From NCBI RefSeq assembly GCF_030166655.1, contig NZ_CP126446.1, positions 2,170,001 to 2,234,000 of the forward strand: 64,000 bases of DNA, given 5' to 3'. Made by a program: the position numbers and the translations under genes. The notes under the pieces were generated by a model. That model saw only the letters and a list, made by a program, of their open reading frames with translations, searched no databases and was not told the DNA's origin. This stretch comes from Pontibacillus chungwhensis. Lineage in GTDB: Bacteria; Bacillota; Bacilli; Bacillales; BH030062. Positions 1 to 64,000 of the stretch are shown here, in pieces; position 1 is the stretch's first letter; the number at the start of each line of letters is the position of its first letter.

Positions 1-1
1 T

Positions 2-28
2 ATTGTTGGTGCTACATTCCTTTATTAA
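2..28 (+). CDS. possible 3' end of a gene entering from the left
   Basis: One plus-strand frame reads IVGATFLY and then a TAA stop at 26-28, six bases ahead of a strong hairpin terminator at 34-58. That placement is what the end of a plus-strand gene would look like, but eight residues are too few to identify it, and the frame could be chance. Confidence 0.25.
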   Translation: MVGATFLY

Positions 29-33
29 TGCAA

Positions 34-58
34 AAAACCGCCAAAAGGCGGTTTTTTT
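34..58 (-). terminator. bidirectional intrinsic terminator after yozE
   Basis: The perfect stem CCGCC-aaaa-GGCGG is flanked by A runs on the left and T runs on the right, so it can stop transcription of yozE on the minus strand and of any plus-strand gene entering from the left. Confidence 0.8.
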
Positions 59-70
59 ATACGTTAAACG

Positions 71-292
71 TTAAATTGCTTCATTCATTTGATACTCTTC
101 CCACAGTTCATCAAAAACACTTAATGCAGTTGGAAATGGTATATTCCACTCTAAGTAACGGCTTATCTCATCATAAGAATGGGAATGTTTCGGGAAGTTA
201 GCATCTTCAAACATCCAGTCCGCTAACCCACTCTTATCATCAGGTACTAACTTACCGCGAAAAGTCATCATAAAATGGTAAAACGATCGCAT
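71..292 (-). CDS. yozE: YozE family SAM-like domain protein (UPF0346)
   Basis: Protein of 73 residues, the family's usual size, that can be read alongside B. subtilis YozE: an N-terminal RSFYHF block, the central FPKHSHSYDEISRYLE block and a C-terminal FDELWEEY block. YozE has a sterile-alpha-motif-like fold; its cellular role is not established. It starts at ATG 292 behind AAGGGGGAAGAGA and ends just before a strong terminator. It appears to be a single-gene unit, separated from tatC by about 100 bases that include the tatC terminator. Family call from recall of the B. subtilis sequence. Confidence 0.85.
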   Translation of the reverse strand: MRSFYHFMMTFRGKLVPDDKSGLADWMFEDANFPKHSHSYDEISRYLEWNIPFPTALSVFDELWEEYQMNEAI

Positions 293-362
293 TCTCTTCC
301 CCCTTGCTATATCATGCTTTTTACTTTTGTAACATGAAGTCTTGTAAAAAGCAATCTAGAAA

Positions 363-393
363 GAAAAAAGATACCCTCAAGGTATCCTTTTCT
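363..393 (-). terminator. terminator of the tat operon
   Basis: On the minus strand GGATACC-ttga-GGGTATC is followed by TTTTTTC, directly after the tatC stop codon. Confidence 0.75.
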
Positions 394-397
394 TCTG

Positions 398-1180
398 TTA
401 TGATTCTGTTGTGAATTCTTCTGTTTTCCTTGCTTGTTTTCTAGCTACGATACCCGATAGAATGATGGATACCTCATAGAGAACAATGAGTGGAATTGCC
501 ACTACAATTTGAAGAATAAAGTCCGGAGGAGAAATCATAGTTCCTATAATAATGAGTACAAAGTACGCGTATTTACGCACCTTTCGCAGTAAACCAGGTT
601 GAACAATTCCAAGACTTGTTAAGAACATCATAATGATTGGAATTTCAAAGAAAATGGCGAAAGGTAATGTGATTCTTAATAAGAATTTAAAATACTTATC
701 TGCTGTAAACATCATAGTGAACATGTTATCCCCTAAAGAAACCAGGAAATTAAATATTAAAGGTTGAATCATGAAATATCCGAAGCATAATCCTCCAATA
801 AAGAGGAGGAAAATAGCCGGGATATAGGCTAGAGACACCTTCTGTTCTTTAGGTGTTAAGGCAGGTTTAATAAACAACCACACTTGTAAGCAGAGAACAG
901 GCAGTGTACCGGCGATAGCAATCACACTTGCTAACGTTAAATAAACCCATAATATATCAAATGGCCCTAAAACGGTCAGGGTGGTGTTCTGATTATCTAA
1001 CTCCTGCAGTCGCTGCTCGAATCCTAGTTTAAAGAATTGGAAGATCTCTTCTATAAAAATAAAACCGCCAATAAAAAAGAGAATAAAAACACTGATGGTA
1101 ATAATTAATCGCTTCCGAAGTTCCCCTAAGTGCTCCGTTACATTCATTTCTTTATCTAAATTATTATGTCCGTGTTCCAT
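398..1180 (-). CDS. tatC: Sec-independent protein translocase TatC
   Basis: TatC is the multispanning membrane subunit that recognises twin-arginine signal peptides of folded exported proteins. The 260-residue product has the N-terminal signature VTEHLGELRKRL at about residues 14-25 followed by six hydrophobic segments, the usual TatC topology. The ATG at 1180 is chosen because GGAGGTG lies 6-7 bases upstream; the open frame runs 13 codons further but without a ribosome site. It is the last gene of a minus-strand operon behind two tatA genes and has its own terminator. A likely client encoded in this window is the Rieske protein QcrA. Assignment to the Cd or Cy type cannot be made by eye. Confidence 0.95.
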   Translation of the reverse strand: MEHGHNNLDKEMNVTEHLGELRKRLIITISVFILFFIGGFIFIEEIFQFFKLGFEQRLQELDNQNTTLTVLGPFDILWVYLTLASVIAIAGTLPVLCLQVWLFIKPALTPKEQKVSLAYIPAIFLLFIGGLCFGYFMIQPLIFNFLVSLGDNMFTMMFTADKYFKFLLRITLPFAIFFEIPIIMMFLTSLGIVQPGLLRKVRKYAYFVLIIIGTMISPPDFILQIVVAIPLIVLYEVSIILSGIVARKQARKTEEFTTES

Positions 1181-1269
1181 TGCTGCACCTCCAAATGGGA
1201 GCGTCGATTCCATTTTCATGAAAGAAGATGTAAGAGACTTTGCCCCTTACATCTCCTTATACAAACACT

Positions 1270-1470
1270 TTAAGCATTTTTGTCTTGCTTTTGATCAATC
1301 TTCTTGGAATCTTCAGAATCACCACTAGTGAGGTCTGATGTTGCTTTTTTAAATTCACGTAGTGAACTACCAACAGCTTTACCAACCTCAGGAAGTTTAG
1401 AAGGTCCAAAAATGACAAGAGCAATCACTAAAATAAGTATAAGACCAGGTACGCCAATTGAGCCTAACAT
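1270..1470 (-). CDS. tatA: Tat translocase pore subunit TatA (copy 2, proximal to tatC)
   Basis: TatA oligomerises to form the protein-conducting element of the Tat system. The 66-residue product has one N-terminal membrane helix (residues about 5-20), the [14 protein letters not shown] hinge with the family's FG and P residues, an amphipathic helix, and a short charged tail. ATG 1470 follows GGAGTGGTGATT; an in-frame GTG nine bases earlier is less well placed. It lies 21 bases after the other tatA stop and 89 bases before tatC, so all three genes are probably co-transcribed. It differs from its tandem partner mainly in the tail. Confidence 0.93.
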
Positions 1471-1491
1471 AATCACCACTCCATGTCTTTA

Positions 1492-1719
1492 TTATTGTTG
1501 AGTGTTAGGGGATGTTTGATCTTGATTAGAAGAATTTCCTTTAGATTCAATGATCGTCTGATCATCTTCATCATTCGTCAATTCCCGGGCTGATTTCTTA
1601 AATTCCTTTAATGTCTGCCCTGTTGCCTTACCAATTTCAGGTAACTTTTTGGGCCCAAAAATGATAAGTGTAATTGCAAGGATCAGGATTAACCCTGGAA
1701 TACCAATTGTTGATAACAT
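1492..1719 (-). CDS. tatA: Tat translocase pore subunit TatA (copy 1, first gene of operon)
   Basis: The 75-residue product has the same plan as the adjacent copy: membrane helix at about residues 4-20, [14 protein letters not shown] hinge, amphipathic helix, then a longer Asp/Glu/Gln/Asn-rich tail. ATG 1719 follows GGTGAGGAC; the frame stays open 11 codons upstream without a site. B. subtilis has single tatA genes paired with each tatC, so two tandem tatA copies before one tatC is a variation. One copy could in principle serve a TatB-like role, but both keep the TatA-type FGPxKLP motif. Confidence 0.93.
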
Positions 1720-1967
1720 GTCCTCACCGTCCCTTGTCCAAATGGCAGTCATTCTAACTGCGCATTTTTTCTAATTGGATCTATTATTTTAAGTTTCTCA
1801 CAAACATCCGTACTCTAAACAGATCCATGATAAATTATTTCTAATATCCACGGGAAAAATATGTCTTTCGTCTTCGATTGTAAGCCTTTTTATATGTTTT
1901 GTCTATGTTTCATCTATAATTCTAGATAGACGTTCTTCCTTTATGTCCACTAAAGATCTCTTCCTTA

Positions 1968-2000
1968 TAAAAAAACTCATGCAACAACCTGCATGAGTTT
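1968..2000 (-). terminator. terminator of thyA-dfrA
   Basis: The minus strand shows AAACTCATGCA-ggttgt-TGCATGAGTTT followed by a T run, directly after the dfrA stop codon. Confidence 0.85.
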
Positions 2001-2005
2001 CATTC

Positions 2006-2494
2006 TTACTTTCGGTCATATTGACAGAAGTAATATTCGTATGGATTCTTATCGTCCTGTTTACCTTGCTCTTTTTTCGTAAGTATCCATTCATCTTTAT
2101 TAAATGGAGGGAAGTAAGTGTCACCAACGAAGTCTTCCTCAATTCGTGTAATATACATCCGATCTGCCTCACCAAGAGTTTGTTCAAAGATGTGACTTCC
2201 TCCTATGATGAGGTACTCTTTATCAGGGTTTTGTTTATTCCATTCAAATACTGGATCCAAGCTATGGATTACTTTGCAACCCTCAGCTTTAAAGTCCTCA
2301 TCTCGTGTCAGAACCACATTTTCTCGATTAGGCAACGGTCCATTCATTGACTCAAATGTTTTCCTACCCATTATTATGGTCTTTCCAGTTGAAACCGATT
2401 TAAAAAATTTCAAGTCATTAGGCAATCTCCAAGGTAAATCATTATCTCTTCCTATTAAGCGATTTCGATCCATTGCGACTAAAAATGAGAGCAT
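2006..2494 (-). CDS. dfrA: dihydrofolate reductase
   Basis: It reduces dihydrofolate to tetrahydrofolate with NADPH in the cytoplasm, regenerating the cofactor oxidised by thymidylate synthase. The 162-residue product has the typical length and motifs: MDRNRLIG then NDLPWRLPNDLKFF (substrate Asp/Glu region and Trp), GRKTFESM and the NADPH-binding IIGGSHIFEQ at about residues 96-105. The start ATG 2494 follows AAGGAGGAAGAACAA. It lies 23 bases after thyA on the same strand and ends at a terminator, so thyA-dfrA is a two-gene operon, the common pairing for these enzymes. Confidence 0.96.
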   Translation of the reverse strand: MLSFLVAMDRNRLIGRDNDLPWRLPNDLKFFKSVSTGKTIIMGRKTFESMNGPLPNRENVVLTRDEDFKAEGCKVIHSLDPVFEWNKQNPDKEYLIIGGSHIFEQTLGEADRMYITRIEEDFVGDTYFPPFNKDEWILTKKEQGKQDDKNPYEYYFCQYDRK

Positions 2495-2517
2495 TTGTTC
2501 TTCCTCCTTCTCAGCAA

Positions 2518-3480
2518 CTAGACAGCAACAGGTGCTTTAATACGGGGGTGCGGGTCGTATCCGTCTAGTGTAATATCTTCGATCTCTACATCAAAAATCG
2601 ATTTCCCTTCTTTTTCAATTTTCAAAGAAGGAAGTGGTCTCATCTCGCGAGAGAGTTGAGTTTTAATCTGCTCAATGTGATTGGTATAAATATGAGCATC
2701 CCCAATCGTATGGATAAACTCCCCAACCTCAAGACCGCACTCTTCAGCTATTAAATGAGTAAGTAGGGCGTAGCTTGCAATATTAAAAGGAATGCCTAAG
2801 AAAACATCACCACTCCGCTGGTATAGCTGGCAGCTTAACTTCCCATTTACCACATAGAACTGGAATAATATATGACAAGGAGGTAAGGCTGCACGATCTG
2901 GCGTGATATCTTCAGGGTTCCATGCAGATACAATTAGTCTTCTTGAATCAGGGGATGTTTTTATATCATGAATGACCTGCTTAATCTGATCTATCGTATG
3001 ACCTTGAGAGGACTCCCAGTTACGCCATTGCTTACCATACACATTCCCAAGATCTCCGTATGTATCAGCAAAGGTACCATCTTCTAAAATGCGTTCTTTG
3101 AAACGATTCATTTGCTCTTTGTACTGTTCATGGAAGTCATCGTCCTGTTGACTTCGCAGACCAAAATTCGTCATATCAGGTCCTGTGTAGTCATCACTTT
3201 CTACCCACTGTTTAAATGGCCATTCGTTCCAAATGTTATTGTTATGCTTGAGGAGATAACGAATATTCGTGTCTCCTTTTAAGAACCATAAAAGTTCGCT
3301 TTTAATAAGACGAAAAGGAACTTGCTTTGTCGTCAAGAGCGGAAACCCTTTTGATAGATCAAAGCGCATCTGATAACCGAAAGTGGACAGGGTCCCTGTA
3401 CCGGTACGGTCACCTTTATGAGCCCCATGTTCTAAAATATATCGACACATATCTAAGTATGCTTTTTCATTTGTTTCCAA
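2518..3480 (-). CDS. thyA: thymidylate synthase (long, Lactobacillus casei type)
   Basis: It methylates dUMP to dTMP using methylene-tetrahydrofolate. The product matches the long form with the extra segment between GDTNIRYLL and [12 protein letters not shown], found in L. casei and staphylococci, rather than the shorter E. coli form. Visible motifs are DRTGTGT, the catalytic region [13 protein letters not shown] (nucleophile Cys), [19 protein letters not shown] and a C-terminal IKAPVAV. I prefer the TTG start at 3480, giving 320 residues: GAGGTG lies six bases upstream and the protein then begins where L. casei TS begins. An ATG at 3519 (333 residues) is possible. First gene of thyA-dfrA. 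Confidence 0.95.
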
Positions 3481-3589
3481 AACTGACACCTCGTTCTCTC
3501 TAAAACTATTCCGAGACATTATATCATATATCCTCAATTTTATTAGCCTCAAAACAAAATTCAAATTCGCTAAAAGGAACCATCTTTTT

Positions 3590-4189
3590 TTAATTTTTAC
3601 ATTCCCATTCTTCGTAGAATTGGTCTAAGTAACATTTTAAAAAATCATGCCTTTGTTGACCGATCTTTCTAGCAGAGTCAGTATTCAGGAGGCTTTGTAA
3701 CGTTAAAAGCTTCTCATAAAAATGCTGAATTGTTGTTTTTTCTGATGTTTCATTATGTATAGCTTGTCCCTTTGCCCCTCCATATGCAAACGCGCGCGCA
3801 ACTCCTATCGCTCCCATTGCATCTAACCGGTCTGCATCCTGAACAATTCTTCCCTCTAGTGAGGTTGGAACTTGGTGACCTGTTTTAAATGAAACGTTCT
3901 CCATCGCTATAAAAATTTGATCTTGAACCTCTGAGGAAACGTACATTGATCGAAGTAAATCAATTATAACCTGTCTTTCTCGATCAGGGTCATCTGTCAG
4001 CTTCGGATCCATAACGTCATGTAACCAACCTGCTATCTCACATACAACCGGGTCTGCGCCTTCCTGTAAAGCTAATCTCTTTCCTGTTATAGCAACCCGC
4101 TTCATATGATAATAATCATGTCCTGTAGCGTCATGTGTAAAACGATTATAAATAAATGATGATAATTGCTCCAAAGTGTTCTTCTTCAT
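3590..4189 (-). CDS. HD-domain phosphohydrolase, YpgQ-like
   Basis: The 199-residue protein carries an HD metal-binding set: HDYYHMKRV (His24, His28), GWLHDVMD (His57-Asp58) and a distal [13 protein letters not shown] with the last Asp. This order is typical of the YedJ/YpgQ branch, which hydrolyses nucleotides or related phosphates; B. subtilis YpgQ has been described as a pyrophosphohydrolase. The substrate here is inferred only from family. The gene starts at ATG 4189 after TAGGGGGGCTT and lies nine bases downstream of the DUF72 gene, so the two are probably co-transcribed. Confidence 0.85.
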
Positions 4190-4197
4190 AAGCCCCC

Positions 4198-5055
4198 CTA
4201 ATCCTGGAATAAATCCATTTGTCTCGGATTTAAATTGTCATAATTGACCTCGCACAGATCTATAAATTGTTTAGCATTATCAGCAGCGTCTCCACCGGAA
4301 TTGTTATTAAACAGAACCGTTACGTGTTCACACTGTTCTAACAATGTTTTCACATTTCTCTTCCATTCGCTCAACTCTTCTTCGTTATATCTGTATAAGA
4401 AACGAACTTCTCTCCAATCTTCTCGGCCATTTTTATTCCAGCCATGTACATTTCGACCATGTAATCGAACAAGTGTCTCCTCAGAATGTGTGGCTCTAAG
4501 AACAGTAGGAGCAGAACCTTCTCCAGCTTGAGGTTCATCCACTACACCATGAATCCAATTATTTTCATCCATAAACGATAGTGTCTGTTCTCTATAAGAA
4601 CTAGAGTACCACGTCTGGTTTCTAAATTCTAAAGCAACTGGTAAATCTCCCATGAGCTCACGAATAACACGGAGTTTCTGAACATTTTCTTTCGACACAG
4701 AAAACCATGGTGGAAATTGAAACAATACAAACCTTAGTTTCCCGGCATCTACTAACGGTTGAATGGAATCTTTATACGCGATAAACATATCACGTACTTC
4801 TTCTGACGATAGTTTCTCTTTATGATGCCCTGTCATTTTATTATAGGCTTTTACAACAAATGAGAAACCATCAGGAGTTTCCTTAACCCATTTCTCGTAA
4901 TTACGTCTAGGTTGAATAGCATAAAACGCACTATCAATTTCCACTACAGGAAAATGCGAAGCATAGGCAGATAATTTCTCATGATTTTTCGTACCTGTAG
5001 GATAAAGTTGATCATGGTCTCCCCAACCCGTAACGCCAATCGAAACATTCATCAT
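4198..5055 (-). CDS. DUF72 family TIM-barrel-like protein (YunF/YecE type)
   Basis: The 285-residue product has the DUF72 landmarks: IGVTGWGDH near the N terminus, VEIDSAFYAI, FSFVVKAYNKMTGH, LFQFPPWF, ALEFRNQTWY and a C-terminal VLFNNNSGGDAADNA. The fold is a TIM-like barrel; no activity is firmly established. Several ATGs are possible; 5055 is chosen because AGGAGTGAGGGGA ends right before it. It is followed closely by the HD-hydrolase gene. Confidence 0.87.
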   Translation of the reverse strand: MMNVSIGVTGWGDHDQLYPTGTKNHEKLSAYASHFPVVEIDSAFYAIQPRRNYEKWVKETPDGFSFVVKAYNKMTGHHKEKLSSEEVRDMFIAYKDSIQPLVDAGKLRFVLFQFPPWFSVSKENVQKLRVIRELMGDLPVALEFRNQTWYSSSYREQTLSFMDENNWIHGVVDEPQAGEGSAPTVLRATHSEETLVRLHGRNVHGWNKNGREDWREVRFLYRYNEEELSEWKRNVKTLLEQCEHVTVLFNNNSGGDAADNAKQFIDLCEVNYDNLNPRQMDLFQD

Positions 5056-5114
5056 TCCCCTCACTCCTATTCTATTTTCATTTTACGAAGGGCTCTTTAA
5101 GCTGTAAAGGAAAA

Positions 5115-5141
5115 GAGATTGCCCCGTATAGGGACAATCTC
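5115..5141 (-). terminator. terminator of fhs
   Basis: The minus strand has GAGATTG-tccc-tatac-gggg-CAATCTC followed by a T-rich run (TTTTCCTTT), 20 bases after the fhs stop. Confidence 0.65.
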
Positions 5142-5164
5142 AGGAAGTTGTTCTATTATGGGTA

Positions 5165-6835
5165 TTAAAATAACCCTTTTGCTTTTCCAGACGCATCAAC
5201 ATCCATCTTTAGAGCGGCCGGTTCTTTAGGTAAACCAGGCATCGTCATAACATCTCCTGTTAGAGCCACTATAAAGCCCGCTCCAATAGAAGGACTGAAT
5301 TCCCTGATGGTAATGGTAAAGTCAGATGGCCGACCAAGTAATGCAGGGTCATCAGAAAGAGAATACTGCGTTTTAGCCATACAGATCGGTAGGTTCCCCC
5401 AACCCAACTGATCATACAATTTCATTTGTTTCTTCGCCTGGTTGGAAAACTCGACATCTTTAGCCCCGTAAACAGTCCGGGCAATTTTCCTCACCTTCTC
5501 ATCAATCGGATCTTCAAGTTCATACGTATAAGTGAAGGAACGAGCCTCCTTATCAACAGTATCCATGACAGCCCGAGCAAGATCGAGACCACCTGTGCCA
5601 CCTTTAGCATGAACTTCAGTAAGAGCTACCCGAACGTTCTGCTCTTCACACCACTTCTCTACAAAATTTAATTCTTCTTCTGTATCAGTTGGAAAACGAT
5701 TAATGGCGACCACAAAAGGAAGACCAAAGGATTCAATCGTTTCCATATGTTTTTTTAAATTAGACATTCCCTCTTGTAGTGCGTTAACATTCTCTTCTCC
5801 TAATCCCTCTTTTGGAACACCACCATGCATTTTCAAAGCTCGAACAGTAGCGACTATAACGACCGCATCCGGCGTGAAGTCCCCAGCTCGTGTTTTGATA
5901 TTAAGGAACTTCTCTGCTCCCAAATCAGCACCAAAACCGGCTTCTGTGATAACGTATTCACCTAGTTTAGAAGCAATTGTAGTAGCCATAACACTATTAC
6001 AACCGTGGGCAATGTTTGCAAAAGGTCCCCCATGGACAATAGCAGGCGTATTCTCGATAGTTTGCACAAGATTTGGTTTAATGGCTTCTTTAAGAAGTAG
6101 CGTTAATGCTCCTTCCATTCCTAGCTGTTGTACCGTAACAGGCTTGTCTTCATAGGTGTAACCAAATACAATTCGAGCCAAACGGTTCTTCAAATCTTCC
6201 AAATCAGAAGCAAGACATAAAATAGCCATGATTTCTGAAGCTACACTAATATTGAATCCATCTTCCCTCGGAACTCCTTTTAAAGGCCCTCCTAAACCGA
6301 CAACAACTTCCCGTAATGCTCGATCATTTAGGTCAAGAACTCTCTTCCAACCAATCTTTCTAGGATCGATGTTCAATTCGTTCCCTCGGTGAATATGATT
6401 ATCGATAAAGGCTGACAGCGCATTGTTAGCACTCGTAATTGCGTGAATGTCTCCCGTAAAGTGTAAATTAATATCTTCCATCGGCAATACTTGGGAGTAG
6501 CCGCCACCTGCTGCCCCTCCCTTTAAACCCATTGTCGGCCCAAGAGATGGCTCTCTTAGTGCAATAACAGTCCTTTTGTTTAACTGATTCATTGCTTGAC
6601 CTAGTCCCACAGTAACAGTCGATTTACCTTCCCCGGCGGGTGTAGGGTTTATCGCTGTCACAAGGACTACCTTTCCATCTTTTCGATCGGATAATTTATG
6701 TAATAGAGATTCTGATAACTTGGCTTTATATCGACCATATGGCTCCCAGTCTTCGTAATCCAGATCTAATTGATTTGTGATGTCTTCGATTGGTTTCATA
6801 GTAGCTTCTTGCGCAATTTCTATATCTTTTTTCAT
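5165..6835 (-). CDS. fhs: formate-tetrahydrofolate ligase
   Basis: It joins formate to tetrahydrofolate with ATP to give 10-formyl-THF for purine synthesis and initiator tRNA formylation. The 556-residue product has the family's size and motifs: the ATP-loop region [16 protein letters not shown] (about residues 66-81), [22 protein letters not shown] (written here in two blocks, [10 protein letters not shown] and [11 protein letters not shown]), [15 protein letters not shown] and a C-terminal [13 protein letters not shown] 6835 follows AAAGGAGTATTATA. It stands alone with its own terminator. No tetrahydrofolate riboswitch is recognisable upstream. Together with thyA-dfrA it belongs to one-carbon metabolism. 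Confidence 0.97.
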
Positions 6836-6983
6836 TATAATACTCCTTTCGTAAATACTTTTATAGTTTAGATGAAATGGTACTAAAAATGCAAAGAACG
6901 GGTATTCTAATAAAGGAAAGCATTCAATTAGTTGGTAAACGAATTGAGAAAATACAATTTGTTTTAAAAATTCTTATTACTCC

Positions 6984-7013
6984 TTGACTTCCTTTATAAA
7001 TATAAGCTATATT
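6984..7013 (+). promoter_or_regulatory. sigma-A-type promoter ahead of the csp leader
   Basis: TTGACT (6984-6989), 18-base spacer, TATATT (7008-7013). It is the best promoter in the 353-base gap between fhs and csp and would start a transcript near 7020, about 170 bases upstream of the csp start codon. The rest of the gap (6836-6980) is AT-rich and shows nothing clear. Confidence 0.6.
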
Positions 7014-7019
7014 AGACCT

Positions 7020-7117
7020 AAGCAAAGAAGATGTGGAATCATGAAAGACGAGGTAACTTCAATAGAAGTGGTCGGGATTTGATGATCCTACATTTCTACT
7101 GGAGTTACCCTTTTTTA
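7020..7117 (+). ncRNA. terminated leader RNA or small RNA upstream of csp
   Basis: A transcript from the promoter at 6984 would fold 7052-7109 into a long rod: GGTAACT with AGTTACC, then CAATAGAAGTG with CATTTCTACTG (one mismatch, one G-U), then GGAT-ttgatg-ATCC at the tip. A C and six T residues follow at 7110-7116, so the rod is an intrinsic terminator. It is either a separate RNA of about 98 nt or an attenuator in the csp leader. No Rfam family is recognised by eye. Confidence 0.5.
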
Positions 7118-7151
7118 TGTATTTCTTACATCAACTTTGTATTATCACGTC

Positions 7152-7167
7152 TCACGTTTAAACGTGA
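7152..7167 (+). promoter_or_regulatory. perfect 16-bp palindrome directly upstream of the csp ribosome site
   Basis: TCACGTTTAAACGTGA is fully self-complementary and ends seven bases before AGGAGG. It may be an operator or a small RNA hairpin affecting access to the ribosome site. Confidence 0.5.
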
Positions 7168-7188
7168 ATGTTTTAGGAGGATTTTACA

Positions 7189-7389
7189 ATGCAAAACGGT
7201 ACAGTAAAATGGTTTAACGCAGAAAAAGGTTATGGTTTCATCCAAGTAGAAGGTGGAAACGATGTATTCGTACACTTCTCTGCAATCCAAGAAGAAGGTT
7301 TCAAAACACTTGAAGAAGGTCAAAGCGTTTCTTTCGAAATCGTAGAAGGCGACCGTGGCCCTCAAGCTGCTAACGTTGTAAAAAACTAA
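7189..7389 (+). CDS. cold-shock protein, CspA/CspB family
   Basis: Single OB-fold nucleic-acid-binding protein of 66 residues, acting as an RNA chaperone and transcription antiterminator. Both RNP motifs are intact: KGYGFIQV at residues 13-20 and VFVHF at about 27-31, with the invariant [11 protein letters not shown] start. AGGAGG sits 8 bases before ATG 7189. The gene has a long, structured leader (promoter at 6984, terminated rod, palindrome at 7152) and its own terminator at 7415. The particular B. subtilis orthologue (cspB, cspC or cspD) cannot be decided by eye. Confidence 0.97.
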
Positions 7390-7414
7390 ATTAACCAAAA
7401 ACGCATGAAATATA

Positions 7415-7446
7415 GCGACAACTCATACGAGTTGTCGCTTTTTTAT
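7415..7446 (+). terminator. terminator of csp
   Basis: GCGACAACTC-ata-CGAGTTGTCGC followed by TTTTTT, 25 bases after the csp stop. Confidence 0.9.
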
Positions 7447-7501
7447 GGGTAAAAATCCAAAAGGCGCAGACCATAACTGGTAATGGATACACCTTCCTAT
7501 A

Positions 7502-7530
7502 TTGAAAAACGGTTCTACAACCCGTATAAT
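7502..7530 (+). promoter_or_regulatory. strong sigma-A promoter for ypdP
   Basis: TTGAAA (7502-7507), 17-base spacer, consensus TATAAT (7525-7530). The transcript would start near 7537, just before the hairpin at 7550. Confidence 0.8.
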
Positions 7531-7549
7531 TGTTTACCGTTGTGCATAG

Positions 7550-7588
7550 CGCAGTTCGAAACTTCCTGCGAGATCAAAACTAGAAAGG
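7550..7588 (+). promoter_or_regulatory. probable preQ1-I riboswitch, translational type
   Basis: A five-base-pair stem CGCAG/CTGCG (7550-7554 with 7566-7570) closes an 11-base loop. It is followed by an A-rich tail AGATCAAAACTAG that runs into the ribosome site AAAGGA of ypdP. Stem length, loop length, A-rich CAAAAC tail and overlap with the ribosome site match the preQ1-I architecture seen in Thermoanaerobacter. The gene controlled is a queuosine-precursor transporter. The second (pseudoknot) helix is not clear by eye, so this remains probable. Confidence 0.45.
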
Positions 7589-7597
7589 ATTGAAGAT

Positions 7598-8266
7598 ATG
7601 AACGAATTATTATGGATTGTTTTTGCTATCATTAATTTTTCCATGCTTACACTGATCTATAAGGGATTCGGTAAACAAGGCCTATTTGTTTGGATTGGAA
7701 TGGCTACTGTTGTAGCAAACATTCAGGTTACAAAAACAATAGAAATGTTTGGTTTGACCGCTACCTTAGGTAATATTATTTATGGGACAGTTTTCTTAGC
7801 TACAGATATATTAAATGAGAAGTATGGAAAAGAGGAAGCGAAAAAAGCAGTATGGTTAGGTTTTTTCACGCTTATTAGTATGACGGTTATGATGCAAATA
7901 GCGGTCAAGTGGTTTACTCCAGTTGGAGGCGAGGTTCAGGCAGCTTTAGAAACCATCTTTGGTTTATTACCACGGGTGGCCGCAGGGAGTCTGGTCGCAT
8001 ACATTGTCAGTCAATATATTGACGTTTTCATTTATTCTAAATTAAAAAGTATGTTCTCAGACGACCGTTTTCTTTGGGTACGAAATAATGGTAGTACGAT
8101 GATCAGCCAACTACTTGATTCATTAGTATTTACCTTAATTGCTTTCTTAGGAGAGGTACCGACTAATATTTGGGTTGAGATCTTTACTACCACCTATGTC
8201 ATTAAATTTGTAGTCGCTATGCTCGATACGCCTTTTCTTTATATCGCAAAGCGATTTCATAAATAG
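7598..8266 (+). CDS. ypdP: queuosine precursor transporter, YhhQ/YpdP family
   Basis: Integral membrane protein of 222 residues with about six hydrophobic helices. The family signature is visible as VVANIQVTKTIEMFG, TLGNIIYGTVFLATDILNEKYG (two blocks: TLGNIIYG and FLATDILNEKYG) and SQLLDSLVFTLIAF. YhhQ proteins import queuosine precursors such as preQ0/preQ1. The upstream riboswitch candidate supports that substrate. ypeP follows 24 bases downstream as in B. subtilis. ATG 7598 uses AAAGGA, which lies in the riboswitch tail. Confidence 0.9.
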   Translation: MNELLWIVFAIINFSMLTLIYKGFGKQGLFVWIGMATVVANIQVTKTIEMFGLTATLGNIIYGTVFLATDILNEKYGKEEAKKAVWLGFFTLISMTVMMQIAVKWFTPVGGEVQAALETIFGLLPRVAAGSLVAYIVSQYIDVFIYSKLKSMFSDDRFLWVRNNGSTMISQLLDSLVFTLIAFLGEVPTNIWVEIFTTTYVIKFVVAMLDTPFLYIAKRFHK

Positions 8267-8290
8267 TCATTCTGAAATGGAGGGACTTTT

Positions 8291-8680
8291 ATGCTTGAAG
8301 TATACGTGGACGGGGCTTCAAAAGGAGATCCTGGACCAAGCGGTGTAGGTATCTTCATTAAAAATGGTAAAGATCATTACGCTTACTCACTTCCGATTGG
8401 CTTAACCTCTAATCATGAAGCAGAATTCACAGCGCTCATTAAAGCTTTAGAAATATGCCTTAAACAGTTTCCTGAAGAGATAATTAGTGTCCGTTCTGAT
8501 TCAAAGCTTGTGGTTGATTGCATTGAGCACTCTAAAACAAAGCAAGAGCGTTTCTTGCCACTATTACGTGAAGCTGAACAGCTTGGAAGTCAATTTCCTT
8601 TATTCTTTATAAAATGGATTCCTGAGAAACAGAATAAGCGAGCGGATGAGCTTGCACGTGCCGCTATACACGAAAACTAA
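8291..8680 (+). CDS. ypeP: RNase HI-like protein, YpeP family
   Basis: The 129-residue protein has the RNase H fold motifs with all four acidic positions: YVDGASKGDPGPSGVG (first Asp), SNHEAEFTAL (Glu), VRSDSKLVVD (Asp) and NKRADELAR (last Asp). It resembles the archaeal/RT-like RNase HI branch that lacks the basic protrusion. It would cut RNA in RNA-DNA hybrids, though activity has not been shown for every member. ATG 8291 follows GGAGGGACTTTT. Second gene after ypdP and followed directly by a strong terminator. Confidence 0.88.
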   Translation: MLEVYVDGASKGDPGPSGVGIFIKNGKDHYAYSLPIGLTSNHEAEFTALIKALEICLKQFPEEIISVRSDSKLVVDCIEHSKTKQERFLPLLREAEQLGSQFPLFFIKWIPEKQNKRADELARAAIHEN

Positions 8681-8719
8681 AACCCCGCACTCCTATCTGC
8701 TGATAGAGTGCGGGGTTTT
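8679..8719. terminator. bidirectional terminator between ypeP and the convergent DUF6123 gene
   Basis: AAAACCCCGCACTC...GAGTGCGGGGTTTT is a 14-bp perfect stem with flanking A and T runs, serving both convergent genes. The stop of the minus-strand gene lies inside it. Confidence 0.92.
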
Positions 8720-8995
8720 CCTTTTATTCAAGCCTTTTTGTTCTATTAGCTTCCAAGCTTCTCGCTTTGATCGAGGATGGTTTTCATGTAAAAACTCCAA
8801 AACTCCGATAAAAAAACTTCCATCAAATTTCATTTGAAACTGAATGGTAACCGTTAAAGCAAAGATGACGAGCCAATCTTCAGAGTTTGTATAATTTTTG
8901 CCGAAATATATAAAGTGAATATCTTGATCTGATAATCGAAAACCTTTTGACCAAAGATCTTCTATAAAATACCCAAGCGATTTCGATAGCGGCAT
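8693..8995 (-). CDS. uncharacterised conserved protein, probably DUF6123 family
   Basis: A 100-residue soluble protein with a block resembling the Bacillaceae DUF6123 family: IEDLWSKGFRLSDQDIHFI at about residues 11-29, then YFGKNYTNSEDWLV. Function unknown. The last few residues are encoded within the terminator stem shared with ypeP, so the C-terminal end is probably not conserved. No clear partner gene; the sulfurtransferase next to it is a separate minus-strand unit downstream of its own start. The family name is from memory. Confidence 0.6.
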   Translation of the reverse strand: MPLSKSLGYFIEDLWSKGFRLSDQDIHFIYFGKNYTNSEDWLVIFALTVTIQFQMKFDGSFFIGVLEFLHENHPRSKREAWKLIEQKGLNKRKTPHSISR

Positions 8996-9022
8996 GTACT
9001 ACATCCTTTATGTATATTCTAA

Positions 9023-9847
9023 TTAACAGGCCTCAATTGGATTATTACTATTTGTTATCCAATCACTCCAACTTCCTACGTAAAGGTGAACATCTTGAAA
9101 TCCAGCTTCATACAAAGCTAATACGTTTGGTACAGCAGTTACACCAGAACCACAGTAAACGATCCATTTCTCAGGGTCTCCAAATTGAGAGAAATGAGCA
9201 ATCAATTCGTCTTTAGATTTCCACTTTCCATTTGGTTTCATAATATTGGTCCATTCTGAATTGAGGGCAGACGGGATGTGTCCTGCTTTCTTATCTATTG
9301 GTTCTTCAATCCCCGCATAGCGTGCATAGCTCCTGGAGTCCAAGATAATGGTGTTAGGTTCATGCATATGCTTCGTTACATACTCCTGATCAGCTATCAT
9401 ATCTCTTTGAACGTTTCTTTCAAAGGACGACACTGGATAATTTGGCACTTCTCTGGATACTTCCATTCCAGTTTCTAACCAGGCATTCCAACCCCCGTTT
9501 AATACATACGAATGCTTATGACCCATGTATTTCATCATCCAGATGAATCGTGACGCCATGGCGTGGTTTTGGTCATCATAAGCCACAATTATATCGTTCT
9601 GCTTAAGTCCTGCGTTTTGAATAACAGTTTGAAAGTCAATTAAACTCGGTAAGGGATGTCGCCCCCCTGTGTCTTGAATGGGACTACTCAAATCTTTTTC
9701 AAGATCCATATAAATAGCACTAGGAATATGACTATGCTCATATTCTTGCTTCCCCTTTTGTGGGTGCTGGAGGTGAAAACGACAGTCCACAAAACGTATG
9801 GAAGCAGATTGTTCCTTTACCCAATGGATAGAACAAATACTATTCAA
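9023..9847 (-). CDS. two-domain sulfurtransferase (rhodanese / 3-mercaptopyruvate type)
   Basis: Tandem rhodanese protein of 274 residues that moves sulfur from thiosulfate or 3-mercaptopyruvate to an acceptor. The first, inactive domain contains FVDCRFHL and HIPSAIYMDL; the second holds ILDSRSYARYAG, HIPSALNSEW and the active loop CGSGVTA with the catalytic Cys at about residue 233. CGSGVTA resembles the mercaptopyruvate-type loop CGSGVTA rather than the CRKGVT of thiosulfate rhodaneses. It starts at TTG 9847 behind AGGAGGGAGATAA. It appears monocistronic. Confidence 0.9.
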   Translation of the reverse strand: MNSICSIHWVKEQSASIRFVDCRFHLQHPQKGKQEYEHSHIPSAIYMDLEKDLSSPIQDTGGRHPLPSLIDFQTVIQNAGLKQNDIIVAYDDQNHAMASRFIWMMKYMGHKHSYVLNGGWNAWLETGMEVSREVPNYPVSSFERNVQRDMIADQEYVTKHMHEPNTIILDSRSYARYAGIEEPIDKKAGHIPSALNSEWTNIMKPNGKWKSKDELIAHFSQFGDPEKWIVYCGSGVTAVPNVLALYEAGFQDVHLYVGSWSDWITNSNNPIEAC

Positions 9848-9984
9848 TTATCTCCCTCCTTTTATCTTGTTCAATATGTATAGTATACAAATTATTATAA
9901 CACTTGAAAACGATGTGATCTAAATATCATCACTAGCTCAACATATAGCTGCCTCAACTTTTCCTTATGAATAATTGGAGACAA

Positions 9985-10011
9985 TAAAAAAGCCAGGCAC
10001 TTTACCTGGCT
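9985..10011 (-). terminator. terminator overlapping the end of the 58-residue gene
   Basis: Minus strand AGCCAGG-taaagtg-CCTGGCT followed by TTTTTT. The stop codon of the small gene lies in the loop. Confidence 0.8.
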
Positions 10012-10178
10012 GATAGTATATCTTCGTATTTTCTTTGTTTTGCTTCAGCAGAACGTAATGTATGTTTTCCTTTAATTAAATCAACTAAGTATAACGCTTT
10101 TTCATCACGAAGTTTGGCCAGAATGCCAACCATTAGTATTGAATAAATCACTACAATCCCCATTATTAGAAAAACCAT
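10002..10178 (-). CDS. small basic single-helix membrane protein, probably Fur-regulated
   Basis: An open frame of 58 codons. The N terminus MVFLIMGIVVIYSILMVGIL is one membrane helix (about residues 2-21). It is followed by a charged cytoplasmic-type tail with KLRDEKALYLVDLIKGKH and AEAKQRKYEDIL blocks, net basic. ATG 10178 follows GAGGGG at five bases. It has a near-consensus promoter, two Fur-box matches and its own terminator, so it is a complete transcription unit. It is not recognised as one of the known B. subtilis Fur-regulated basic proteins FbpA, FbpB or FbpC. A role under iron limitation is inference from the operators only. Confidence 0.75.
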   Translation of the reverse strand: MVFLIMGIVVIYSILMVGILAKLRDEKALYLVDLIKGKHTLRSAEAKQRKYEDILSAR

Positions 10179-10197
10179 CTTAGCCCCTCACTTCCAG

Positions 10198-10212
10198 TGA
10201 TAATGATTTTCA
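10198..10212 (-). promoter_or_regulatory. Fur box 1
   Basis: TGATAATGATTTTCA matches the 7-1-7 Fur consensus TGATAATnATTATCA at 13 of 14 positions. It covers about +5 to +19 of the transcript predicted for the 58-residue gene. Confidence 0.7.
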
Positions 10213-10223
10213 TTTCTAAATAG

Positions 10224-10252
10224 ATTATAGCAATCTTTAGAAAAGTTTTCAA
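10224..10252 (-). promoter_or_regulatory. sigma-A promoter of the 58-residue gene
   Basis: Read on the minus strand: TTGAAA (10252-10247), 17-base spacer, TATAAT (10229-10224). Transcription would start near 10217. Confidence 0.75.
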
Positions 10253-10258
10253 TGAGAA

Positions 10259-10273
10259 TGAGAAATATTTTCA
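10259..10273 (-). promoter_or_regulatory. Fur box 2
   Basis: TGAGAAATATTTTCA matches the 7-1-7 Fur consensus at 11-12 of 14 positions. It lies just upstream of the -35 box and abuts the stop codon of the methyltransferase gene. Confidence 0.5.
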
Positions 10274-10274
10274 A

Positions 10275-10787
10275 TCATTCTGAAAGTTTGGTGAGAGCCC
10301 TTTCTTCGTGAGGAATCCGAATTTTCATTAAACCTAAATGGAGCAACGGGAATAAAACCGCAGACATATAGGCGTTAAAAAGGAGCGGAATAATGATAAA
10401 TTCCAAACCAACTACTACGTAATTTGGATGCTTCATCCATTTGTAGGGACCTCTTGCTACTAACTGTGACCCAGGTAAAATAATAATCTTTGTGTTCCAG
10501 AACCTACCAAGGGATGTTAAACACCAGATTCGTAATCCCTGCGTTACAAAAAACGCCCCCAACAAAAACCCTTTCCAATCAGATAATACTAAATCCTTAC
10601 CATACGCTTCTAATCCAACTGATACAAAAAATAAAACATGTACAGCCACAATCCATTTGTAATGATCACTAGCGACTTCTACTGCACCATTTCGCAACAT
10701 CCACTTTTCATTCCGCTTCGCAACAGCAACCTCAATAAGTCGTTGTGCAATGATAAATACGAATAATACGACAAACCATCCGCTCAT
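10275..10787 (-). CDS. bpsB: isoprenylcysteine-carboxyl-methyltransferase-like membrane methyltransferase (BpsB/YpbQ)
   Basis: Membrane protein of 170 residues with about five hydrophobic helices and the ICMT-family motif GPYKWMKHPNYVVV (about residues 112-125), then a C-terminal PHEERAL. In B. subtilis the partner of the type III polyketide synthase BpsA is this methyltransferase, which O-methylates alkylpyrones. It overlaps the end of bpsA by ATGA and is translationally coupled. ATG 10787 is preferred over a GTG nine bases upstream because GGAG is better spaced. Confidence 0.87.
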   Translation of the reverse strand: MSGWFVVLFVFIIAQRLIEVAVAKRNEKWMLRNGAVEVASDHYKWIVAVHVLFFVSVGLEAYGKDLVLSDWKGFLLGAFFVTQGLRIWCLTSLGRFWNTKIIILPGSQLVARGPYKWMKHPNYVVVGLEFIIIPLLFNAYMSAVLFPLLHLGLMKIRIPHEERALTKLSE

Positions 10788-11872
10788 TTTAACCACTCCA
10801 AACTGACTAATTCTGAGCTAAACCCAGGCCCTAATGCAGCCAGAATACTAGCTGTACCTTCTTTTGGAAATTCTTCCATCCAACGCTTCAGCACATGAAT
10901 GACGGTCGCAGAAGACATATTTCCATGCTGCTTTAAGACTTCATATGAGTGACTGAACTTTTTCTCTGAGCTATTTAAAACTTCCTGATACGCTTGCAAT
11001 ACTTTTTGTCCACCTGGATGAGCAACAAAGAAGGAGAGATCACTTTCTTTCTTATGGATTGTACTTAAAAACTGTTCAACATGGCCTTTCCAAAAAGTTT
11101 CAACTAGAACTGGGATGCTTTTAGCAAATACGACTTGAAAGCCATCTTCGTTGACGTTCCATCCCATTACATCCAAAGCGTGCTTTTTTAATTTAGAACT
11201 TGATTGATTCATTTGAGGCGCTGTAGAGATTCGATTAGACGCATAAGGTGATTTTTCACCAACGACTAATGCAGCAGCGATACCATCTCCAAATAGCGCA
11301 GTACCTATGAAATTACTTTTTCTTCGATCATTCTTTTGAAAAGTCAAACCACATAATTCCACACAGACCACTAAAATATTGGATTCTGGATAGAGGTGGG
11401 CAAAATCCATAGCTCGCGCAAGTCCTGCCCCTCCCCCAGCACAACCTAACCCCCATAAAGGAACTCGCTTTACATCTTCTCTAAATTCACGCTCATTCAT
11501 TATACGAGCATCAATGGTTGGTGTGGCAACCCCGGTACTTGATACGTAAATGATATAGTCAATTGCTTCATAGGGGACTGGCTCTTGTAAAAAAGTTTTA
11601 TTTTTTAAGCAATCATCAATAGCTTCTAGGGAATAAGACAATGCTTTCTCCTCATACAGTTCATTTCGCTCTTGGAAAGTATGTGGTTGTCCAAACCATT
11701 CTTTAGGGACTACAAATTGTCTCTTATCAACCGCAGCGTTTTCAAATACAGGTAAAAGTCTGGTAATCTCCCGTTCAGAACGTGGAAAAACTTCTTTCAC
11801 AAAGGACTGTATATCTCGTTGTGCAATTTCATATTCCGGAATGCTAACACCCACCGATGTGATCCATGCCAT
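10784..11872 (-). CDS. bpsA: type III polyketide synthase (alkylpyrone synthase BpsA)
   Basis: Chalcone-synthase-like homodimeric enzyme that extends fatty acyl-CoA with malonyl-CoA to make alkylpyrones. The 362-residue product has the Cys-His-Asn triad visible: GLGCAGGGAG (Cys144), VAHPGGQKVL (His285) and HGNMSSAT (Asn318), plus FGDGIAAALV and a C-terminal LGPGFSSELV. ATG 11872 follows AGAGGGATAAT; the frame is open 34 codons further upstream but without a site. It is followed by the methyltransferase with a 4-base overlap. Product chemistry is inferred from B. subtilis BpsA. Confidence 0.92.
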   Translation of the reverse strand: MAWITSVGVSIPEYEIAQRDIQSFVKEVFPRSEREITRLLPVFENAAVDKRQFVVPKEWFGQPHTFQERNELYEEKALSYSLEAIDDCLKNKTFLQEPVPYEAIDYIIYVSSTGVATPTIDARIMNEREFREDVKRVPLWGLGCAGGGAGLARAMDFAHLYPESNILVVCVELCGLTFQKNDRRKSNFIGTALFGDGIAAALVVGEKSPYASNRISTAPQMNQSSSKLKKHALDVMGWNVNEDGFQVVFAKSIPVLVETFWKGHVEQFLSTIHKKESDLSFFVAHPGGQKVLQAYQEVLNSSEKKFSHSYEVLKQHGNMSSATVIHVLKRWMEEFPKEGTASILAALGPGFSSELVSLEWLK

Positions 11873-11997
11873 ATTATCCCTCTTCCATTTTTCTTTTAGC
11901 ATGCCTCCTGCTCGTATATTTACTCGCTTTTTATGTGGCTTTTCCTTCTTAATTAAACTTTGCTTAATGATCAAATGAAGGTGGATATTTCATAGAC

Positions 11998-12030
11998 AAA
12001 AAAGCGCTAAGAGATACATCTCTTAGCGCT
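11998..12030 (-). terminator. terminator of the SDR gene
   Basis: AGCGCTAAGAGA-tgta-TCTCTTAGCGCT followed by a T run on the minus strand, just after the SDR stop. It separates the SDR from bpsA. Confidence 0.9.
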
Positions 12031-12042
12031 TCACATTATCAT

Positions 12043-12810
12043 TTAAAACCCGTAAATGCTCATACCTCCGTCTACAAACAGGGTTTGACCAGTCATATAG
12101 TTACTTCCTTCTGAAGCTAAAAACACGGCAGCTCCTGCGAGTTCTTTTAACTCACCAATCCTTCTCATTGGAGTACGCTCTTTAATTTCTTTAACATATT
12201 GTTCATCTTCGAGAAGCTTCTCCGTTAGTGCTGTCGGGAAATACCAAGGGCCAATGGCATTAACATGGATGTTGTGCTTCCCCCACTCTAATGATAGTGT
12301 CTTAGTCATTTGAATCAAGGCAGCCTTTGTCATCCCATAAACCACCCCAGTACGGAGCGCTACATGGCCTGCAACAGAGGATACATTTACAATTTTACCT
12401 TCTCCTCTTTCTTTCATTTGCTCTCCTGCGAACTGTGCAAGGAAAAAAGCGCTCTTCATGTTGGTCTGGATGATTTGGTCCCATTCTGATTCTGTAACCG
12501 CGAAAGCTTCACTCCGGATGTTCACCCCTGCATTATTGACCCAGATATGAATGTCTTGATAGGGAGTAGTTTCTTTCACTTGTTTAATAATGTCCTTATA
12601 ATCCTGCACATTCCCTATAATTGGATAGGCCTTCCTGCCCAATTGTTCAATTTCGCGACAAACTCTATGTACATCTTCTTCTGTTCTAGAAATGACAATA
12701 AGATCTGCACCCGCTTCAGCATAGGCAATCGCGATCGCATACCCGATTCCTTTTGTTGCTCCTGTTACGGCTGCAAGCTTACCTTCAAGATGGAAATTTG
12801 GCAAAAACAT
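12043..12810 (-). CDS. short-chain dehydrogenase/reductase, gluconate 5-dehydrogenase-like
   Basis: NAD(P)-dependent oxidoreductase of 255 residues with a classical SDR layout: cofactor loop TGATKGIG (residues 16-23), NNAG (92-95), catalytic Ser in VNVSSVAG (about 144-145), Tyr158 and Lys162 in YGMTK, and a C-terminal GQTLFVDGGMS. The sequence around NAIGPWYFPT and PMRRIGELKEL resembles gluconate 5-dehydrogenase and 2-deoxygluconate 3-dehydrogenase members, but the substrate is uncertain. ATG 12810 follows GGGAGAGGATTT. Monocistronic, with a strong terminator. Confidence 0.88.
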   Translation of the reverse strand: MFLPNFHLEGKLAAVTGATKGIGYAIAIAYAEAGADLIVISRTEEDVHRVCREIEQLGRKAYPIIGNVQDYKDIIKQVKETTPYQDIHIWVNNAGVNIRSEAFAVTESEWDQIIQTNMKSAFFLAQFAGEQMKERGEGKIVNVSSVAGHVALRTGVVYGMTKAALIQMTKTLSLEWGKHNIHVNAIGPWYFPTALTEKLLEDEQYVKEIKERTPMRRIGELKELAGAAVFLASEGSNYMTGQTLFVDGGMSIYGF

Positions 12811-12873
12811 AAATCCTCTCCCTTTCTTAAATAACTGCACATTAGTATAACATTTCCAAAAGTAGATACGCCA

Positions 12874-12899
12874 TTTTCCACTACCATCGTAGTGGAAAA
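12874..12899. repeat. perfect inverted repeat in the SDR / ba3 oxidase gap
   Basis: TTTTCCACTAC-catc-GTAGTGGAAAA: 11-bp arms with a four-base loop. It has no T run on either side, so it is more like an operator than a terminator. It lies 64 bases upstream of the SDR start codon on the minus strand and about 100 bases upstream of the oxidase promoter. Confidence 0.6.
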
Positions 12900-12997
12900 G
12901 GAAAGTTCATTTTAAAATACGAATCACCATTTAGCCTTATAAACATGATCATCTAGTCATTTTGTCACTGATTGTTCATGAAATCGCTGCCATACAA

Positions 12998-13026
12998 TTG
13001 ACAAACTTAGCCAAACTTGCTGATAT
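12998..13026 (+). promoter_or_regulatory. candidate promoter of the ba3 oxidase operon
   Basis: TTGACA (12998-13003), 17-base spacer, TGATAT (13021-13026). The leader contains TTTGTGAAAT at 13055-13064, close to the ResD-type sequence TTTGTGAAT. The remaining part of this 343-base gap shows no gene. Confidence 0.45.
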
Positions 13027-13153
13027 AAGTGGTTTTTTTAAGAGTTTTGAACTATTTGTGAAATGCCCCGCTCCCTTGTTTCTAAATGAAAAAAATACAG
13101 TATGATAAAACTGTAAAAGTAATCAGGAGGAAATTGGAAGGAGTGAATGAGAA

Positions 13154-13306
13154 ATGGCCAAAACTCAATTGAACAACCCAAATACACAAACGAAAACACA
13201 AACTGAGGAATCCGATCTAAAAGGTACTTTTATCGCAGTCTTATTTGTAGGTGCGTTCTTAGTTGTTACTTGGTTTAGTGTTTGGGGGATCTTCGTCAAC
13301 CGGTAA
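13154..13306 (+). CDS. cytochrome c oxidase subunit IIa (ba3 type)
   Basis: A 50-residue protein: hydrophilic N terminus (MAKTQLNNPNTQTKTQ), then one membrane helix ending WFSVWGIFVNR. This size, single helix and position immediately before subunits II and I match subunit IIa of ba3-type oxidases, which supplies the helix missing from the short subunit II. ATG 13154 follows GGAAGGAGTGAATGAGAA. It is the first gene of the oxidase operon, 33 bases before subunit II. Confidence 0.82.
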   Translation: MAKTQLNNPNTQTKTQTEESDLKGTFIAVLFVGAFLVVTWFSVWGIFVNR

Positions 13307-13339
13307 GGCTACATTAACTAGTTTAAGGGGGGAAACAAA

Positions 13340-13846
13340 ATGCATTTACACAAATACGAAAAGATGTGGATGTTGATTGGAGGAGGAGCATTATTAATCT
13401 TTTTAATTATGTTAGGAGTAGGAGCTTTTTATCAAGGTACAAAGCCTCCTAGTTGTTTAACAACCATTGATCCTCAAAATGTAGAAGCTCACGACTCATT
13501 TAAAACAGAAAATTTAGGTTTACAAAAGCTAGATGATCACCAATACGTGGTAAACGTAATTGCTTCAGCCTTTAATTATGATTTTGGAACAGACGAAGAA
13601 GGAAACGTCGTCCGTACGATTCGCATCCCAACTGGATCCGAAGTTATGTTCCAAGGCACAAGTAAGGATGTCGTTCACGGGTTTGAACTAGCTGGAACAA
13701 ATGCAAACATGATGCTAGAACCTGGTTATATCAATACAGTAGAAACCACCTTTAACAAACCAGGTACTTATACATTCGTATGTAATGAATATTGTGGAAC
13801 CGGTCATCATTATATGACCGCTACTGTGGAGGTGTATGACGAATGA
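13340..13846 (+). CDS. cytochrome c oxidase subunit II, ba3 type (CuA)
   Basis: Binds the dinuclear CuA centre that accepts electrons from cytochrome c. The 168-residue protein has one N-terminal membrane anchor (about residues 10-30) and a periplasmic-type cupredoxin domain. CuA ligands are all visible: His113 in VVHGFEL and Cys148, Cys152, His156, Met159 in CNEYCGTGHHYM. The single membrane helix, rather than two, is typical of the ba3 class. It overlaps subunit I by ATGA. ATG 13340 follows AAGGGGGGAAACAAA. Confidence 0.94.
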   Translation: MHLHKYEKMWMLIGGGALLIFLIMLGVGAFYQGTKPPSCLTTIDPQNVEAHDSFKTENLGLQKLDDHQYVVNVIASAFNYDFGTDEEGNVVRTIRIPTGSEVMFQGTSKDVVHGFELAGTNANMMLEPGYINTVETTFNKPGTYTFVCNEYCGTGHHYMTATVEVYDE

Positions 13847-15495
13847 TCGCAAATCAATTAACAAAAAAAGATTCAAAACTTTCCATGGCTCATATGTGGG
13901 TCGCTTTTATTTCTCTTCTAATCGGGGGCTTGATGGGTTTATTACAAACCTTAGTCAGAACCGGAAAGTTCACTTTACCCTTCGGAATTGATTATTACCA
14001 AATCCTTACTGTACACGGAGTTATTTTAGCTCTTGTTTTAACCACATTCTTTATTATAGGTTTCCAATTTTCTTTAATGAGCAAAACAGTCGGTATGAGT
14101 AATAAAGAAAGAGCTTGGGCTTGGATTGCCTTCTGGGTCATGGTCGTCGGAACAATTGCAGCTGCTACAATGATCCTTCTGGGTAAGGCGAGTGTCTTAT
14201 ATACATTTTATGCTCCGCTTGCAGCACACCCTATCTTTTATATTGGACTCACTCTTGTAATAGTAGGTACTTGGATTGCTTGTTTTGTTAACTTTCATCA
14301 ACTGTATGCTTGGAAAAAAGCAAATAAAGGAGCAAAATCTCCTCTATTGGCCTTTATGGTCGTAATTAATATGTTAATCTGGTTCATCAGTACCATCGGG
14401 GTTGCAGCAACTGTTCTTATTCAGTTTATCCCATGGTCACTAGGTATTGTAGATGACATAAATATCCTATTAAGTCGTACATTGTTTTGGTATTTCGGTC
14501 ACCCATTAGTTTACTTCTGGTTATTACCAGCATATATGGCCTGGTACGGCATCATCCCTAAAATTATCGGTGGGAAAATTTTTAGTGACGGTTTAGCTCG
14601 ATTAGCATTCATCTTATTCTTGTTGTTCTCAATTCCTGTAGGATTTCACCACCAATTACTAGAACCTGGTATTGATCCTTTTTGGAAATATATACAAGTA
14701 GTGTTGACATTCGCTGTCGCTATCCCTTCTTTACTTACTGCTTTTAGTATGTTTGCTACGTTTGAAACAGCAGGTAGAGCCAAAGGATTCACAACGCTTT
14801 TTGGTTGGTTTAAAGCACTCCCTTGGAAAGATGTTCGCTTCTTTGCTCCAATGATTGGAATGATCGCTTTTATCCCAGCTGGAGCTGGCGGACTAGTCAA
14901 TGCTTCGAATCAATTAAACCTTGTTGTGCACAATACGATTTGGGTCACCGGTCATTTTCATTTAACCTTAGCCACCACGGTTATCCTTACATTCTTCGGT
15001 ATTTCATACTGGCTCGTTCCTGTGCTCACAGGAAGAACATTAGATGAAAAAACGAACCGGTTGGGTATTATTCAAACCATTGTTTGGGCAGTGGGAATGT
15101 TTTTCATGTCTGGTTCTATGCATATTGCAGGTTTGCTTGGAGCACCTCGCCGCTCCGCTTTCTCTGAGTATAACGGTAGTGAGCAGGTTACAGAATGGAT
15201 AGGTTATCAATACGGTCAAGCGATCGGAGGCACTATTCTGTTTATCGGAATCATCATTATGATTTACACCTTTATTTACATGACATTCTTCGCTCCTAAA
15301 GGTGTAGAAGAATTCCCTATTGCCGAAACAGCTGAAGGTGCTGAACCTACTCCTATGATTTTCGAGAACTGGCGTTTATGGATCGGAATAGCAGTCGTAC
15401 TGATTGCTTTTGCTTATACAATTCCTTTCATTGATATCATCCAGAACTCACCGCCAGGATCACCAACCTTTAAAGGATTAATCGGAAATTCCTAA
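13843..15495 (+). CDS. cytochrome c oxidase subunit I, ba3 type
   Basis: Haem-copper oxygen reductase catalytic subunit, 550 residues with about 13 membrane helices. Ligands visible are the low-spin haem His in LTVHGVILAL, the CuB/cross-linked Tyr motif GHPLVYFWLLPAY, and VHNTIWVTGHFHLTLA with CuB and haem histidines. GHPLVY in place of the GHPEVY of A-type enzymes marks the B (ba3) family, which works at low oxygen. Last gene of a three-gene operon with a strong terminator. No Sco or haem A synthesis gene is adjacent. Confidence 0.95.
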   Translation: MIANQLTKKDSKLSMAHMWVAFISLLIGGLMGLLQTLVRTGKFTLPFGIDYYQILTVHGVILALVLTTFFIIGFQFSLMSKTVGMSNKERAWAWIAFWVMVVGTIAAATMILLGKASVLYTFYAPLAAHPIFYIGLTLVIVGTWIACFVNFHQLYAWKKANKGAKSPLLAFMVVINMLIWFISTIGVAATVLIQFIPWSLGIVDDINILLSRTLFWYFGHPLVYFWLLPAYMAWYGIIPKIIGGKIFSDGLARLAFILFLLFSIPVGFHHQLLEPGIDPFWKYIQVVLTFAVAIPSLLTAFSMFATFETAGRAKGFTTLFGWFKALPWKDVRFFAPMIGMIAFIPAGAGGLVNASNQLNLVVHNTIWVTGHFHLTLATTVILTFFGISYWLVPVLTGRTLDEKTNRLGIIQTIVWAVGMFFMSGSMHIAGLLGAPRRSAFSEYNGSEQVTEWIGYQYGQAIGGTILFIGIIIMIYTFIYMTFFAPKGVEEFPIAETAEGAEPTPMIFENWRLWIGIAVVLIAFAYTIPFIDIIQNSPPGSPTFKGLIGNS

Positions 15496-15497
15496 TT

Positions 15498-15532
15498 AAA
15501 AAACGGAGGCCCATCACAGGCCTCCGTTTTTT
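15498..15532 (+). terminator. terminator of the ba3 oxidase operon
   Basis: ACGGAGGCC-catcaca-GGCCTCCGT followed by TTTTTT, immediately after the subunit I stop. Confidence 0.92.
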
Positions 15533-15630
15533 ATTAGGCGTGAGTGGTTCATTATTTTCCCCAGTCACACTAGATTATTTAAAATGTTTATCAACCCTAA
15601 ACCACACGTAACTTTATTAAAAGCTAGATA

Positions 15631-17142
15631 TTAGAAATTATAAACTTTACTATATTTATCAGACAGATGCTGAACTAAATGATCAGCGTTTAACTTTTCA
15701 CCCGTTACATCTTCTAGAATCTCTAATGGTTTTTTCATTTTACCGTACTGATGAATATTTTCAGTAAGCCAATTCTTAATAACCGTAAAGTCACCTTTTT
15801 GAATCGAGCCCTCTACATCAATTTCATCCTTCATTGTGTTATGGAACTGAGCTGCGTACATATAACCTAAAGCATATGAAGGGAAGTAACCAAACATGCC
15901 CCCTGCCCAATGAACATCTTGAAGTACCCCAACTTTATTACTTGTTGGTCGAACACCTAGGTATTCTTCCATCTTGTCATTCCAGAGTTCAGGAAGATCA
16001 GAAACTTCAATCTCCCCACTAATTAAAGCTTTCTCAAGTTCATAACGAATCATAATATGAAGACAATATGTTAGTTCATCCGCTTCAATCCGTATAAATG
16101 AAGCCTTAACCTCGTTCACTGCGGCAAAGAAATCTTCAAAGTTAACATTTTTAAAAGATTCCGGTGCATATTCAAGGAATAAGTCATAATGATTTTCCCA
16201 AAAAGCTTTCGTTCTTGAGACAAAGTTCTCCCAGAATAAAGATTGAGACTCATGGATCCCCATAGATGTACCACCCTGAAGCGCTGTGTAGGCCAGTTCA
16301 GAACTTATATTTTGTTCATACAAAGCATGACCACCTTCATGGATGGTACCAAATACAGCTGTACGGAAATCTTTTTCGTCATATTTCGTCGTAACGCGAA
16401 CATCTCCCTGATTAAGGCCTGTAGCAAATGGGTGTACCGTCTCATCAAGGCGCCCTGCATCAAAATCATATCCCATACGCTTTAATATTTCTAGACTGAA
16501 AGCCTGCTGCTTTTCCTTTGGAAAATGACCTTGTAATACAGAGGCATCCACTTCTACACTTGATTGCTGGACCTTTTGAAGTAAATCAGTTAACGATTTT
16601 CGAACAGCTGGAAATACTTCATCAAGAACATCAACGGTAACTCCAGGTTCAAAATTGTCTAACAGTGCATTGTAAATATGTTTTTCATAGCCCCAATACT
16701 CAGCAAATCGCTTGTTAAATTCAACAATTTTTTCTAAATATGGCTTAAACATCTCGAAATCATTTTTGTCTTTAGCTTCTTCCCAGACTGATTCAGCTTT
16801 CGATTGCAAAGCTACATATTCCTTATATTCGTCGGTTGGGATCTTTCTTGCTTGATTGTAGTTCTTCTCACATTCTTCTACTGACTTTTGTACAATATCA
16901 TTTGCCGTTTGGCCTTTTAAAGAATCGATATACTCTTTCATTTTATCTGAGGTTTGCATTTCATGGATTTTTGATGAGAGAGTGGCGATGACCTCTGATC
17001 GTCCTTCTACACCCTTCTTCGGTGCGTATGTACGTAAATCCCACCCCATCAGTCCTATTGCTTCACCTAATTGGGCAATTTCTTTAACATAGTCCATAAA
17101 TTGTTGCTCAGTTGGTTGTAATTCTGTTTGTACTGTGCTCAT
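15631..17142 (-). CDS. ypwA: metallocarboxypeptidase, peptidase family M32 (YpwA)
   Basis: Cytoplasmic zinc carboxypeptidase of the Thermus Taq family. The 503-residue, helix-rich product has the zinc motif HEGGH in GTIHEGGHALYEQN, preceded by DVRVTTKYDEKDF (conserved DxRxT) and followed by GIHESQSLFWEN (third zinc ligand Glu/His region) and IRIEADELTY. Length is standard. ATG 17142 follows AGGAGGAAGGAA. It appears monocistronic. Confidence 0.95.
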   Translation of the reverse strand: MSTVQTELQPTEQQFMDYVKEIAQLGEAIGLMGWDLRTYAPKKGVEGRSEVIATLSSKIHEMQTSDKMKEYIDSLKGQTANDIVQKSVEECEKNYNQARKIPTDEYKEYVALQSKAESVWEEAKDKNDFEMFKPYLEKIVEFNKRFAEYWGYEKHIYNALLDNFEPGVTVDVLDEVFPAVRKSLTDLLQKVQQSSVEVDASVLQGHFPKEKQQAFSLEILKRMGYDFDAGRLDETVHPFATGLNQGDVRVTTKYDEKDFRTAVFGTIHEGGHALYEQNISSELAYTALQGGTSMGIHESQSLFWENFVSRTKAFWENHYDLFLEYAPESFKNVNFEDFFAAVNEVKASFIRIEADELTYCLHIMIRYELEKALISGEIEVSDLPELWNDKMEEYLGVRPTSNKVGVLQDVHWAGGMFGYFPSYALGYMYAAQFHNTMKDEIDVEGSIQKGDFTVIKNWLTENIHQYGKMKKPLEILEDVTGEKLNADHLVQHLSDKYSKVYNF

Positions 17143-17232
17143 TTCCTTCCTCCTCTTCCCCGTTTCCTAAACGTAGATCTCCTACAATTATACTAATAAT
17201 TCAGTAAACTTCAACAAATACGCTCCTCTACT

Positions 17233-17270
17233 AAAAAAAGCCAGGCTTGCTTTTTTAAGCGTAGCCTGAC
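17233..17270 (-). terminator. terminator of the THUMP methyltransferase gene
   Basis: Minus strand CAGGCT...AGCCTG with an inner GCTT/AAGC pairing, followed by TTTTTTT, just after the stop at 17281. Confidence 0.6.
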
Positions 17271-17280
17271 ATAAATATAC

Positions 17281-18423
17281 TTATCTTTCTTTCTTTCCGA
17301 AGTACTGATAATAATCAATTTTAATGTAACCGTTATACAACTTACGTCTCTTTGTGGCAGGAAGACCATATAGTTTCTCGAATTTCTCATTTGATGTGAT
17401 GACATAAACACTCCAAGAAGGATGATCACGCATAATCACACCGAAGTCTTTGTACATCTGTTCCACTTCTTCTTTGTCCCCTAATCGCTCTCCATAAGGA
17501 GGGTTCCCAACAACGTACCCATTCTTTTCTTTTGGTTTGAAATCTTTTACCTGCATTTGTTTCCACGAAATTAAATCACCAAGACCTGCTTCAATAGCAT
17601 TCGCTTTAGCCGTTTCAATCATTCGTCCATCAACGTCTAAACCGGTAATGTTTAACTCTTGATCATAATTGGCTGCTTCTTCTGCTTCATTAAACGCTTT
17701 TTCCCAAAGACTATAGGGGATAAAATCCCAAGATTCCGAGGCAAATTCTCTGTTAAAACCTGGTGCGATGTTTTGACCGATTAATGCTGCTTCAATTGGA
17801 ATGGTTCCTGAGCCACAGAATGGATCGACAAAAGGCTCATTTGGATGCCAATTCGTTAATTGAACTAATGCAGCAGCCATAGTTTCTTTCAGTGGAGCTT
17901 CACCCTGTCCGGTTCTGTAACCCCGTTTATGCAGACCTGCTCCACTTGTATCCAACGTAAGAAGAGCCTGATCTTTATGAATGGCAATCTCGACTTTATG
18001 CTCAGGTCCGGATTCCTCAATGCGGGAAGCAAGACCATACATTTTCCTCATTCTCTCAACGATCGCTTTCTTCACTATTGACTGACAATCTCTTACTGAG
18101 TATAAGGTTGATTTGACTGATTTACCAATCACTGGTACAGATCCATCTTCTGGAATGTAATCTTCCCATGGAAGAGCTTTCGTTTGTTCAAATAAATTAT
18201 CGAATGTTTTCGCTTCAAATTCTCCAATTACTAATTTCACACGATCTGCACTGCGTAACCATAGGTTACTTCTTGGTATAGCAGCTACATCCGCTTCGTA
18301 ACGAACACGGCCGTTTTCTACTGTAACATCTTCATAGCCTAGCGCCTTTACTTCTTTAGCAACAATGGACTCTAGTCCCATCGCAGTAGTGGCGATCAGC
18401 GTTATTTTTTTGGGTTTCGGCAT
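17281..18423 (-). CDS. ypsC: THUMP-domain class I RNA methyltransferase, YpsC/RlmL-like
   Basis: The 380-residue protein has an N-terminal THUMP RNA-binding domain (to about residue 160) and a Rossmann methyltransferase domain. The catalytic motif is NPPYGERLG; the SAM region is FVDPFCGSGTIPIEAALIG, written FVDPFCGSGT then IPIEAALIG. It corresponds to the N-terminal half of E. coli RlmL, which makes N2-methylguanosine in 23S rRNA; the exact target here is inferred. ATG 18423 follows AAAGGAGTGCTTACGC. The open frame upstream of it runs into rnpB and is not coding. Confidence 0.9.
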   Translation of the reverse strand: MPKPKKITLIATTAMGLESIVAKEVKALGYEDVTVENGRVRYEADVAAIPRSNLWLRSADRVKLVIGEFEAKTFDNLFEQTKALPWEDYIPEDGSVPVIGKSVKSTLYSVRDCQSIVKKAIVERMRKMYGLASRIEESGPEHKVEIAIHKDQALLTLDTSGAGLHKRGYRTGQGEAPLKETMAAALVQLTNWHPNEPFVDPFCGSGTIPIEAALIGQNIAPGFNREFASESWDFIPYSLWEKAFNEAEEAANYDQELNITGLDVDGRMIETAKANAIEAGLGDLISWKQMQVKDFKPKEKNGYVVGNPPYGERLGDKEEVEQMYKDFGVIMRDHPSWSVYVITSNEKFEKLYGLPATKRRKLYNGYIKIDYYQYFGKKER

Positions 18424-18446
18424 GCGTAAGCACTCCTTTATCGTAA

Positions 18447-18486
18447 TAAAAAAACCCTTTCTAAGCTCGAGCTTTAGAAAGGGTTT
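18447..18486 (-). terminator. terminator of rnpB
   Basis: Minus strand AACCCTTTCTAAAG-ctcg-AGCTTAGAAAGGGTTTTTTT; a long stem with a T tail about 20 bases downstream of the RNase P RNA 3' end. Confidence 0.88.
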
Positions 18487-18504
18487 TGTGATAAACATGA
18501 ATGA

Positions 18505-18905
18505 CCTGATGAATGCTTTGTAAGCCATGTTCTGTACCTTTGTACTACAATCGGTGGTCAACCTCGTACATAAGGTGGTAATCATCTATCTACAAGCTTA
18601 AAGCTTGTCTCTTCGTATTGGTTGAATTTCCTCAGAAGAGTGCCCCTACCTAATTTTGGGTTGCTCGCTCGTGGGGTTTACCTCGTTCCACTTTGATTGT
18701 TTCCAATCAAACTTCGTCACTGTGGCACTTTCAAAGTAGTTACACCATATCTTAATGACGTAGGTGTTTTCCCTGCCGTTAGTGTGAACACTACCTTGAC
18801 TTATGGTTTCGTCAAGCACGATCACTACAAGCATCTCAGCTTGTGCGAGCATGGACTTTCCTCTACATGATTAGTCATGCAGCGATTACCCAAGCATTCA
18901 TCAAC
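18505..18905 (-). ncRNA. rnpB: RNase P RNA, Bacillus (B) type
   Basis: Catalytic RNA of RNase P, about 400 nt, which matures tRNA 5' ends. Read on the minus strand, the hallmark segments of the B. subtilis RNA are present in order: GGGTAATCGCTGCA near the 5' end, GAGGAAAGTCCATGCTCGCAC, GACGGCAGGGAAA, GAAAGTGCCACAGTGACGAA, GGTAAACCCC, TAGGTAGGGGCA, and AGATAGATGATTACC then AACATGGCTTACA. The ends GATGAATGCTT and AAGCATTCATC pair as helix P1, setting the boundaries. The gap to ypsC holds only the terminator. Open frames inside it are noise. Confidence 0.97.
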
Positions 18906-19007
18906 CGCTCAATTATCTTAATATGATTTAATCATTACGTCAATCTGTTTCTGCAATTAGTATACCATGAAATATTGCGAACTTCATCAAGTATATTTTT
19001 CCAATTC

Positions 19008-19334
19008 CTATGAGTCTGCATACTTCTTCCCAAAAACAGCCTTTTCTAAGTTTGATAACCGTTGCAATACATCATAGTTAACCTGGCCTGTCTGTCTTGT
19101 TTGTGCAGGTGCTGATTCAGAGGAACGTACACGTTGTTTAGGAACATCCCCTTGCTTTTTCAGCTTTGCATTTTCTTGTTTTAACCGTTCAATCTCCTGA
19201 TGAAAAGCTTCATAATCTTGGATAATAACGTCTAAGAATTGATCTACCTCATCTTGATTATACCCACGTATACCTGTTTTAAAATCTTTATCCAATATTT
19301 CTTTTCCTGACAATTGAATACGATCTAAACCCAT
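19008..19334 (-). CDS. gpsB: cell division protein GpsB
   Basis: DivIVA-like adaptor that shuttles PBP1 between side wall and septum. The 108-residue product has the N-terminal membrane-binding/dimer region with [21 protein letters not shown] (key residues in two blocks: [13 protein letters not shown] and [13 protein letters not shown]), a coiled coil (about residues 35-65) and a C-terminal trimerising helix [19 protein letters not shown] 19334 follows GAGGTGAGAGAG. Its established partner class, a bifunctional PBP1, is encoded at 28587. Order ypsC-rnpB-gpsB-ypsA matches B. subtilis. Confidence 0.95.
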
Positions 19335-19403
19335 CTCTCTCACCTCAGATTTATACACTTATCATAATTCTTGCAGATGATACCATGTATGTCAATTTAA
19401 TCT

Positions 19404-19970
19404 TTAAGAAGGATTCCAGTAATTCGGGTCTTCCATTTGCATTTCACGTACAGTATCGTCAATGTCAAAAGGAGTTACATAATAAATTGGGTAATCATGA
19501 TCTTGTTGATAGTTTTTCGCTTTTTCTAAAAAATATCCCGGACTTCCGCCTGTTTCTTCATCGTATAAAATCATACATCCATCACTTTTATCTAACATCC
19601 ATTGATCTTTGGCTCTAAACTGATAGGGACCCTCATAATCTTTGTTATAAAGGGGTTGAAAATGATCAGCTTGATCACATAAAACACGATACTCTTCTTG
19701 CTGTGGTTCTGGCCACCTTTGTTCCTGGTTATTAAAAGGTGGAAATATCCCCACATGCACATTATACTCTTCTTTTAATGTAAATAAAACATCACATACC
19801 CAGAGTTCGACCCCCATTTGTCCAGAGACCAGAACCCACTCAATTCCATCCTCAATCAGAGGGATTAACCTTCGCCGTAAGGTTTCCTTAACAAAGGCAA
19901 TATTAGGATCATCTACCTTGAATATCCCCATCTCCATAGGTTTATAGCCTGTTACGGTCAACACTCTCAT
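19404..19970 (-). CDS. ypsA: YpsA family SLOG-domain protein (DUF1273)
   Basis: The 188-residue protein resembles B. subtilis YpsA: N-terminal RVLTVTGYKPMEMGIF, VLVSGQMGVELWVCDV with the glycine-rich ligand loop of the SLOG (LOG/DprA-like Rossmann) superfamily, FPPFNNQEQRWPEPQQ, and MILYDEETGGSPGYF. YpsA influences cell division when overproduced; its ligand is unknown. ATG 19970 follows AAAGGAGTTGTAGT. It lies between cotD and gpsB, 69 bases from gpsB, as in B. subtilis. Confidence 0.93.
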   Translation of the reverse strand: MRVLTVTGYKPMEMGIFKVDDPNIAFVKETLRRRLIPLIEDGIEWVLVSGQMGVELWVCDVLFTLKEEYNVHVGIFPPFNNQEQRWPEPQQEEYRVLCDQADHFQPLYNKDYEGPYQFRAKDQWMLDKSDGCMILYDEETGGSPGYFLEKAKNYQQDHDYPIYYVTPFDIDDTVREMQMEDPNYWNPS

Positions 19971-19994
19971 ACTACAACTCCTTTAATATGTAGA

Positions 19995-20016
19995 ATGAGC
20001 TGGAAAACCAGCTCAT
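19995..20016 (-). terminator. hairpin after cotD
   Basis: ATGAGCTGG-aaaa-CCAGCTCAT, a perfect nine-bp stem just after the cotD stop. The T tail is weak, so it may be a partial terminator or 3' stabiliser. Confidence 0.5.
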
Positions 20017-20023
20017 TTGATCA

Positions 20024-20452
20024 TTAATCTCTCCAGCAGCCAGGCCCTTTAGGACCCATTCCCATACCTGGACCCATACCAGGCCCTTGCATACCAGGAC
20101 CCATCGGCCCAGTAGAAGCACCCATTACTTGACCACCAGGTCCTTGTTGACCCATTGGACCTGTTGAAGCGCCCATTACTTGACCACCAGGCCCCTGAGG
20201 ACCCGTTGGAGAAGTTGGACCCATATTAACACTTTGCTCCGTAAATTCGAATACATCTGACTGAGTTTGAGGGAAGAAGTTTTTGTTGACTGTATTCACA
20301 TGATTTACGTTCGTTGTGTGGGTTGGATAAACGTTATTTACCTCTTGTTGATAAAAGTTGTGTTTCACACACTGCTTTGTAGGAAAAACATTCGTTTTTG
20401 CCGGACTCACCATTGAAGGTTGGCAAGGATGACACATTTTCTTGTGATGCAT
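20024..20452 (-). CDS. cotD: spore coat protein CotD-like with collagen-like tail
   Basis: The first 75 residues match the inner-coat protein CotD: MHHKKMCHPCQPSMVSP, HTTNVNHVNTVNKNFFPQTQ. A Gly/Pro/Met-rich tail follows (residues 78-142), including QGPGGQVMGASTGPMG twice with a 17-residue period (about 86-101 and 103-118) and then GPG/GMG triplets, ending GCWRD. B. subtilis CotD is about 75 residues and lacks this tail. ATG 20452 is preferred to the ATG six bases upstream because GGAG is correctly spaced. A sigma-K-type promoter lies upstream. Expected in the mother cell late in sporulation. Confidence 0.85.
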   Translation of the reverse strand: MHHKKMCHPCQPSMVSPAKTNVFPTKQCVKHNFYQQEVNNVYPTHTTNVNHVNTVNKNFFPQTQSDVFEFTEQSVNMGPTSPTGPQGPGGQVMGASTGPMGQQGPGGQVMGASTGPMGPGMQGPGMGPGMGMGPKGPGCWRD

Positions 20453-20487
20453 AATCATTTCTCCTTTCTTTATCTTAGGTTCACTAA

Positions 20488-20515
20488 TAACCTATGTCAA
20501 AAAGGAGAGACATGT
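20488..20515 (-). promoter_or_regulatory. sigma-K-type promoter of cotD
   Basis: Minus strand: AC (20515-20514), 17-base spacer, CATAGGTTA (20496-20488), matching the sigma-K pattern mAC-N16/17-CATAnnnTA. The predicted start is about 30 bases before the cotD start codon. Confidence 0.6.
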
Positions 20516-20642
20516 ACTATGACAGATACCTAATTCTGTCTAAACACTCTTTATAAACAAGCCTAAATTTTCAAACCTTACTTCTGACCTATTTAACCAC
20601 AGCTTTCATAAGTTCAGTTAATATAGACCCTCACCATACTAA

Positions 20643-20676
20643 AAAGGAGAGTGTTCTCTAAAAAGAACCTCTCCTT
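20643..20676 (-). terminator. terminator of cdd
   Basis: Minus strand AAGGAGAGGTTCTT...AGAACACTCTCCTT followed by TTTTTAG, just after the cdd stop. Confidence 0.8.
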
Positions 20677-20684
20677 GTGAGCCA

Positions 20685-21101
<417 letters not shown>

Positions 21102-21131
21102 CTAGTGTGAAGAATTGATAAATGGATAATC

Positions 21132-21160
21132 ATTATATGAGATATTCCTCGAGGTGTAAA
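21132..21160 (-). promoter_or_regulatory. promoter of cdd
   Basis: Minus strand TTTACA (21160-21155), 17-base spacer, TATAAT (21137-21132). Confidence 0.65.
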
Positions 21161-21200
21161 GCGTTTCCATGAAATAAATCATGAATGAGCCGATTCACAA

Positions 21201-21229
21201 TTGACCTACAGGATGAGGTCGCATATGTT
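21201..21229 (+). promoter_or_regulatory. candidate promoter of the RND exporter gene
   Basis: TTGACC (21201-21206), 17-base spacer, TATGTT (21224-21229), followed by an AT-rich imperfect palindrome TTAATAT-TG-TAATATATATTAA at 21228-21250 that could be an operator. Confidence 0.4.
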
Positions 21230-21273
21230 AATATTGTAATATATATTAAGACAAAAGAATGAGGAGGAAATGT

Positions 21274-24200
21274 ATGAACTGGATACTAAAATATCGTAAG
21301 ATTGTATGGATATTTATACTTTTATTAGTATTTACAGGCATCTTTACATATGTACAGTTGCCAAAAAGGGAGATACCTGAGATCAATGTAAACATTGCTA
21401 CCATTTCTACTGTTTACCCTGGTGCCACCCCAAAAGAGGTAGAAAGCACCATTACTAATCCTTTTGAGGATGGTGTAGAGGATATAGCTGGAATTGATAG
21501 TGTCGAATCAGTTTCTTCAACTGGATTTTCATCTGTTACTCTCACTTTAACCGGTGACGCTAACCGACAAACCGTATTTTCAAAGATACGCCAAACTGTA
21601 TCTGATGTATCGAGGACATTCCCCGATAATGTACAGGACCCTAGTGTTCAAACCGATTTCCGTATGTCAGCTGTGGCGTCCTACCACCTGACTGCTGAAG
21701 ATTTCAACGAACTTTATGACATTCGTGGCTCTGTTCAGAGCTGGAAGGAATCATTAGAAGGAATTGCAGGGGTGGATCAGGTTCAAGTAAAAGGGCTACC
21801 AGAGCAACAATTACTCGTTGAACTTGATTCAGAAGCCCTTAACGATCAAGGATTATCTCCATTCCAAATTACACAAACGTTAAGCCAGGAGCTTTCTCCA
21901 GGCGCTATTGGTACAACTGAAGAAAACGGAGAGCAATATCAACTTCTATTAAATAAGACAGAGGATTGGAAAGAACTAGAATCCTTATCAGTAGGTAAGA
22001 AGCGTAATGGAGACCCTCTGTTTTTAAGTGATGTAGGCTCGATCTCTCTTAATTTAAAAGAAACCGAAGACCTTATTACGTATAAGGAGAAACCTTCCCT
22101 TTCTCTAACAATTTTGGCGAATGAAGGTCAAAATATATCAGCCTTACAAGATAAGATTACTAAAGAAGTAAATCTCTTATCCGATGATCTACCTTCAAAC
22201 ATAGATGTGGATCGTTTTTATACACAAAGCACGATTATTGAAGAGGTATTTACAAGCCTCGTGACATCTTTTGCTATTTCTGTAGTCGCTGTATTAATCA
22301 TTATGTTGTTTGGATTACCAGTATCATCCGCGATACTTGTGTCAATTTCAATTCCAATTTCCGTTATAATTGGTTTAATTCCACTCCCTTATGTTGGAGT
22401 AGACTTAAATCAAATTTCGATTATTGGGATAATTATTGCAATCGGTATATTAGTTGATGATGCGATTGTGGTAAATGATAATATCCAACGGAGATTTCAA
22501 CTCGGGGATAGTGCGTGGCAAGGAACTATTCAAGGGGTGAAAGAAGTAAGGGTATCAATTATAACTTCTACTCTTATGATCATATTTAGTTTCTTCCCAT
22601 TAACATTCATATCTGGTTCAAACGGAGATTTCATCAGAGCCTTACCAACCACTCTTATTACAACCATTATTGCGTCAACTATTATGGCGTTAACACTTAT
22701 TCCGACGGTTCAATATATTCGAAGGAAGCGAAAAGACCAAGAAAAACCTCCAAAAAAGGTGGGACTTTTAGGCTCCTTATTTAATGGTATAGAGGATACG
22801 TATGCAAATCGGATTCTTCCACGAGTAACTAAACGACCATTCATCATTGGTTTTTCAGGACTTCTTGTATGTGTCCTCCTAGCCTTACTCGTAACTCGTA
22901 TTCCATTCGAGTTTTTCCCTGAAGCAGATCGACAGGAAGTTACAATATCGGTAACATACCCTCAAGAAACCACTTTAGATAATACTCAGGAACAGTTAAA
23001 TGATATGGAACAGTTCATTCAAGAAAAAAGCAATAAAATTGATGAAACAGCTGTATTCGCTGGAAGCGGTATGCCAAATCTATTTAGTTCAGGATTACAA
23101 CAAAGCGGTGAATACACAGGGCAAATCTTAGTAAGGGTCGACAAGAGTCAAACAAGTGCATCAAGTTTTATTAACGAGTGGGAACAACCGTTACGCGAGG
23201 AATATCCTGATGCTGAGATATTCTTAGAAACGATTGTTTCAGGTCCTCCTCCTAGTCCACCTGTTGAAGTAAAGATTCAGGGTGAAGAGATTGAAGAGCT
23301 GCTCAGTTTATCAAATGAACTGAAAGGAAAGATTAATGATCTTGATGGAGCTGAACTCGTTACATTAAACATGAATGATCAGCAACCTTATATTGAATAT
23401 AATCTTGACCGTGAGAAAATGGCAGATTTGAATTTATCCGTAGATCAAATATCTTCCCAAATTCAAGCAGCTAGTGCCGGTATTCCGTTAACCACTTTCG
23501 ACAACGGAGTGGAGAAATATTTTATGAAAGTGCTGTTAGATGATGGAGATGAAGCAGGAGTTAATTTAAGTAATTTACAAATTGCCGCTCCTTCCGCGAA
23601 CCAAAATGGAGCACCAGAAATTGTTTCTTTAGATGAATTAATCTCCGAAGAAAAGACCGAACAAATCGGAAGTATTCCTCATTTGGATGGAGAAAGAACG
23701 CTCACTTTAAAGGCTTACGGTGAAGAAGGTTCAAATGATTTCCAAAAGGACGCCAATCAAATTGTCTCAGACTTTGAGGAAACATTGCCTAATGGCTATT
23801 CCTTTACAACAAGCGGGCAGGCAAATGCTCAGCAGGAATTCTTCATTGAAGTATCTAAACTGTTTGTGATCATCTTATTCTTAATCTATTTAGTGATCGC
23901 CATTCAGTTCAATTCATTGCTTATGCCACTACTGATTACAAGTACTGTGTTCTTGGCGATTACAGGAGCCATTATCGGCCTCTTTATTTCTAATCAGCCA
24001 CTGAGCTTCCTGGCTGTTCTTGGTATTGTGTCGTTATCAGGAATTGTAGTGCGTAACTCTGTCATTCTTATTGAATTCATTGAACAGAACTACCGTGCGT
24101 CAGAGTCTATCATCACTGCTGTCATTGAGGCAGGTAGAGCTCGTATACGTCCGATTATTTTAACTACGCTTACATCAATCGCAGCCTTAGTGCCAATTAT

Positions 24201-24345
24201 CGTAAGTGGAGATGTGTTATTCAGACCTCTGGCAGTATCCATTGTAGCGGGTCTTGCATTCTCTACCATTTTGACACTTCTTTTACTACCAGCGTTTTAT
24301 CTCATTCTGTACAGAATTCGAAATGGCAAAAAGTCACTATCTTAA
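21274..24345 (+). CDS. RND-family efflux transporter (AcrB/SwrC type)
   Basis: Proton-driven exporter of 1023 residues with the duplicated RND plan: one N-terminal helix (YRKIVWIFILLLVF), a large extracellular loop, helices 2-6, a second helix 7 with loop, and helices 8-12. Visible motifs: PGATPKEVESTITNPFEDG, helix-4 region IGIIIAIGILVDDAIVVNDNI (acidic DD relay; two blocks IGIIIAIGILVDD and AIVVNDNI) and the C-terminal half GIVSLSGIVVRNSVILIEFI. Relatives in Bacillus include SwrC, a surfactin/drug exporter; the substrate here is unknown. ATG 21274 follows GAGGAGG. No membrane-fusion-protein gene is adjacent. Confidence 0.92.
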   Translation: MNWILKYRKIVWIFILLLVFTGIFTYVQLPKREIPEINVNIATISTVYPGATPKEVESTITNPFEDGVEDIAGIDSVESVSSTGFSSVTLTLTGDANRQTVFSKIRQTVSDVSRTFPDNVQDPSVQTDFRMSAVASYHLTAEDFNELYDIRGSVQSWKESLEGIAGVDQVQVKGLPEQQLLVELDSEALNDQGLSPFQITQTLSQELSPGAIGTTEENGEQYQLLLNKTEDWKELESLSVGKKRNGDPLFLSDVGSISLNLKETEDLITYKEKPSLSLTILANEGQNISALQDKITKEVNLLSDDLPSNIDVDRFYTQSTIIEEVFTSLVTSFAISVVAVLIIMLFGLPVSSAILVSISIPISVIIGLIPLPYVGVDLNQISIIGIIIAIGILVDDAIVVNDNIQRRFQLGDSAWQGTIQGVKEVRVSIITSTLMIIFSFFPLTFISGSNGDFIRALPTTLITTIIASTIMALTLIPTVQYIRRKRKDQEKPPKKVGLLGSLFNGIEDTYANRILPRVTKRPFIIGFSGLLVCVLLALLVTRIPFEFFPEADRQEVTISVTYPQETTLDNTQEQLNDMEQFIQEKSNKIDETAVFAGSGMPNLFSSGLQQSGEYTGQILVRVDKSQTSASSFINEWEQPLREEYPDAEIFLETIVSGPPPSPPVEVKIQGEEIEELLSLSNELKGKINDLDGAELVTLNMNDQQPYIEYNLDREKMADLNLSVDQISSQIQAASAGIPLTTFDNGVEKYFMKVLLDDGDEAGVNLSNLQIAAPSANQNGAPEIVSLDELISEEKTEQIGSIPHLDGERTLTLKAYGEEGSNDFQKDANQIVSDFEETLPNGYSFTTSGQANAQQEFFIEVSKLFVIILFLIYLVIAIQFNSLLMPLLITSTVFLAITGAIIGLFISNQPLSFLAVLGIVSLSGIVVRNSVILIEFIEQNYRASESIITAVIEAGRARIRPIILTTLTSIAALVPIIVSGDVLFRPLAVSIVAGLAFSTILTLLLLPAFYLILYRIRNGKKSLS

Positions 24346-24372
24346 ATTAAAATGAAAAATAAAAACGTAAGA

Positions 24373-24407
24373 AAAGGCACAGAGACATGAAGGGTCTCTG
24401 TGCCTTT
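24373..24407 (+). terminator. terminator of the RND exporter gene
   Basis: AAAGGCACAGAGAC-atgaagg-GTCTCTGTGCCTTT, a perfect 14-bp stem after the stop codon. Confidence 0.88.
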
Positions 24408-24478
24408 ATATATATGGATAAATACCCCAATCATCCTATGCATTGTATGATATGCTCGTAATCATATTAATCAAGTTC

Positions 24479-24688
24479 TCACCTTTTCTTCTCCCAAATC
24501 AATTTCTTCATTAAATAAAAAGCAACAGTTGGCATAGGAACTTGAATAAGTCCAACGATCGCCCAAAACCAAGGCGTCTTATGGATTTTTTTTGCCTGAA
24601 TGAACAAAAACGTACTTTGACTCACTAATAGAAGAACGATTAAACACCACATGAAGACCGGAACTTCTGTTGGTTCAACTTGGGTCAT
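24479..24688 (-). CDS. small two-helix membrane protein, YxlE-like (PLDc_N domain)
   Basis: The 69-residue protein has two membrane helices (about residues 11-30 and 40-60) around KKIHKTPWFWAIVGLI, typical of the phospholipase-D-N-terminal (PLDc_N) family. In B. subtilis YxlE of this family is a negative regulator of sigma-Y and is encoded in the sigY operon. Here it is the third gene after an ECF sigma gene and a YxlC-like gene and overlaps the latter by 14 bases. ATG 24688 follows AAAGGAGATGCGAT. Confidence 0.75.
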   Translation of the reverse strand: MTQVEPTEVPVFMWCLIVLLLVSQSTFLFIQAKKIHKTPWFWAIVGLIQVPMPTVAFYLMKKLIWEKKR

Positions 24689-24998
24689 ATCGCATCTCCT
24701 TTACTTTTTCTTTATAAAAATAAATAGCAAGGCCGGTAATAGCAGCGACTTGAAATAAGCCAAATATAAGAGGAGTATAAACATATGTCAGAGCAAGTAA
24801 AGTTAAAATAAATGCAGAGATCCCCCATAATAACATCAACTCTATCCAAATACGTTCCTGCCATTTTTCTTGTTCTGTTTGCACAAGATGCAAGAGGTGA
24901 TCAAACTCAGGCTCCTCCACTTCTATGGATTCATGATATTCGTGGAGTTCATGGATCAATCTGTGTTGAAAAGTAGAACCCTCCCTATTCTTAGTCAT
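24675..24998 (-). CDS. YxlC-like membrane protein, probable anti-sigma component (DUF5345)
   Basis: The 107-residue product has a cytoplasmic N-terminal half (LIHELHEYHESIEVEEPEF, LLHLVQTEQEKWQERIW) and two membrane helices (about residues 49-93), ending KEKVKEMRY. This matches B. subtilis YxlC, which with YxlD/YxlE holds sigma-Y in check. It overlaps the sigma gene by eight bases, so sigma and regulator are translationally coupled, as is usual for sigma/anti-sigma pairs. ATG 24998 follows AAGGAGTTGCAAGAAG. The specific interaction is inferred from context. Confidence 0.75.
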   Translation of the reverse strand: MTKNREGSTFQHRLIHELHEYHESIEVEEPEFDHLLHLVQTEQEKWQERIWIELMLLWGISAFILTLLALTYVYTPLIFGLFQVAAITGLAIYFYKEKVKEMRYDPS

Positions 24999-25500
24999 CT
25001 TCTTGCAACTCCTTTCTGAGGATCTCAATGCCATAATGTACTCTAGACTTAACGGTGCCACCCTTTAGCCCCATTATCTTCCCGATTTCTTTATATTCGT
25101 AACCATATAAATGCTTTAACAGAATAGGAATGCGATAACCATCTTCAAGAGAAGAAAGAACCTCTAACGTATCGGACCATTCTATACCTTTGTGTTGGTA
25201 GCAGGCCTCCTCATGTCGTTCATTCTTATAGTGTTCTCTTCTTTTTTCCTTACGCTTCATATCCAAGAAAACGTTCGTAGCAATTCGAATGAGCCAAGTT
25301 GAAAATTTGGCTTTCTTTTCATAAGTGTGAATCGACCGGATTACTTTCACCATTGTTTCTTGAGTAACGTCCTTCGCATCTTCAGGATTTCCCGTCAACT
25401 GAACCGTATATTTATAAAGAAATTGATAATGATCTTGTAATAGTTGTGTGAGGGCTTGTTGATCTTTGTTCTTTATTTTTCTTAGAATATCTTCGTCCAT
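24991..25500 (-). CDS. sigY: ECF RNA polymerase sigma factor, sigma-Y-like
   Basis: The 169-residue protein has sigma region 2 (YKYTVQLTGNPEDAKDVTQET, key core residues DAKDVTQET, then FSTWLIRIATNVFLDMKR) and region 4 (YGYEYKEIGKIMGLKGGTVKSRVH, the helix-turn-helix) with the short linker typical of ECF factors. Operon partners YxlC-like and YxlE-like identify it as the sigma-Y group. ATG 25500 follows GGGGAGTGGTT. A promoter of sigma-Y type lies directly upstream, implying autoregulation. The yxlD, yxlF and yxlG genes of the B. subtilis operon are not present here. Confidence 0.85.
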   Translation of the reverse strand: MDEDILRKIKNKDQQALTQLLQDHYQFLYKYTVQLTGNPEDAKDVTQETMVKVIRSIHTYEKKAKFSTWLIRIATNVFLDMKRKEKRREHYKNERHEEACYQHKGIEWSDTLEVLSSLEDGYRIPILLKHLYGYEYKEIGKIMGLKGGTVKSRVHYGIEILRKELQEDD

Positions 25501-25531
25501 AACCACTCCCCTTTTCGCCCTTCATAGATGA

Positions 25532-25557
25532 AACGTGTACCCCGGTTCATTCGTTCA
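25532..25557 (-). promoter_or_regulatory. autoregulatory ECF (sigma-Y-type) promoter
   Basis: Minus strand TGAACG (25557-25552), 16-base spacer, CGTT (25535-25532). The sigma-Y consensus as I recall it is TGAACGC...CGTC, so -35 matches and -10 differs in one base. It is 31 bases upstream of the sigma start codon. Confidence 0.65.
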
Positions 25558-25656
25558 ATTAGATTTTATTTTTTATTCTGATCTGCACACCTCTAGCATA
25601 GTTCATCGTTCCCTTAGAAATAATAAAGTATGAAATACGAAGGGAGGTTAACAAAG

Positions 25657-25797
25657 ATGGGACGAGGTAAAGGTTATAAAGTAAAACGCCAGAATCATGA
25701 GAACGAAAAGCCTCTTACAGCGAAACGTTTCGCGGAAGTAGGCGAAGACAAGGCAATGGATATGCACACAAAAAAAGGTGGAGCCATTAAAGAATAG
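25657..25797 (+). CDS. 46-residue basic hydrophilic protein
   Basis: ATG 25657 follows GGGAGGTTAACAAAG and the frame runs 46 codons to a terminator at 25816. The product begins MGRGKGYKVKRQNHE and contains LTAKRFAEVGEDKAMDMHTK; it is hydrophilic, Lys/Gly-rich, with no Cys or Trp. Its size and composition resemble minor small acid-soluble spore proteins, but I do not recognise the family. It stands between the sigY-like operon and yppE as a single-gene unit. Confidence 0.7.
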   Translation: MGRGKGYKVKRQNHENEKPLTAKRFAEVGEDKAMDMHTKKGGAIKE

Positions 25798-25815
25798 CTT
25801 CACCTTCTCTTTAGA

Positions 25816-25844
25816 GAGCACCGATTATTCGGTGCTTTCTTTTC
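25816..25844. terminator. terminator between the 46-residue gene and yppE
   Basis: AGCACCGA-tta-TTCGGTGCT then TTTCTTTTC. It follows the plus-strand gene and overlaps the 3' end of convergent yppE. Confidence 0.8.
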
Positions 25845-26199
25845 TTAGTCCCTCAACTAGTTGATCTAATACATAATGAATGGAATTGTATAATTCCATG
25901 AAACGTTTTTTCGGTACATCAATGTAGTAACTGTGAAGAATAACAAGTTCTATATTTTCTCGAGTATTTTTTAATTGTAATGGATGAACAGCACCACCTG
26001 GATGTTCCTTTAAGTATTGTTCAGCCTTAGTTGCCCACTGTTCATTTAAGTTAAACAGAGGCGATGTCTCAGTCTTCACGCGTTCAAATAAGGCACGATC
26101 CTTTTTCTGAGCAGGCTTTTCAGATTGTAAAAACTGTTCTTTTAGTTTTTCAAGTTCTTCTTTTATTTTTAAAATATCTTTCAATAATTGCGAATTCAC
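25825..26199 (-). CDS. yppE: YppE family protein (DUF1798)
   Basis: Helical protein of 124 residues, function unknown, matching B. subtilis YppE: an N-terminal helix with ILKIKEELEKLKEQFLQ, then VKTETSPLFNLNEQW, HPLQLKNTRENIELVILHSYYID and KKRFMELYNSIHYVLDQL. It starts at GTG 26199 behind GGGGAGTGAGACAAAA. It lies 46 bases after the coiled-coil gene and is probably transcribed with it. Position beside sspM-like and yppC genes matches B. subtilis. Confidence 0.85.
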   Translation of the reverse strand: MNSQLLKDILKIKEELEKLKEQFLQSEKPAQKKDRALFERVKTETSPLFNLNEQWATKAEQYLKEHPGGAVHPLQLKNTRENIELVILHSYYIDVPKKRFMELYNSIHYVLDQLVEGLRKESTE

Positions 26200-26245
26200 T
26201 TTTGTCTCACTCCCCTATCCACTCTAACATGAAAAGGAGCAACAA

Positions 26246-26557
26246 TCACTTGAAAATTCGGCGCCAAAAACTTCCCGGTTTAGAAACTTGTCCAGTTTCA
26301 CTTTGAACGGATAATGAGCCTTTTTGTTCCTTTTGAAGTTTCTTTACTTCACCTTGCAGACGATATAATTCAGACTGAAGATCTTCAATTTCGTGACGAT
26401 GGGCCAATACCATTGTCATTACAACCTCATCAGCTTTTCTCGAAACCTTCTCGTCCACCATTTCGATACGGTCCATTAGTTCAACCCAATTTTGTTCAAA
26501 TTCAAACTTTGATACTCCTTTTTGAAACATTTCAATTTTCTTAGCCGCTACCGCCAT
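26246..26557 (-). CDS. uncharacterised coiled-coil protein
   Basis: The 103-residue product begins MAVAAKKIEMFQKGVSKFEF and has a long predicted coiled coil at about residues 50-80 (HEIEDLQSELYRLQGEVKKL), ending with an amphipathic SFWRRIFK. No catalytic motif or membrane helix. I do not recognise the family; it occupies the place of yppD in the B. subtilis order but similarity cannot be judged by eye. ATG 26557 follows GAGGAGGGTGCCAC. Probably co-transcribed with yppE. Confidence 0.75.
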   Translation of the reverse strand: MAVAAKKIEMFQKGVSKFEFEQNWVELMDRIEMVDEKVSRKADEVVMTMVLAHRHEIEDLQSELYRLQGEVKKLQKEQKGSLSVQSETGQVSKPGSFWRRIFK

Positions 26558-26729
26558 GTGGCACCCTCCTCAAGGAATGTTTATATAGACATTCTCTTTT
26601 CACAGAAAGATCCCTTTCTGTCTGACAAAAGTAGAAGAAAAGCTACAAAGAAAGTGACTTTCGCCAAAATCCCCCCTCATTCGTATGTTTTTGAGCATCC
26701 CGCACAAACTATTGTCGAGGAGGGATAGC

Positions 26730-26858
26730 ATGGGTAAAAAAGGACGCAATACTCAAGCACAAAAACCTTTAAAAAATGGTGAACCAAAACAACGCAATGA
26801 AAACTTTAAAGGTGACGGCAACCCAAAACTAGACGGTGAAAATCGTCCAGCTACTTAA
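26730..26858 (+). CDS. small acid-soluble spore protein, SspM-like
   Basis: A 42-residue hydrophilic protein beginning MGKKGRNTQAQKPLKNG and ending PKLDGENRPAT. B. subtilis SspM is 34 residues, ends LGGPNRPST, and occupies the same locus between yppD/yppE and yppC, so position and C-terminal motif support the call. SspM-type proteins are made in the forespore. ATG 26730 follows GAGGAGGGATAGC. Terminator directly downstream. Overall identity is low. Confidence 0.65.
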   Translation: MGKKGRNTQAQKPLKNGEPKQRNENFKGDGNPKLDGENRPAT

Positions 26859-26876
26859 TAAAATACGTCAAAAAGA

Positions 26877-26906
26877 AAGAGCATCCTCTACTTGGGTGCT
26901 CTTTTC
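26877..26906. terminator. terminator between the sspM-like gene and yppC
   Basis: AAGAGCATCC-tctactt-GGGTGCTCTT then TTC, flanked by A-rich sequence on the left; usable by both convergent genes. Confidence 0.75.
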
Positions 26907-27857
26907 TTATTGCGGGTGCTTTAACTGCTGATATGCTAACAGGGCGTATTTCTTCGCATAAAAGCGATGACTAACATCTGCCCCCATCTTATAGTGCTCT
27001 TCTTTCCACCACTTTTTCTTCACAGAACGCCCTGAAATGTACCAATCTTGACGAATATTATCCTTGTGTTCGATGATTGGATACATCGTTCGGAGCATGG
27101 GTGTCTTAGACATAGGCATAAGAAAATATTGCTCATATTCCATCCTTGAGCCTATAGGTTCTGTTTGTACAGCAAATTGATGAAATAAAGGATAAAAGTT
27201 AGGATGAAACAATAATCCATATAGCTTCTTTCCAAGCGATATTCGTTTAGTGAGCTGTGTAAAGTCATGTACGGAAGCACCGTATAGATTTCCTTTCGTA
27301 GTTGGAAATAAAACTGCACTTAAATGGAAAAAATCTTGTGATAAATAAGGAACTTGATGGAAAACTTTTTTCTTAAAAAATGGGTGCTGAATTATAGGCT
27401 TTTGTATCACGTTTTGTTCATTAATAATAAGGGCTTTTACAAGGCGTACTTTATCTCTATTATGCCAAAAGTGTGTCCACTCATGAATCATGAACCGGGA
27501 AACGCCAAGTAAGGATAAGTAGTGAAATAACGGCTCCCCACATTCTTTAGACTTCTTATAGAGAAGTAGTTGAGGGTAGGCATCGGAGAAAATAAGCCAA
27601 TTCGCTCTTTCAAACGTTAAAAACAACTGCTTGCGAACGTCTTCATGTAAAAGCCCTCTCATAGGGTATACGTTTAAATCAGTCATATTCCATCCAGCAT
27701 TTCTAGACACCATGCTCGCAAGGAATGCCCAGTGAATCTCCCTATTGTCCATGTAAAAATTTTGATAGCACTTTGACCTGGATATGTTATCTTTATTCCC
27801 TTCTTTTGTTTCATTTAAGATAAATCGGATAAAGGCAGGGGTTGTCACTTGATTCAA
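26907..27857 (-). CDS. yppC: YppC family protein (DUF2515)
   Basis: The 316-residue protein matches the size and locus of B. subtilis YppC. It contains NKDNISRSKCYQNFYMDNREIHWAFLASMVSRNAGWNMTDL, seen here as the blocks NISRSKCYQNFY, EIHWAFLASMVSRNAGWNMTDL and FLTFERANWLIF. Function unknown. It begins at TTG 27857 behind GAGAGGTGATTC, and is divergent from recU. Relative to B. subtilis the neighbourhood is conserved. Confidence 0.85.
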   Translation of the reverse strand: MNQVTTPAFIRFILNETKEGNKDNISRSKCYQNFYMDNREIHWAFLASMVSRNAGWNMTDLNVYPMRGLLHEDVRKQLFLTFERANWLIFSDAYPQLLLYKKSKECGEPLFHYLSLLGVSRFMIHEWTHFWHNRDKVRLVKALIINEQNVIQKPIIQHPFFKKKVFHQVPYLSQDFFHLSAVLFPTTKGNLYGASVHDFTQLTKRISLGKKLYGLLFHPNFYPLFHQFAVQTEPIGSRMEYEQYFLMPMSKTPMLRTMYPIIEHKDNIRQDWYISGRSVKKKWWKEEHYKMGADVSHRFYAKKYALLAYQQLKHPQ

Positions 27858-27974
27858 AGAATCACCTCTCTTTAAGATGGTAAAAAGCGAGATTTACGGA
27901 TTTTTTCACATTTTTGTTCTCATTTTTTTATCATTTCTGATATGATACTATCATGCACAGGGAGGGCACATTTC

Positions 27975-28568
27975 ATGAATTATCCAAACGGAAAAAAAGG
28001 CGACGTTTCTTCCTCAAACAGGAAACGCCCTTCATCCAAACCGGACTTCTCTAATCGTGGCATGACATTAGAAGAAGACATTAATCAAACAAATAAAGCG
28101 TATTTAACGTTAAATCGGGCTGTCATTCACAAAAAACCTACACCTGTTCAAATTGTTAATGTAGATTTCCCAAAACGAAGTGCAGCTGTCATCAAAGAAG
28201 CGTATTTCAAACAGGCATCAACAACGGACTATAATGGAATTTACAAGGGTAGGTATATTGATTTTGAAGCGAAGGAAACTAAAAACAAGACATCCTTCCC
28301 ACTCGCAAATATTCACAAGCATCAAATAGACCATATGAAACAAGTTTGTGAACATAATGGCATTTGTTTTTTAATTATTCGATTTACTACGTTAGAAGAA
28401 ACCTATTTACTCCCAGCAGAGAAACTTTTCCCTTATTGGGAACGTCAAAAAGATGGGGGAAGGAAATCGATCCCCTATCAAGAGATCGTAACACATGGGT
28501 ATATCATTCCACTTAAGTTCAAAATCCGCGTAGATTATTTACAGGTGTTGGATGACTTATACTTTTAG
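27975..28568 (+). CDS. recU: Holliday junction resolvase RecU
   Basis: Cleaves four-way DNA junctions and modulates RecA. The 197-residue product carries the RecU core: [41 protein letters not shown] (blocks [11 protein letters not shown] and [11 protein letters not shown]), [28 protein letters not shown] (blocks [19 protein letters not shown] and KNKTSFPL) with the nuclease Asp/Glu/Lys residues. ATG 27975 follows GGGAGGGCACATTTC. It precedes ponA by 18 bases in the conserved recU-ponA operon. Confidence 0.96.
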
Positions 28569-28586
28569 AACGGAGGAAGATGGGAC

Positions 28587-31211
28587 ATGGCCGAAAATAG
28601 CCAATCTCGAGCTGCAAGAAAGAAACAACAAAAGCAAAGTAAACAAACTGGAAAGAAATCCTTATTTAAACGTATATTCACAACATTGCTCATCATAGGA
28701 ATCGTAGGAGCTGTACTAGGAGGCGGTCTTTTTGTTTACTATGTACAAGGCGCTCCTGATTTAGATGAAGCGAAATTATCAGATCCGTATTCTACTAAGC
28801 TATATGATGTAAATAACGAATTGTTTGCTGAACTTGGAACACAGAAGCGAACAAAAATTTCTTATGAAGATATTCCTGAAGTATTAGAAAATGCAGTCCT
28901 CGCAACAGAAGATGTTCGATTTTATGATCATTTTGGTATCGATCTTCAGCGAATTGGCGGAGCCATTTATGCTAATATTACGGAAGGCTTCGGAGCACAA
29001 GGAGCCAGTACGATCACCCAACAAGTCGTAAAGCGTTCCTTCCTAAGTCCAAAGAAATCGATTGAACGTAAGGTACAGGAACAATGGCTTGCACTTAAGC
29101 TAGAACAAAAGTACTCGAAACAACAAATCCTTTCGATGTATTTAAATAAGATCTACTATGCTAATAATGCTTATGGAGTTGCAAGTGCTGCAAAACTTTA
29201 TTTTAATAAAGACCTGAATGAACTTACATTACCAGAGGCAGCACTATTAGCCGGGCTACCACAGCGACCAGCAGCTTATGACCCTTATAAGCATCCAGAA
29301 GCCGCTCAGAAACGTAAAAATATTGTACTGGACCTAATGGTTCAACATGAGAAAATAACAGAAGAAGAAGCTAAGAAAGCCCAAGACGTTACAGTAGAGT
29401 CCATGCTTTCAAAACAAACTGAGACCAACATTCCATATGATGCGTTCATTGAGCAAGTCTTAAAAGAGGTTCAAGCGAAAGTGGATGATGTCAATGTTTA
29501 TGAAGATGGACTTAAAGTTTACACAACACTAGATCCCAATGCACAACAAAAAGCAGAGCAACTCCTTAAGGATGGAATTAAATTTCCTGATAAAGAACTG
29601 CAAACAGCCGGTGCTGTTATAGACACGAAAACGGGCGCCATCAGAGCGATCGCAGGTGGACGTAATACAGAAGGAATCAATGCCACATTTAATTATGCCA
29701 TTGATGGTGGATCGCAGCCTGGTTCAACCTTTAAACCGATTATTGATTATGGACCTGCCATTGAATATCTTAAATGGTCCACTCACCACCAGCTAGTGGA
29801 TGAGAAATATTATTATCAGACCGATTCAAGTAAAGAGGTTAAAAACTATTACACAGGGCACAGAGGTCAAATGTCGATTCGAAAAGCCTTGGCGGACTCC
29901 ATTAACGTTCCCGCTGTAAAAACATTAAATGCGGTAGGATTTGATAAAGCGCAGTCCTTTGCTGAAGGCTTAGGAATTGACTTTACTCAACCAGCCTTTT
30001 ATGAATCAAACGCTATCGGGGGTGGGCAAACCGTTACCCCTCTTGAACTTGCAGAAGCTTACAGTGCCTTCGGGAACGAAGGGGTTCACAATGAAGCATA
30101 TTCTGTTAAACGGATTGAATTTCAGGATGGCAGTGAGCCGATTGAATTTAAATCAGAATCAAATGTTGCTATGAAAGATTACACGGCCTATATGGTGACA
30201 GATATGATGAAAGATGTTGTAACCTCAGGAACCGGTACTGCTGCTAACATACCAGGTCTTCCTGTCGCCGGTAAAACAGGTACAACGAACGACGATAAGA
30301 ACGCATGGTTCGCCGGTTATACAACCAACTACACCATAGCGGTATGGACGGGGTATGGAACAGAGGAAAGAGAAGTTCCAGACACAAAGATCCCACAAAA
30401 GTACTTTAAACAATTGATGAGTCATATCTCTCAAGGTAAGGAAACCGCTGACTTTAAAAAGCCAGCATCTGTTGTAGAATCAAAAGTTGAGGCAGGTACT
30501 AATCCTGGGAAACTCCCTAGTGATTATACCCCAAGCAATCTTATTCGCTACGAGCTATTTGTTAAAGGGACAGAGCCAACGAATACCTCTCAAGCTTATG
30601 ATCAATTAGACCCTGTCCAAAACTTACAAGCGAACTATGATCAAGGTAAACAAAGCATTACACTATCATGGAAATATAAACAAGATAAGAAACGTCCGGT
30701 TACCTTTACGGTTAATGGAGCTACTCAAGGAGCGCAGCCTCAAACAATTACAGAAGGCATAAAAGAAACTAAAATTGATATCCCTAATGCGCAGCCTGGG
30801 GAAACCTACTCATTTGAAGTCATAGCAGTCAGTGAACGAAATGATGGAAACACTAGTTCACCTCAATCTGTGCAAATAGAGATTCCAACAGATGAGGATG
30901 AAAATGACCTCCTAGACGGCTTGGACGGAAATGACGATGAGAATAACGACAATAATGGAAACGGTAATGGTAATAATAATGAGAACGGTAACGGTAACGG
31001 TAACGGCAATGGAAATGAAAACAATAACGGTAATGGTAATGGTAATAATGAAGAAAATGAAGGAGAGAGTGAGGACACAGAAGGTGGTCAATCCGGTGGT
31101 GGATCCGATCAAAACCCTAATCAAGAAACGAATTCAGATGAAGAAACGAATACAGATCAGACAGATGACCAACCTGATGAAGGAGAAACAAATAACGAAA
31201 ATAATGGGTAA
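28587..31211 (+). CDS. ponA: bifunctional penicillin-binding protein 1A/1B (class A)
   Basis: Membrane-anchored enzyme of 874 residues that polymerises and cross-links peptidoglycan. Order: basic cytoplasmic tail; membrane helix about 31-52; GT51 glycosyltransferase with the catalytic Glu108 in ATEDVRFYDHFG; transpeptidase with Ser380-TFK, Ser438-IN and Lys563-TGT; a fibronectin-III-like domain (about 670-765); and an Asp/Asn/Gly-rich low-complexity tail from about 768 to the end. Such tails occur in B. subtilis PBP1. Partner candidates in the window: GpsB. Terminator follows directly. Confidence 0.96.
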   Translation: MAENSQSRAARKKQQKQSKQTGKKSLFKRIFTTLLIIGIVGAVLGGGLFVYYVQGAPDLDEAKLSDPYSTKLYDVNNELFAELGTQKRTKISYEDIPEVLENAVLATEDVRFYDHFGIDLQRIGGAIYANITEGFGAQGASTITQQVVKRSFLSPKKSIERKVQEQWLALKLEQKYSKQQILSMYLNKIYYANNAYGVASAAKLYFNKDLNELTLPEAALLAGLPQRPAAYDPYKHPEAAQKRKNIVLDLMVQHEKITEEEAKKAQDVTVESMLSKQTETNIPYDAFIEQVLKEVQAKVDDVNVYEDGLKVYTTLDPNAQQKAEQLLKDGIKFPDKELQTAGAVIDTKTGAIRAIAGGRNTEGINATFNYAIDGGSQPGSTFKPIIDYGPAIEYLKWSTHHQLVDEKYYYQTDSSKEVKNYYTGHRGQMSIRKALADSINVPAVKTLNAVGFDKAQSFAEGLGIDFTQPAFYESNAIGGGQTVTPLELAEAYSAFGNEGVHNEAYSVKRIEFQDGSEPIEFKSESNVAMKDYTAYMVTDMMKDVVTSGTGTAANIPGLPVAGKTGTTNDDKNAWFAGYTTNYTIAVWTGYGTEEREVPDTKIPQKYFKQLMSHISQGKETADFKKPASVVESKVEAGTNPGKLPSDYTPSNLIRYELFVKGTEPTNTSQAYDQLDPVQNLQANYDQGKQSITLSWKYKQDKKRPVTFTVNGATQGAQPQTITEGIKETKIDIPNAQPGETYSFEVIAVSERNDGNTSSPQSVQIEIPTDEDENDLLDGLDGNDDENNDNNGNGNGNNNENGNGNGNGNGNENNNGNGNGNNEENEGESEDTEGGQSGGGSDQNPNQETNSDEETNTDQTDDQPDEGETNNENNG
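30956..31053 (+). repeat. GGTAAY-type hexamer microsatellite in the ponA tail
   Basis: Repeats of GGTAAC/GGTAAT, partly interrupted, code Asn-Gly runs near the C terminus of PonA. Slippage here would change tail length in frame. Confidence 0.7.
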
Positions 31212-31214
31212 CAA

Positions 31215-31247
31215 AAAGATCGATCCTAACGGATCGATCTTTTTTTA
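31215..31247. terminator. terminator of ponA, shared with nth
   Basis: AAGATCGATCC-taac-GGATCGATCTT followed by TTTTT; A run on the left also allows use by nth. Confidence 0.9.
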
Positions 31248-31907
31248 AGAATTTATTTTATTGGCCTTTTTCATTCTCTTTTGCCCTTCCCTGCAAAGTT
31301 CTAACAGTGGACAAACCTCACATTGAGGGTTCTGAGCTTTACAATGATATCTCCCAAAGAATATCATGCGGTGGTGCGTCGGGCTCCATTGTTCTTTTGG
31401 TACTTTACGCATGAGGGTCTTTTCCACCTCAAGAACTGAATCCTTCCACCTACAAATCCCAAGTCGCTTGGATACACGTTCAACATGTGTGTCTACTGCA
31501 ATAGCGGGTTCTCCAAAGGCAACAGCGCTTACCACGTTTGCTGTTTTCCTTCCAACGCCTGCAAGTTTCTCAAGCTCTTCTTTCGTTTGGGGGACCTCTC
31601 CACCATATTCATCAATCAGCATTTGACTTAGCTTTCTGATATTTTTAGACTTATTTCGATAAAGCCCGATGGAACGAATATCTTGCTGGAGTTCTTCAAG
31701 CGAGACGTTCACATAATCTTCTGGAGTTTTGTATTTTTGGAACAAGTCTTTTGTTACTTTATTCACCAATGCATCCGTACATTGAGCTGACAAAACCACT
31801 GCAACCAATAACTCAAAGGGATTGTCATGCTCAAGTTCACAATCAGCATGCGGGAACATATCTTCTAATGTTCGTAACACCGTCTTAATCTGCGTTTGAT
31901 TCAGCAT
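31245..31907 (-). CDS. nth: endonuclease III (DNA glycosylase/AP lyase)
   Basis: Removes oxidised pyrimidines from DNA. The 220-residue enzyme has the helix-hairpin-helix LAGVGRKTANVV with the catalytic Lys, the catalytic Asp in AIAVDTHVERVS, and the 4Fe-4S ligands Cys-x6-Cys-x2-Cys-x5-Cys in CKAQNPQCEVCPLLELC. ATG 31907 follows AGGGGAGAGGAT. It lies 17 bases after dnaD and is probably co-transcribed. The ypoC gene found beside nth in B. subtilis is absent. Confidence 0.96.
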   Translation of the reverse strand: MLNQTQIKTVLRTLEDMFPHADCELEHDNPFELLVAVVLSAQCTDALVNKVTKDLFQKYKTPEDYVNVSLEELQQDIRSIGLYRNKSKNIRKLSQMLIDEYGGEVPQTKEELEKLAGVGRKTANVVSAVAFGEPAIAVDTHVERVSKRLGICRWKDSVLEVEKTLMRKVPKEQWSPTHHRMIFFGRYHCKAQNPQCEVCPLLELCREGQKRMKKANKINS

Positions 31908-31924
31908 ATCCTCTCCCCTTCCAT

Positions 31925-32617
31925 CTATGCGTCATCATCCAACCAGTTGTAATAAATAGAAACATCTCTTTGTTGGTTATTTTGCTCACTATTTTGATTC
32001 TGTTTACTTTGCTGACCCCTGAATGACTTACTTGCTTCCCTCGCATCTTGGACTGAGCGAATCCCTTTTTTCTTCCATTCCCGTAAAATACGGTCAATGT
32101 ATTTAAAATTTAATTTCCCCATGAGAACTGCTTCTCTTAAAGCAGCTTTTATAAGGGCTGGTTCCTGTGCGTCTTCATCAATCCAAATGTTAATGGTTTC
32201 AATTTCAAACGGTGATAACGCTCGACCAAACTCTTGTTCAAATAACACAAACATATTTGGTTGTTCAGGTTCCTCATTTTGGGTTCGATAGGCTTCCCCT
32301 TGCTCTTCAACAAGTGATTCCCATAAACCGTATAATGAATAAACTTCATTAAGCACTTGCTCATCAGTGCTTTGCTCAATACTCAAATACCCTTTTTGTA
32401 TTAATTTCCTTAGCACCTGGGAACACTCGTATTCATTGATAGAAAGGAAATCAGACAGTTCTGAAGGTGTTGGGAAATCATTCCCCTCTGATTGGAAGCG
32501 ATGAATGTGTAACAACACCATTACATCGCTCTCTGTTAAACCCAATTGTCTATAATTCGTTAACAACCGTTTAGGCAATGCTAGTTGGTCTTTCATTAGT
32601 GTTGCAATTCCGTTCAT
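31925..32617 (-). CDS. dnaD: DNA replication initiation protein DnaD
   Basis: Primosome protein acting with DnaB and DnaI to load the replicative helicase. The 230-residue protein has an N-terminal winged-helix domain (NYRQLGLTESDVMVLLHIH, FPTPSELSDFLSI) and the C-terminal DnaD/YxxxIRxx domain FEQEFGRALSPFEIETINIW ... KFKYIDRILREWKKKGIRS, here as FEQEFGRALSPFE and YIDRILREWKKKGI. ATG 32617 is favoured over a start 15 codons upstream by family length. Confidence 0.94.
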   Translation of the reverse strand: MNGIATLMKDQLALPKRLLTNYRQLGLTESDVMVLLHIHRFQSEGNDFPTPSELSDFLSINEYECSQVLRKLIQKGYLSIEQSTDEQVLNEVYSLYGLWESLVEEQGEAYRTQNEEPEQPNMFVLFEQEFGRALSPFEIETINIWIDEDAQEPALIKAALREAVLMGKLNFKYIDRILREWKKKGIRSVQDAREASKSFRGQQSKQNQNSEQNNQQRDVSIYYNWLDDDA

Positions 32618-32710
32618 AATATCCTGCTCACCTCTACCTTTATTTACACCGATATGATTCATTCACTGATTGTAACATGATTTATTCACTAAACCGACAG
32701 CCAATGAATG

Positions 32711-32737
32711 AAAAAGCTCCCAAAGTTTGGGAGCTTT
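32711..32737 (-). terminator. terminator of aspB-asnS
   Basis: Minus strand AAAGCTCCCAAA-c-TTTGGGAGCTTTTT, just after the asnS stop. Confidence 0.9.
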
Positions 32738-32758
32738 CGCAATAGTATGCTTATTGCC

Positions 32759-34051
32759 TTATGGATATAGACGGTTTAATAAGCGAGGGAATGGAATCGT
32801 TTCTCGAACGTGCTCGATCCCTGTAATCCACGCAACTGTTCGCTCCAAACCAAGACCGAAACCGGAATGAGGTACGCTACCGTATTTACGAAGCTCTAAA
32901 TACCACTGATAAGCGTCACCTGTAAGACCATGTTCTTCATAACGCTGTTCCATAAGCTCTAAATCATCAATACGTTGACTTCCGCCAATGATTTCACCGT
33001 ACCCTTCAGGAGCGATTAGATCAGCGCACAACGCAACGTCTTGACGCTCTGGGTCTGGTTTCATATAGAAGGCTTTAATATCTAATGGATAATGAGTAAT
33101 GAATACAGGCTTGTCATAGCTTTCTGCTATAGCTGTTTCGTGAGGAGCTCCGAAATCTTCGCCCCATTCAATATCATCAAAGCCTTTTTCTTTCAGTAAT
33201 TGAATAGCATCATCATACGTAATACGAGGGAACGGTGCTTGAATTTTTTCAAGTTTCTCCGTATCTCTCTCAAGAGCCTGAAGTTCTAATTTACAATTTT
33301 CAAGAACGGACTGTACGACATGAGAGACGTATTGTTCTTGTACTTCAAGGCTATCATTATGGTCCATAAACGCCATTTCAGGTTCGATCATCCAAAATTC
33401 AATTAAGTGACGACGCGTCTTAGACTTTTCTGCTCGGAATGTAGGACCAAATGAGAATACTTTCCCAAATGCCATCGCGGCAGCTTCCATGTATAACTGA
33501 CCACTTTGAGATAGGTAAGCATCTTCTTCAAAATATTTCGTATGGAATAGCTCTGTTGTTCCTTCTGCTGATGACCCAGTCAAAATCGGTGGATCGATCT
33601 TAGTGTATCCATTATTGTTAAAGAACTCATAAGTAGAACGAATGATTTCGTTACGTACTTTCATAATGGCATGTTGTTTCTTCGAACGTAACCATAAATG
33701 ACGATGATCTAGAAGGAATTCTGGACCATGATTTTTCGGTGTAATTGGATAATCAACCGCTTCATGAATAATTTCTAAAGAGCTTACTTGCATTTCGTAC
33801 CCAAAAGGTGAACGAGTATCTTCTACGATCTTTCCTGTAACGTATAAAGATGACTCTTGTGTAACACTTTTAGCGAGGTTAAATGCTTCTTCTTCAACGT
33901 CTGCTTTAACCACAACGCCTTGTATAAAACCTGTTCCATCGCGTAGTTGTAAGAAGGCAATCTTACCACTTGAGCGTTTGTTTGCTAGCCATGCGCCAAT
34001 GGTAACTTCTTCATTGACGTGTTTATGTGCTTCTGAAATTGTTGTTTTCAC
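32759..34051 (-). CDS. asnS: asparaginyl-tRNA synthetase
   Basis: Class IIb aminoacyl-tRNA synthetase of 430 residues, the same length as B. subtilis AsnS. Order: OB-fold anticodon domain ([21 protein letters not shown], key GxIxFxxLRDG), motif 2 [16 protein letters not shown] and motif 3 [13 protein letters not shown]. The start is GTG 34051, with GGAGG eight bases upstream; the longer frame begins inside the ribosome site itself. Follows aspB by 20 bases; both use aspartate/asparagine metabolism. Confidence 0.97.
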
Positions 34052-34071
34052 TATCTTTCCCTCCAAAAAAC

Positions 34072-35256
34072 TTATGATTGATGCTTTTTAACAAATCGAT
34101 GAATCCGTTTCGCTGCTTCTTCTAATTGATCAAGAGAAGTTGCATATGATAAACGCACGTTTTGGTCTGCCCCGAACCCTGATCCTGGAACAAGTGCAAC
34201 TTTTTCTTCTTCTAGAATCGCTTTTACCCAATCATCTACTGAATCGTAACCATTAGCTTGAACAGCTTCTGATACATTCGGGAACAAATAAAACGCTCCC
34301 TGCGGTTTAACACATGTTATACCAGGAATAGCTGTTATCCAACCGTAAAGCTTTTCTAAACGTTCACTAAAAGCCTTTTTCATGTTTACCACTTCATCTT
34401 GAGATGAAGTATAGGCTGCTAAAGCTGCGTATTGGGCTACTGAGGTAGGATTAGATGTTGAATGGGAAGCGAGATTTGTCATAGCTTTAATGACTTTTTT
34501 ACTTCCTACAGCATATCCAATTCTCCAACCGGTCATAGCATGTGATTTCGATACACCGTTAATAATGATTGTTCGGTCTTTTAATTCTTGAGATAATTGT
34601 GCTACTGATGTATGAGATTCATCTCCATATATGAGCGTTTCATAGATCTCGTCTGATACAATCGTGATATCACGGCGCTCACATACTTCCCCAAGTGCTT
34701 CTAATTCACCTTTGGAATAAACCATACCAGTTGGGTTAGACGGGGAATTAATAATGACGGCCTTTGTCTTATCTGTAATCGCTTGCTCTAATTCATCCGG
34801 AGTCAATTTAAATTGATTCTCCTCCTTAGCTGAAACGATAACAGGCTTGCCACCAGCTAACTTAATTTGTTCAGGATAACTTACCCAATAAGGAGCTGGA
34901 ACAATAACTTCATCGCCCTCGTTTAGTAAGACTTGAAATAGTGTATATAAGGCGTGTTTGGCCCCAGTAGTGACAATAACCTGATCAAGTTCATATGTAA
35001 GACCCTGATCGTGCTGAAACTTGTTTACAATGGCCTGCTTTAGTTCTTTGATGCCGCCAGAAGGGGTATATTTCGTCTTCCCATCAAACATTGCTTTACT
35101 CGCTGCATGTAAGATATGCTCTGGTGTATTAAAATCAGGCTCACCTGCACCAAGTCCAATCACATCATGGCCTTGTGCCTTTAGCTCATTAGCTTTTGCT
35201 GTTATTGCCAGTGTACTTGAAGGTGTTATTGTCTGAACGCGTTTTGCCAATTCCAT
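34072..35256 (-). CDS. aspB: aspartate aminotransferase (class I PLP)
   Basis: Interconverts aspartate and oxaloacetate with glutamate. The 394-residue product has the subfamily I-gamma features: [26 protein letters not shown], and the PLP-lysine motif [22 protein letters not shown] 35256 follows GAGGAGGGCTTATCGAA. It heads aspB-asnS after ypmB, as in B. subtilis. Confidence 0.95.
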
Positions 35257-35284
35257 TTCGATAAGCCCTCCTCATATACGTCTG

Positions 35285-35818
35285 TTATTTTAAACGGAAA
35301 ACTTCATAACGCTTCCCATTCTCCATTTTATAGTAGTCAAATACATAACGGTTGTCTTCATCTTTATAGGTTATCTCCCATAATGGAACATCCTGATGAA
35401 TGGCAGGCTTGATTTCAATAAAGGTACAACTCATGCATTGATCACTCCAAAGTCGTTGCATGGTCTCCTTAGAAGTTATTTCCTGCCCGGTTACATAAAT
35501 TACTTCTTCTTTTTCATTTCCTTCTGTAACAGGGATAAAGGCCATACCCTTCTCTCCATTGTCATCCACGCCTGCTACTATATCATATTGATGCATTCCA
35601 TGGTAGCGGGAAACAGAATTTACGGATGTTAAGGATGTTTCTGCTTGAGCTATTTCCTTTGAAGGGTTAAAAGATGCTGTTTTATCATCTTGAATGACAT
35701 AATACAGATATCCTAAATACCCCAACACTAACGTAATAATAATTACAGAAGCTAAAAGGAGTTTGCCCGACTTATGTTCTATAGATGGTAAATACAGCCG
35801 TATTCTCATCATTCTCAT
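35285..35818 (-). CDS. ypmB: YpmB family membrane-anchored protein (DUF5590)
   Basis: Up to 177 residues: short cytoplasmic head, one membrane helix (about residues 19-41), and an extracytoplasmic region with a pepSY-like repeat ending PLWEITYKDEDNRYVFDYY. Function unknown. All plausible ATGs (35818, 35812, 35809) lie within ypmA; there is no start after the ypmA stop, so the two genes overlap by about 38-47 bases in different frames. Which ATG is used is uncertain. Followed by aspB after 28 bases. Confidence 0.85.
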   Translation of the reverse strand: MRMMRIRLYLPSIEHKSGKLLLASVIIITLVLGYLGYLYYVIQDDKTASFNPSKEIAQAETSLTSVNSVSRYHGMHQYDIVAGVDDNGEKGMAFIPVTEGNEKEEVIYVTGQEITSKETMQRLWSDQCMSCTFIEIKPAIHQDVPLWEITYKDEDNRYVFDYYKMENGKRYEVFRLK

Positions 35819-35945
35819 CCAATGCTAATCCAAACATTAAATTTTGGTCTTTTAAAGTACGATTTAATGAATCCACGATCTTATACAGGTCATTTGATTT
35901 CTCAACCCGAACCGTAGACATGACTTCTACTCTTTGTTCCTCCAT
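35772..35945 (-). CDS. ypmA: YpmA family small protein (DUF4264)
   Basis: A 57-residue protein very close to B. subtilis YpmA: blocks SNDLYKIVDSLNRTLKDQNL, MFGLALDEN and a C-terminal AVFTIYRT. Function unknown. ATG 35945 follows CGGAGGGTTATT. Its 3' end overlaps the start of ypmB in another frame. The end AVFTIYRT is conserved, so the overlap is genuine. Confidence 0.92.
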   Translation of the reverse strand: MEEQRVEVMSTVRVEKSNDLYKIVDSLNRTLKDQNLMFGLALDENDENTAVFTIYRT

Positions 35946-36131
35946 AATAACCCTCCGTCTGTCAATCGTTCTTTCTAGTGCTTATCAAATTTTGGATCAC
36001 ATATTTCTCCATGAAAGTGCACATCATAAAGGTACACCAATGGAAAGCACCTTTTTATTATAACAATGATCCATTGACAATTTGATGATAAGCTACACAT
36101 TTTTTCAAAATTTCTTCCTAACCCATTCTTG

Positions 36132-36161
36132 CTGCACGAAGTTATTCGTGCAGTTTTTTTT
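36132..36161 (+). terminator. orphan plus-strand terminator in the ypmA / MBL-gene gap
   Basis: CTGCACGAA-gtta-TTCGTGCAG followed by eight T residues: a textbook terminator on the plus strand, yet no plus-strand gene lies upstream in the gap. A TTGACA at 36074-36079 could begin a very short RNA but lacks a good -10. The remainder of this 312-base gap (35946-36257) shows no gene. Confidence 0.8.
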
Positions 36162-36230
36162 AGGTTTTGAAGGCTTTTACCTTTTATATGTGCTGGTTAC
36201 ATTGGCTTTACAAATACATTATTTAAAGGG

Positions 36231-36257
36231 AAAAAGCTCACCTATTGTGAGCCTTTT
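36231..36257 (-). terminator. terminator of the MBL-like gene
   Basis: Minus strand AGGCTCAC-aatag-GTGAGCTTTTT, directly after the stop. Confidence 0.85.
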
Positions 36258-37043
36258 CTAAGACAATACTTCATAGTCCTCAAGATTACAAAAAATTGTC
36301 GTCGTTCCTGTCTTCTTTAATTGATATACTTCAATCCACGATTCATGTAATCGCTCTAAAAGACCTTCATTAGGGCGTGCCCCTTTAAGCGGATAGACCA
36401 TAGCCACATGAGGATCCACTTCTTCGAGGAAATGAAGGGTTGGTGATTGTGTACGTGCATAATCAGCTATCTTAATAACCTCTGCTTTTAACGGATAACT
36501 ATTCGCAATTTTTTGCTCTAATTCCATATCTCCGCTGGCTAAATACATGAGCGAAGTCTTCCCATACATAAAGAATAAGCTCATATCACTACCGTCTATT
36601 GAAGGTAAAACACGAACAGACAATCCAGGATTCAGTTCATGCAGCTCTCCCTCTTTCCAAATCACTTCTTTAGCATGATTACTTGATTCTGCACACAGCT
36701 TCTTTTCGCTCATTCCATGAATCACAGCATCCACATGATATCTCTCTACAATTCTTGAAGTATTTCCACATGTAGAAGGTTCTTGATTCGTTAGGATTAT
36801 GGAGTCTAACTGGTCAACACCAATATTGGCCAACTGTTCCAATAGTTTCTCTTCACTTGCTTTTGAAGCTGTATTAACCAAAAAATCCTTCCCTCTGCCA
36901 GTTTGGATAAGCATGGCCTCTCCATCGGGAAGAGAAAGAAAAACGAATATAGCTTCATTCTTATCCAGTATCATCCGTTCAGCGTCAACCTGCTGTCCAT
37001 GAATAGAGAAAATGACGAAGAACATGATAAGTAATCTTCTCAT
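36258..37043 (-). CDS. secreted metallo-beta-lactamase-fold protein lacking metal ligands (ComEC C-domain-like)
   Basis: A 261-residue protein with a signal peptide (RRLLIMFFVIFSIHGQQVDA). Segments align with the ComEC-type MBL domain: FLVNTAS, QLDSIILTN, DMSLFFMYGKTSLMYLASGD, AEVIKIADYA and DPHVAMVYPL. At the place of the metal motif HxHxDHxGG the sequence is NQEPSTCGN, and GHHGS is replaced by ADYARTQS, so zinc ligands are gone. A binding or structural role outside the membrane is likely; function unknown. ATG 37043 is used with AAGGGTGTG; it follows dinG by about 58 bases and may be co-transcribed. Confidence 0.8.
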   Translation of the reverse strand: MRRLLIMFFVIFSIHGQQVDAERMILDKNEAIFVFLSLPDGEAMLIQTGRGKDFLVNTASKASEEKLLEQLANIGVDQLDSIILTNQEPSTCGNTSRIVERYHVDAVIHGMSEKKLCAESSNHAKEVIWKEGELHELNPGLSVRVLPSIDGSDMSLFFMYGKTSLMYLASGDMELEQKIANSYPLKAEVIKIADYARTQSPTLHFLEEVDPHVAMVYPLKGARPNEGLLERLHESWIEVYQLKKTGTTTIFCNLEDYEVLS

Positions 37044-37101
37044 ACTAGTCACACCCTTACGTAAACTACACCTTTAGGATGTGCTTTTTTCCGTCAGTCT
37101 A

Positions 37102-39903
37102 TTATAGCCAGTCTTGTGCTTTCTTCATCAACGTTGTTGTACTTTCGAAATGCACAGGTAAATCAGGAATGGAGTCCAAAAAGTATTTTCCATATTTCGC
37201 TTTCATAATTCGGTCGTCACATACCAATACAATTCCTCGATCAGAACTTGAACGAATTAGTCTACCAAACCCTTGCTTAAATCGAAGAACAGCATTTGGT
37301 AAGGAAAGTTCCATGAATGCATTCTTTCCTGATTCTTTTAAAGCTTGAGACTTAGCTTCATACACAGGATGGTCAGGTGGCTGGAATGGAAGGCGCACAA
37401 TGACAAGTGATGTTAAATCTTCCCCTGGTATATCCACCCCTTCCCAAAAGGAGCTCGTACCAAATAGAATGGACCGATCAAATGCTTGAAAATTCTTTTT
37501 TAAGCGGGTTCGACTGCCACTGGATATCCCTTGTGCGATTAGCATAAATTCTTCTTGTTCCATTAATTCCTTCATCACATAATAGGTCTTCTTCAACATG
37601 TCATAGGATGTAAACAATACAAGCATACGCCCCTCAGTGACAGTAGCGAGAGAATAAATAGCCTCACACGTCGCGTGTATAAATGATTCTTGATCCCCAT
37701 ATTTAACACTAGGAAAATCATTTGGGATAAGAAGCTGCACTTGTTCCTCATACTTAAATGGAGAAGGAATTTTATATTGAATGGTTTCTTCCTTTGATAA
37801 ACCTAACCGTTTTAACATAAAGGAGAAAGAATCTTTCATCGTAAGTGTAGCACTAGTAAGAATGACACTTTCTTTCTTATTAAAGAAATGTTCAGCCAAC
37901 ATAGAAGCTATTTCAATCGGTTCACTGTACAAGAACACAGCATTTTTTGCGCCATAAGCTTCTAATTCAATCCATTTCACAAGGTTTGCTTGATCTTCTA
38001 TCAACAGTATGCGTAACCCGTCTATAATTGTCTCTAAGCGCTCCATATACATCGAAATATCTTCTGTCCACCTCATCGCTTCATTACTCGTTTCAGCCAT
38101 TGTAATGTACTGCTTACAGTGATGAAGAAACTGTATGGCATCACGAAGATAAAACGAAACCCGGTGAGTCATCTCCTCAATCGTTCTCCAGGCTGATGGA
38201 TCTTCTTGTTCTTTTTGGTATCGATACTGAAAGCGACCTACATCATTTAAAGAAATTTCAGCATTATGCTTCTGAATGACATAAGAGAAAATATATCGGA
38301 ACAGTTCATCAGCCTCTTCTCGAATGTTTTGCATATACTGATCCCATTTGGATAAATCAAGTCGCATAGATAGCTCTGGGTAGGATGATAACATGTTGTA
38401 CATCCAATCCCCTTTTTGGTTTCCGCCCATTTCATTAATTAAATATTGGATGGTTATATAGTCTAATCTCAAGCCAAAATGTTTTGCTGCAGAAGCTTCA
38501 AGGTGATGAGCCTCATCAACGATAATTTTTTTATAGGATGAAATCAATCCATTCGAACGGATAATATCCGTACACAGTAATGAATGGTTGGTTACGATAA
38601 TATTTGCTTTTTGAGCTCTTTTCTTGGCTCGTTGATAGAAGGAAAGACGGTACCACGAAGACTTTGGATCAACATTTTCTGCTTCAGCAGACACTTTCCT
38701 CCAAAATATCTGTCCGCTTGAAGGCAATTGGATCTCATCCCGATCCCCTGTTGTCGTCTCGGTTAACCACACTAGAATCATGGCTTTTGTTAACACCACA
38801 TCGTAGTTATCCGCTGTTGGTGAAAAAAGCTCATGCTCAAATTTCTTCAAACTAAGATAATGTTGCTTTCCTTTTAAAAGAGCCGCTTTAAACGAAAAAG
38901 GCATAGATTTCTGAAGAAAAGGGAGTTCCTTTTCAATTAACTGAGATTGTAATTGAGTCGTATGTGTACTAACAACTATTCTTTCTCCTGTCATGACTGC
39001 TTCATAAAGAGATGGTATTAAATAACCAAGCGATTTACCGGTTCCTGTCTCTGCTTCAATTAACGCATGAGAATGAGACTGAAAGGCATCATAAATGGTT
39101 GTAGCCATTTCTCTTTGGCCTTCACGGTCCTCATACCGCTCCATATACTTGTGCAAGTAACCGTTCTCTTTAAATGTGTGCTCTAAAAAGGGAGCAAAAC
39201 CTTCTTGGGGTTCATCATTATTTTCATTTGGGTCTTCTTGCTTTCTGACCGCAATTCCTCTATAAAGGTCCATTTCAGAATCATCATGTACAGAAAAGGC
39301 TTTCTCATTCACGACACCTTGTAATAATTCACTGACGTCGCTTTTCAGTTTCCCTTCTAGTTGAAGTAAGTGGGACAAAGTCTCATACGGCAATCCTTTG
39401 GCTTTATGTAATAACTTCAGAAGGATTTCTCCGGTAACAAAAGCATCTGCGAGAGCCCTATGTGGGTCTTTATGTGAGACTTTAAAATATTCAGCTAACT
39501 GCCCCAATTTGTACCCAGGTGCTTGCGGCATAAGGATACGCGCTAGTTCCACCGTATCAAGCACTGGCATGGTCAGCTGCTTACCTGTCACCTCTTGAAT
39601 CGCATAATTTAAAAATCCAAGATCAAATTCTACATGGTGGGCAACAAAATAAGCCCCCTCTAGTCTGGACATCACATCATCAACAATTTCATCGAATAAA
39701 GGAGCCCCCTGAACATCCTTATCTTGGATCCCAGTTAGTTGACTGATAAAACTCGGTATGGGTTGTTCAGGATGGATGAAGGATTTATATTGATCAGTTA
39801 TGACGCCATCTTCAATTGTAACCATACCAATTTCAATTATTTTATCCCCTTTTTTAGGGCTATGACCTGTTGTTTCCAAATCAACAACTACAAACTTAGC
39901 CAT
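37102..39903 (-). CDS. dinG: DinG-family helicase with N-terminal 3'-5' exonuclease domain
   Basis: The 933-residue protein has a DEDDh exonuclease domain (residues about 1-165; FVVVDLETTGHSPKKG, HHVEFDLGFL, HRALADAFVTG) fused to an XPD/DinG-like superfamily 2 helicase: Walker A EAETGTGKSLGYLIPS, DEAH box IIVDEAHHLEA, and C-terminal FWEGVDIPGEDL then QGFGRLIRSSSDRG. The iron-sulfur cysteines of E. coli DinG are not evident, as in the Bacillus type. ATG 39903 follows TAGGTGAACC. B. subtilis and staphylococcal homologues act on single-stranded DNA ends. Confidence 0.94.
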   Translation of the reverse strand: MAKFVVVDLETTGHSPKKGDKIIEIGMVTIEDGVITDQYKSFIHPEQPIPSFISQLTGIQDKDVQGAPLFDEIVDDVMSRLEGAYFVAHHVEFDLGFLNYAIQEVTGKQLTMPVLDTVELARILMPQAPGYKLGQLAEYFKVSHKDPHRALADAFVTGEILLKLLHKAKGLPYETLSHLLQLEGKLKSDVSELLQGVVNEKAFSVHDDSEMDLYRGIAVRKQEDPNENNDEPQEGFAPFLEHTFKENGYLHKYMERYEDREGQREMATTIYDAFQSHSHALIEAETGTGKSLGYLIPSLYEAVMTGERIVVSTHTTQLQSQLIEKELPFLQKSMPFSFKAALLKGKQHYLSLKKFEHELFSPTADNYDVVLTKAMILVWLTETTTGDRDEIQLPSSGQIFWRKVSAEAENVDPKSSWYRLSFYQRAKKRAQKANIIVTNHSLLCTDIIRSNGLISSYKKIIVDEAHHLEASAAKHFGLRLDYITIQYLINEMGGNQKGDWMYNMLSSYPELSMRLDLSKWDQYMQNIREEADELFRYIFSYVIQKHNAEISLNDVGRFQYRYQKEQEDPSAWRTIEEMTHRVSFYLRDAIQFLHHCKQYITMAETSNEAMRWTEDISMYMERLETIIDGLRILLIEDQANLVKWIELEAYGAKNAVFLYSEPIEIASMLAEHFFNKKESVILTSATLTMKDSFSFMLKRLGLSKEETIQYKIPSPFKYEEQVQLLIPNDFPSVKYGDQESFIHATCEAIYSLATVTEGRMLVLFTSYDMLKKTYYVMKELMEQEEFMLIAQGISSGSRTRLKKNFQAFDRSILFGTSSFWEGVDIPGEDLTSLVIVRLPFQPPDHPVYEAKSQALKESGKNAFMELSLPNAVLRFKQGFGRLIRSSSDRGIVLVCDDRIMKAKYGKYFLDSIPDLPVHFESTTTLMKKAQDWL

Positions 39904-40058
39904 TGGTTCACCTACTTTGCTGCATGCTTAAACTTTCTATATAGCGCCTTTGTATGTTTCCATATACTTAACTACTTTAGGACTTGAAATAAATACATCG
40001 TCACTTATCTTATATTTTCACTATAAGGAGATAAGGAATTCCTATGATCGAAAAGAAA

Positions 40059-40165
40059 GAGGCTGTCCCATTCAAATGAAGATGGCCCCTATACGTAGCC
40101 AGATCATCGGAAGTACAAATGGGCTACTAGTATAGGAGAGCATTCCTCTTGAACAGGACACCCTC
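40059..40165. repeat. long imperfect inverted repeat downstream of panD, MITE-like
   Basis: The ends GAGGCTGTCC (40059-40068) and GGACACCCTC (40156-40165) are inverted copies with one mismatch. Further in, CCTATACGTAGCC pairs with GGCTACTAGTATAGG. TATGATCG stands on both sides (40043-40050 and 40168-40175). The minus-strand reading ends CTCTTTCTTTTC, so it can also act as the panD terminator. Confidence 0.5.
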
Positions 40166-40548
40166 TATATGATCGTTAATGGCGATTCTTGTTCGATCAT
40201 TTCTTCAATTTCATTCTGCTCATTCATAATGGCCACTTTGGGTTGAAAGGTTTCCAATTCTTCTTCACTTAAAAGTCCATACGATACGATAATTACGATA
40301 TCCCCTGGCTGCACTAGTCGAGCAGCAGCTCCATTTAAACAGATCACTCCACTGTGCCTTTCACCAGGTATCACATAAGTCTCTAAACGAGCTCCATTAT
40401 TATTATTCACAATTTGCACTTGCTCATGTGGCAATATTCCAACTTCATCTAAAATATGTTGATCAATTGTGATACTACCTACATAGTTTAGGTTTGCCTC
40501 AGTAACACGGGCCCGATGAATTTTCGATTTCATCATGGTGCGAAGCAT
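40165..40548 (-). CDS. panD: aspartate 1-decarboxylase
   Basis: Pyruvoyl enzyme that makes beta-alanine for pantothenate. The 127-residue precursor carries the self-cleavage site in NYVGSITID (Gly24-Ser25), plus [15 protein letters not shown] and [17 protein letters not shown], close to B. subtilis PanD in sequence and length. ATG 40548 follows AGGGGGAGAAGAG. Last gene of panB-panC-panD. Its stop codon touches the MITE-like repeat. Confidence 0.97.
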
Positions 40549-40568
40549 CTCTTCTCCCCCTATTATCT

Positions 40569-41417
40569 CTAATGAATTGACACTAAAACATTATCAATTA
40601 GCCTAGCTTTTTCAAAATTAACAGCCAAGGCTAAAATCATCTCTCCCCCACACTCATCTAATGGTTCAAGTTGTGGGTATGACAAGACATCAACATAGTC
40701 TATTTTACCATGGGTATTCGTTTTAATGAAGTACGAAACAGCCTCAATAACAGCTTGTGGGGAACTCTCCCCTTCTTCAATCAGAGATTTCCCATGGAGA
40801 AGAGCTTGATAAAGATAAGGAGCTTCTTTCCTCTCTGTAGGGCTTAAATATACATTACGACTACTCTTTGCTAGTTGGTCTACTTCTCTAACCGTTTCCA
40901 CTGGTATGAGCTTAATCGGAAAATTATAATCTTCAATTAACGCATCCACCACTGCAACTTGTTGAGCATCTTTCATTCCCATATAAACTCGATCAGGCAT
41001 CACAATGTTAAAAAGCTTAGCTAATACGGTTACGACCCCATCAAAATGCCCTTCACGAGATTTCCCACACATTACGTTTACTCTTCTGTGAACAGTCATT
41101 TTTACAGACTGATTTGTTGGATACATTTCTCTTACATGGGGAAAAAACAATACATCGTTTTGTTCTTCATCAGCTATACGTTTGTCTCGTCTTTCATCTC
41201 TTGGATATCGATCAAAATCTTCATTAGGCCCGAATTGCAAAGGGTTTACAAAGATACTTGTCACGACGATGTCGCACTCTTCACGAGCTTTTCTCATCAG
41301 CTGCTGATGGCCTTCATGAAGGTAGCCCATAGTTGGAACAAACCCTACCACGTTCCCTTTAAGCTTCTCATCCTTGATAAGAGATTGCATATCACCTATC
41401 TTCTCAATCACTTTCAT
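40569..41417 (-). CDS. panC: pantothenate synthetase
   Basis: Condenses pantoate and beta-alanine with ATP. The 282-residue protein has [16 protein letters not shown] (HIGH-like motif), [22 protein letters not shown] and the KMSKS-like [12 protein letters not shown]. It overlaps the panB stop by ATGA and is followed by panD after 20 bases. Confidence 0.97.
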
Positions 41418-42253
41418 GAACCGCTTCCCCCATATAAAGACGGAATAAGCTCTTCTTTCATTTGAAAACTATGTGAATCAGCAGGAAATTCCTTCTTTTT
41501 CACATCCTCCACATAAGAAGTTAGCGCAACTGTAATGGTAGTGTTAAGATCAGCATAGGATTTAACGAATTTCGGCAAACGTTCTACTCCATATTCCACT
41601 ACATCATGATAGACCAGCACCTGTCCATCTGTGCCCACACCTGCCCCTATCCCAATGACAGGAATTGATAATTCTTCTTGGATCCTTCTGGCTAGTTGTT
41701 GAGGGACACATTCCAATACAAGAGCAATAGCTCCATTCTCTTCTACCTGCCTTGCTTCCTGTAGAAGAGTTTCAGCAGTTTCTAGATCTTTCCCTTGCAC
41801 ACGATACCCTCCCAACACATTTACCGATTGAGGAGTTAATCCTAAATGAGCTACTACCGGAACTCCTGACTTAGTAAGTTTGTGAATGACCGGTAGTACA
41901 TCTCCAGCGCCTTCAAGTTTTAGACTTTGAGCACCCGTTTCTTGCATTAGTCGTTTGGCATTATCCATCGTCTCAGATAAGGATGAATGATAGGACATAA
42001 AGGGCATGTCCACCACCATATAAGTTTCCTTAGCGCCTCTACGTACTGCTTTTCCATGGTGAACCATATCTTCTACTGTAACAGGGATCGTAGAATCATA
42101 TCCAAGCACAACCATCCCAAGAGAATCTCCAACTAAAATCATGTCAACACCAGAAGATTCAGCTAACTTTGCTGAAGGGTAATCATAAGCCGTCAGCATA
42201 ACAATAGGGTCCTTTTCTTCTTTCATTTTCTTAAGCTTAGTATGGGTAAGCAT
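41414..42253 (-). CDS. panB: 3-methyl-2-oxobutanoate hydroxymethyltransferase
   Basis: First committed step of pantothenate synthesis, methylating ketoisovalerate using methylene-THF. The 279-residue product has [39 protein letters not shown] (metal Asp) and the DMPFMSYH loop. ATG 42253 follows AAGGGGAGAAAAGTG and shares a TGATG junction with the birA stop. Heads panBCD. Confidence 0.97.
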
Positions 42254-43242
42254 CACTTTTCTCCCCTTCTCCACTTAATTTCTGCTGAATAAAGAACATG
42301 TTCTTTTCCATCCTCATCTCGCACTTTTAAGGCTCCATCATGTTCGATCCCCATAATTAAAGCATTCCATTCATGCTGATGAGTCGTGATGGTCACATAC
42401 TCCCCAATTCGATAACCAAAAGCTTCCCAACGAAGTTTCACACTTCTAAAGCCTTCTTCCACAAACTCTTCGTACCGCTTTTCGAATGTACTTAGTAGGT
42501 TTTGAATCAATGACTTCAATTCCCACTCCTGTCCCGTTTCAACTTTAAGGGAAGTCGCTTGATCTTTTAAATCTTCAGGGAACTGATCAGAGCTATGATT
42601 TACGTTAATCCCGATCCCAAGCACAATATAATTTATCTGATCATGCTCTGCTTGAAGTTCTGTCAAAATACCGGACAGCTTTTTTCCTTCTGTGAGGATA
42701 TCATTGGGCCACTTAATCTGAGGGGCTATACCACAATGCTTTTTAAAAACTTCGGCTAAAACAGTTGCAGCTAAAAGTGTAATTTGAGGGGACTTGTGAG
42801 GTTCAAATTTCGGACGCAAAATCATACTCATCCATATCCCATCCCCTTTTTGAGAATGCCACGTTCGATTTAATCGGCCACGCCCTCTTGTTTGCTCGTC
42901 AGCAATAATAAGCGTACCATGAGCCGCCCCTAATTGAGCTTCTTGGTGAGCAATCAATTGCGTCGATGTAACACTTTGTTTATGGATCATTTCCTGTCCA
43001 AGCCAAGCTGTATTAAGTCCCCATGACAACGTATTCTCACTTACTTTATCTGGATAGTTCACAATCTTATATCCCTTTCTCGGGGCCGCTTCTATACCAT
43101 AACCATCTTTCTCAAGTTCTTTCATATGTTTCCAAACAGCTGGTCGACTAATATTCAATTGTTCTGAAAGCTTTTGTCCTGAAAGGTATTGATCAGGATG
43201 ATTTGATAATATCTCAATCAGCTTTCCTCGTGTTGTTTCCAT
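42253..43242 (-). CDS. birA: biotin operon repressor / biotin-protein ligase (BirA)
   Basis: Bifunctional: a DNA-binding wHTH (residues about 1-65; [21 protein letters not shown]) and a biotin-protein ligase domain with GRGRLNRTW and [19 protein letters not shown], then an SH3-like C-terminal domain. 329 residues. ATG 43242 is preferred over a GTG four codons upstream; it overlaps the cca 3' end by 25 bases. Biotinyl-AMP-dependent repression of biotin genes follows from the family. Confidence 0.95.
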
Positions 43243-44429
43243 TTCTTCACCCACATTTCAATCGCTTCTTTATCATTTTGGACATTTCCTAACACAACGT
43301 CCTCTTCAATCTGATTCATGTACGTTTTTAACCATGGACCTGGTTTACAATTGGGGAACCAGCTTTTTAAATCATTTCCAGATAAGGCAAGCTCACGCTT
43401 AGAATGGATTGGGAGATCCTGAAAATTCTCTTTTAACACTTCTAGTGACACATCTTCATTGTCTATAATAGATAAAAGCCTCTGGTATGAATCTAAATGA
43501 TCCTCTCCGAGTTGATAGACGATCCACTTAAATGGTTTGAAATGCCGCTTCATATAGATATTAACAAGCTGTTCTGCTTCCTTTTTTACTTTATTGGAGC
43601 ACTTCCACTCTGTTGTAAATGTAGAAACCACAACTTCTGGTTTAGAGAGCACAAATATAGCAATTGCTTCCTCGATCCCTTTTAGTGGCTGAAAGGGAAG
43701 CTTATTGATCACTTTTGTTAGAGATGGGATGTTCTTAAATACTGGCAAGTAGTAGACCAAAGTGGACTCAATTAATAGAGCGAAAGAAGAATGGATATTT
43801 TCTCCTTTAACAAGTTTATCAAACTCTATTGCTATTCGTTCTACAGCTATTTTTTCCAGCAAATAGGCAGATTCTATAATGGCATTCAAGGTCATTTCAC
43901 TAATTGTGAAACCGAGTTGGCTTGAAAAACGAAGAGCTCTCATCATTCGAAGGGGGTCTTCCTGAAAGCGAACTGGAGCCTCTCCGACTGTTTCGATGAT
44001 AGAGTTATGAATGGCATCTTGACCGTTATAGGGGTCAATGATTTCCCCATTGAAATCCATAGCCATTGCATTCATTGTAAAGTCCCTCCTGGAAAGGTCC
44101 TCCTCTATAGTCGCTACATAGGTGACTTCATCAGGATGACGAAAATCATTGTAGTCTCCGTCTACTCGGTAAGTCGTAACCTCATAAGAATCCCCTTTAT
44201 ACTGAACGACGACTGTGCCATGTTCAATTCCAATTGGAATAACCTTTTCAAACAAGGCTTGCACTTGTTCCGGACGAGCAGACGTTGCGATATCAATGTC
44301 TCCAATCGTTCTCCCCATTATATGATCCCTTACAGAACCCCCGACAAAATAGGCTTCATATCCTTGCTTCATTAAAGCAAATAATACGGGCAGTGCCTTT
44401 AGAAAGGGTTGTTCTAACTTTCTCCTCAT
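43218..44429 (-). CDS. cca: CCA tRNA nucleotidyltransferase
   Basis: Adds the 3' CCA to tRNA. Class II polymerase beta-superfamily enzyme of 403 residues: [10 protein letters not shown], catalytic [21 protein letters not shown] and [18 protein letters not shown]. Overlaps the bshA stop by ATGA. Sits between bshA and birA as in B. subtilis. Confidence 0.97.
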
Positions 44430-45562
44430 AGACGATCCACTATTAAATCTGCGTATACTTGTTCATATTGCTTTACGATGGTCTCTGAATGAAATTCATC
44501 ACGAACTCGTTCTAGCCCATTTTTTGAAAATTTATCCCACTGTTCATTGCTAGATAATAACCTGATAGCGTAATCAGCAATTTCTTCGGTATCTCCTACC
44601 TCACAAATGTAACCTGTTTCATTGTGTACAATAACCTCAGGAATTCCACCAATATTCGTTCCAATACAGGGAACCCCACATGCCATAGCCTCTAATAAGA
44701 CTAGGCCAAAGCTTTCTTTTTCAGATAAGAGAAGCTTCAAGTGAGAAATGGACAATAGCTCGGAAACATTTTCTTGTTTGCCTAAGAATAATACATCATC
44801 TTTAAGACCTAGTTCATTTACAAGCTGACATGTTTTATAGTAATCAGGTCCGTCCCCTACTAAAAGTAATTTAGCTTTAGAATGCTCTCGTATCGTTTTA
44901 AACGATTGGATCACATCTGGAACCCGTTTTACTTGGCGAAAATTTGAAATATGTATAATGACTTTATCATCTTCGTCAATGCCGTATTCTTCTCTTAAGT
45001 GGGATTCATCTCGCCGTCTATACTCACGTTCATCTACAAAGTTGTAAATGACATCCATATCTCTTTCCACGTGAAGCATATCTTTTGTTTGATTCACAAG
45101 ACTCTCCGACACAGCTGTTACTCGGTCAGATCGCTCAATTCCGAAACGAATCATGTTTTGTAAGCTTGGGTCTACACCTAGAACCGTAATATCTGTACCG
45201 TGCAGGGTTGTAACTATCTTAACATCATGATTAATCATTTCTTTTGCTAATATGGCACAGATTGCATGAGGCATAGCGTAATGTACATGTAAAATATCAA
45301 TTTTCTCACGATTAATGACTTCAGCCATTTTATTCGCTAAAGCCAAATCGTAAGGTGGATATTGAAAGACAGGATAATGCGTCATTTCCACTTCGTGATA
45401 ATAAATATTAGGATAAATACGTTTTAGTCGAAAGGGGATATTTGAAGTGATAAAGTGAATCTCATATCCTCTTTCGGCTAAAAGTTTTGCAAGCTCTGTG
45501 GCAATTACCCCAGATCCACCTACCGTGGGGTAGCAGGTAATTCCGATTTTCGTTCTTTCCAT
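44426..45562 (-). CDS. bshA: N-acetyl-alpha-D-glucosaminyl L-malate synthase (BshA)
   Basis: GT-B glycosyltransferase (GT4) for the first step of bacillithiol synthesis: GlcNAc-malate from UDP-GlcNAc and L-malate. The 378-residue protein has [21 protein letters not shown] and the C-terminal ligand motif [27 protein letters not shown] (blocks [25 protein letters not shown]). ATG 45562 follows AAGGGTGAAAGATAT. In B. subtilis bshB1 lies between mgsA and bshA; here only eight bases separate them. Confidence 0.95.
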
Positions 45563-45569
45563 ATATCTT

Positions 45570-45983
45570 TCACCCTTGCTGCTTATTCTTGTGAATAATT
45601 TCTCTCCAATGGAAGTCACCATGTTCAATCGCTCTAACCATAATCTCTGCAGCAGCCAAATTGGTTGCAAGTGGGATCTGGTAAACATCACATAACCTCA
45701 TCAACGCGCTCACGTCTGGTTCGTGAGGCTGAGCGGTTAATGGATCACGGAAAAATATAATGACATCCATATCGTTTTGCGCAACATACGCACCAATTTG
45801 TTGGTCCCCTCCAAGTGGCCCCGATTGAAAGCGATGAAGAGATAGTCCTGTAGCCTCTGTTATTTTAGTTCCAGTTGTACCTGTAGCGAATAGTTGATGT
45901 TTTTCTAATACATGCTGGTAGGCCGTAGTAAATTGAACCATATCTTCTTTCTTTTGGTCATGTGCAATTAGTGCAATATTCAA
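45570..45983 (-). CDS. mgsA: methylglyoxal synthase
   Basis: Converts dihydroxyacetone phosphate to methylglyoxal, a phosphate-releasing bypass of lower glycolysis. The 137-residue product equals B. subtilis MgsA in length: [36 protein letters not shown] and [15 protein letters not shown] with catalytic Asp/His. The start is TTG 45983 behind AAGGAGTGGGACACT. Operon with dapB upstream and bshA downstream. Confidence 0.96.
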
Positions 45984-45996
45984 AGTGTCCCACTCC

Positions 45997-46797
45997 TTAT
46001 TCCAATAAGTTTTCAAGACCATAAATAAATGCGTTAAGTTCCATGACTTTCTCAATCGATAATTTTACACCCGTCATAAAGGATTCACGATTAATAGAGT
46101 CGTGTTTAATTGTTAATGTTTCCCCGCTTGAACCAAACATAACTTCTTGATGAGCGACAAGTCCAGGTAAACGAACGCTATGAATGTGCATACCGTCTAC
46201 ATCTGCACCACGAGCACCTTCTAGCGTTTCCTTTTCATTCTCATGCCCTTGAGGCTTCTTATCACGTACTTCTTGGATCAATTCGGCTGTTTTAACCGCT
46301 GTACCACTTGGAGCATCTAACTTTTGATCATGGTGGCGTTCAATAATTTCCACATCTGGGAAGTACTTCGCTGCCCATTTAGAGAATTGCATCATAAGTA
46401 CAGCTCCTAATGCAAAATTCGGGGCAATTACAACACCTAGTTCTTTCTCTTCTGTGAGTTGTTCTAATTCTTGAAGTTGCTCTTTAGTAAATCCAGTTGT
46501 GCCCACAACGGGTCTAATTCCATTCTCTAAGGCTAATTTTGTATGTTTATAACCAAACTCGGGCGTTGTAAGGTCCACTAATACATCAGCTTTTACTTCA
46601 TTAAAGCACTGTTCAATATCTTCAAAGATCGGAGCTTCTATATCAGGTAAACCATCTAGATCTTTAACTTTTAAACCCCCATTTTTATGATCTACACAGG
46701 CCACTAAAGTAAAATGCTCTGTGTTGTGAATCATTTTGACAGCTTCTCTTCCCATTTTCCCTCTTGGTCCAGCTACTATAACGGATGTATTAGTCAT
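45997..46797 (-). CDS. dapB: 4-hydroxy-tetrahydrodipicolinate reductase
   Basis: NAD(P)H-dependent step of lysine/meso-diaminopimelate synthesis; it also feeds spore dipicolinate precursors upstream. The 266-residue product has [14 protein letters not shown] (cofactor loop), [41 protein letters not shown] with catalytic His-His and Lys. ATG 46797 follows AGGAGGAACATAAAG and overlaps ypjD by eight bases. Confidence 0.97.
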
Positions 46798-47152
46798 CTT
46801 TATGTTCCTCCTCTAGGTCCTTTTTCGTCCAACGATTTTGGTCTCTTGTCTCAAATTTATTCATTACCGTTTCAAAACTATTGGTCATATCAATGTCTAA
46901 GGAGTTAGCAAAGCACATCATTACAAATAACAAATCGCCAAGTTCTTCCTCCATTGTATTTTTTTCTTCTGAGTCTTTTTTCGGCTTTTCCCCGTAGTAA
47001 TGATTGACTTCGCGAGCTAGCTCTCCCACTTCCTCTGTCATCCTGGCCATCATACTTAAAGGGGAAAAATACCCTTCTTTAAATTGAGATATATAAGCAT
47101 CAACACGTTCTTGCATCTCTTGAGTGGTTAATGCATTATGGTTAAATTTCAT
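46790..47152 (-). CDS. ypjD: MazG-like nucleotide pyrophosphohydrolase YpjD
   Basis: All-alpha NTP pyrophosphohydrolase of 120 residues. Metal motif EExxE...ExxD is visible: [20 protein letters not shown] and [12 protein letters not shown]. The ATG at 47152 is chosen since GAGGGTTCAC stands just upstream and length then matches B. subtilis YpjD (111 residues); the frame is open nine codons more. First gene of ypjD-dapB-mgsA-bshA-cca-birA-panBCD, which is compact enough to be one operon. Confidence 0.9.
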
Positions 47153-47300
47153 GTGAACCCTCATTTCTGGTACTTTCATATGTAATCTCTTCTCATGTTA
47201 GCTAAAAGGCGGGCTTTTGACAAATTTTTTTCACTATTATTGCTCCTTTATCACTGTTTGTCTATAATGGATGGAGTGTGACGAAAGGAGGGGCAACAAT

Positions 47301-48182
47301 TTGAAGATGGTAATTAATATTAAAAACATCTTATTGATTTTACTTGGTTCAGCAATTTTTAGTTTTGGAGTCCTCTATTTTAATATGGCAAATGACCTCG
47401 CTGAAGGTGGCTTTACCGGGATCTTACTTATTCTTGACCACTTTGGTCTAAATATTGCAATTATGAACTTGGTCTTAAATATACCTGTATTTTTCTTAGG
47501 TTGGAAACTCCTCGGGAGAACTACTCTAATCTATTCACTGGTTGGCACATTCGCCGTATCCCTATTCTTATGGGTGTTCGAGCTTCCTATTTTCACGAAA
47601 AACATAGAATTCGCCTTACAAGATGAAATGATTATCGCCTCTCTAATGGCGGGTGTCTTTATTGGTGTAGGGCTTGGAATTATCTTTAGAAGCGGAGGCA
47701 CTACAGGTGGTGTTGACATTATTGCGCGACTCGTACATAAATATGCTGGTTGGAGCATGGGACGTACGATGTTCCTTTTTGACGCTTGTGTCATCTTGTC
47801 TTCTGTATTAATTTATTTGGATTACATACAAGGGATGTATACCCTCGTAGCCGTATTTGTAGGAGCAAGGGTAATTGACTTCATTCAAGAAGGGGCTTAT
47901 GCTGCCAGAGGAGCTACAATTATCTCAGAACGGTCTAATGATGTATCTGAGAAAATCATGAAAGATATGGACCGCGGTGTAACTATTCTAGTTGGAAAAG
48001 GAAGCTTCACAGGAGAAAGTCGTGATGTTCTCTATTGCGTTGTAGCTCGTAATGAAATTGTCCGTTTGAAAAATATTATTAACTCTATCGACCCACATGC
48101 ATTTGTCGCTGTGACATCTGTTCATGATGTTCTTGGAGAAGGATTCACCTTAGATGAAAATAAAAACCCAATTGAACGTTAA
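47301..48182 (+). CDS. ypjC: YitT family membrane protein with DUF2179 domain (YpjC-like)
   Basis: The 293-residue protein has five or six membrane helices in the first 200 residues (ILLILLGSAIFSFGVLYFN; GGTTGGVDIIARLVHKYAGW; VAVFVGARVIDFIQEGAYAA) and a cytosolic DUF2179 domain (TILVGKGSFTGESRDVLYCVV, blocks ILVGKGSFTGE and RDVLYCVV). Function unknown. TTG 47301 is preferred since AGGAGG is nine bases upstream; an ATG six bases further is alternative. Divergent from ypjD. Confidence 0.88.
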   Translation: MKMVINIKNILLILLGSAIFSFGVLYFNMANDLAEGGFTGILLILDHFGLNIAIMNLVLNIPVFFLGWKLLGRTTLIYSLVGTFAVSLFLWVFELPIFTKNIEFALQDEMIIASLMAGVFIGVGLGIIFRSGGTTGGVDIIARLVHKYAGWSMGRTMFLFDACVILSSVLIYLDYIQGMYTLVAVFVGARVIDFIQEGAYAARGATIISERSNDVSEKIMKDMDRGVTILVGKGSFTGESRDVLYCVVARNEIVRLKNIINSIDPHAFVAVTSVHDVLGEGFTLDENKNPIER

Positions 48183-48186
48183 TAAC

Positions 48187-48222
48187 AAAAAGGGCGCCAA
48201 TAAGTTTATTGGCGCCCTTTTT
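48187..48222 (+). terminator. terminator of ypjC
   Basis: AAAGGGCGCCAATAA-gtt-TTATTGGCGCCCTTT then TTT; a perfect 15-bp stem. Confidence 0.94.
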
Positions 48223-48266
48223 TGCATTCAACTGGCTTTTGATCTATTCAATCTTAGATTAAAATT

Positions 48267-48296
48267 AAAAGCTTAGAGCAGAAGCTCCAAGCTTTT
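48267..48296. terminator. second hairpin, probable terminator of the YugP-like gene
   Basis: AAAAGCTT-a-GAGC-agaa-GCTC-c-AAGCTTTT, flanked by A-rich and T-rich runs; located just after the minus-strand gene. Confidence 0.7.
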
Positions 48297-48306
48297 TGAG
48301 AACAGC

Positions 48307-48981
48307 CTATTCTTCATTCATCCCAGTGAATAATAAGACAAGGCGAAGTAGTTCAAGTAGTGCAACTAAAGCACTCGCTACATAAGTCCATGCTGCTGCA
48401 TTTAAGACTTTTTTTGTTTGACGCTCTTCATTATTTCGAATAATCCCTGTCGATACAAGTTGATTCATGGCACGACTTGAGGCATTAAACTCAACTGGTA
48501 AGGTCACGAATTGGAATAAAACAGCTAATGCGAAGAAGGCAATTCCAACACCTAAAAGGAATTGACTAAAGAAAGCACCGGCAATAATTAAAAAGATGGA
48601 TGCATTTGAACCGAAACTTGCCACTGGAACTAATGCATGTCTAAACCTTAAGAACGCGTAGGCTTCAGCATCTTGAATAGCATGGCCCACTTCGTGTGCA
48701 GCTACTGCCTGTGCAGCAGCAGATGGCTCATGATAGTTGCCTGAAGACAAACGAACGACTTTGCTTCTTGGATCATAATGATCTGAAAGCATCCCTTTAA
48801 CTTCTTCAACTTGTACATTATAGAGACCATTTTCATCTAATATCTTTCGGGCTACTTCTGCACCGGTCATATTGGATTCATTTCTTACTTTCGAGTAACG
48901 CTTGTAGGTGTTTTTCACCCTCATTTGTGCCCAAATTGGGATGATAATGATTAAAGCCAAATAAATTAAATATTGACCCAT
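48307..48981 (-). CDS. YugP-type membrane zinc metallopeptidase
   Basis: The 224-residue protein has an N-terminal membrane helix, a cytosolic catalytic part with the zinc motif HEVGH in VAAHEVGHAIQDAEAYAFLR, then three helices and EFNASSRAM with a possible third ligand. This matches the YugP (DUF: Zn-dependent protease) family. In B. subtilis yugP is elsewhere. ATG 48981 follows GTGGAGGAATGAAGG. Substrate unknown. Confidence 0.9.
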   Translation of the reverse strand: MGQYLIYLALIIIIPIWAQMRVKNTYKRYSKVRNESNMTGAEVARKILDENGLYNVQVEEVKGMLSDHYDPRSKVVRLSSGNYHEPSAAAQAVAAHEVGHAIQDAEAYAFLRFRHALVPVASFGSNASIFLIIAGAFFSQFLLGVGIAFFALAVLFQFVTLPVEFNASSRAMNQLVSTGIIRNNEERQTKKVLNAAAWTYVASALVALLELLRLVLLFTGMNEE

Positions 48982-49006
48982 CCTTCATTCCTCCACTAAT
49001 GTAATC

Positions 49007-49035
49007 GACCTTAACAAAAAGATCTTATTAAGGTC
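49007..49035. repeat. inverted repeat between ypjB and the YugP-like gene
   Basis: GACCTTAA and TTAAGGTC, eight bp with a 13-base loop. No T tail, so either a weak terminator of ypjB or an operator. Confidence 0.4.
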
Positions 49036-49061
49036 AATTTTAGTCAAAAGTAACGCGAAAG

Positions 49062-49835
49062 TCAACTATCCCGCTCTTTTTCTTTAACGGTGTAGTCCGT
49101 CTTTTCTCCTTTATATTTTCTCCAACCTACATACATTAATGTGAAAGAAATTAAACTCCCTACAGAACCCATTAGCCAAATAAAACCAGGTTCTTCAGTC
49201 AAGCTCTTTTTACGCTTCACCCCAATTTCATTAACCTCCTGAGCAAACACACTTAGCTGGTCACCGAGAAGTTCTTCTTCCGTTATAGACTGCATTGTAA
49301 GAAGTTCTTTCATGTGGGATTCTAAAATTCGCACACTTTCATCAGTCCCCGCAACTTTTGCAGCAGGTAGTATACGTTCATACAAAAGGTATACGTCTTC
49401 AAGATGGCTTTTTGTCCATGAAACAGAATTTCCTGATCCATCTTTCATTTCCTCTAACAAATGATCCTTCCATGCTAACCAGAGTGGATCAACTTTGTTC
49501 CACATCGCCTCATATAGTAAGACGACTGTAAGGCTTCTATGGTATTTCTCCGTAGCAGCAGTGTTTGGATCTGTTAAAGCGCTTTGTGCTTCATTTAAAG
49601 CGGTTTGGAACACACTTATATGTTCTGTATCATCAACATTGTATTCTCTTCTAAGTTTAGTTAATGTGGCTTCTGCCGCTTCATATCTTCCTTCTTCAAC
49701 ATACTGCAAAAAGCGATACGTTGTTTCTTTCAACTCTTCTGAATAAGAGGAAGCATTTGCAGATCCAAAGTAAGATAAGCTAAACCCCAGGCAGATCAGT
49801 AATCCCCATACTATTTTCTTTTGTATCTGTTTCAT
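49062..49835 (-). CDS. ypjB: sporulation protein YpjB
   Basis: The 257-residue protein has a signal sequence (IVWGLLICLGFSLSYFGSANA), a helix-rich external domain (YRFLQYVEEGRYEAAEATL, TVVLLYEAMWNKVDPLWLAWK) and a single C-terminal membrane helix before a KYKGEKTDYTVKE cytosolic tail. This arrangement matches B. subtilis YpjB, expressed in sporulation with mild mutant effects. ATG 49835 follows GAGAGGGGATCGTT. Confidence 0.9.
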   Translation of the reverse strand: MKQIQKKIVWGLLICLGFSLSYFGSANASSYSEELKETTYRFLQYVEEGRYEAAEATLTKLRREYNVDDTEHISVFQTALNEAQSALTDPNTAATEKYHRSLTVVLLYEAMWNKVDPLWLAWKDHLLEEMKDGSGNSVSWTKSHLEDVYLLYERILPAAKVAGTDESVRILESHMKELLTMQSITEEELLGDQLSVFAQEVNEIGVKRKKSLTEEPGFIWLMGSVGSLISFTLMYVGWRKYKGEKTDYTVKEKERDS

Positions 49836-49902
49836 AACGATCCCCTCTCAAAAGCACTCTTGCTTCAATGTATGAGAAGGTAGAGATAAATAGTACAAGT
49901 AG

Positions 49903-50490
49903 TTATATGGAATGACGAGGGTTTTGCTTCTTACGTACCGTTAATACATATGCGATGCCAATTGAAATAAGGCTGAGCCAAAAAGTGAAATAGCCAATTT
50001 CTTGGCTATAATCATTTAATTGTGAATAAATAGGCATCATGTCAAATACATAATCAATGATATCGTTGTGTAACGTCCAGATCCCAGCAATGATTAGGTG
50101 GCTAACTTTGATCTTATAGTAAGGTGCATAAAGTAAACCTTGAATAGCCATTGCTCCATGAGAAGCAATTAACATATATCCTTGCCACGGTAGAAAACCA
50201 GTCACTACTAATGTCAAAATGTTCATAACGACTGCCCACACACCATATTTGAATAAGGTAATGATCGCTAACGCCTCTACTAAAGGTACATTCTTATTCA
50301 ACAGGAAAAAGAATAAGAAGATACAAAAGAACAAACTTGCCGTTGGACTATCGGGTACAAAAGGTATAAAAATCGTAGGAGTTATCGCAATTTGGCTTTC
50401 ATACCACCAATACCCATAAATAGTTCCAAATACATTAATGACCAAGAGCAACAAAACAAAGGGTTTATAAGTCAACAAAAATCGAAACAC
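49903..50490 (-). CDS. ypjA: YpjA family membrane protein (DUF1405)
   Basis: The 195-residue protein has about six membrane helices; blocks GYWWYESQIAITP, FVPDSPTASLFF and HNDIIDYVFDMMPIY are characteristic of DUF1405. Function unknown. It starts at GTG 50490 behind GAAGGAGGGAAGAC. Between ypjB and qcrC, as in B. subtilis. Confidence 0.9.
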   Translation of the reverse strand: MFRFLLTYKPFVLLLLVINVFGTIYGYWWYESQIAITPTIFIPFVPDSPTASLFFCIFLFFFLLNKNVPLVEALAIITLFKYGVWAVVMNILTLVVTGFLPWQGYMLIASHGAMAIQGLLYAPYYKIKVSHLIIAGIWTLHNDIIDYVFDMMPIYSQLNDYSQEIGYFTFWLSLISIGIAYVLTVRKKQNPRHSI

Positions 50491-50517
50491 GTCTTCCCTC
50501 CTTCACAACAGAAAAAG

Positions 50518-50539
50518 AAGCTGACTTAAAAGCCAGCTC
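50518..50539 (-). terminator. terminator of the qcr operon
   Basis: Minus strand AGCTGGC-ttttaa-GTCAGCT then TCTTTTT, after the qcrC stop. Confidence 0.6.
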
Positions 50540-50554
50540 CCTCTCACTAGGTAT

Positions 50555-51325
50555 TTATTCGCTTCCTTCATTTCCAACACCTTTAATGAACTTAGCAAGT
50601 TTATCTAACTCTTCATCAGAACCTTGGAAGATGTTGGCTGGCATGCCGCCAATTCCGTTTTGAGCGATGTCTTTAATCTCATCTACAGATTTCTCAACAC
50701 CGATTAACGTTGGACCATTTCCACCTTCTAAATTATCACCGTGACAAGACGCACAGTTCTGACTGTAAATCTTGTATCCTTCAGCGGATTTGTCAATTTC
50801 AACATCTTCAACAATTTGACCTGACTTAGCACGTTGTTCCCAATCTACGTGGTCTGCTGCTTCCCAAGTTAGGAAAACTGTAGCAGCTAAACCAATTAGC
50901 ATTAAAGCATTTGCAATTGGGCGCTCAAATGGACGACGTCCTTTGCCTGTGTCTAAGAAAGGCGCTAACAATAGACCGCCAAAAGCAAGACCTGGAATTA
51001 CAAATGCCCCTAATACGATATAGGGTCCACTTGCAAATTCGTATTTCAAGAACTGGTAAAGGAATAAAAAGTACCAGTCTGGCAACGGAATGTAACCAGC
51101 ATCTGTTGGATCTGCCAATTTCTCAAGTGGTGATGGAGCTACAACCGTTAATGTTAAAAATCCAATAAGGAAAACAGCACCAACCAGCCATTCTTTCAAT
51201 AAGAAGTTCGGCCAGAAAGCCTCTGTTTTACCCGGGTATTCCGAATAGTCTTTTGGTATATTAGGTTTTTTCTCAGCCGGGACACGTGAGTCACCGACAA
51301 ACTTCATACCTTTTCCCCTATGCAC
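50555..51325 (-). CDS. qcrC: menaquinol:cytochrome c reductase, cytochrome b/c subunit
   Basis: Fusion of a subunit-IV-like membrane part with a C-terminal cytochrome c domain, as in Bacillus bc complexes. The 256-residue product begins HRGKGMKFVGDSRVP, has three membrane helices with the PEWY-like PDWYFLFLY, and the haem motif CASCH in YSQNCASCHGDN with a distal Met in GMPANIF. It starts at GTG 51325 behind GGAGGGATCGCT. Third gene of qcrABC. Confidence 0.96.
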   Translation of the reverse strand: MHRGKGMKFVGDSRVPAEKKPNIPKDYSEYPGKTEAFWPNFLLKEWLVGAVFLIGFLTLTVVAPSPLEKLADPTDAGYIPLPDWYFLFLYQFLKYEFASGPYIVLGAFVIPGLAFGGLLLAPFLDTGKGRRPFERPIANALMLIGLAATVFLTWEAADHVDWEQRAKSGQIVEDVEIDKSAEGYKIYSQNCASCHGDNLEGGNGPTLIGVEKSVDEIKDIAQNGIGGMPANIFQGSDEELDKLAKFIKGVGNEGSE

Positions 51326-51354
51326 AGCGATCCCTCCTTTACATCAATCAAGTC

Positions 51355-52029
51355 CTATAGTGGACCAGAAATTCCTTGTTTACGAATCATAACAAAGTGT
51401 GCTGCCATTAATCCGAATAATGCAGCTGGCAGGAAGAATACGTGGATAGCAAAGAAACGAGTTAACGTTTGTGCACCTACAATATCCGGGTCACCAGCCA
51501 GTAATGTCTTCACTTCTGTACCGATAAGCGGCGTTTGTTCAGCAATTTGAAGACCTACTTGAGTAGCGAAGAACGCCTTGTTATCCCATGGAAGCAGATA
51601 ACCTGTGAAACCTAGACCGAGCATAACAAAGAAAATAAGTACCCCTACTACCCAGTTCAATTCACGAGGCTTTTTATAAGCTCCCTGGAAGAATACGCGC
51701 AATGTATGTAAGAACATCATCACGATTACGAGACTAGCACCCCAGTGGTGCATACCGCGTACAATTTGACCGTAAGCTACCTCTTTTTGAAGGTAATAAA
51801 CAGACTCCCATGCGTTTTCAATGTCTGGCACATAATACATGGTTAAGAACATACCAGATAGAACTTGAATAACTGTAACGAAGAACGTGAGTCCTCCAAA
51901 ACAATAAACGAATGCTGAAAAGTGATGAGCAGGGTTCACGTGTTCAGGAACCTCGTGATCCGCAATATCACGCCATAAAGGTGTAATATCGACACGCTCG
52001 TCCACCCAATCGTAAAGTTTTTGAAGCAT
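51355..52029 (-). CDS. qcrB: menaquinol:cytochrome c reductase cytochrome b subunit
   Basis: The 224-residue protein is the b6-type cytochrome with four membrane helices and the paired haem ligands: HHWGASLVIVMMFLHTLRVF and RFFAIHVFFLPAALFGLMAAH (blocks HHWGASLV, HTLRVF, FFAIHVFFLP). N-terminal Cys in ...YCFGGLTFF region may hold the extra haem, as in b6. Three bases after the qcrA stop. Confidence 0.97.
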   Translation of the reverse strand: MLQKLYDWVDERVDITPLWRDIADHEVPEHVNPAHHFSAFVYCFGGLTFFVTVIQVLSGMFLTMYYVPDIENAWESVYYLQKEVAYGQIVRGMHHWGASLVIVMMFLHTLRVFFQGAYKKPRELNWVVGVLIFFVMLGLGFTGYLLPWDNKAFFATQVGLQIAEQTPLIGTEVKTLLAGDPDIVGAQTLTRFFAIHVFFLPAALFGLMAAHFVMIRKQGISGPL

Positions 52030-52032
52030 GAA

Positions 52033-52545
52033 TTACACCACCTTATTTGGAATGATTTCTCCTAAGTACAGCATGCCATCTTGAATTTTGATTTTGTATT
52101 GATCTAGCGGAGCTAATGGAGGCGTACCAGGTACGTTTTCTCCACTTTTCTCATAAAGACCCCCGTGACAAGGACAGTAATACCTGTTTTCATGTCCCGA
52201 GCCACCTTCCCACTTCACAATACATCCCAAGTGTTTACAAATCGGTGAAAGCGCAATCACATCGCCATCTTCATTCTTGTAAACCCATGCTGTTTTCGAC
52301 ACTTCAGATACATACCATGCATCTTTTTGTTCGAAAGAGAAATCTACGCGTGTCGGTTCCTTTGTAATGTTTGCTACTTCAGTACCTGTTGCGTGAAATT
52401 CCCCAGCTTCTTTCGGTTTAAGAACTGGATCTACTGCCATTCGAACCATCGGCGAAAGCATAGCCGCTGCCATAAACCCTCCTACACCTGTTAGCGTGTA
52501 GTTCAGAAACTGACGGCGGGATACTGGTTGTTTTTTATCGCTCAT
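52033..52545 (-). CDS. qcrA: Rieske iron-sulfur subunit of menaquinol:cytochrome c reductase
   Basis: Rieske 2Fe-2S protein of 170 residues. Twin-arginine signal SRRQFLNYTLTGVGGF (residues about 9-24) serves as membrane anchor and sends the folded protein through Tat, the system encoded at 398-1719. Cluster motifs: CKHLGC and CPCHGGLYEKSG. ATG 52545 follows AGGGGGGAAAACA. First gene of qcrABC. Confidence 0.96.
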   Translation of the reverse strand: MSDKKQPVSRRQFLNYTLTGVGGFMAAAMLSPMVRMAVDPVLKPKEAGEFHATGTEVANITKEPTRVDFSFEQKDAWYVSEVSKTAWVYKNEDGDVIALSPICKHLGCIVKWEGGSGHENRYYCPCHGGLYEKSGENVPGTPPLAPLDQYKIKIQDGMLYLGEIIPNKVV

Positions 52546-52672
52546 TGTTTTCCCCCCTCTATCCAATATGATCCAACATTCATGGTAAATATTCACACAG
52601 TTTACTAGGACATTATAATGATAGCGCAAACTATTTAGACGGTCAATATTGGAATTGAAATCGCTTTAGAAA

Positions 52673-53140
52673 TTATTCTTGCCAATATGCTGTAATTAAT
52701 TCGGTTACTTGTTCAATTTGAGATCGAAGAACTTTTTGAGCCTCTTCATTATGTATATCGTCGACTTTAGGAAGAGGCATCCATATTAATGAAGATTCTA
52801 AGTCCTTCTCTACCTTTTTCCACTGTTGATCAAACGTAAAGAACAAGACATGTTTAAAGCCTCGCTCTTTCATTTCTGTTGTCCACTCATTTATTCGCTC
52901 GATTTCCTTAGAGACAGGTGTTTCTTTTAAGTAGGTATAGGATGGCGATAGAAAAATTCTCCCCCTATATTCTTCTTCAACTTCCTTCATAAATAACGTT
53001 AACAATTCAGATTGATTTGCAAGCATTTTAAGTTCATTCTCTGAACCTGCTAAAGAATAAGGGATTAAAGGTACAATCCAGGTATCGACAAATTCTTTAG
53101 ATTGAGAATATAACATTGCATCCTGTCCATTCCATTTCAT
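52673..53140 (-). CDS. ypiF: YpiF family protein (DUF2487)
   Basis: Cytosolic protein of 155 residues with blocks KWNGQDAMLYSQSKEFVDTW, LIPYSLAGSEN and FLSPSYTYLKE characteristic of DUF2487. Function unknown. ATG 53140 follows AAAGGAGGGATAGCA. It lies between ypiB and qcrA in the conserved order. Confidence 0.88.
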   Translation of the reverse strand: MKWNGQDAMLYSQSKEFVDTWIVPLIPYSLAGSENELKMLANQSELLTLFMKEVEEEYRGRIFLSPSYTYLKETPVSKEIERINEWTTEMKERGFKHVLFFTFDQQWKKVEKDLESSLIWMPLPKVDDIHNEEAQKVLRSQIEQVTELITAYWQE

Positions 53141-53257
53141 TGCTATCCCTCCTTTCCGAAGAATCTTCCCCCTCATTATAGACTTTGGTAAAGGAAATCG
53201 AAAGTCATAATGGTCAAATTTGTCGATGTTTTCAGAATTTATTCTTGTTAAAAAAAA

Positions 53258-53283
53258 AGAACCCCCTAATAAATTAGGGAGTT
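53258..53283 (-). terminator. terminator of ypiA-ypiB
   Basis: Minus strand AACTCCCTAAT-tt-ATTAGGGGGTT then nine T residues; the ypiB stop lies inside. Confidence 0.85.
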
Positions 53284-53828
53284 ACATTTTTTTTAAGATT
53301 GTTTAATTGCTCACTCAATCGCTCAAATGTTTCTTTATCACCACAGTCCAAAGCTCGGTCAATTTTGGTTCTTAAACTTTGAGTTTGGTAGTTCGATATA
53401 GATGTTTCCAATACTAATTCAGCTAATTCCTGATCTTTTTCAGTGATAAAGTAATCTTGAGGCATAAAAGGGTTCTCTTCTAAAACCGCTGCATAAGGAG
53501 CGCTCTGGTGAGAATTTCTGAAATTTAGTTGGATATAAACAGGTTCATTTCGATTCAAACGAATATCATGAAACGATTTCTCTGCATCCGTTGTCATAAT
53601 CTGATCCTTATAAAAGCGGAATGGAACTTCATCAACACAATGGGTTGATATAACAATACCTCTAGGGCAAAATCTTGCTTCTTCCACAAAGTGTACATGC
53701 TCCATAATCGAATCATGATTGATCAGATAGTTTAAAATCCATACACTTTCTCTGCGCTTTAACTGAAAATGATTCAAAAACCAACGAACAAATTCCTTCT
53801 TATCCTCAACCGAGACCGGCATTTTCAC
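53274..53828 (-). CDS. ypiB: YpiB family protein (UPF0302)
   Basis: The 184-residue protein resembles B. subtilis YpiB through most of its length: [40 protein letters not shown] and [30 protein letters not shown]. Role uncertain; some homologues have been linked to bc-complex biogenesis only by genomic context. GTG 53828 has GGAGG eight bases upstream and is preferred to the ATG six bases later. 31 bases after ypiA. Confidence 0.9.
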
Positions 53829-53859
53829 TTTTATGCCCTCCTTTTTAAACAGAGAAATA

Positions 53860-55122
53860 CTATTCCTCGTTACCAGACTGCAAACGGGCCATAAATGTTT
53901 CTACTTCTTCATCAGTTGGTTCAATGGTGAGATAACGTTCGAATACGCTTTGTGCTTCCTTCACTCTTCCTTCTTCTACAAGGAAATATCCATACTCTTT
54001 CAGGAAGTCACTGTCATCTTTAAAGGTATTATATGCTTCCTGGTAGTCATTTAATGCCTCTTTAAAGTGTTCTAATTCATTATTAGCCTGAGCTAAATAC
54101 CACTTATAAAGAGGTTCCTCTTCATTCATTTCACTGAGATATTCTAAAATATCCTTAATGGCCTCAAAGTCCCCATCTTCTTTCAGTCGCTCTACTAAGA
54201 ATAGAGCAGCTTCTTTAAAACCAGGGTCAATAGACAAGGATTGTCTGATATGTTGATACCCTTCTTGTTTCTTCGTAAGTCTGAAGGCTAAAGTACCTGC
54301 TAGATAAAATAGATCCTTATTGAATTCGTCTTTCTTAAGTCCTTTATTTGCTATATCATATGCCTCTTCAATCATCCCTTCAGCCTCGTAGGCCTCAGCA
54401 AGCAACGGATATGCAGATTGATAGAAAGGATCTTCTTCAATAAGTTTGTTCCATACTCGAATAGCAATATCAATACGATTCGCTTGATAAGCCGTAAAAC
54501 CGTAGCGGAATAAAATATCAGGTGTCATTTCGTCAGCAGCTTGGAAATAGTCAAGAGCTTGATCAAAGTCACCTTCAATAGCAAAGGCCTCAGCGAGGCG
54601 TAATGTAATATCTGTTTCCCCCATCTTCTGATCACGTCGTAAAGCTTTCTCGTAGTATGGAATACTCTTTTGATATTCCCCCACTGAGAACGCCAATTCA
54701 CCTAAAGCGAAATCGATAACTGGTTCATTTGGAGAAATATTCTTTGCTAATAGTAACTTTTGTTCAGCTACTTCAAATAGACCTTGAGCTTGATAAAGGT
54801 CAGCAAGCTGAACGAGTGCTCCTAAATATTCTTCGTTATCTTCTGGAATTTGATTTAAGAGATCGATGGCTTTCTCATCATCTTCTTGGTCTACATAAAT
54901 CTCTGCAAGTAAGAGTGTTAATTCATGTTCTCCTGGGTAACGTTGCTTAAGTTCTTCTAGTACATCTTTTGCTTCTTCAACCATTCCCCATTGCATGAAC
55001 ATTTCTGCTATTGTATATTTTTCCTCATCTCCAGCACGAGATAACTCCGTACGTAATGTTTCTACAGCTTGCTCGGTTTTTCCTGCATTCATATATTGAA
55101 TGGCTTGTTCTATGCCTTGCAT
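53860..55122 (-). CDS. ypiA: TPR-repeat protein YpiA
   Basis: Cytosolic protein of 420 residues made of about ten tetratricopeptide repeats through its whole length (for example AVEQLADL-type helices: [59 protein letters not shown]). It is a protein-interaction scaffold; its partners are unknown. ATG 55122. It is followed by ypiB and ypiF. Confidence 0.92.
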
Positions 55123-55137
55123 GTCTACACCCTTTCA

Positions 55138-56010
55138 TCAACTCATAAAATGGTTCGGTATGGAAGCTTTAAAATACCTTCCATATCCCTCCAGATCGTT
55201 CACTTCTGTGTGAGAACGAATAATTTGACCACGTAACACTGTAACACATGGGATAGCTTTATGATAAAACATTTGATCAGGTGTATCAATTTGTGTTTCA
55301 GTATGAAGACGAAAAAGGTTATAATCTGCATCACCTGAATACATAAATTCTCCCTTATATGGGTAAATTCCTGTCGCCCTTAAATTTTCTTTTGTCAAAG
55401 GGCACTCCCCTAATACGCGTGGTAATGTACGAACATTATGATGCTCCGCTAGTTGAAGCCATTTCGAATAGGAAAGAGGACCTTCGTTTTTCACGACTGG
55501 TGTAACAGGGATAAAAGAAGGATCCTGAGCCTGCGCAATCCACCCCCACATTTTGTTTAAAATATCCTCTTTTGTCTCTGCTTGAAACAACACAAAAGGA
55601 ACTCGTTCATTGCCAAAAAAGCGAATCATTTCAGGGGTTAGTTTATTTACAGAAACAAGTGGCGCAATCATATAATCGATCCCAAGACCATCTAAGCGGT
55701 GCTTCATCATTTGAAATTCTTTAGCCATATTTCTTGAAGATGAAATCGGACACTGGACAATAAGCAAGGTGGTACCTCTAAACATATAACGCCGGACAAG
55801 AGCCGATTGAAATTCAGTTTGATAAAGAGGGAATTGTAAGTCTATATGAACCTTACCAGGGGAGATCCAAAAACGATCCATATTTATAGTCATCGTTTCC
55901 CTGTTTAATTTATAGGGTTGTATCCATTTCCCATCCCTCACCCCTAATGACGCTTGTTTCCATTTTCCTTGAGCAAAGCATTGGTTTGCCTCTATACAAT
56001 AAGCCTCCAT
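55138..56010 (-). CDS. unrecognised protein, degenerate amidohydrolase-like
   Basis: A 290-residue soluble protein I do not recognise. N-terminal KQASLGVRDGKWIQPYKLN, ISPGKVHIDLQFPLYQ and RRYMFRGTTLLIVQCP resemble the start of urease/dihydroorotase-type amidohydrolases, and C-terminal TVLRGQIIRSHTEV resembles their closing beta-sandwich. The HxH metal motif that should follow PG-(F/V)-(I/V)-D is replaced by HIDLQF, and no KxD-Lys or conserved His pair follows. The rest is Trp/Arg-rich: NKMWGWIAQAQDPSF. It lies between ypiA and aroA and has no recalled B. subtilis counterpart there. ATG 56010 follows AAAGGGGACAAGTCGT. Confidence 0.72.
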   Translation of the reverse strand: MEAYCIEANQCFAQGKWKQASLGVRDGKWIQPYKLNRETMTINMDRFWISPGKVHIDLQFPLYQTEFQSALVRRYMFRGTTLLIVQCPISSSRNMAKEFQMMKHRLDGLGIDYMIAPLVSVNKLTPEMIRFFGNERVPFVLFQAETKEDILNKMWGWIAQAQDPSFIPVTPVVKNEGPLSYSKWLQLAEHHNVRTLPRVLGECPLTKENLRATGIYPYKGEFMYSGDADYNLFRLHTETQIDTPDQMFYHKAIPCVTVLRGQIIRSHTEVNDLEGYGRYFKASIPNHFMS

Positions 56011-56079
56011 ACGACTTGTCCCCTTTACTAGCTTTTGGTACAAGGTATGAAGGCAAATTGGTTGTTATGACTTTCTACA

Positions 56080-57378
56080 TTATGCTTGCACGTAAAGAGA
56101 ATCTAAATCTTCAAAGAAATTGGGATAGGATATAGAAATACAAGATGGATTCTCTAAAATGATCTCTTCTTCACATACTAAAGAGGCTACAGCCACCATC
56201 ATTCCAATACGATGATCATGATAAGAAGAAAACACGCCACCCTTAAGAGGATTTGAGGAGCCTTCTATAACCATGCCATCTTGAGTAGCATCTGCTTTAA
56301 CTCCCATTTGATTGAGTGTATCTACAACAGCTTTAATTCGGTCTGTTTCTTTATACCGCAGTTCTTCTGCATCTTTAATAATCGTCTTCCCTTCTGCTCT
56401 TGAAGCAAGAAGAGCAATGATAGGAAGTTCATCTATTAAACGCGGAATGAGTTCCCCAGACAAAGTGGCTCCGTTTAACGTTCCGCCCTTTACGGTAATA
56501 TCGCCAACCGGTTCATCACCAATGTGTCGGGTAGTATTAATCTCCATGGATACACCCATATCTTTTAAGACATCTATAATTCCAGTTCGTGTAGGGTTTA
56601 ATCCTACATCTTTTAACGTTACTTCACTATCTTTTTTCAATGCTGCTGCACACATAAAGAAAGCAGCAGATGAGATATCACCAGGCACTTCAATGTCTAC
56701 TCCTGTTAACGTTTGACCTCCCTCAAGATGAATTAAATCATCTTCACGGACCACCTTAACACCAAATGCTTCTAATAAACGTTCAGTATGATCCCTCGTT
56801 TTAACAGGTTCCATCACGGTGGTTGTTCCTTCTGCAAACAATCCAGCTAGTAAGACGGCTGACTTCACTTGAGCACTATTAACAGGAAGACGATAATGGA
56901 TTGGCTTTAAAGCTTGTCCTCTAATACTTAGAGGCAAGAGATTTCCGTGTTCTCTACCATCAATGGTTGCACCCATTTCGCGCAAGGGATCAACTACCCG
57001 GTTCATTGGTCGTTTAGACAAAGAAGTGTCTCCAAATAAACTATAATGATTCGGTATTCCAGCCAGTATCCCTAGAAGGAGGCGTGTGGTTGTACCTGAA
57101 TTCCCTAAATTTAATGGCTCCACAGCCTCTGACAGACCGTTCAACCCTTTTCCAACAATGGTTACTTCGTCATCGTTCTGCTGAATTTGGACCCCCATAG
57201 CGCGAAATACATTAATGGTTGTTATGCAATCTTCACCTGTTAAGAAATGTTTAACCGTGGTTTTGCCCTCCGCTAAAGAGCCAAGCATAATAGACCGATG
57301 TGAAATGGACTTGTCTCCGGGTACCCTTAGGGTTCCCCTTAAAGAATGGGGCCTTGGTTTAATTTCCATCTGATTCAT
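56080..57378 (-). CDS. aroA: 3-phosphoshikimate 1-carboxyvinyltransferase (EPSP synthase)
   Basis: Sixth step of the shikimate pathway, the target of glyphosate. The 432-residue product has GDKSISHRSIM, the LGNSGTTTRLLLGILAG loop (class II-like residue pattern) and DGREHGNLLPL, then RYKETDRIKAVVDTLNQMG. ATG 57378 has AAAGG upstream; 57369 is alternative. Last gene of the aromatic cluster, 16 bases after tyrA. Called aroE in older B. subtilis nomenclature. Confidence 0.96.
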   Translation of the reverse strand: MNQMEIKPRPHSLRGTLRVPGDKSISHRSIMLGSLAEGKTTVKHFLTGEDCITTINVFRAMGVQIQQNDDEVTIVGKGLNGLSEAVEPLNLGNSGTTTRLLLGILAGIPNHYSLFGDTSLSKRPMNRVVDPLREMGATIDGREHGNLLPLSIRGQALKPIHYRLPVNSAQVKSAVLLAGLFAEGTTTVMEPVKTRDHTERLLEAFGVKVVREDDLIHLEGGQTLTGVDIEVPGDISSAAFFMCAAALKKDSEVTLKDVGLNPTRTGIIDVLKDMGVSMEINTTRHIGDEPVGDITVKGGTLNGATLSGELIPRLIDELPIIALLASRAEGKTIIKDAEELRYKETDRIKAVVDTLNQMGVKADATQDGMVIEGSSNPLKGGVFSSYHDHRIGMMVAVASLVCEEEIILENPSCISISYPNFFEDLDSLYVQA

Positions 57379-57394
57379 ATATTCACTACCTTTG

Positions 57395-58495
57395 TTATTC
57401 AATGGTTACTTCATATCCGTTAGATTGCAAGAGCATTTGAGCGTGTTTTTGGTCTTTCGCTGTTTGAAAACTCAAGCGTAACGCTCCTGAAATTCCTTCT
57501 CTGATCTCAAGAATTTGGATATTTACGATACTAATCGTTTCCTGGGCTACAATATGGGTAACCTCAGACAGGGCTCCAGGCTGATCATGAATATCTACGT
57601 ACAGATCATAAAAGGAAGGGATGGCACCTTTTTGCTTAACAGGCAAACCATCTCGGTACTGCTTCGCCTGTTCTAAATACGTATGTAGTTCATCATGTTC
57701 TAGTGTCTCGACTAAAGATTTTAGGTGGTCCATCTCGTGAATCCAATCAGAAAGGAGTGAAATCATCGTTTCACGATTCTGGAAAAAGATATCATTCCAC
57801 ATTTTCGGATGACTTGAAGCAATTCGTGTAATGTCTCGAAACCCTCCAGCAGCTAATTCATGTAAAAAAGGATGAGTATCATGCCAAGATCGAGCCTGAT
57901 GCACTAGTGCAGACGCAATTAAATGCGGAAAATGTGAGATGACTCCTGTCATTTGATCATGTGCTTCCACATCGACAGTAACGAAATAGCTCCTTGTTGA
58001 GCTTAGTAACTTCTCAAGTTTAGACACATGTTCCTCACAAGCGTGCGTGCCTGGAATAAATAAATAATAGGCATTTTCGAACAGATGGGCTTTAGCAGCT
58101 TCAATCCCATTTTTGTGCGACCCAGCCATCGGGTGCCCTCCAACAAAAACGACTTTTTGATTGGTAAGAGACTCCGCAGTCTCCATAACAGGTTTTTTTA
58201 CTGAACAAACATCCGTAACAATTAGTTCTTTTTTTAATTTCATCTGCTCAAGTTGTTGGATATAAGAACGCGTGATGGAAGTTGGCGTAGCTAGGAAAAC
58301 GATATCAGCAAGGCTTACACCTTCTTCGAAAGATGTTACTTGCTGATCTATAATCTGATTTTGCATGGCGTAATCTAGTGTTTTGGCGTTACCATCAAAG
58401 CCGATAACAGTTGAATGCTTATTATTTTGTAAGTTTAGGGCAATCGAACCTCCGATTAACCCTAAACCTACTACAAAGATTGTAGTATGCTCCAT
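57395..58495 (-). CDS. tyrA: prephenate dehydrogenase with ACT domain
   Basis: NAD-dependent conversion of prephenate to 4-hydroxyphenylpyruvate for tyrosine. The 366-residue enzyme has the Rossmann VVGLGLIGGSIAL (about residues 8-20), VGGHPMAGSHKNGIEAA, SHFPHLIASALV and a C-terminal ACT domain (about 295-366; DIHDQPGALSEVTHIV) for tyrosine feedback. Three bases after hisC. Confidence 0.96.
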   Translation of the reverse strand: MEHTTIFVVGLGLIGGSIALNLQNNKHSTVIGFDGNAKTLDYAMQNQIIDQQVTSFEEGVSLADIVFLATPTSITRSYIQQLEQMKLKKELIVTDVCSVKKPVMETAESLTNQKVVFVGGHPMAGSHKNGIEAAKAHLFENAYYLFIPGTHACEEHVSKLEKLLSSTRSYFVTVDVEAHDQMTGVISHFPHLIASALVHQARSWHDTHPFLHELAAGGFRDITRIASSHPKMWNDIFFQNRETMISLLSDWIHEMDHLKSLVETLEHDELHTYLEQAKQYRDGLPVKQKGAIPSFYDLYVDIHDQPGALSEVTHIVAQETISIVNIQILEIREGISGALRLSFQTAKDQKHAQMLLQSNGYEVTIE

Positions 58496-58498
58496 AAC

Positions 58499-59596
58499 TC
58501 AGCTATTTTGCACCTTCACTAATTTCCGTTCCATTGCTTCCATAACTTCCTGCATGTGTTCTTTCTTACCAATGGTTAAGCGAATTGATTGAGGAATTCC
58601 AAGAGCTTCGCCGGAACGGACAATAAATCCATTCTGTAATAGATGCTCTGTCATTTCATCTCCTGTTATAGGTAAGTGTATGAGTAAAAAGTTCGTTTCA
58701 GATGGATAATATTCTAAACCTAGTCTATCGCAAAAGGCTTCTAGCTCTTGCTTAGTCTCAACATTTTGCTCAAAGGTAGTCTCTATAAAATTCTGATCTT
58801 CCAAAGCAAGGATCGCAGCGTGCTGAGCTATTACAGATGTATTAAATGGTTCACGAGCCGGCTCTAGCTTTGTGATAATAGATTCACGTGCTATTCCATA
58901 TCCGATCCTTAAAGCAGCAAGTCCATAAGCCTTTGAAAATGTTCGTGTAACTATAAGGTTTTCATATTTTCCAAGAGAATCTACTGCATTTGGAAATGCT
59001 TCATTTGAAACATACTCCATATAAGCTTCATCGAGTACCACTAACACATGGGCCGGACATCTCTCCATAAACGTATCGAACTCATCTTGAGTGAAGATGT
59101 TTCCTGTAGGATTGTTAGGGTTACATAACCAAACGACACGTGTCTCTTCATCTATTACGTTCAGCATTTCTTGCAGGTCATGATACCCGTTAATTAGAGG
59201 GACTTCACGAACTTCGGCACCTTCAATCAACGCATTATGTCGGTATTGAGGAAAGGTTGGGGTAGCCATCACCGTATTTGCACCTGGTTCTAGATACGTA
59301 CGACAAATGATTTGCATAATTTCATCAGACCCATTACCAAAGATCAACTTCGTTTCATCAACCTGAAGATCTGCAGCTAGTTTTGTTCTTAACTTTCTAG
59401 CGTATCCATCAGGATAAATCTCGAGATTTGTAACCGCTTCGGCAAGGTGTTTCTGCACATGACTTGAGAAACCAAATGGATTTTCATTAGAAGCCAACTT
59501 TATAATTCTGTCTAATCCGTAAGCTTCCTTCACTTCATCGATTGTCTTGCCTGGCACGTAAGGCTTTAATTGGTTAAAAATAGGTTTTGTTCTCAT
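58499..59596 (-). CDS. hisC: histidinol-phosphate / aromatic aminotransferase
   Basis: PLP enzyme of 365 residues with KLASNENPFGFS, the CNPNNPTGNIF motif, and LVTRTFSKAYGLAALRIGYG with the PLP Lys. In Bacillus HisC serves histidine synthesis and aromatic transamination, which explains its place in the aromatic cluster. Its start overlaps the aroH stop by ATGA. Where B. subtilis has trpEDCFBA between aroH and hisC, here there is nothing. Confidence 0.96.
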   Translation of the reverse strand: MRTKPIFNQLKPYVPGKTIDEVKEAYGLDRIIKLASNENPFGFSSHVQKHLAEAVTNLEIYPDGYARKLRTKLAADLQVDETKLIFGNGSDEIMQIICRTYLEPGANTVMATPTFPQYRHNALIEGAEVREVPLINGYHDLQEMLNVIDEETRVVWLCNPNNPTGNIFTQDEFDTFMERCPAHVLVVLDEAYMEYVSNEAFPNAVDSLGKYENLIVTRTFSKAYGLAALRIGYGIARESIITKLEPAREPFNTSVIAQHAAILALEDQNFIETTFEQNVETKQELEAFCDRLGLEYYPSETNFLLIHLPITGDEMTEHLLQNGFIVRSGEALGIPQSIRLTIGKKEHMQEVMEAMERKLVKVQNS

Positions 59597-59976
59597 GATA
59601 AACCCTTCCCTTCTTCTTGAATAAGATCCGGACGTAATTGTTTTGCTTCATGTTGATAGATATGACGAATCTCTTTTTGATTCATTTCAGTATTAACATG
59701 CATCATAACACGAATGCATCGTTCAAGTGATTGGGGTACCGGTATTTCCCTCATGCACATAACCGGAACAAACGTCCATCCTTCAATCTTACGCACTGCT
59801 TTAGCTGGAAATGTCGCATTTAAATCTTCTGTAGTGGAAATTTGAATAGACGCCACCTGCTCTGGATCAATTCCATTTTCATCAATCATTTCCTCTAACA
59901 ATGAATGAGTATGATTCACAATTTCCTCTGCTCTATTCTGCTTTACTGTTGTAGCTCCTCTAACTCCTCTAATCAA
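59593..59976 (-). CDS. aroH: chorismate mutase, AroH type
   Basis: Trimeric pseudo-alpha/beta-barrel enzyme converting chorismate to prephenate. The 127-residue product has the key RGVRGATTV start, the Cys/Arg/Glu active-site elements (Arg7, Glu78-region VPVMCMREIPVPQSLERCIRVMMH, written as MCMREIPVPQS and CIRVMMHVN), and the typical size. Overlaps aroB by four bases and hisC by four. Confidence 0.95.
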   Translation of the reverse strand: MIRGVRGATTVKQNRAEEIVNHTHSLLEEMIDENGIDPEQVASIQISTTEDLNATFPAKAVRKIEGWTFVPVMCMREIPVPQSLERCIRVMMHVNTEMNQKEIRHIYQHEAKQLRPDLIQEEGKGLS

Positions 59977-61058
59977 ACTTGACTCACCTCTTTGTGATAC
60001 TCTTTCAATTCATTTCTTATCTCGTCTTTTGTAAAGGAAACAACTTGAGGATTTCCTTGTTTGGATAACAATACCATTCTTATCTCTGAGTTAACATTCT
60101 TCTTATCTCTTGTCATTCTATGTAACAATTCATGTTGATCTAAGTGATTTATGACGGAAATAGGGTAACCATGAGCCATTATCCAATTTCTGAAATTCAT
60201 ACGGTTCAATGAGCAATCAAAATAAGACTCACTCACTTTTAAAGCGAAATCCATCCCTATGGCCACGGCTTCCCCGTGAGTGATCTCCCCATAGCCCATT
60301 TCAGCTTCAATGGCGTGCGCTAAAGTGTGGCCAAAATTCAGAAATCGACGATTACCTTGTTCACGTTCATCCTCTGTTACAATTCTAGCTTTAACAGCTA
60401 TTCCTTGCAAAATGAGGGAATTCAATAAATCCTTGTCTACATCTTCAAAATGATCAATGGAGTAGCACTGATCCAAAAATGCTTGATCATGTGCAATCCA
60501 AGCATGTTTTATGACTTCCGCCATCCCTGATCTCCACTCTGTTTTTGAGAGAGTGTTAAGTGATGCCGTATCATATATGACAGCTACAGGCTGATAAAAG
60601 TGGCCTATTAAATTCTTCCCAAGAGCATGGTTAATAGCAACTTTTCCACCTACACTACTATCATGCGCTAACAGCGTTGTTGGGACTTGCACATAATCTA
60701 CACCCCTCATATAGCTAGCTGCCACATACCCAGCAAGGTCTCCAATCACGCCACCACCTAGCGCCACAATTGAAGATTGACGATCAACGCCATATTCAAT
60801 AGCTTTTGTATGACAATCATAAAATACAGATAGACTTTTTGACTCCTCACCTGCAGGTACGACGTAAGTAGTAACCACTGTAGTTTCAGGAAAGCTCTGT
60901 TTCACATCATCCATATATAAAGGAGCAACATTACTATCTGTAATTATGAACACTTGCCTATATGATTTAGGCAAGTGTTCGGATATTGTATGGCGTAGCC
61001 CAGATCCAATAGAAACGGTGTAGCTTCCATGTTCATGTTTAACATGTAACTGCTCCAT
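59973..61058 (-). CDS. aroB: 3-dehydroquinate synthase
   Basis: Second step of the shikimate pathway. The 361-residue NAD/zinc enzyme has ALGGGVIGDLAGYVAASYMRG, the QVPTTLLAHDSSVGGKVAIN block (blocks QVPTTLLAHDSSVGGK and VAINHALGKN), FLNFGHTLAHAIEA and GEAVAIGM with zinc ligands. ATG 61058 follows AGGTGCTTCTA and overlaps the aroC stop by one base. Confidence 0.97.
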   Translation of the reverse strand: MEQLHVKHEHGSYTVSIGSGLRHTISEHLPKSYRQVFIITDSNVAPLYMDDVKQSFPETTVVTTYVVPAGEESKSLSVFYDCHTKAIEYGVDRQSSIVALGGGVIGDLAGYVAASYMRGVDYVQVPTTLLAHDSSVGGKVAINHALGKNLIGHFYQPVAVIYDTASLNTLSKTEWRSGMAEVIKHAWIAHDQAFLDQCYSIDHFEDVDKDLLNSLILQGIAVKARIVTEDEREQGNRRFLNFGHTLAHAIEAEMGYGEITHGEAVAIGMDFALKVSESYFDCSLNRMNFRNWIMAHGYPISVINHLDQHELLHRMTRDKKNVNSEIRMVLLSKQGNPQVVSFTKDEIRNELKEYHKEVSQV

Positions 61059-62224
61059 TAGAAGCACCTAATTTCTTCTCTGTATTGATCTAAACTTTCT
61101 TTTAATTTAGGGAACTGATCATGAGGGAATTGTTCTGTTAATGCGCGAGCAAGTTCCCAAGCTACAACATGTTCCATAACGACTGCAGCAGCTGGAACCG
61201 CGCAAGAATCGGAACGCTCAATACTAGCTTTAAACGGCTCTTTTGAATCAATATCAACACTTTGTAATGGTTTATATAGTGTTGGGATTGGTTTCATCAC
61301 ACCTTTTACAATTAAAGGCATACCTGTAGTCATACCGCCTTCAAATCCTCCTAAGCGATTCGTCTTACGGTAATATCCTCTATCTTCAGACCAAGCAATT
61401 TCATCATGAACTTCACTTCCATTCATGTGTCCAGCTTGGAAGCCTACTCCAAATTCAACACCCTTAAAGGCATTAATGCTTACAACGCTCCCAGCAATAC
61501 GTGAATCAATTTTCCGATCGTACTGAACGTATGAGCCTATACCAGCAGGCATACCTTCTACCATTACTTCTACGACTCCTCCAATTGAATCTCCTTCTTG
61601 CTTGGCTGTATCGATTGCCTTCATCATTTTCTCTTCGGCATCTTTATCAAGTGTTCTTACAGGAGAAGCTTCAGATATCTCTTGTCGTTCTTCTATAGAC
61701 AGTGTTTCATCGTAAGAAGCTGTGATACCACCAATTGTATTTACATAACCTGTTATTTTAATGTCGAGTTCGGCGAGGAGCTTCTTCGCAATAGCACCCG
61801 CAGCTACTCGAGCAGCTGTTTCTCGTGCAGAAGAACGTTCTAACACATTACGCATATCTCGGTGTCCGTACTTTAAAGCTCCATTCAGATCGGCATGGCC
61901 AGGTCGAGGGCGACTAATTGTACGACGAACTTCTTCATCATCCCCTATTGGGTCTTCTCCCATGATGTTTCTCCAATGAGTGAAATCATCATTCGTCAAA
62001 ACAAGGGATATAGGGGATCCCAGGGTGTAACCATGTCTAACCCCACCCGTAATGTTAATCAAGTCCTTTTCAATCTGCATACGGCGACCACGCCCATAGC
62101 CACCTTGTCTACGTATTAAGGATTCATTTATATCCTCAGAAAGTAGTGGCATAAGAGAAGGGATCCCTTCTACGATTGTTGTAAGTTGTTTTCCATGTGA
62201 TTCGCCTGCAGTTAAATATCTCAT
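61058..62224 (-). CDS. aroC: chorismate synthase
   Basis: FMN-dependent last step of the shikimate pathway. The 388-residue protein has all signatures: [46 protein letters not shown] (blocks [13 protein letters not shown] and [17 protein letters not shown]) and the C-terminal [22 protein letters not shown] 62224 follows AAAAGGAGAGTTTAG. First gene of the aro cluster (aroF in older B. subtilis naming). The 161-base region upstream is AT-rich without a clear promoter. Confidence 0.97.
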
Positions 62225-62385
62225 CTAAACTCTCCTTTTCTCAGCTAAACTTTATGAATTTTGTCTTACTATATCATATCCTATAGGTGCTGTGTTCATC
62301 ATTATTAAAAAATTGTATGATCTATCTAAATATCCAAAAAAGTCTGAATTTTTTATTACAGCTCAAAACGTCTTCTCTCTCTTTC

Positions 62386-63162
<777 letters not shown>

Positions 63163-63205
63163 CTATATTTCTCCTCTTCTCCATTATTGCCCATGTATAT
63201 GAATC

Positions 63206-63234
63206 TTCTTAATCTTAATAAATGGCCATGTCAA
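63206..63234 (-). promoter_or_regulatory. candidate promoter of cheR
   Basis: Minus strand TTGACA (63234-63229), 17-base spacer, TAAGAA (63211-63206), about 50 bases before the cheR start. Confidence 0.35.
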
Positions 63235-63298
63235 TGTAAACAATCTTTCGCCGCTGCTACTAGTAAACACATTCTTTCAGTCATCCCTAAAAGGAATA

Positions 63299-63335
63299 AA
63301 AAAAGGCGCAACCTTAGGTGGTTACGCCCTTTTTA
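63299..63335 (-). terminator. terminator of ndk
   Basis: Minus strand GGGCGTAACC-acctaa-GGTTGCGCC then TTTTTTT, shortly after the ndk stop. Confidence 0.85.
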
Positions 63336-63360
63336 ATCATACTTTCATCGACCGATAATT

Positions 63361-63807
63361 CTAATAAAGCCAGTTCTGATCGTTCTTTTCATAAGAAACA
63401 AGTTCTTGATCCTTAAAGAAAAGACCAATCTCGCGCTGAGCGCTCTCCGGAGAGTCAGAACCGTGTATAACATTCTTGCCTACTGTAAGACCAAAGTCTC
63501 CTCTTACAGTACCTGGCAAGGCTTCTGATGGATTTGTTTTCCCCATCATTTGACGAGACGTCGCGATTACGTTTTCACCTTCCCATACCATTGCAAAAAC
63601 AGGACCAGATGTGATGAATTCGACCAACTCACCAAAGAAAGGCTTTTCTTTGTGCTCGCCATAATGTTCCTCTGCTAGACTTGAAGGAATTTGCATTAGC
63701 TTCCCACCAGCTAATTTAAATCCTTTTCTTTCAAATCTACTTACAATGTCCCCGATTAAATTTCTTTGAACTCCGTCTGGTTTGACCATAATGAACGTTT
63801 TTTCCAT
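63361..63807 (-). CDS. ndk: nucleoside diphosphate kinase
   Basis: Exchanges the terminal phosphate between NTPs and NDPs through a phospho-His. The 148-residue product has [15 protein letters not shown] and [13 protein letters not shown], i.e. NVIHGSDS with the catalytic His at about 115. ATG 63807 follows AAGAGGTGGAGAAA; the GTG three codons earlier lies in the ribosome site. Position between hepT and cheR matches B. subtilis. Confidence 0.97.
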
Positions 63808-63836
63808 TTTCTCCACCTCTTAGTTATGTAGAATTA

Positions 63837-63850
63837 TGAAAGCGTTTAAA
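63837..63850. promoter_or_regulatory. cre-like site between hepT and ndk
   Basis: TGAAAGCGTTTAAA resembles the CcpA site TGnAAnCGnTnnCA with one mismatch. It is a weak candidate. Confidence 0.25.
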
Positions 63851-63903
63851 TGTTTAACCAGATGAAATTCTATCAAATTTTCGGAAAAGTAGCAAACGTT
63901 TTC

Positions 63904-64000
63904 TTATGATTTACGTTTTCCTATGTATTTGGCAATTTTCATAAGGGTTTGTTTCTCTTTTTGATTGGGAAGGATATCTAGCGCCTCATATGCTTTGTTG
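63904..64000 (-). CDS. hepT: heptaprenyl diphosphate synthase component II, 3' end
   Basis: The minus strand reads NKAYEALDILPNQKEK, then LMKIAKYIGKRKS and a TAA at 63906-63904. The end resembles the C terminus of trans-isoprenyl diphosphate synthases, which close with an IAKYIGKR-type segment, and hepT is the expected neighbour of ndk in Bacillus. It makes the side-chain precursor of menaquinone-7, the substrate of the qcr complex. Cut by the window edge. Confidence 0.75.
   Translation of the reverse strand, partial: NKAYEALDILPNQKEKQTLMKIAKYIGKRKS

Follow-up and report, generated by a model that had tools for sequence, protein, structure and literature searches.

A short gene preceded by Fur boxes lies directly behind bpsA-bpsB in Pontibacillus chungwhensis and is predicted to encode a 58-residue membrane microprotein with a single helix. 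The protein is probably the positional orthologue of FbpC and a distant, long-tailed homologue of it, with a membrane nature that the two would share. The window in which the gene was found (by which we mean the whole 64,000-nucleotide stretch of DNA that was analysed) had given rise to an original prediction that an independent transcription unit, equipped with Fur boxes, specifies a small membrane protein with one helix. At the level of sequence this was borne out, and the unit proved to be conserved in relatives, Fur boxes included.

The transcription unit and its reading frame

All of the parts that had been claimed for the unit were found on the minus strand, namely the promoter, the ribosome-binding site, 58 codons, one predicted membrane helix and a terminator that overlaps the stop codon, and so were a 13/14 Fur box after the predicted transcription start and a weaker 11/14 box before the -35 (Table 1). 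The promoter hexamers match the consensus at 11 of 12 positions and are the best of the eight promoter-like sites in a 3-kb scan, a number of sites that was not above chance (9.3 in shuffles). Because this generic promoter scan was not above chance, we put the weight on the Fur box and on conservation. In a nine-sequence alignment, TGnTAnAnT is kept.

Table 1. Positions of the unit, its parts and its two conserved neighbours in the window
Feature	Position	Strand	Basis or context
Main Fur box TGAAAATCATTATCA, 13/14	10198..10212	minus	just past the predicted transcription start
Second, weaker Fur box TGAAAATATTTCTCA, 11/14	10259..10273	minus	immediately 5' of the -35, right after the bpsB stop codon
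Promoter TTGAAA-17-TATAAT, TG before the -10	10224..10252	minus	3-kb scan and nine-sequence alignment
Ribosome-binding site GAGGGG	10184..10189	minus	GGG core kept in 9/9 aligned sequences
58-codon ORF, probable FbpC-type single-pass membrane microprotein, long-tailed	10002..10178 (ATG 10176-10178)	minus	relatives, dN/dS, profile match
Predicted membrane helix, conserved family core TVxxYSxLM	10119..10175 (codons 2-20)	minus	Kyte-Doolittle and alignment
Intrinsic terminator	9985..10011	minus	5' arm includes the stop codon and the codons for the final Ala-Arg
bpsB homologue (methyltransferase), conserved upstream neighbour, outside the unit	10275..10796	minus	weak NCBIfam isoprenylcysteine methyltransferase match below cut-off; synteny
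bpsA homologue (type III polyketide synthase), conserved neighbour	10784..11974	minus	family of the L112 homologue and synteny

The terminator stem (9991-10011) has nine pairs followed by TTTTT and overlaps the last codons and the stop. Four terminator-like sites were found in the 3-kb scan versus 2.1 in shuffles. With one fixed pattern (5' arm CC[AT]GG), the overlap of terminator and frame end was detected in 23 of the 75 relatives described below, the window included. Because the stem sits at the frame end in these 23, the last residues, Ala/Thr-Arg, double as terminator stem, and termination and the C-terminal Arg are coupled. This coupling argues against explaining the C-terminal Arg by the protein alone. 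Folding of the transcript as a whole was ordinary (z of -0.85 versus shuffles).

To judge from its codon substitutions, the 58-codon frame is a real gene under purifying selection. Compared with L003, a relative that is 90% identical, it differs at 7 first, 1 second and 20 third codon positions, with a dN of 0.058 and a dS of 0.89. The resulting dN/dS of about 0.07, as opposed to the value near 1 of an unconserved frame, rules out a chance ORF. Among other close pairs in the genus, G003 and G002 gave a dN of 0.015 and a dS of 0.19, and for G001 and G007 the values (dN 0.18, dS 0.29) indicate clearly weaker constraint. A scan of named genomes gave 90% identity across all 58 residues in Pontibacillus chungwhensis and P. 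salipaludis.

Elsewhere in the window, positions 7047-7443 of the plus strand match the Rfam cspA thermoregulator above its gathering score and cover a 66-residue, cold-shock-protein-like ORF (7189-7389). A full-length RNase P class B RNA lies on the minus strand at 18516-18897.

Fur boxes in the genome and in relatives

The main Fur box is the sole site scoring at least 13 within the window, and it is one of 10 sites with no more than one mismatch in the Pontibacillus genome (4.17 Mb); the pattern in reverse has no such site there. Among the genes close to other sites of this set are those for a Fur-family regulator, a flavodoxin, periplasmic-binding proteins, a FecCD permease, an ABC ATPase and, as the second gene along, an FTR1 iron permease. 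No iron gene was identified near 3 of the 10 sites (L232, L234 and L235). The Fur consensus that we used looks functional in this genome. One of the three sites (L232:1501, at G000:C1:953882) is a perfect 14/14 palindrome, and the gene downstream of it resembles an undecaprenyl-diphosphatase by eye and no iron gene by name. Among the eight other genomes of family f1, which has nine, the position of the main box is retained in seven and degenerate in G008. The equivalent of the second box scores 11 or 12 in five of the eight (G001, G002, G003, G004 and G007) and 10 in two (G005 and G006). In G008 an 11/14 box stands upstream of the degenerate position, somewhat closer to the gene than the second box is elsewhere.

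The search for relatives that the original prediction had proposed, with the plain 58-residue protein and an E value limit of 1, returned matches in 21 of 61 genomes, its own genome included. With a 12-row profile, A1, and E values up to 0.1, 92 places were matched in 84 of 397 genomes from the order; 91 of these places were examined (G299 was left out). All 37 of the A1 places with an E value below 0.001 in the 397 genomes have an upstream Fur score of at least 11; among the 54 examined places with a higher E value, 23 have such a score and 31 do not. Twenty of the A1 places, mostly in long frames or with stops, were judged to be likely chance matches, and a Fur score of at least 11 was found in none of them. 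We then worked from a table of 86 loci, made up of 70 profile A1 loci and 16 FbpC-model loci (L095 is in both sets); L097, L100, L101 and L103 duplicate L089, L067, L084 and L076 and were not entered in it. A Fur score of at least 11 precedes 75 of these 86 loci, each in a different one of the 397 genomes; these 75 are the relatives counted throughout. At least 92 of the 397 genomes carry a Fur-preceded member, because a bpsB-anchored search added 13 to these 75 and further profile matches added 4. Outside the order, and within the same class, G467 and G618 of another order carry a member with a box of 12; the 4 other matches outside the order have no Fur box.

An upstream Fur score of at least 12 was found in 66 of the 75 relatives, a count that is partly circular because the set was selected for a box of at least 11, versus 1 of the 1365 stretches taken from the same loci as controls and 12 of 1500 Markov shuffles. 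The counts from the bpsB-anchored search and from the A1 places with an E value below 0.001 are not circular, and the background at a score of at least 11 was 21 of 1365 control stretches. The motif scan in relatives, a second check that the original prediction had named, thus came out in its favor. A chance Fur box is ruled out by the counts in relatives versus controls and by the rarity of such sites genome-wide (10 sites).

In one genus (f29 g30; L044, L045, L046, L048, L051, L055 and L056), the Fur-preceded gene is not behind bpsB. The proteins there start like MVYxLIxLTIVxYFLIxIRIF, and they are a relocated or a separate branch.

Conserved helix, chromosomal position and relation to FbpC

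The window protein has one hydrophobic stretch, residues 2-20, with a Kyte-Doolittle mean of 2.86 over the best 19-residue window. A mean of at least 1.6 over 19 residues was found in 73 of the 75 relatives; the two that fell short are L058 and L104, and the start of L104 had been set too late (24 residues, where 28 is correct). Ahead of the helix, 72 of the 75 carry no net charge and the other three carry -1; after the helix, the net charge is +1 or more in 70. Three members have a net charge of 0. By the positive-inside rule, the charges around the helix place the C-terminus in the cytoplasm, so that the predicted topology of the window protein has the N-terminus outside and the basic C-terminal tail inside. 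A tyrosine occupies position 11-13 in 74 of the 75 relatives, and it is not strictly invariant, because F or C replaces it in three bpsB-anchored genes (G017, G019 and G024). The proteins are 26 to 58 residues long (with L104 corrected) and fall into groups near 30 and near 57. Their tails, from a few residues to about 37, share no motif across a 31-row alignment. As aligned, the conserved part of the protein is the helix, not the tail.

Next, we examined where the gene lies. The name bpsB for the neighbour in the window is taken from the original prediction, and the name bpsA is our assumption; the homologues of the two in L112 belong to the chalcone/stilbene synthase family (bpsA, 6683-7789) and the ICMT family (bpsB, 6174-6749). 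For 63 of the 75 relatives, among them FbpC, the gene follows a bpsB homologue of the same orientation, usually by 80-230 bases and by about 500 at most; this holds for 0 of the 11 loci without a Fur box. The 12 remaining relatives lie away from bpsB. One genus accounts for 7 of them, and G042 and G036 have the gene away from a bpsB that persists elsewhere in the genome. The neighbours of relocated copies, which include MgtE and a phosphorylase-family gene (G137) and DUF3221 and an FMN oxidoreductase (G042), showed nothing consistent. In the reverse test, which started from bpsB, 56 of 61 genomes had bpsB, and 29 of the 56 had a Fur score of at least 12 within 560 bases behind it, all 29 with a short hydrophobic ORF by eye. 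The same type of ORF stands behind bpsB in G008 with a box of 11, and in the remaining 26 of the 56 there was no such Fur box and, by eye, no such ORF.

The gene that follows in the FbpC locus L112 encodes a dynamin-family protein of 1197 residues, and a frame of similar size, about 1200 residues, stands there in several further loci; Pontibacillus has a sulfurtransferase-like gene in this place instead. We take ypbQ of Bacillus subtilis to be bpsB and ypbR to be the gene for the dynamin DynA. In an excerpt from a published table, ypbQ is followed by ypbR on the reverse strand (PMC4448311), and an excerpt from a review lists ypbQ among Fur-regulated genes (PMC12943173). Farther along in the window, on the minus strand at 8693-8995, Pfam identifies a DUF6123 protein of 100 residues, relatives of which occur in the same neighbourhood in several genomes.

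FbpC and the window protein are alike in their Fur boxes, in having a short gene of their own directly behind bpsA-bpsB and in an N-terminal hydrophobic helix, TVxxYSxL, that is followed by basic residues. They differ in length, 58 residues versus 29 for FbpC, with about 30 residues of extra tail in the window protein. Within the tail of the long type, Y51 is invariant in nine of nine sequences, and an Ala/Thr-Arg end occurs in 29 of the 75 relatives. The NCBIfam FbpC model (NF033217, 29 positions) scores above its cut-off in 10 of 397 genomes, and the 10 loci above the cut-off (L089-L096, L098 and L099) have Fur boxes of 11-13 and all lie behind bpsB. Among 14 named control genomes, one was above the cut-off, and Bacillus subtilis heads the list of the five that had any match. 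The window protein has no match to NF033217 (none in G000 at an E value of 1 or less; the curated cut-off is 60 bits) and falls in no NCBIfam family. Therefore, we keep it out of the curated FbpC family, and its link to FbpC rests on position, Fur boxes and a comparison of group profiles.

In that comparison, NF033217 weakly matched one relative (E value of 0.0057), and profile A1, which was built without any FbpC, found an FbpC locus at an E value of 0.007 (G303). Aligning nine long-type sequences, the window included, with seven FbpC-type sequences in hhalign gave a probability of 85.9% and a score of 26.6, to be read with the caveat that profile statistics are weak for short hydrophobic helices. 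As a test of homology apart from hydrophobic composition, we permuted the FbpC core columns, and none of 200 permuted controls reached 26.6 (mean 10.3, maximum 19.3). Core-helix profile homology, a shared position and a Fur box at the promoter were thus all found for membership of a wider FbpC group, and FbpC genes and window-type genes look like the ends of one continuum. The original prediction had held that the protein resembles none of FbpA-C, which the profile match to FbpC (0 of 200 controls) and the shared place behind bpsB contradict. Its suggestion that the protein may be undescribed survives for the long-tailed form and otherwise falls, since the protein appears to be a homologue of FbpC. 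An unrelated orphan microprotein is ruled out by the relatives, the chromosomal position and the profile link to FbpC.

Proposed function and competing explanations

Going by established Fur biology, Fur on the boxes that flank the promoter would block transcription while iron is present. When iron falls, the peptide would be made, as the boxes and the known action of Fur imply, and from its sequence it would insert in the membrane. There, the conserved helix (Tyr12-Ser13, Leu15-Met16, Leu20 and Lys22 of the window protein) might dock on an integral membrane partner, for which a respiratory or transport complex is a candidate, and alter its activity, assembly or turnover. We rate the chance of such docking and modulation at roughly one in two. 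Other bacterial membrane microproteins modulate membrane complexes in such ways. MgtS and CydS resemble the window protein in having a single helix of similar size and are under regulators other than Fur. In an excerpt from work on B. subtilis, fbpC is named among the sites where Fur appeared to aid NsrR or ResD binding (PMC6212828), which would suit a link to respiration.

The Fbp proteins have been seen otherwise. FbpA (PF13076) and FbpB (PF13040) of Bacillus are small, basic and Fur controlled, and excerpts from two papers present FbpA-C as Fur-regulated small basic proteins and postulated RNA chaperones (PMC7430163, PMC8464778); in a third, FsrA is said to need partial support from the three Fbp proteins (PMC12871923). 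On this model, the window protein would be an RNA chaperone of the FsrA type, the helix being no more than a membrane tether and the basic tail the part that binds both the iron-sparing small RNA and the mRNAs it targets. The charge of +1 or more after the helix in 70 of the 75 relatives speaks for such a role, as does FbpB, which was above the cut-off in 21 of 21 relatives. However, it is the helix that is conserved, whereas the tails, which range in length from a few residues to about 37, have no motif in common in 31 rows, and three of the 75 members carry no net charge. Furthermore, FsrA was above the Rfam cut-off in 0 of the 21 relatives, with a narrow model that could miss it, and the excerpt from one of the papers calls RNA binding unconfirmed for every Fbp (PMC8464778). 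We consider this role unlikely for the window protein. Because the helix is conserved and the tails vary down to a net charge of zero, we favor a membrane microprotein over an RNA chaperone, and the same pattern suggests that FbpC itself may be a membrane peptide and not, as has been proposed, an RNA helper.

FbpA was above the cut-off in 5 of the 21 relatives and in none of the nine f1 genomes, eight of which had no match and one of which, G007, had a match below the cut-off. In the Pontibacillus genome, the best Rfam match to FsrA scored 33.4 bits versus a cut-off of 80, with no clear Fur box around it by eye, and this candidate was rejected. FbpB is a separate gene in that genome, distinct from the window protein, in which Pfam found neither FbpA nor FbpB and two viral models below their cut-offs (E values of 0.052 and 0.27). 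The pattern of FbpB in 21, FbpA in 5 and FsrA in 0 of 21 relatives is weakly consistent with the membrane microprotein.

The products of bpsA-bpsB are alkylpyrone lipids, and the peptide could act on these products or their pathway rather than in iron metabolism in general. That 63 of the 75 relatives adjoin bpsB fits such a role, but the gene is served by a separate promoter, with Fur boxes, and by a separate terminator, at least two lineages (G042 and G036) have it elsewhere though bpsB is kept, and 26 of the 56 bpsB genomes lack it behind bpsB, all of which leaves this explanation quite improbable. That the transcript is chiefly a Fur-regulated small RNA, with the peptide secondary, deserves still less credence, since a short self-contained unit with a strong terminator, whose stem is shared with the frame end, would suit it, but 20 of the 28 differences from L003 are at third codon positions (dN 0.058, dS 0.89), the stability of the fold does not exceed that of shuffles (z of -0.85), no Rfam family reaches its gathering score within 9985..10273 and the protein pattern persists across many families.

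Within the titles and abstract openings that literature searches returned, drawn mostly from outside subscription journals, neither FbpC as a membrane protein nor a wider family is described. In the broadest form of our proposal, FbpC and its unannotated relatives would be one old Bacilli family of iron starvation membrane microproteins, not RNA chaperones, with a helix that retunes a conserved membrane complex and, in some lineages, a long tail added as a second, cytoplasmic module; we give this proposal an even chance of being right. The gene, caught by the NCBI model in 10 of 397 genomes, can now be recognized in at least 92 of the 397, which provides many natural variants to compare. Taken together, a broad family with a conserved helix and a nearly invariant tyrosine would be a reason to seek a membrane partner, and not only RNA.
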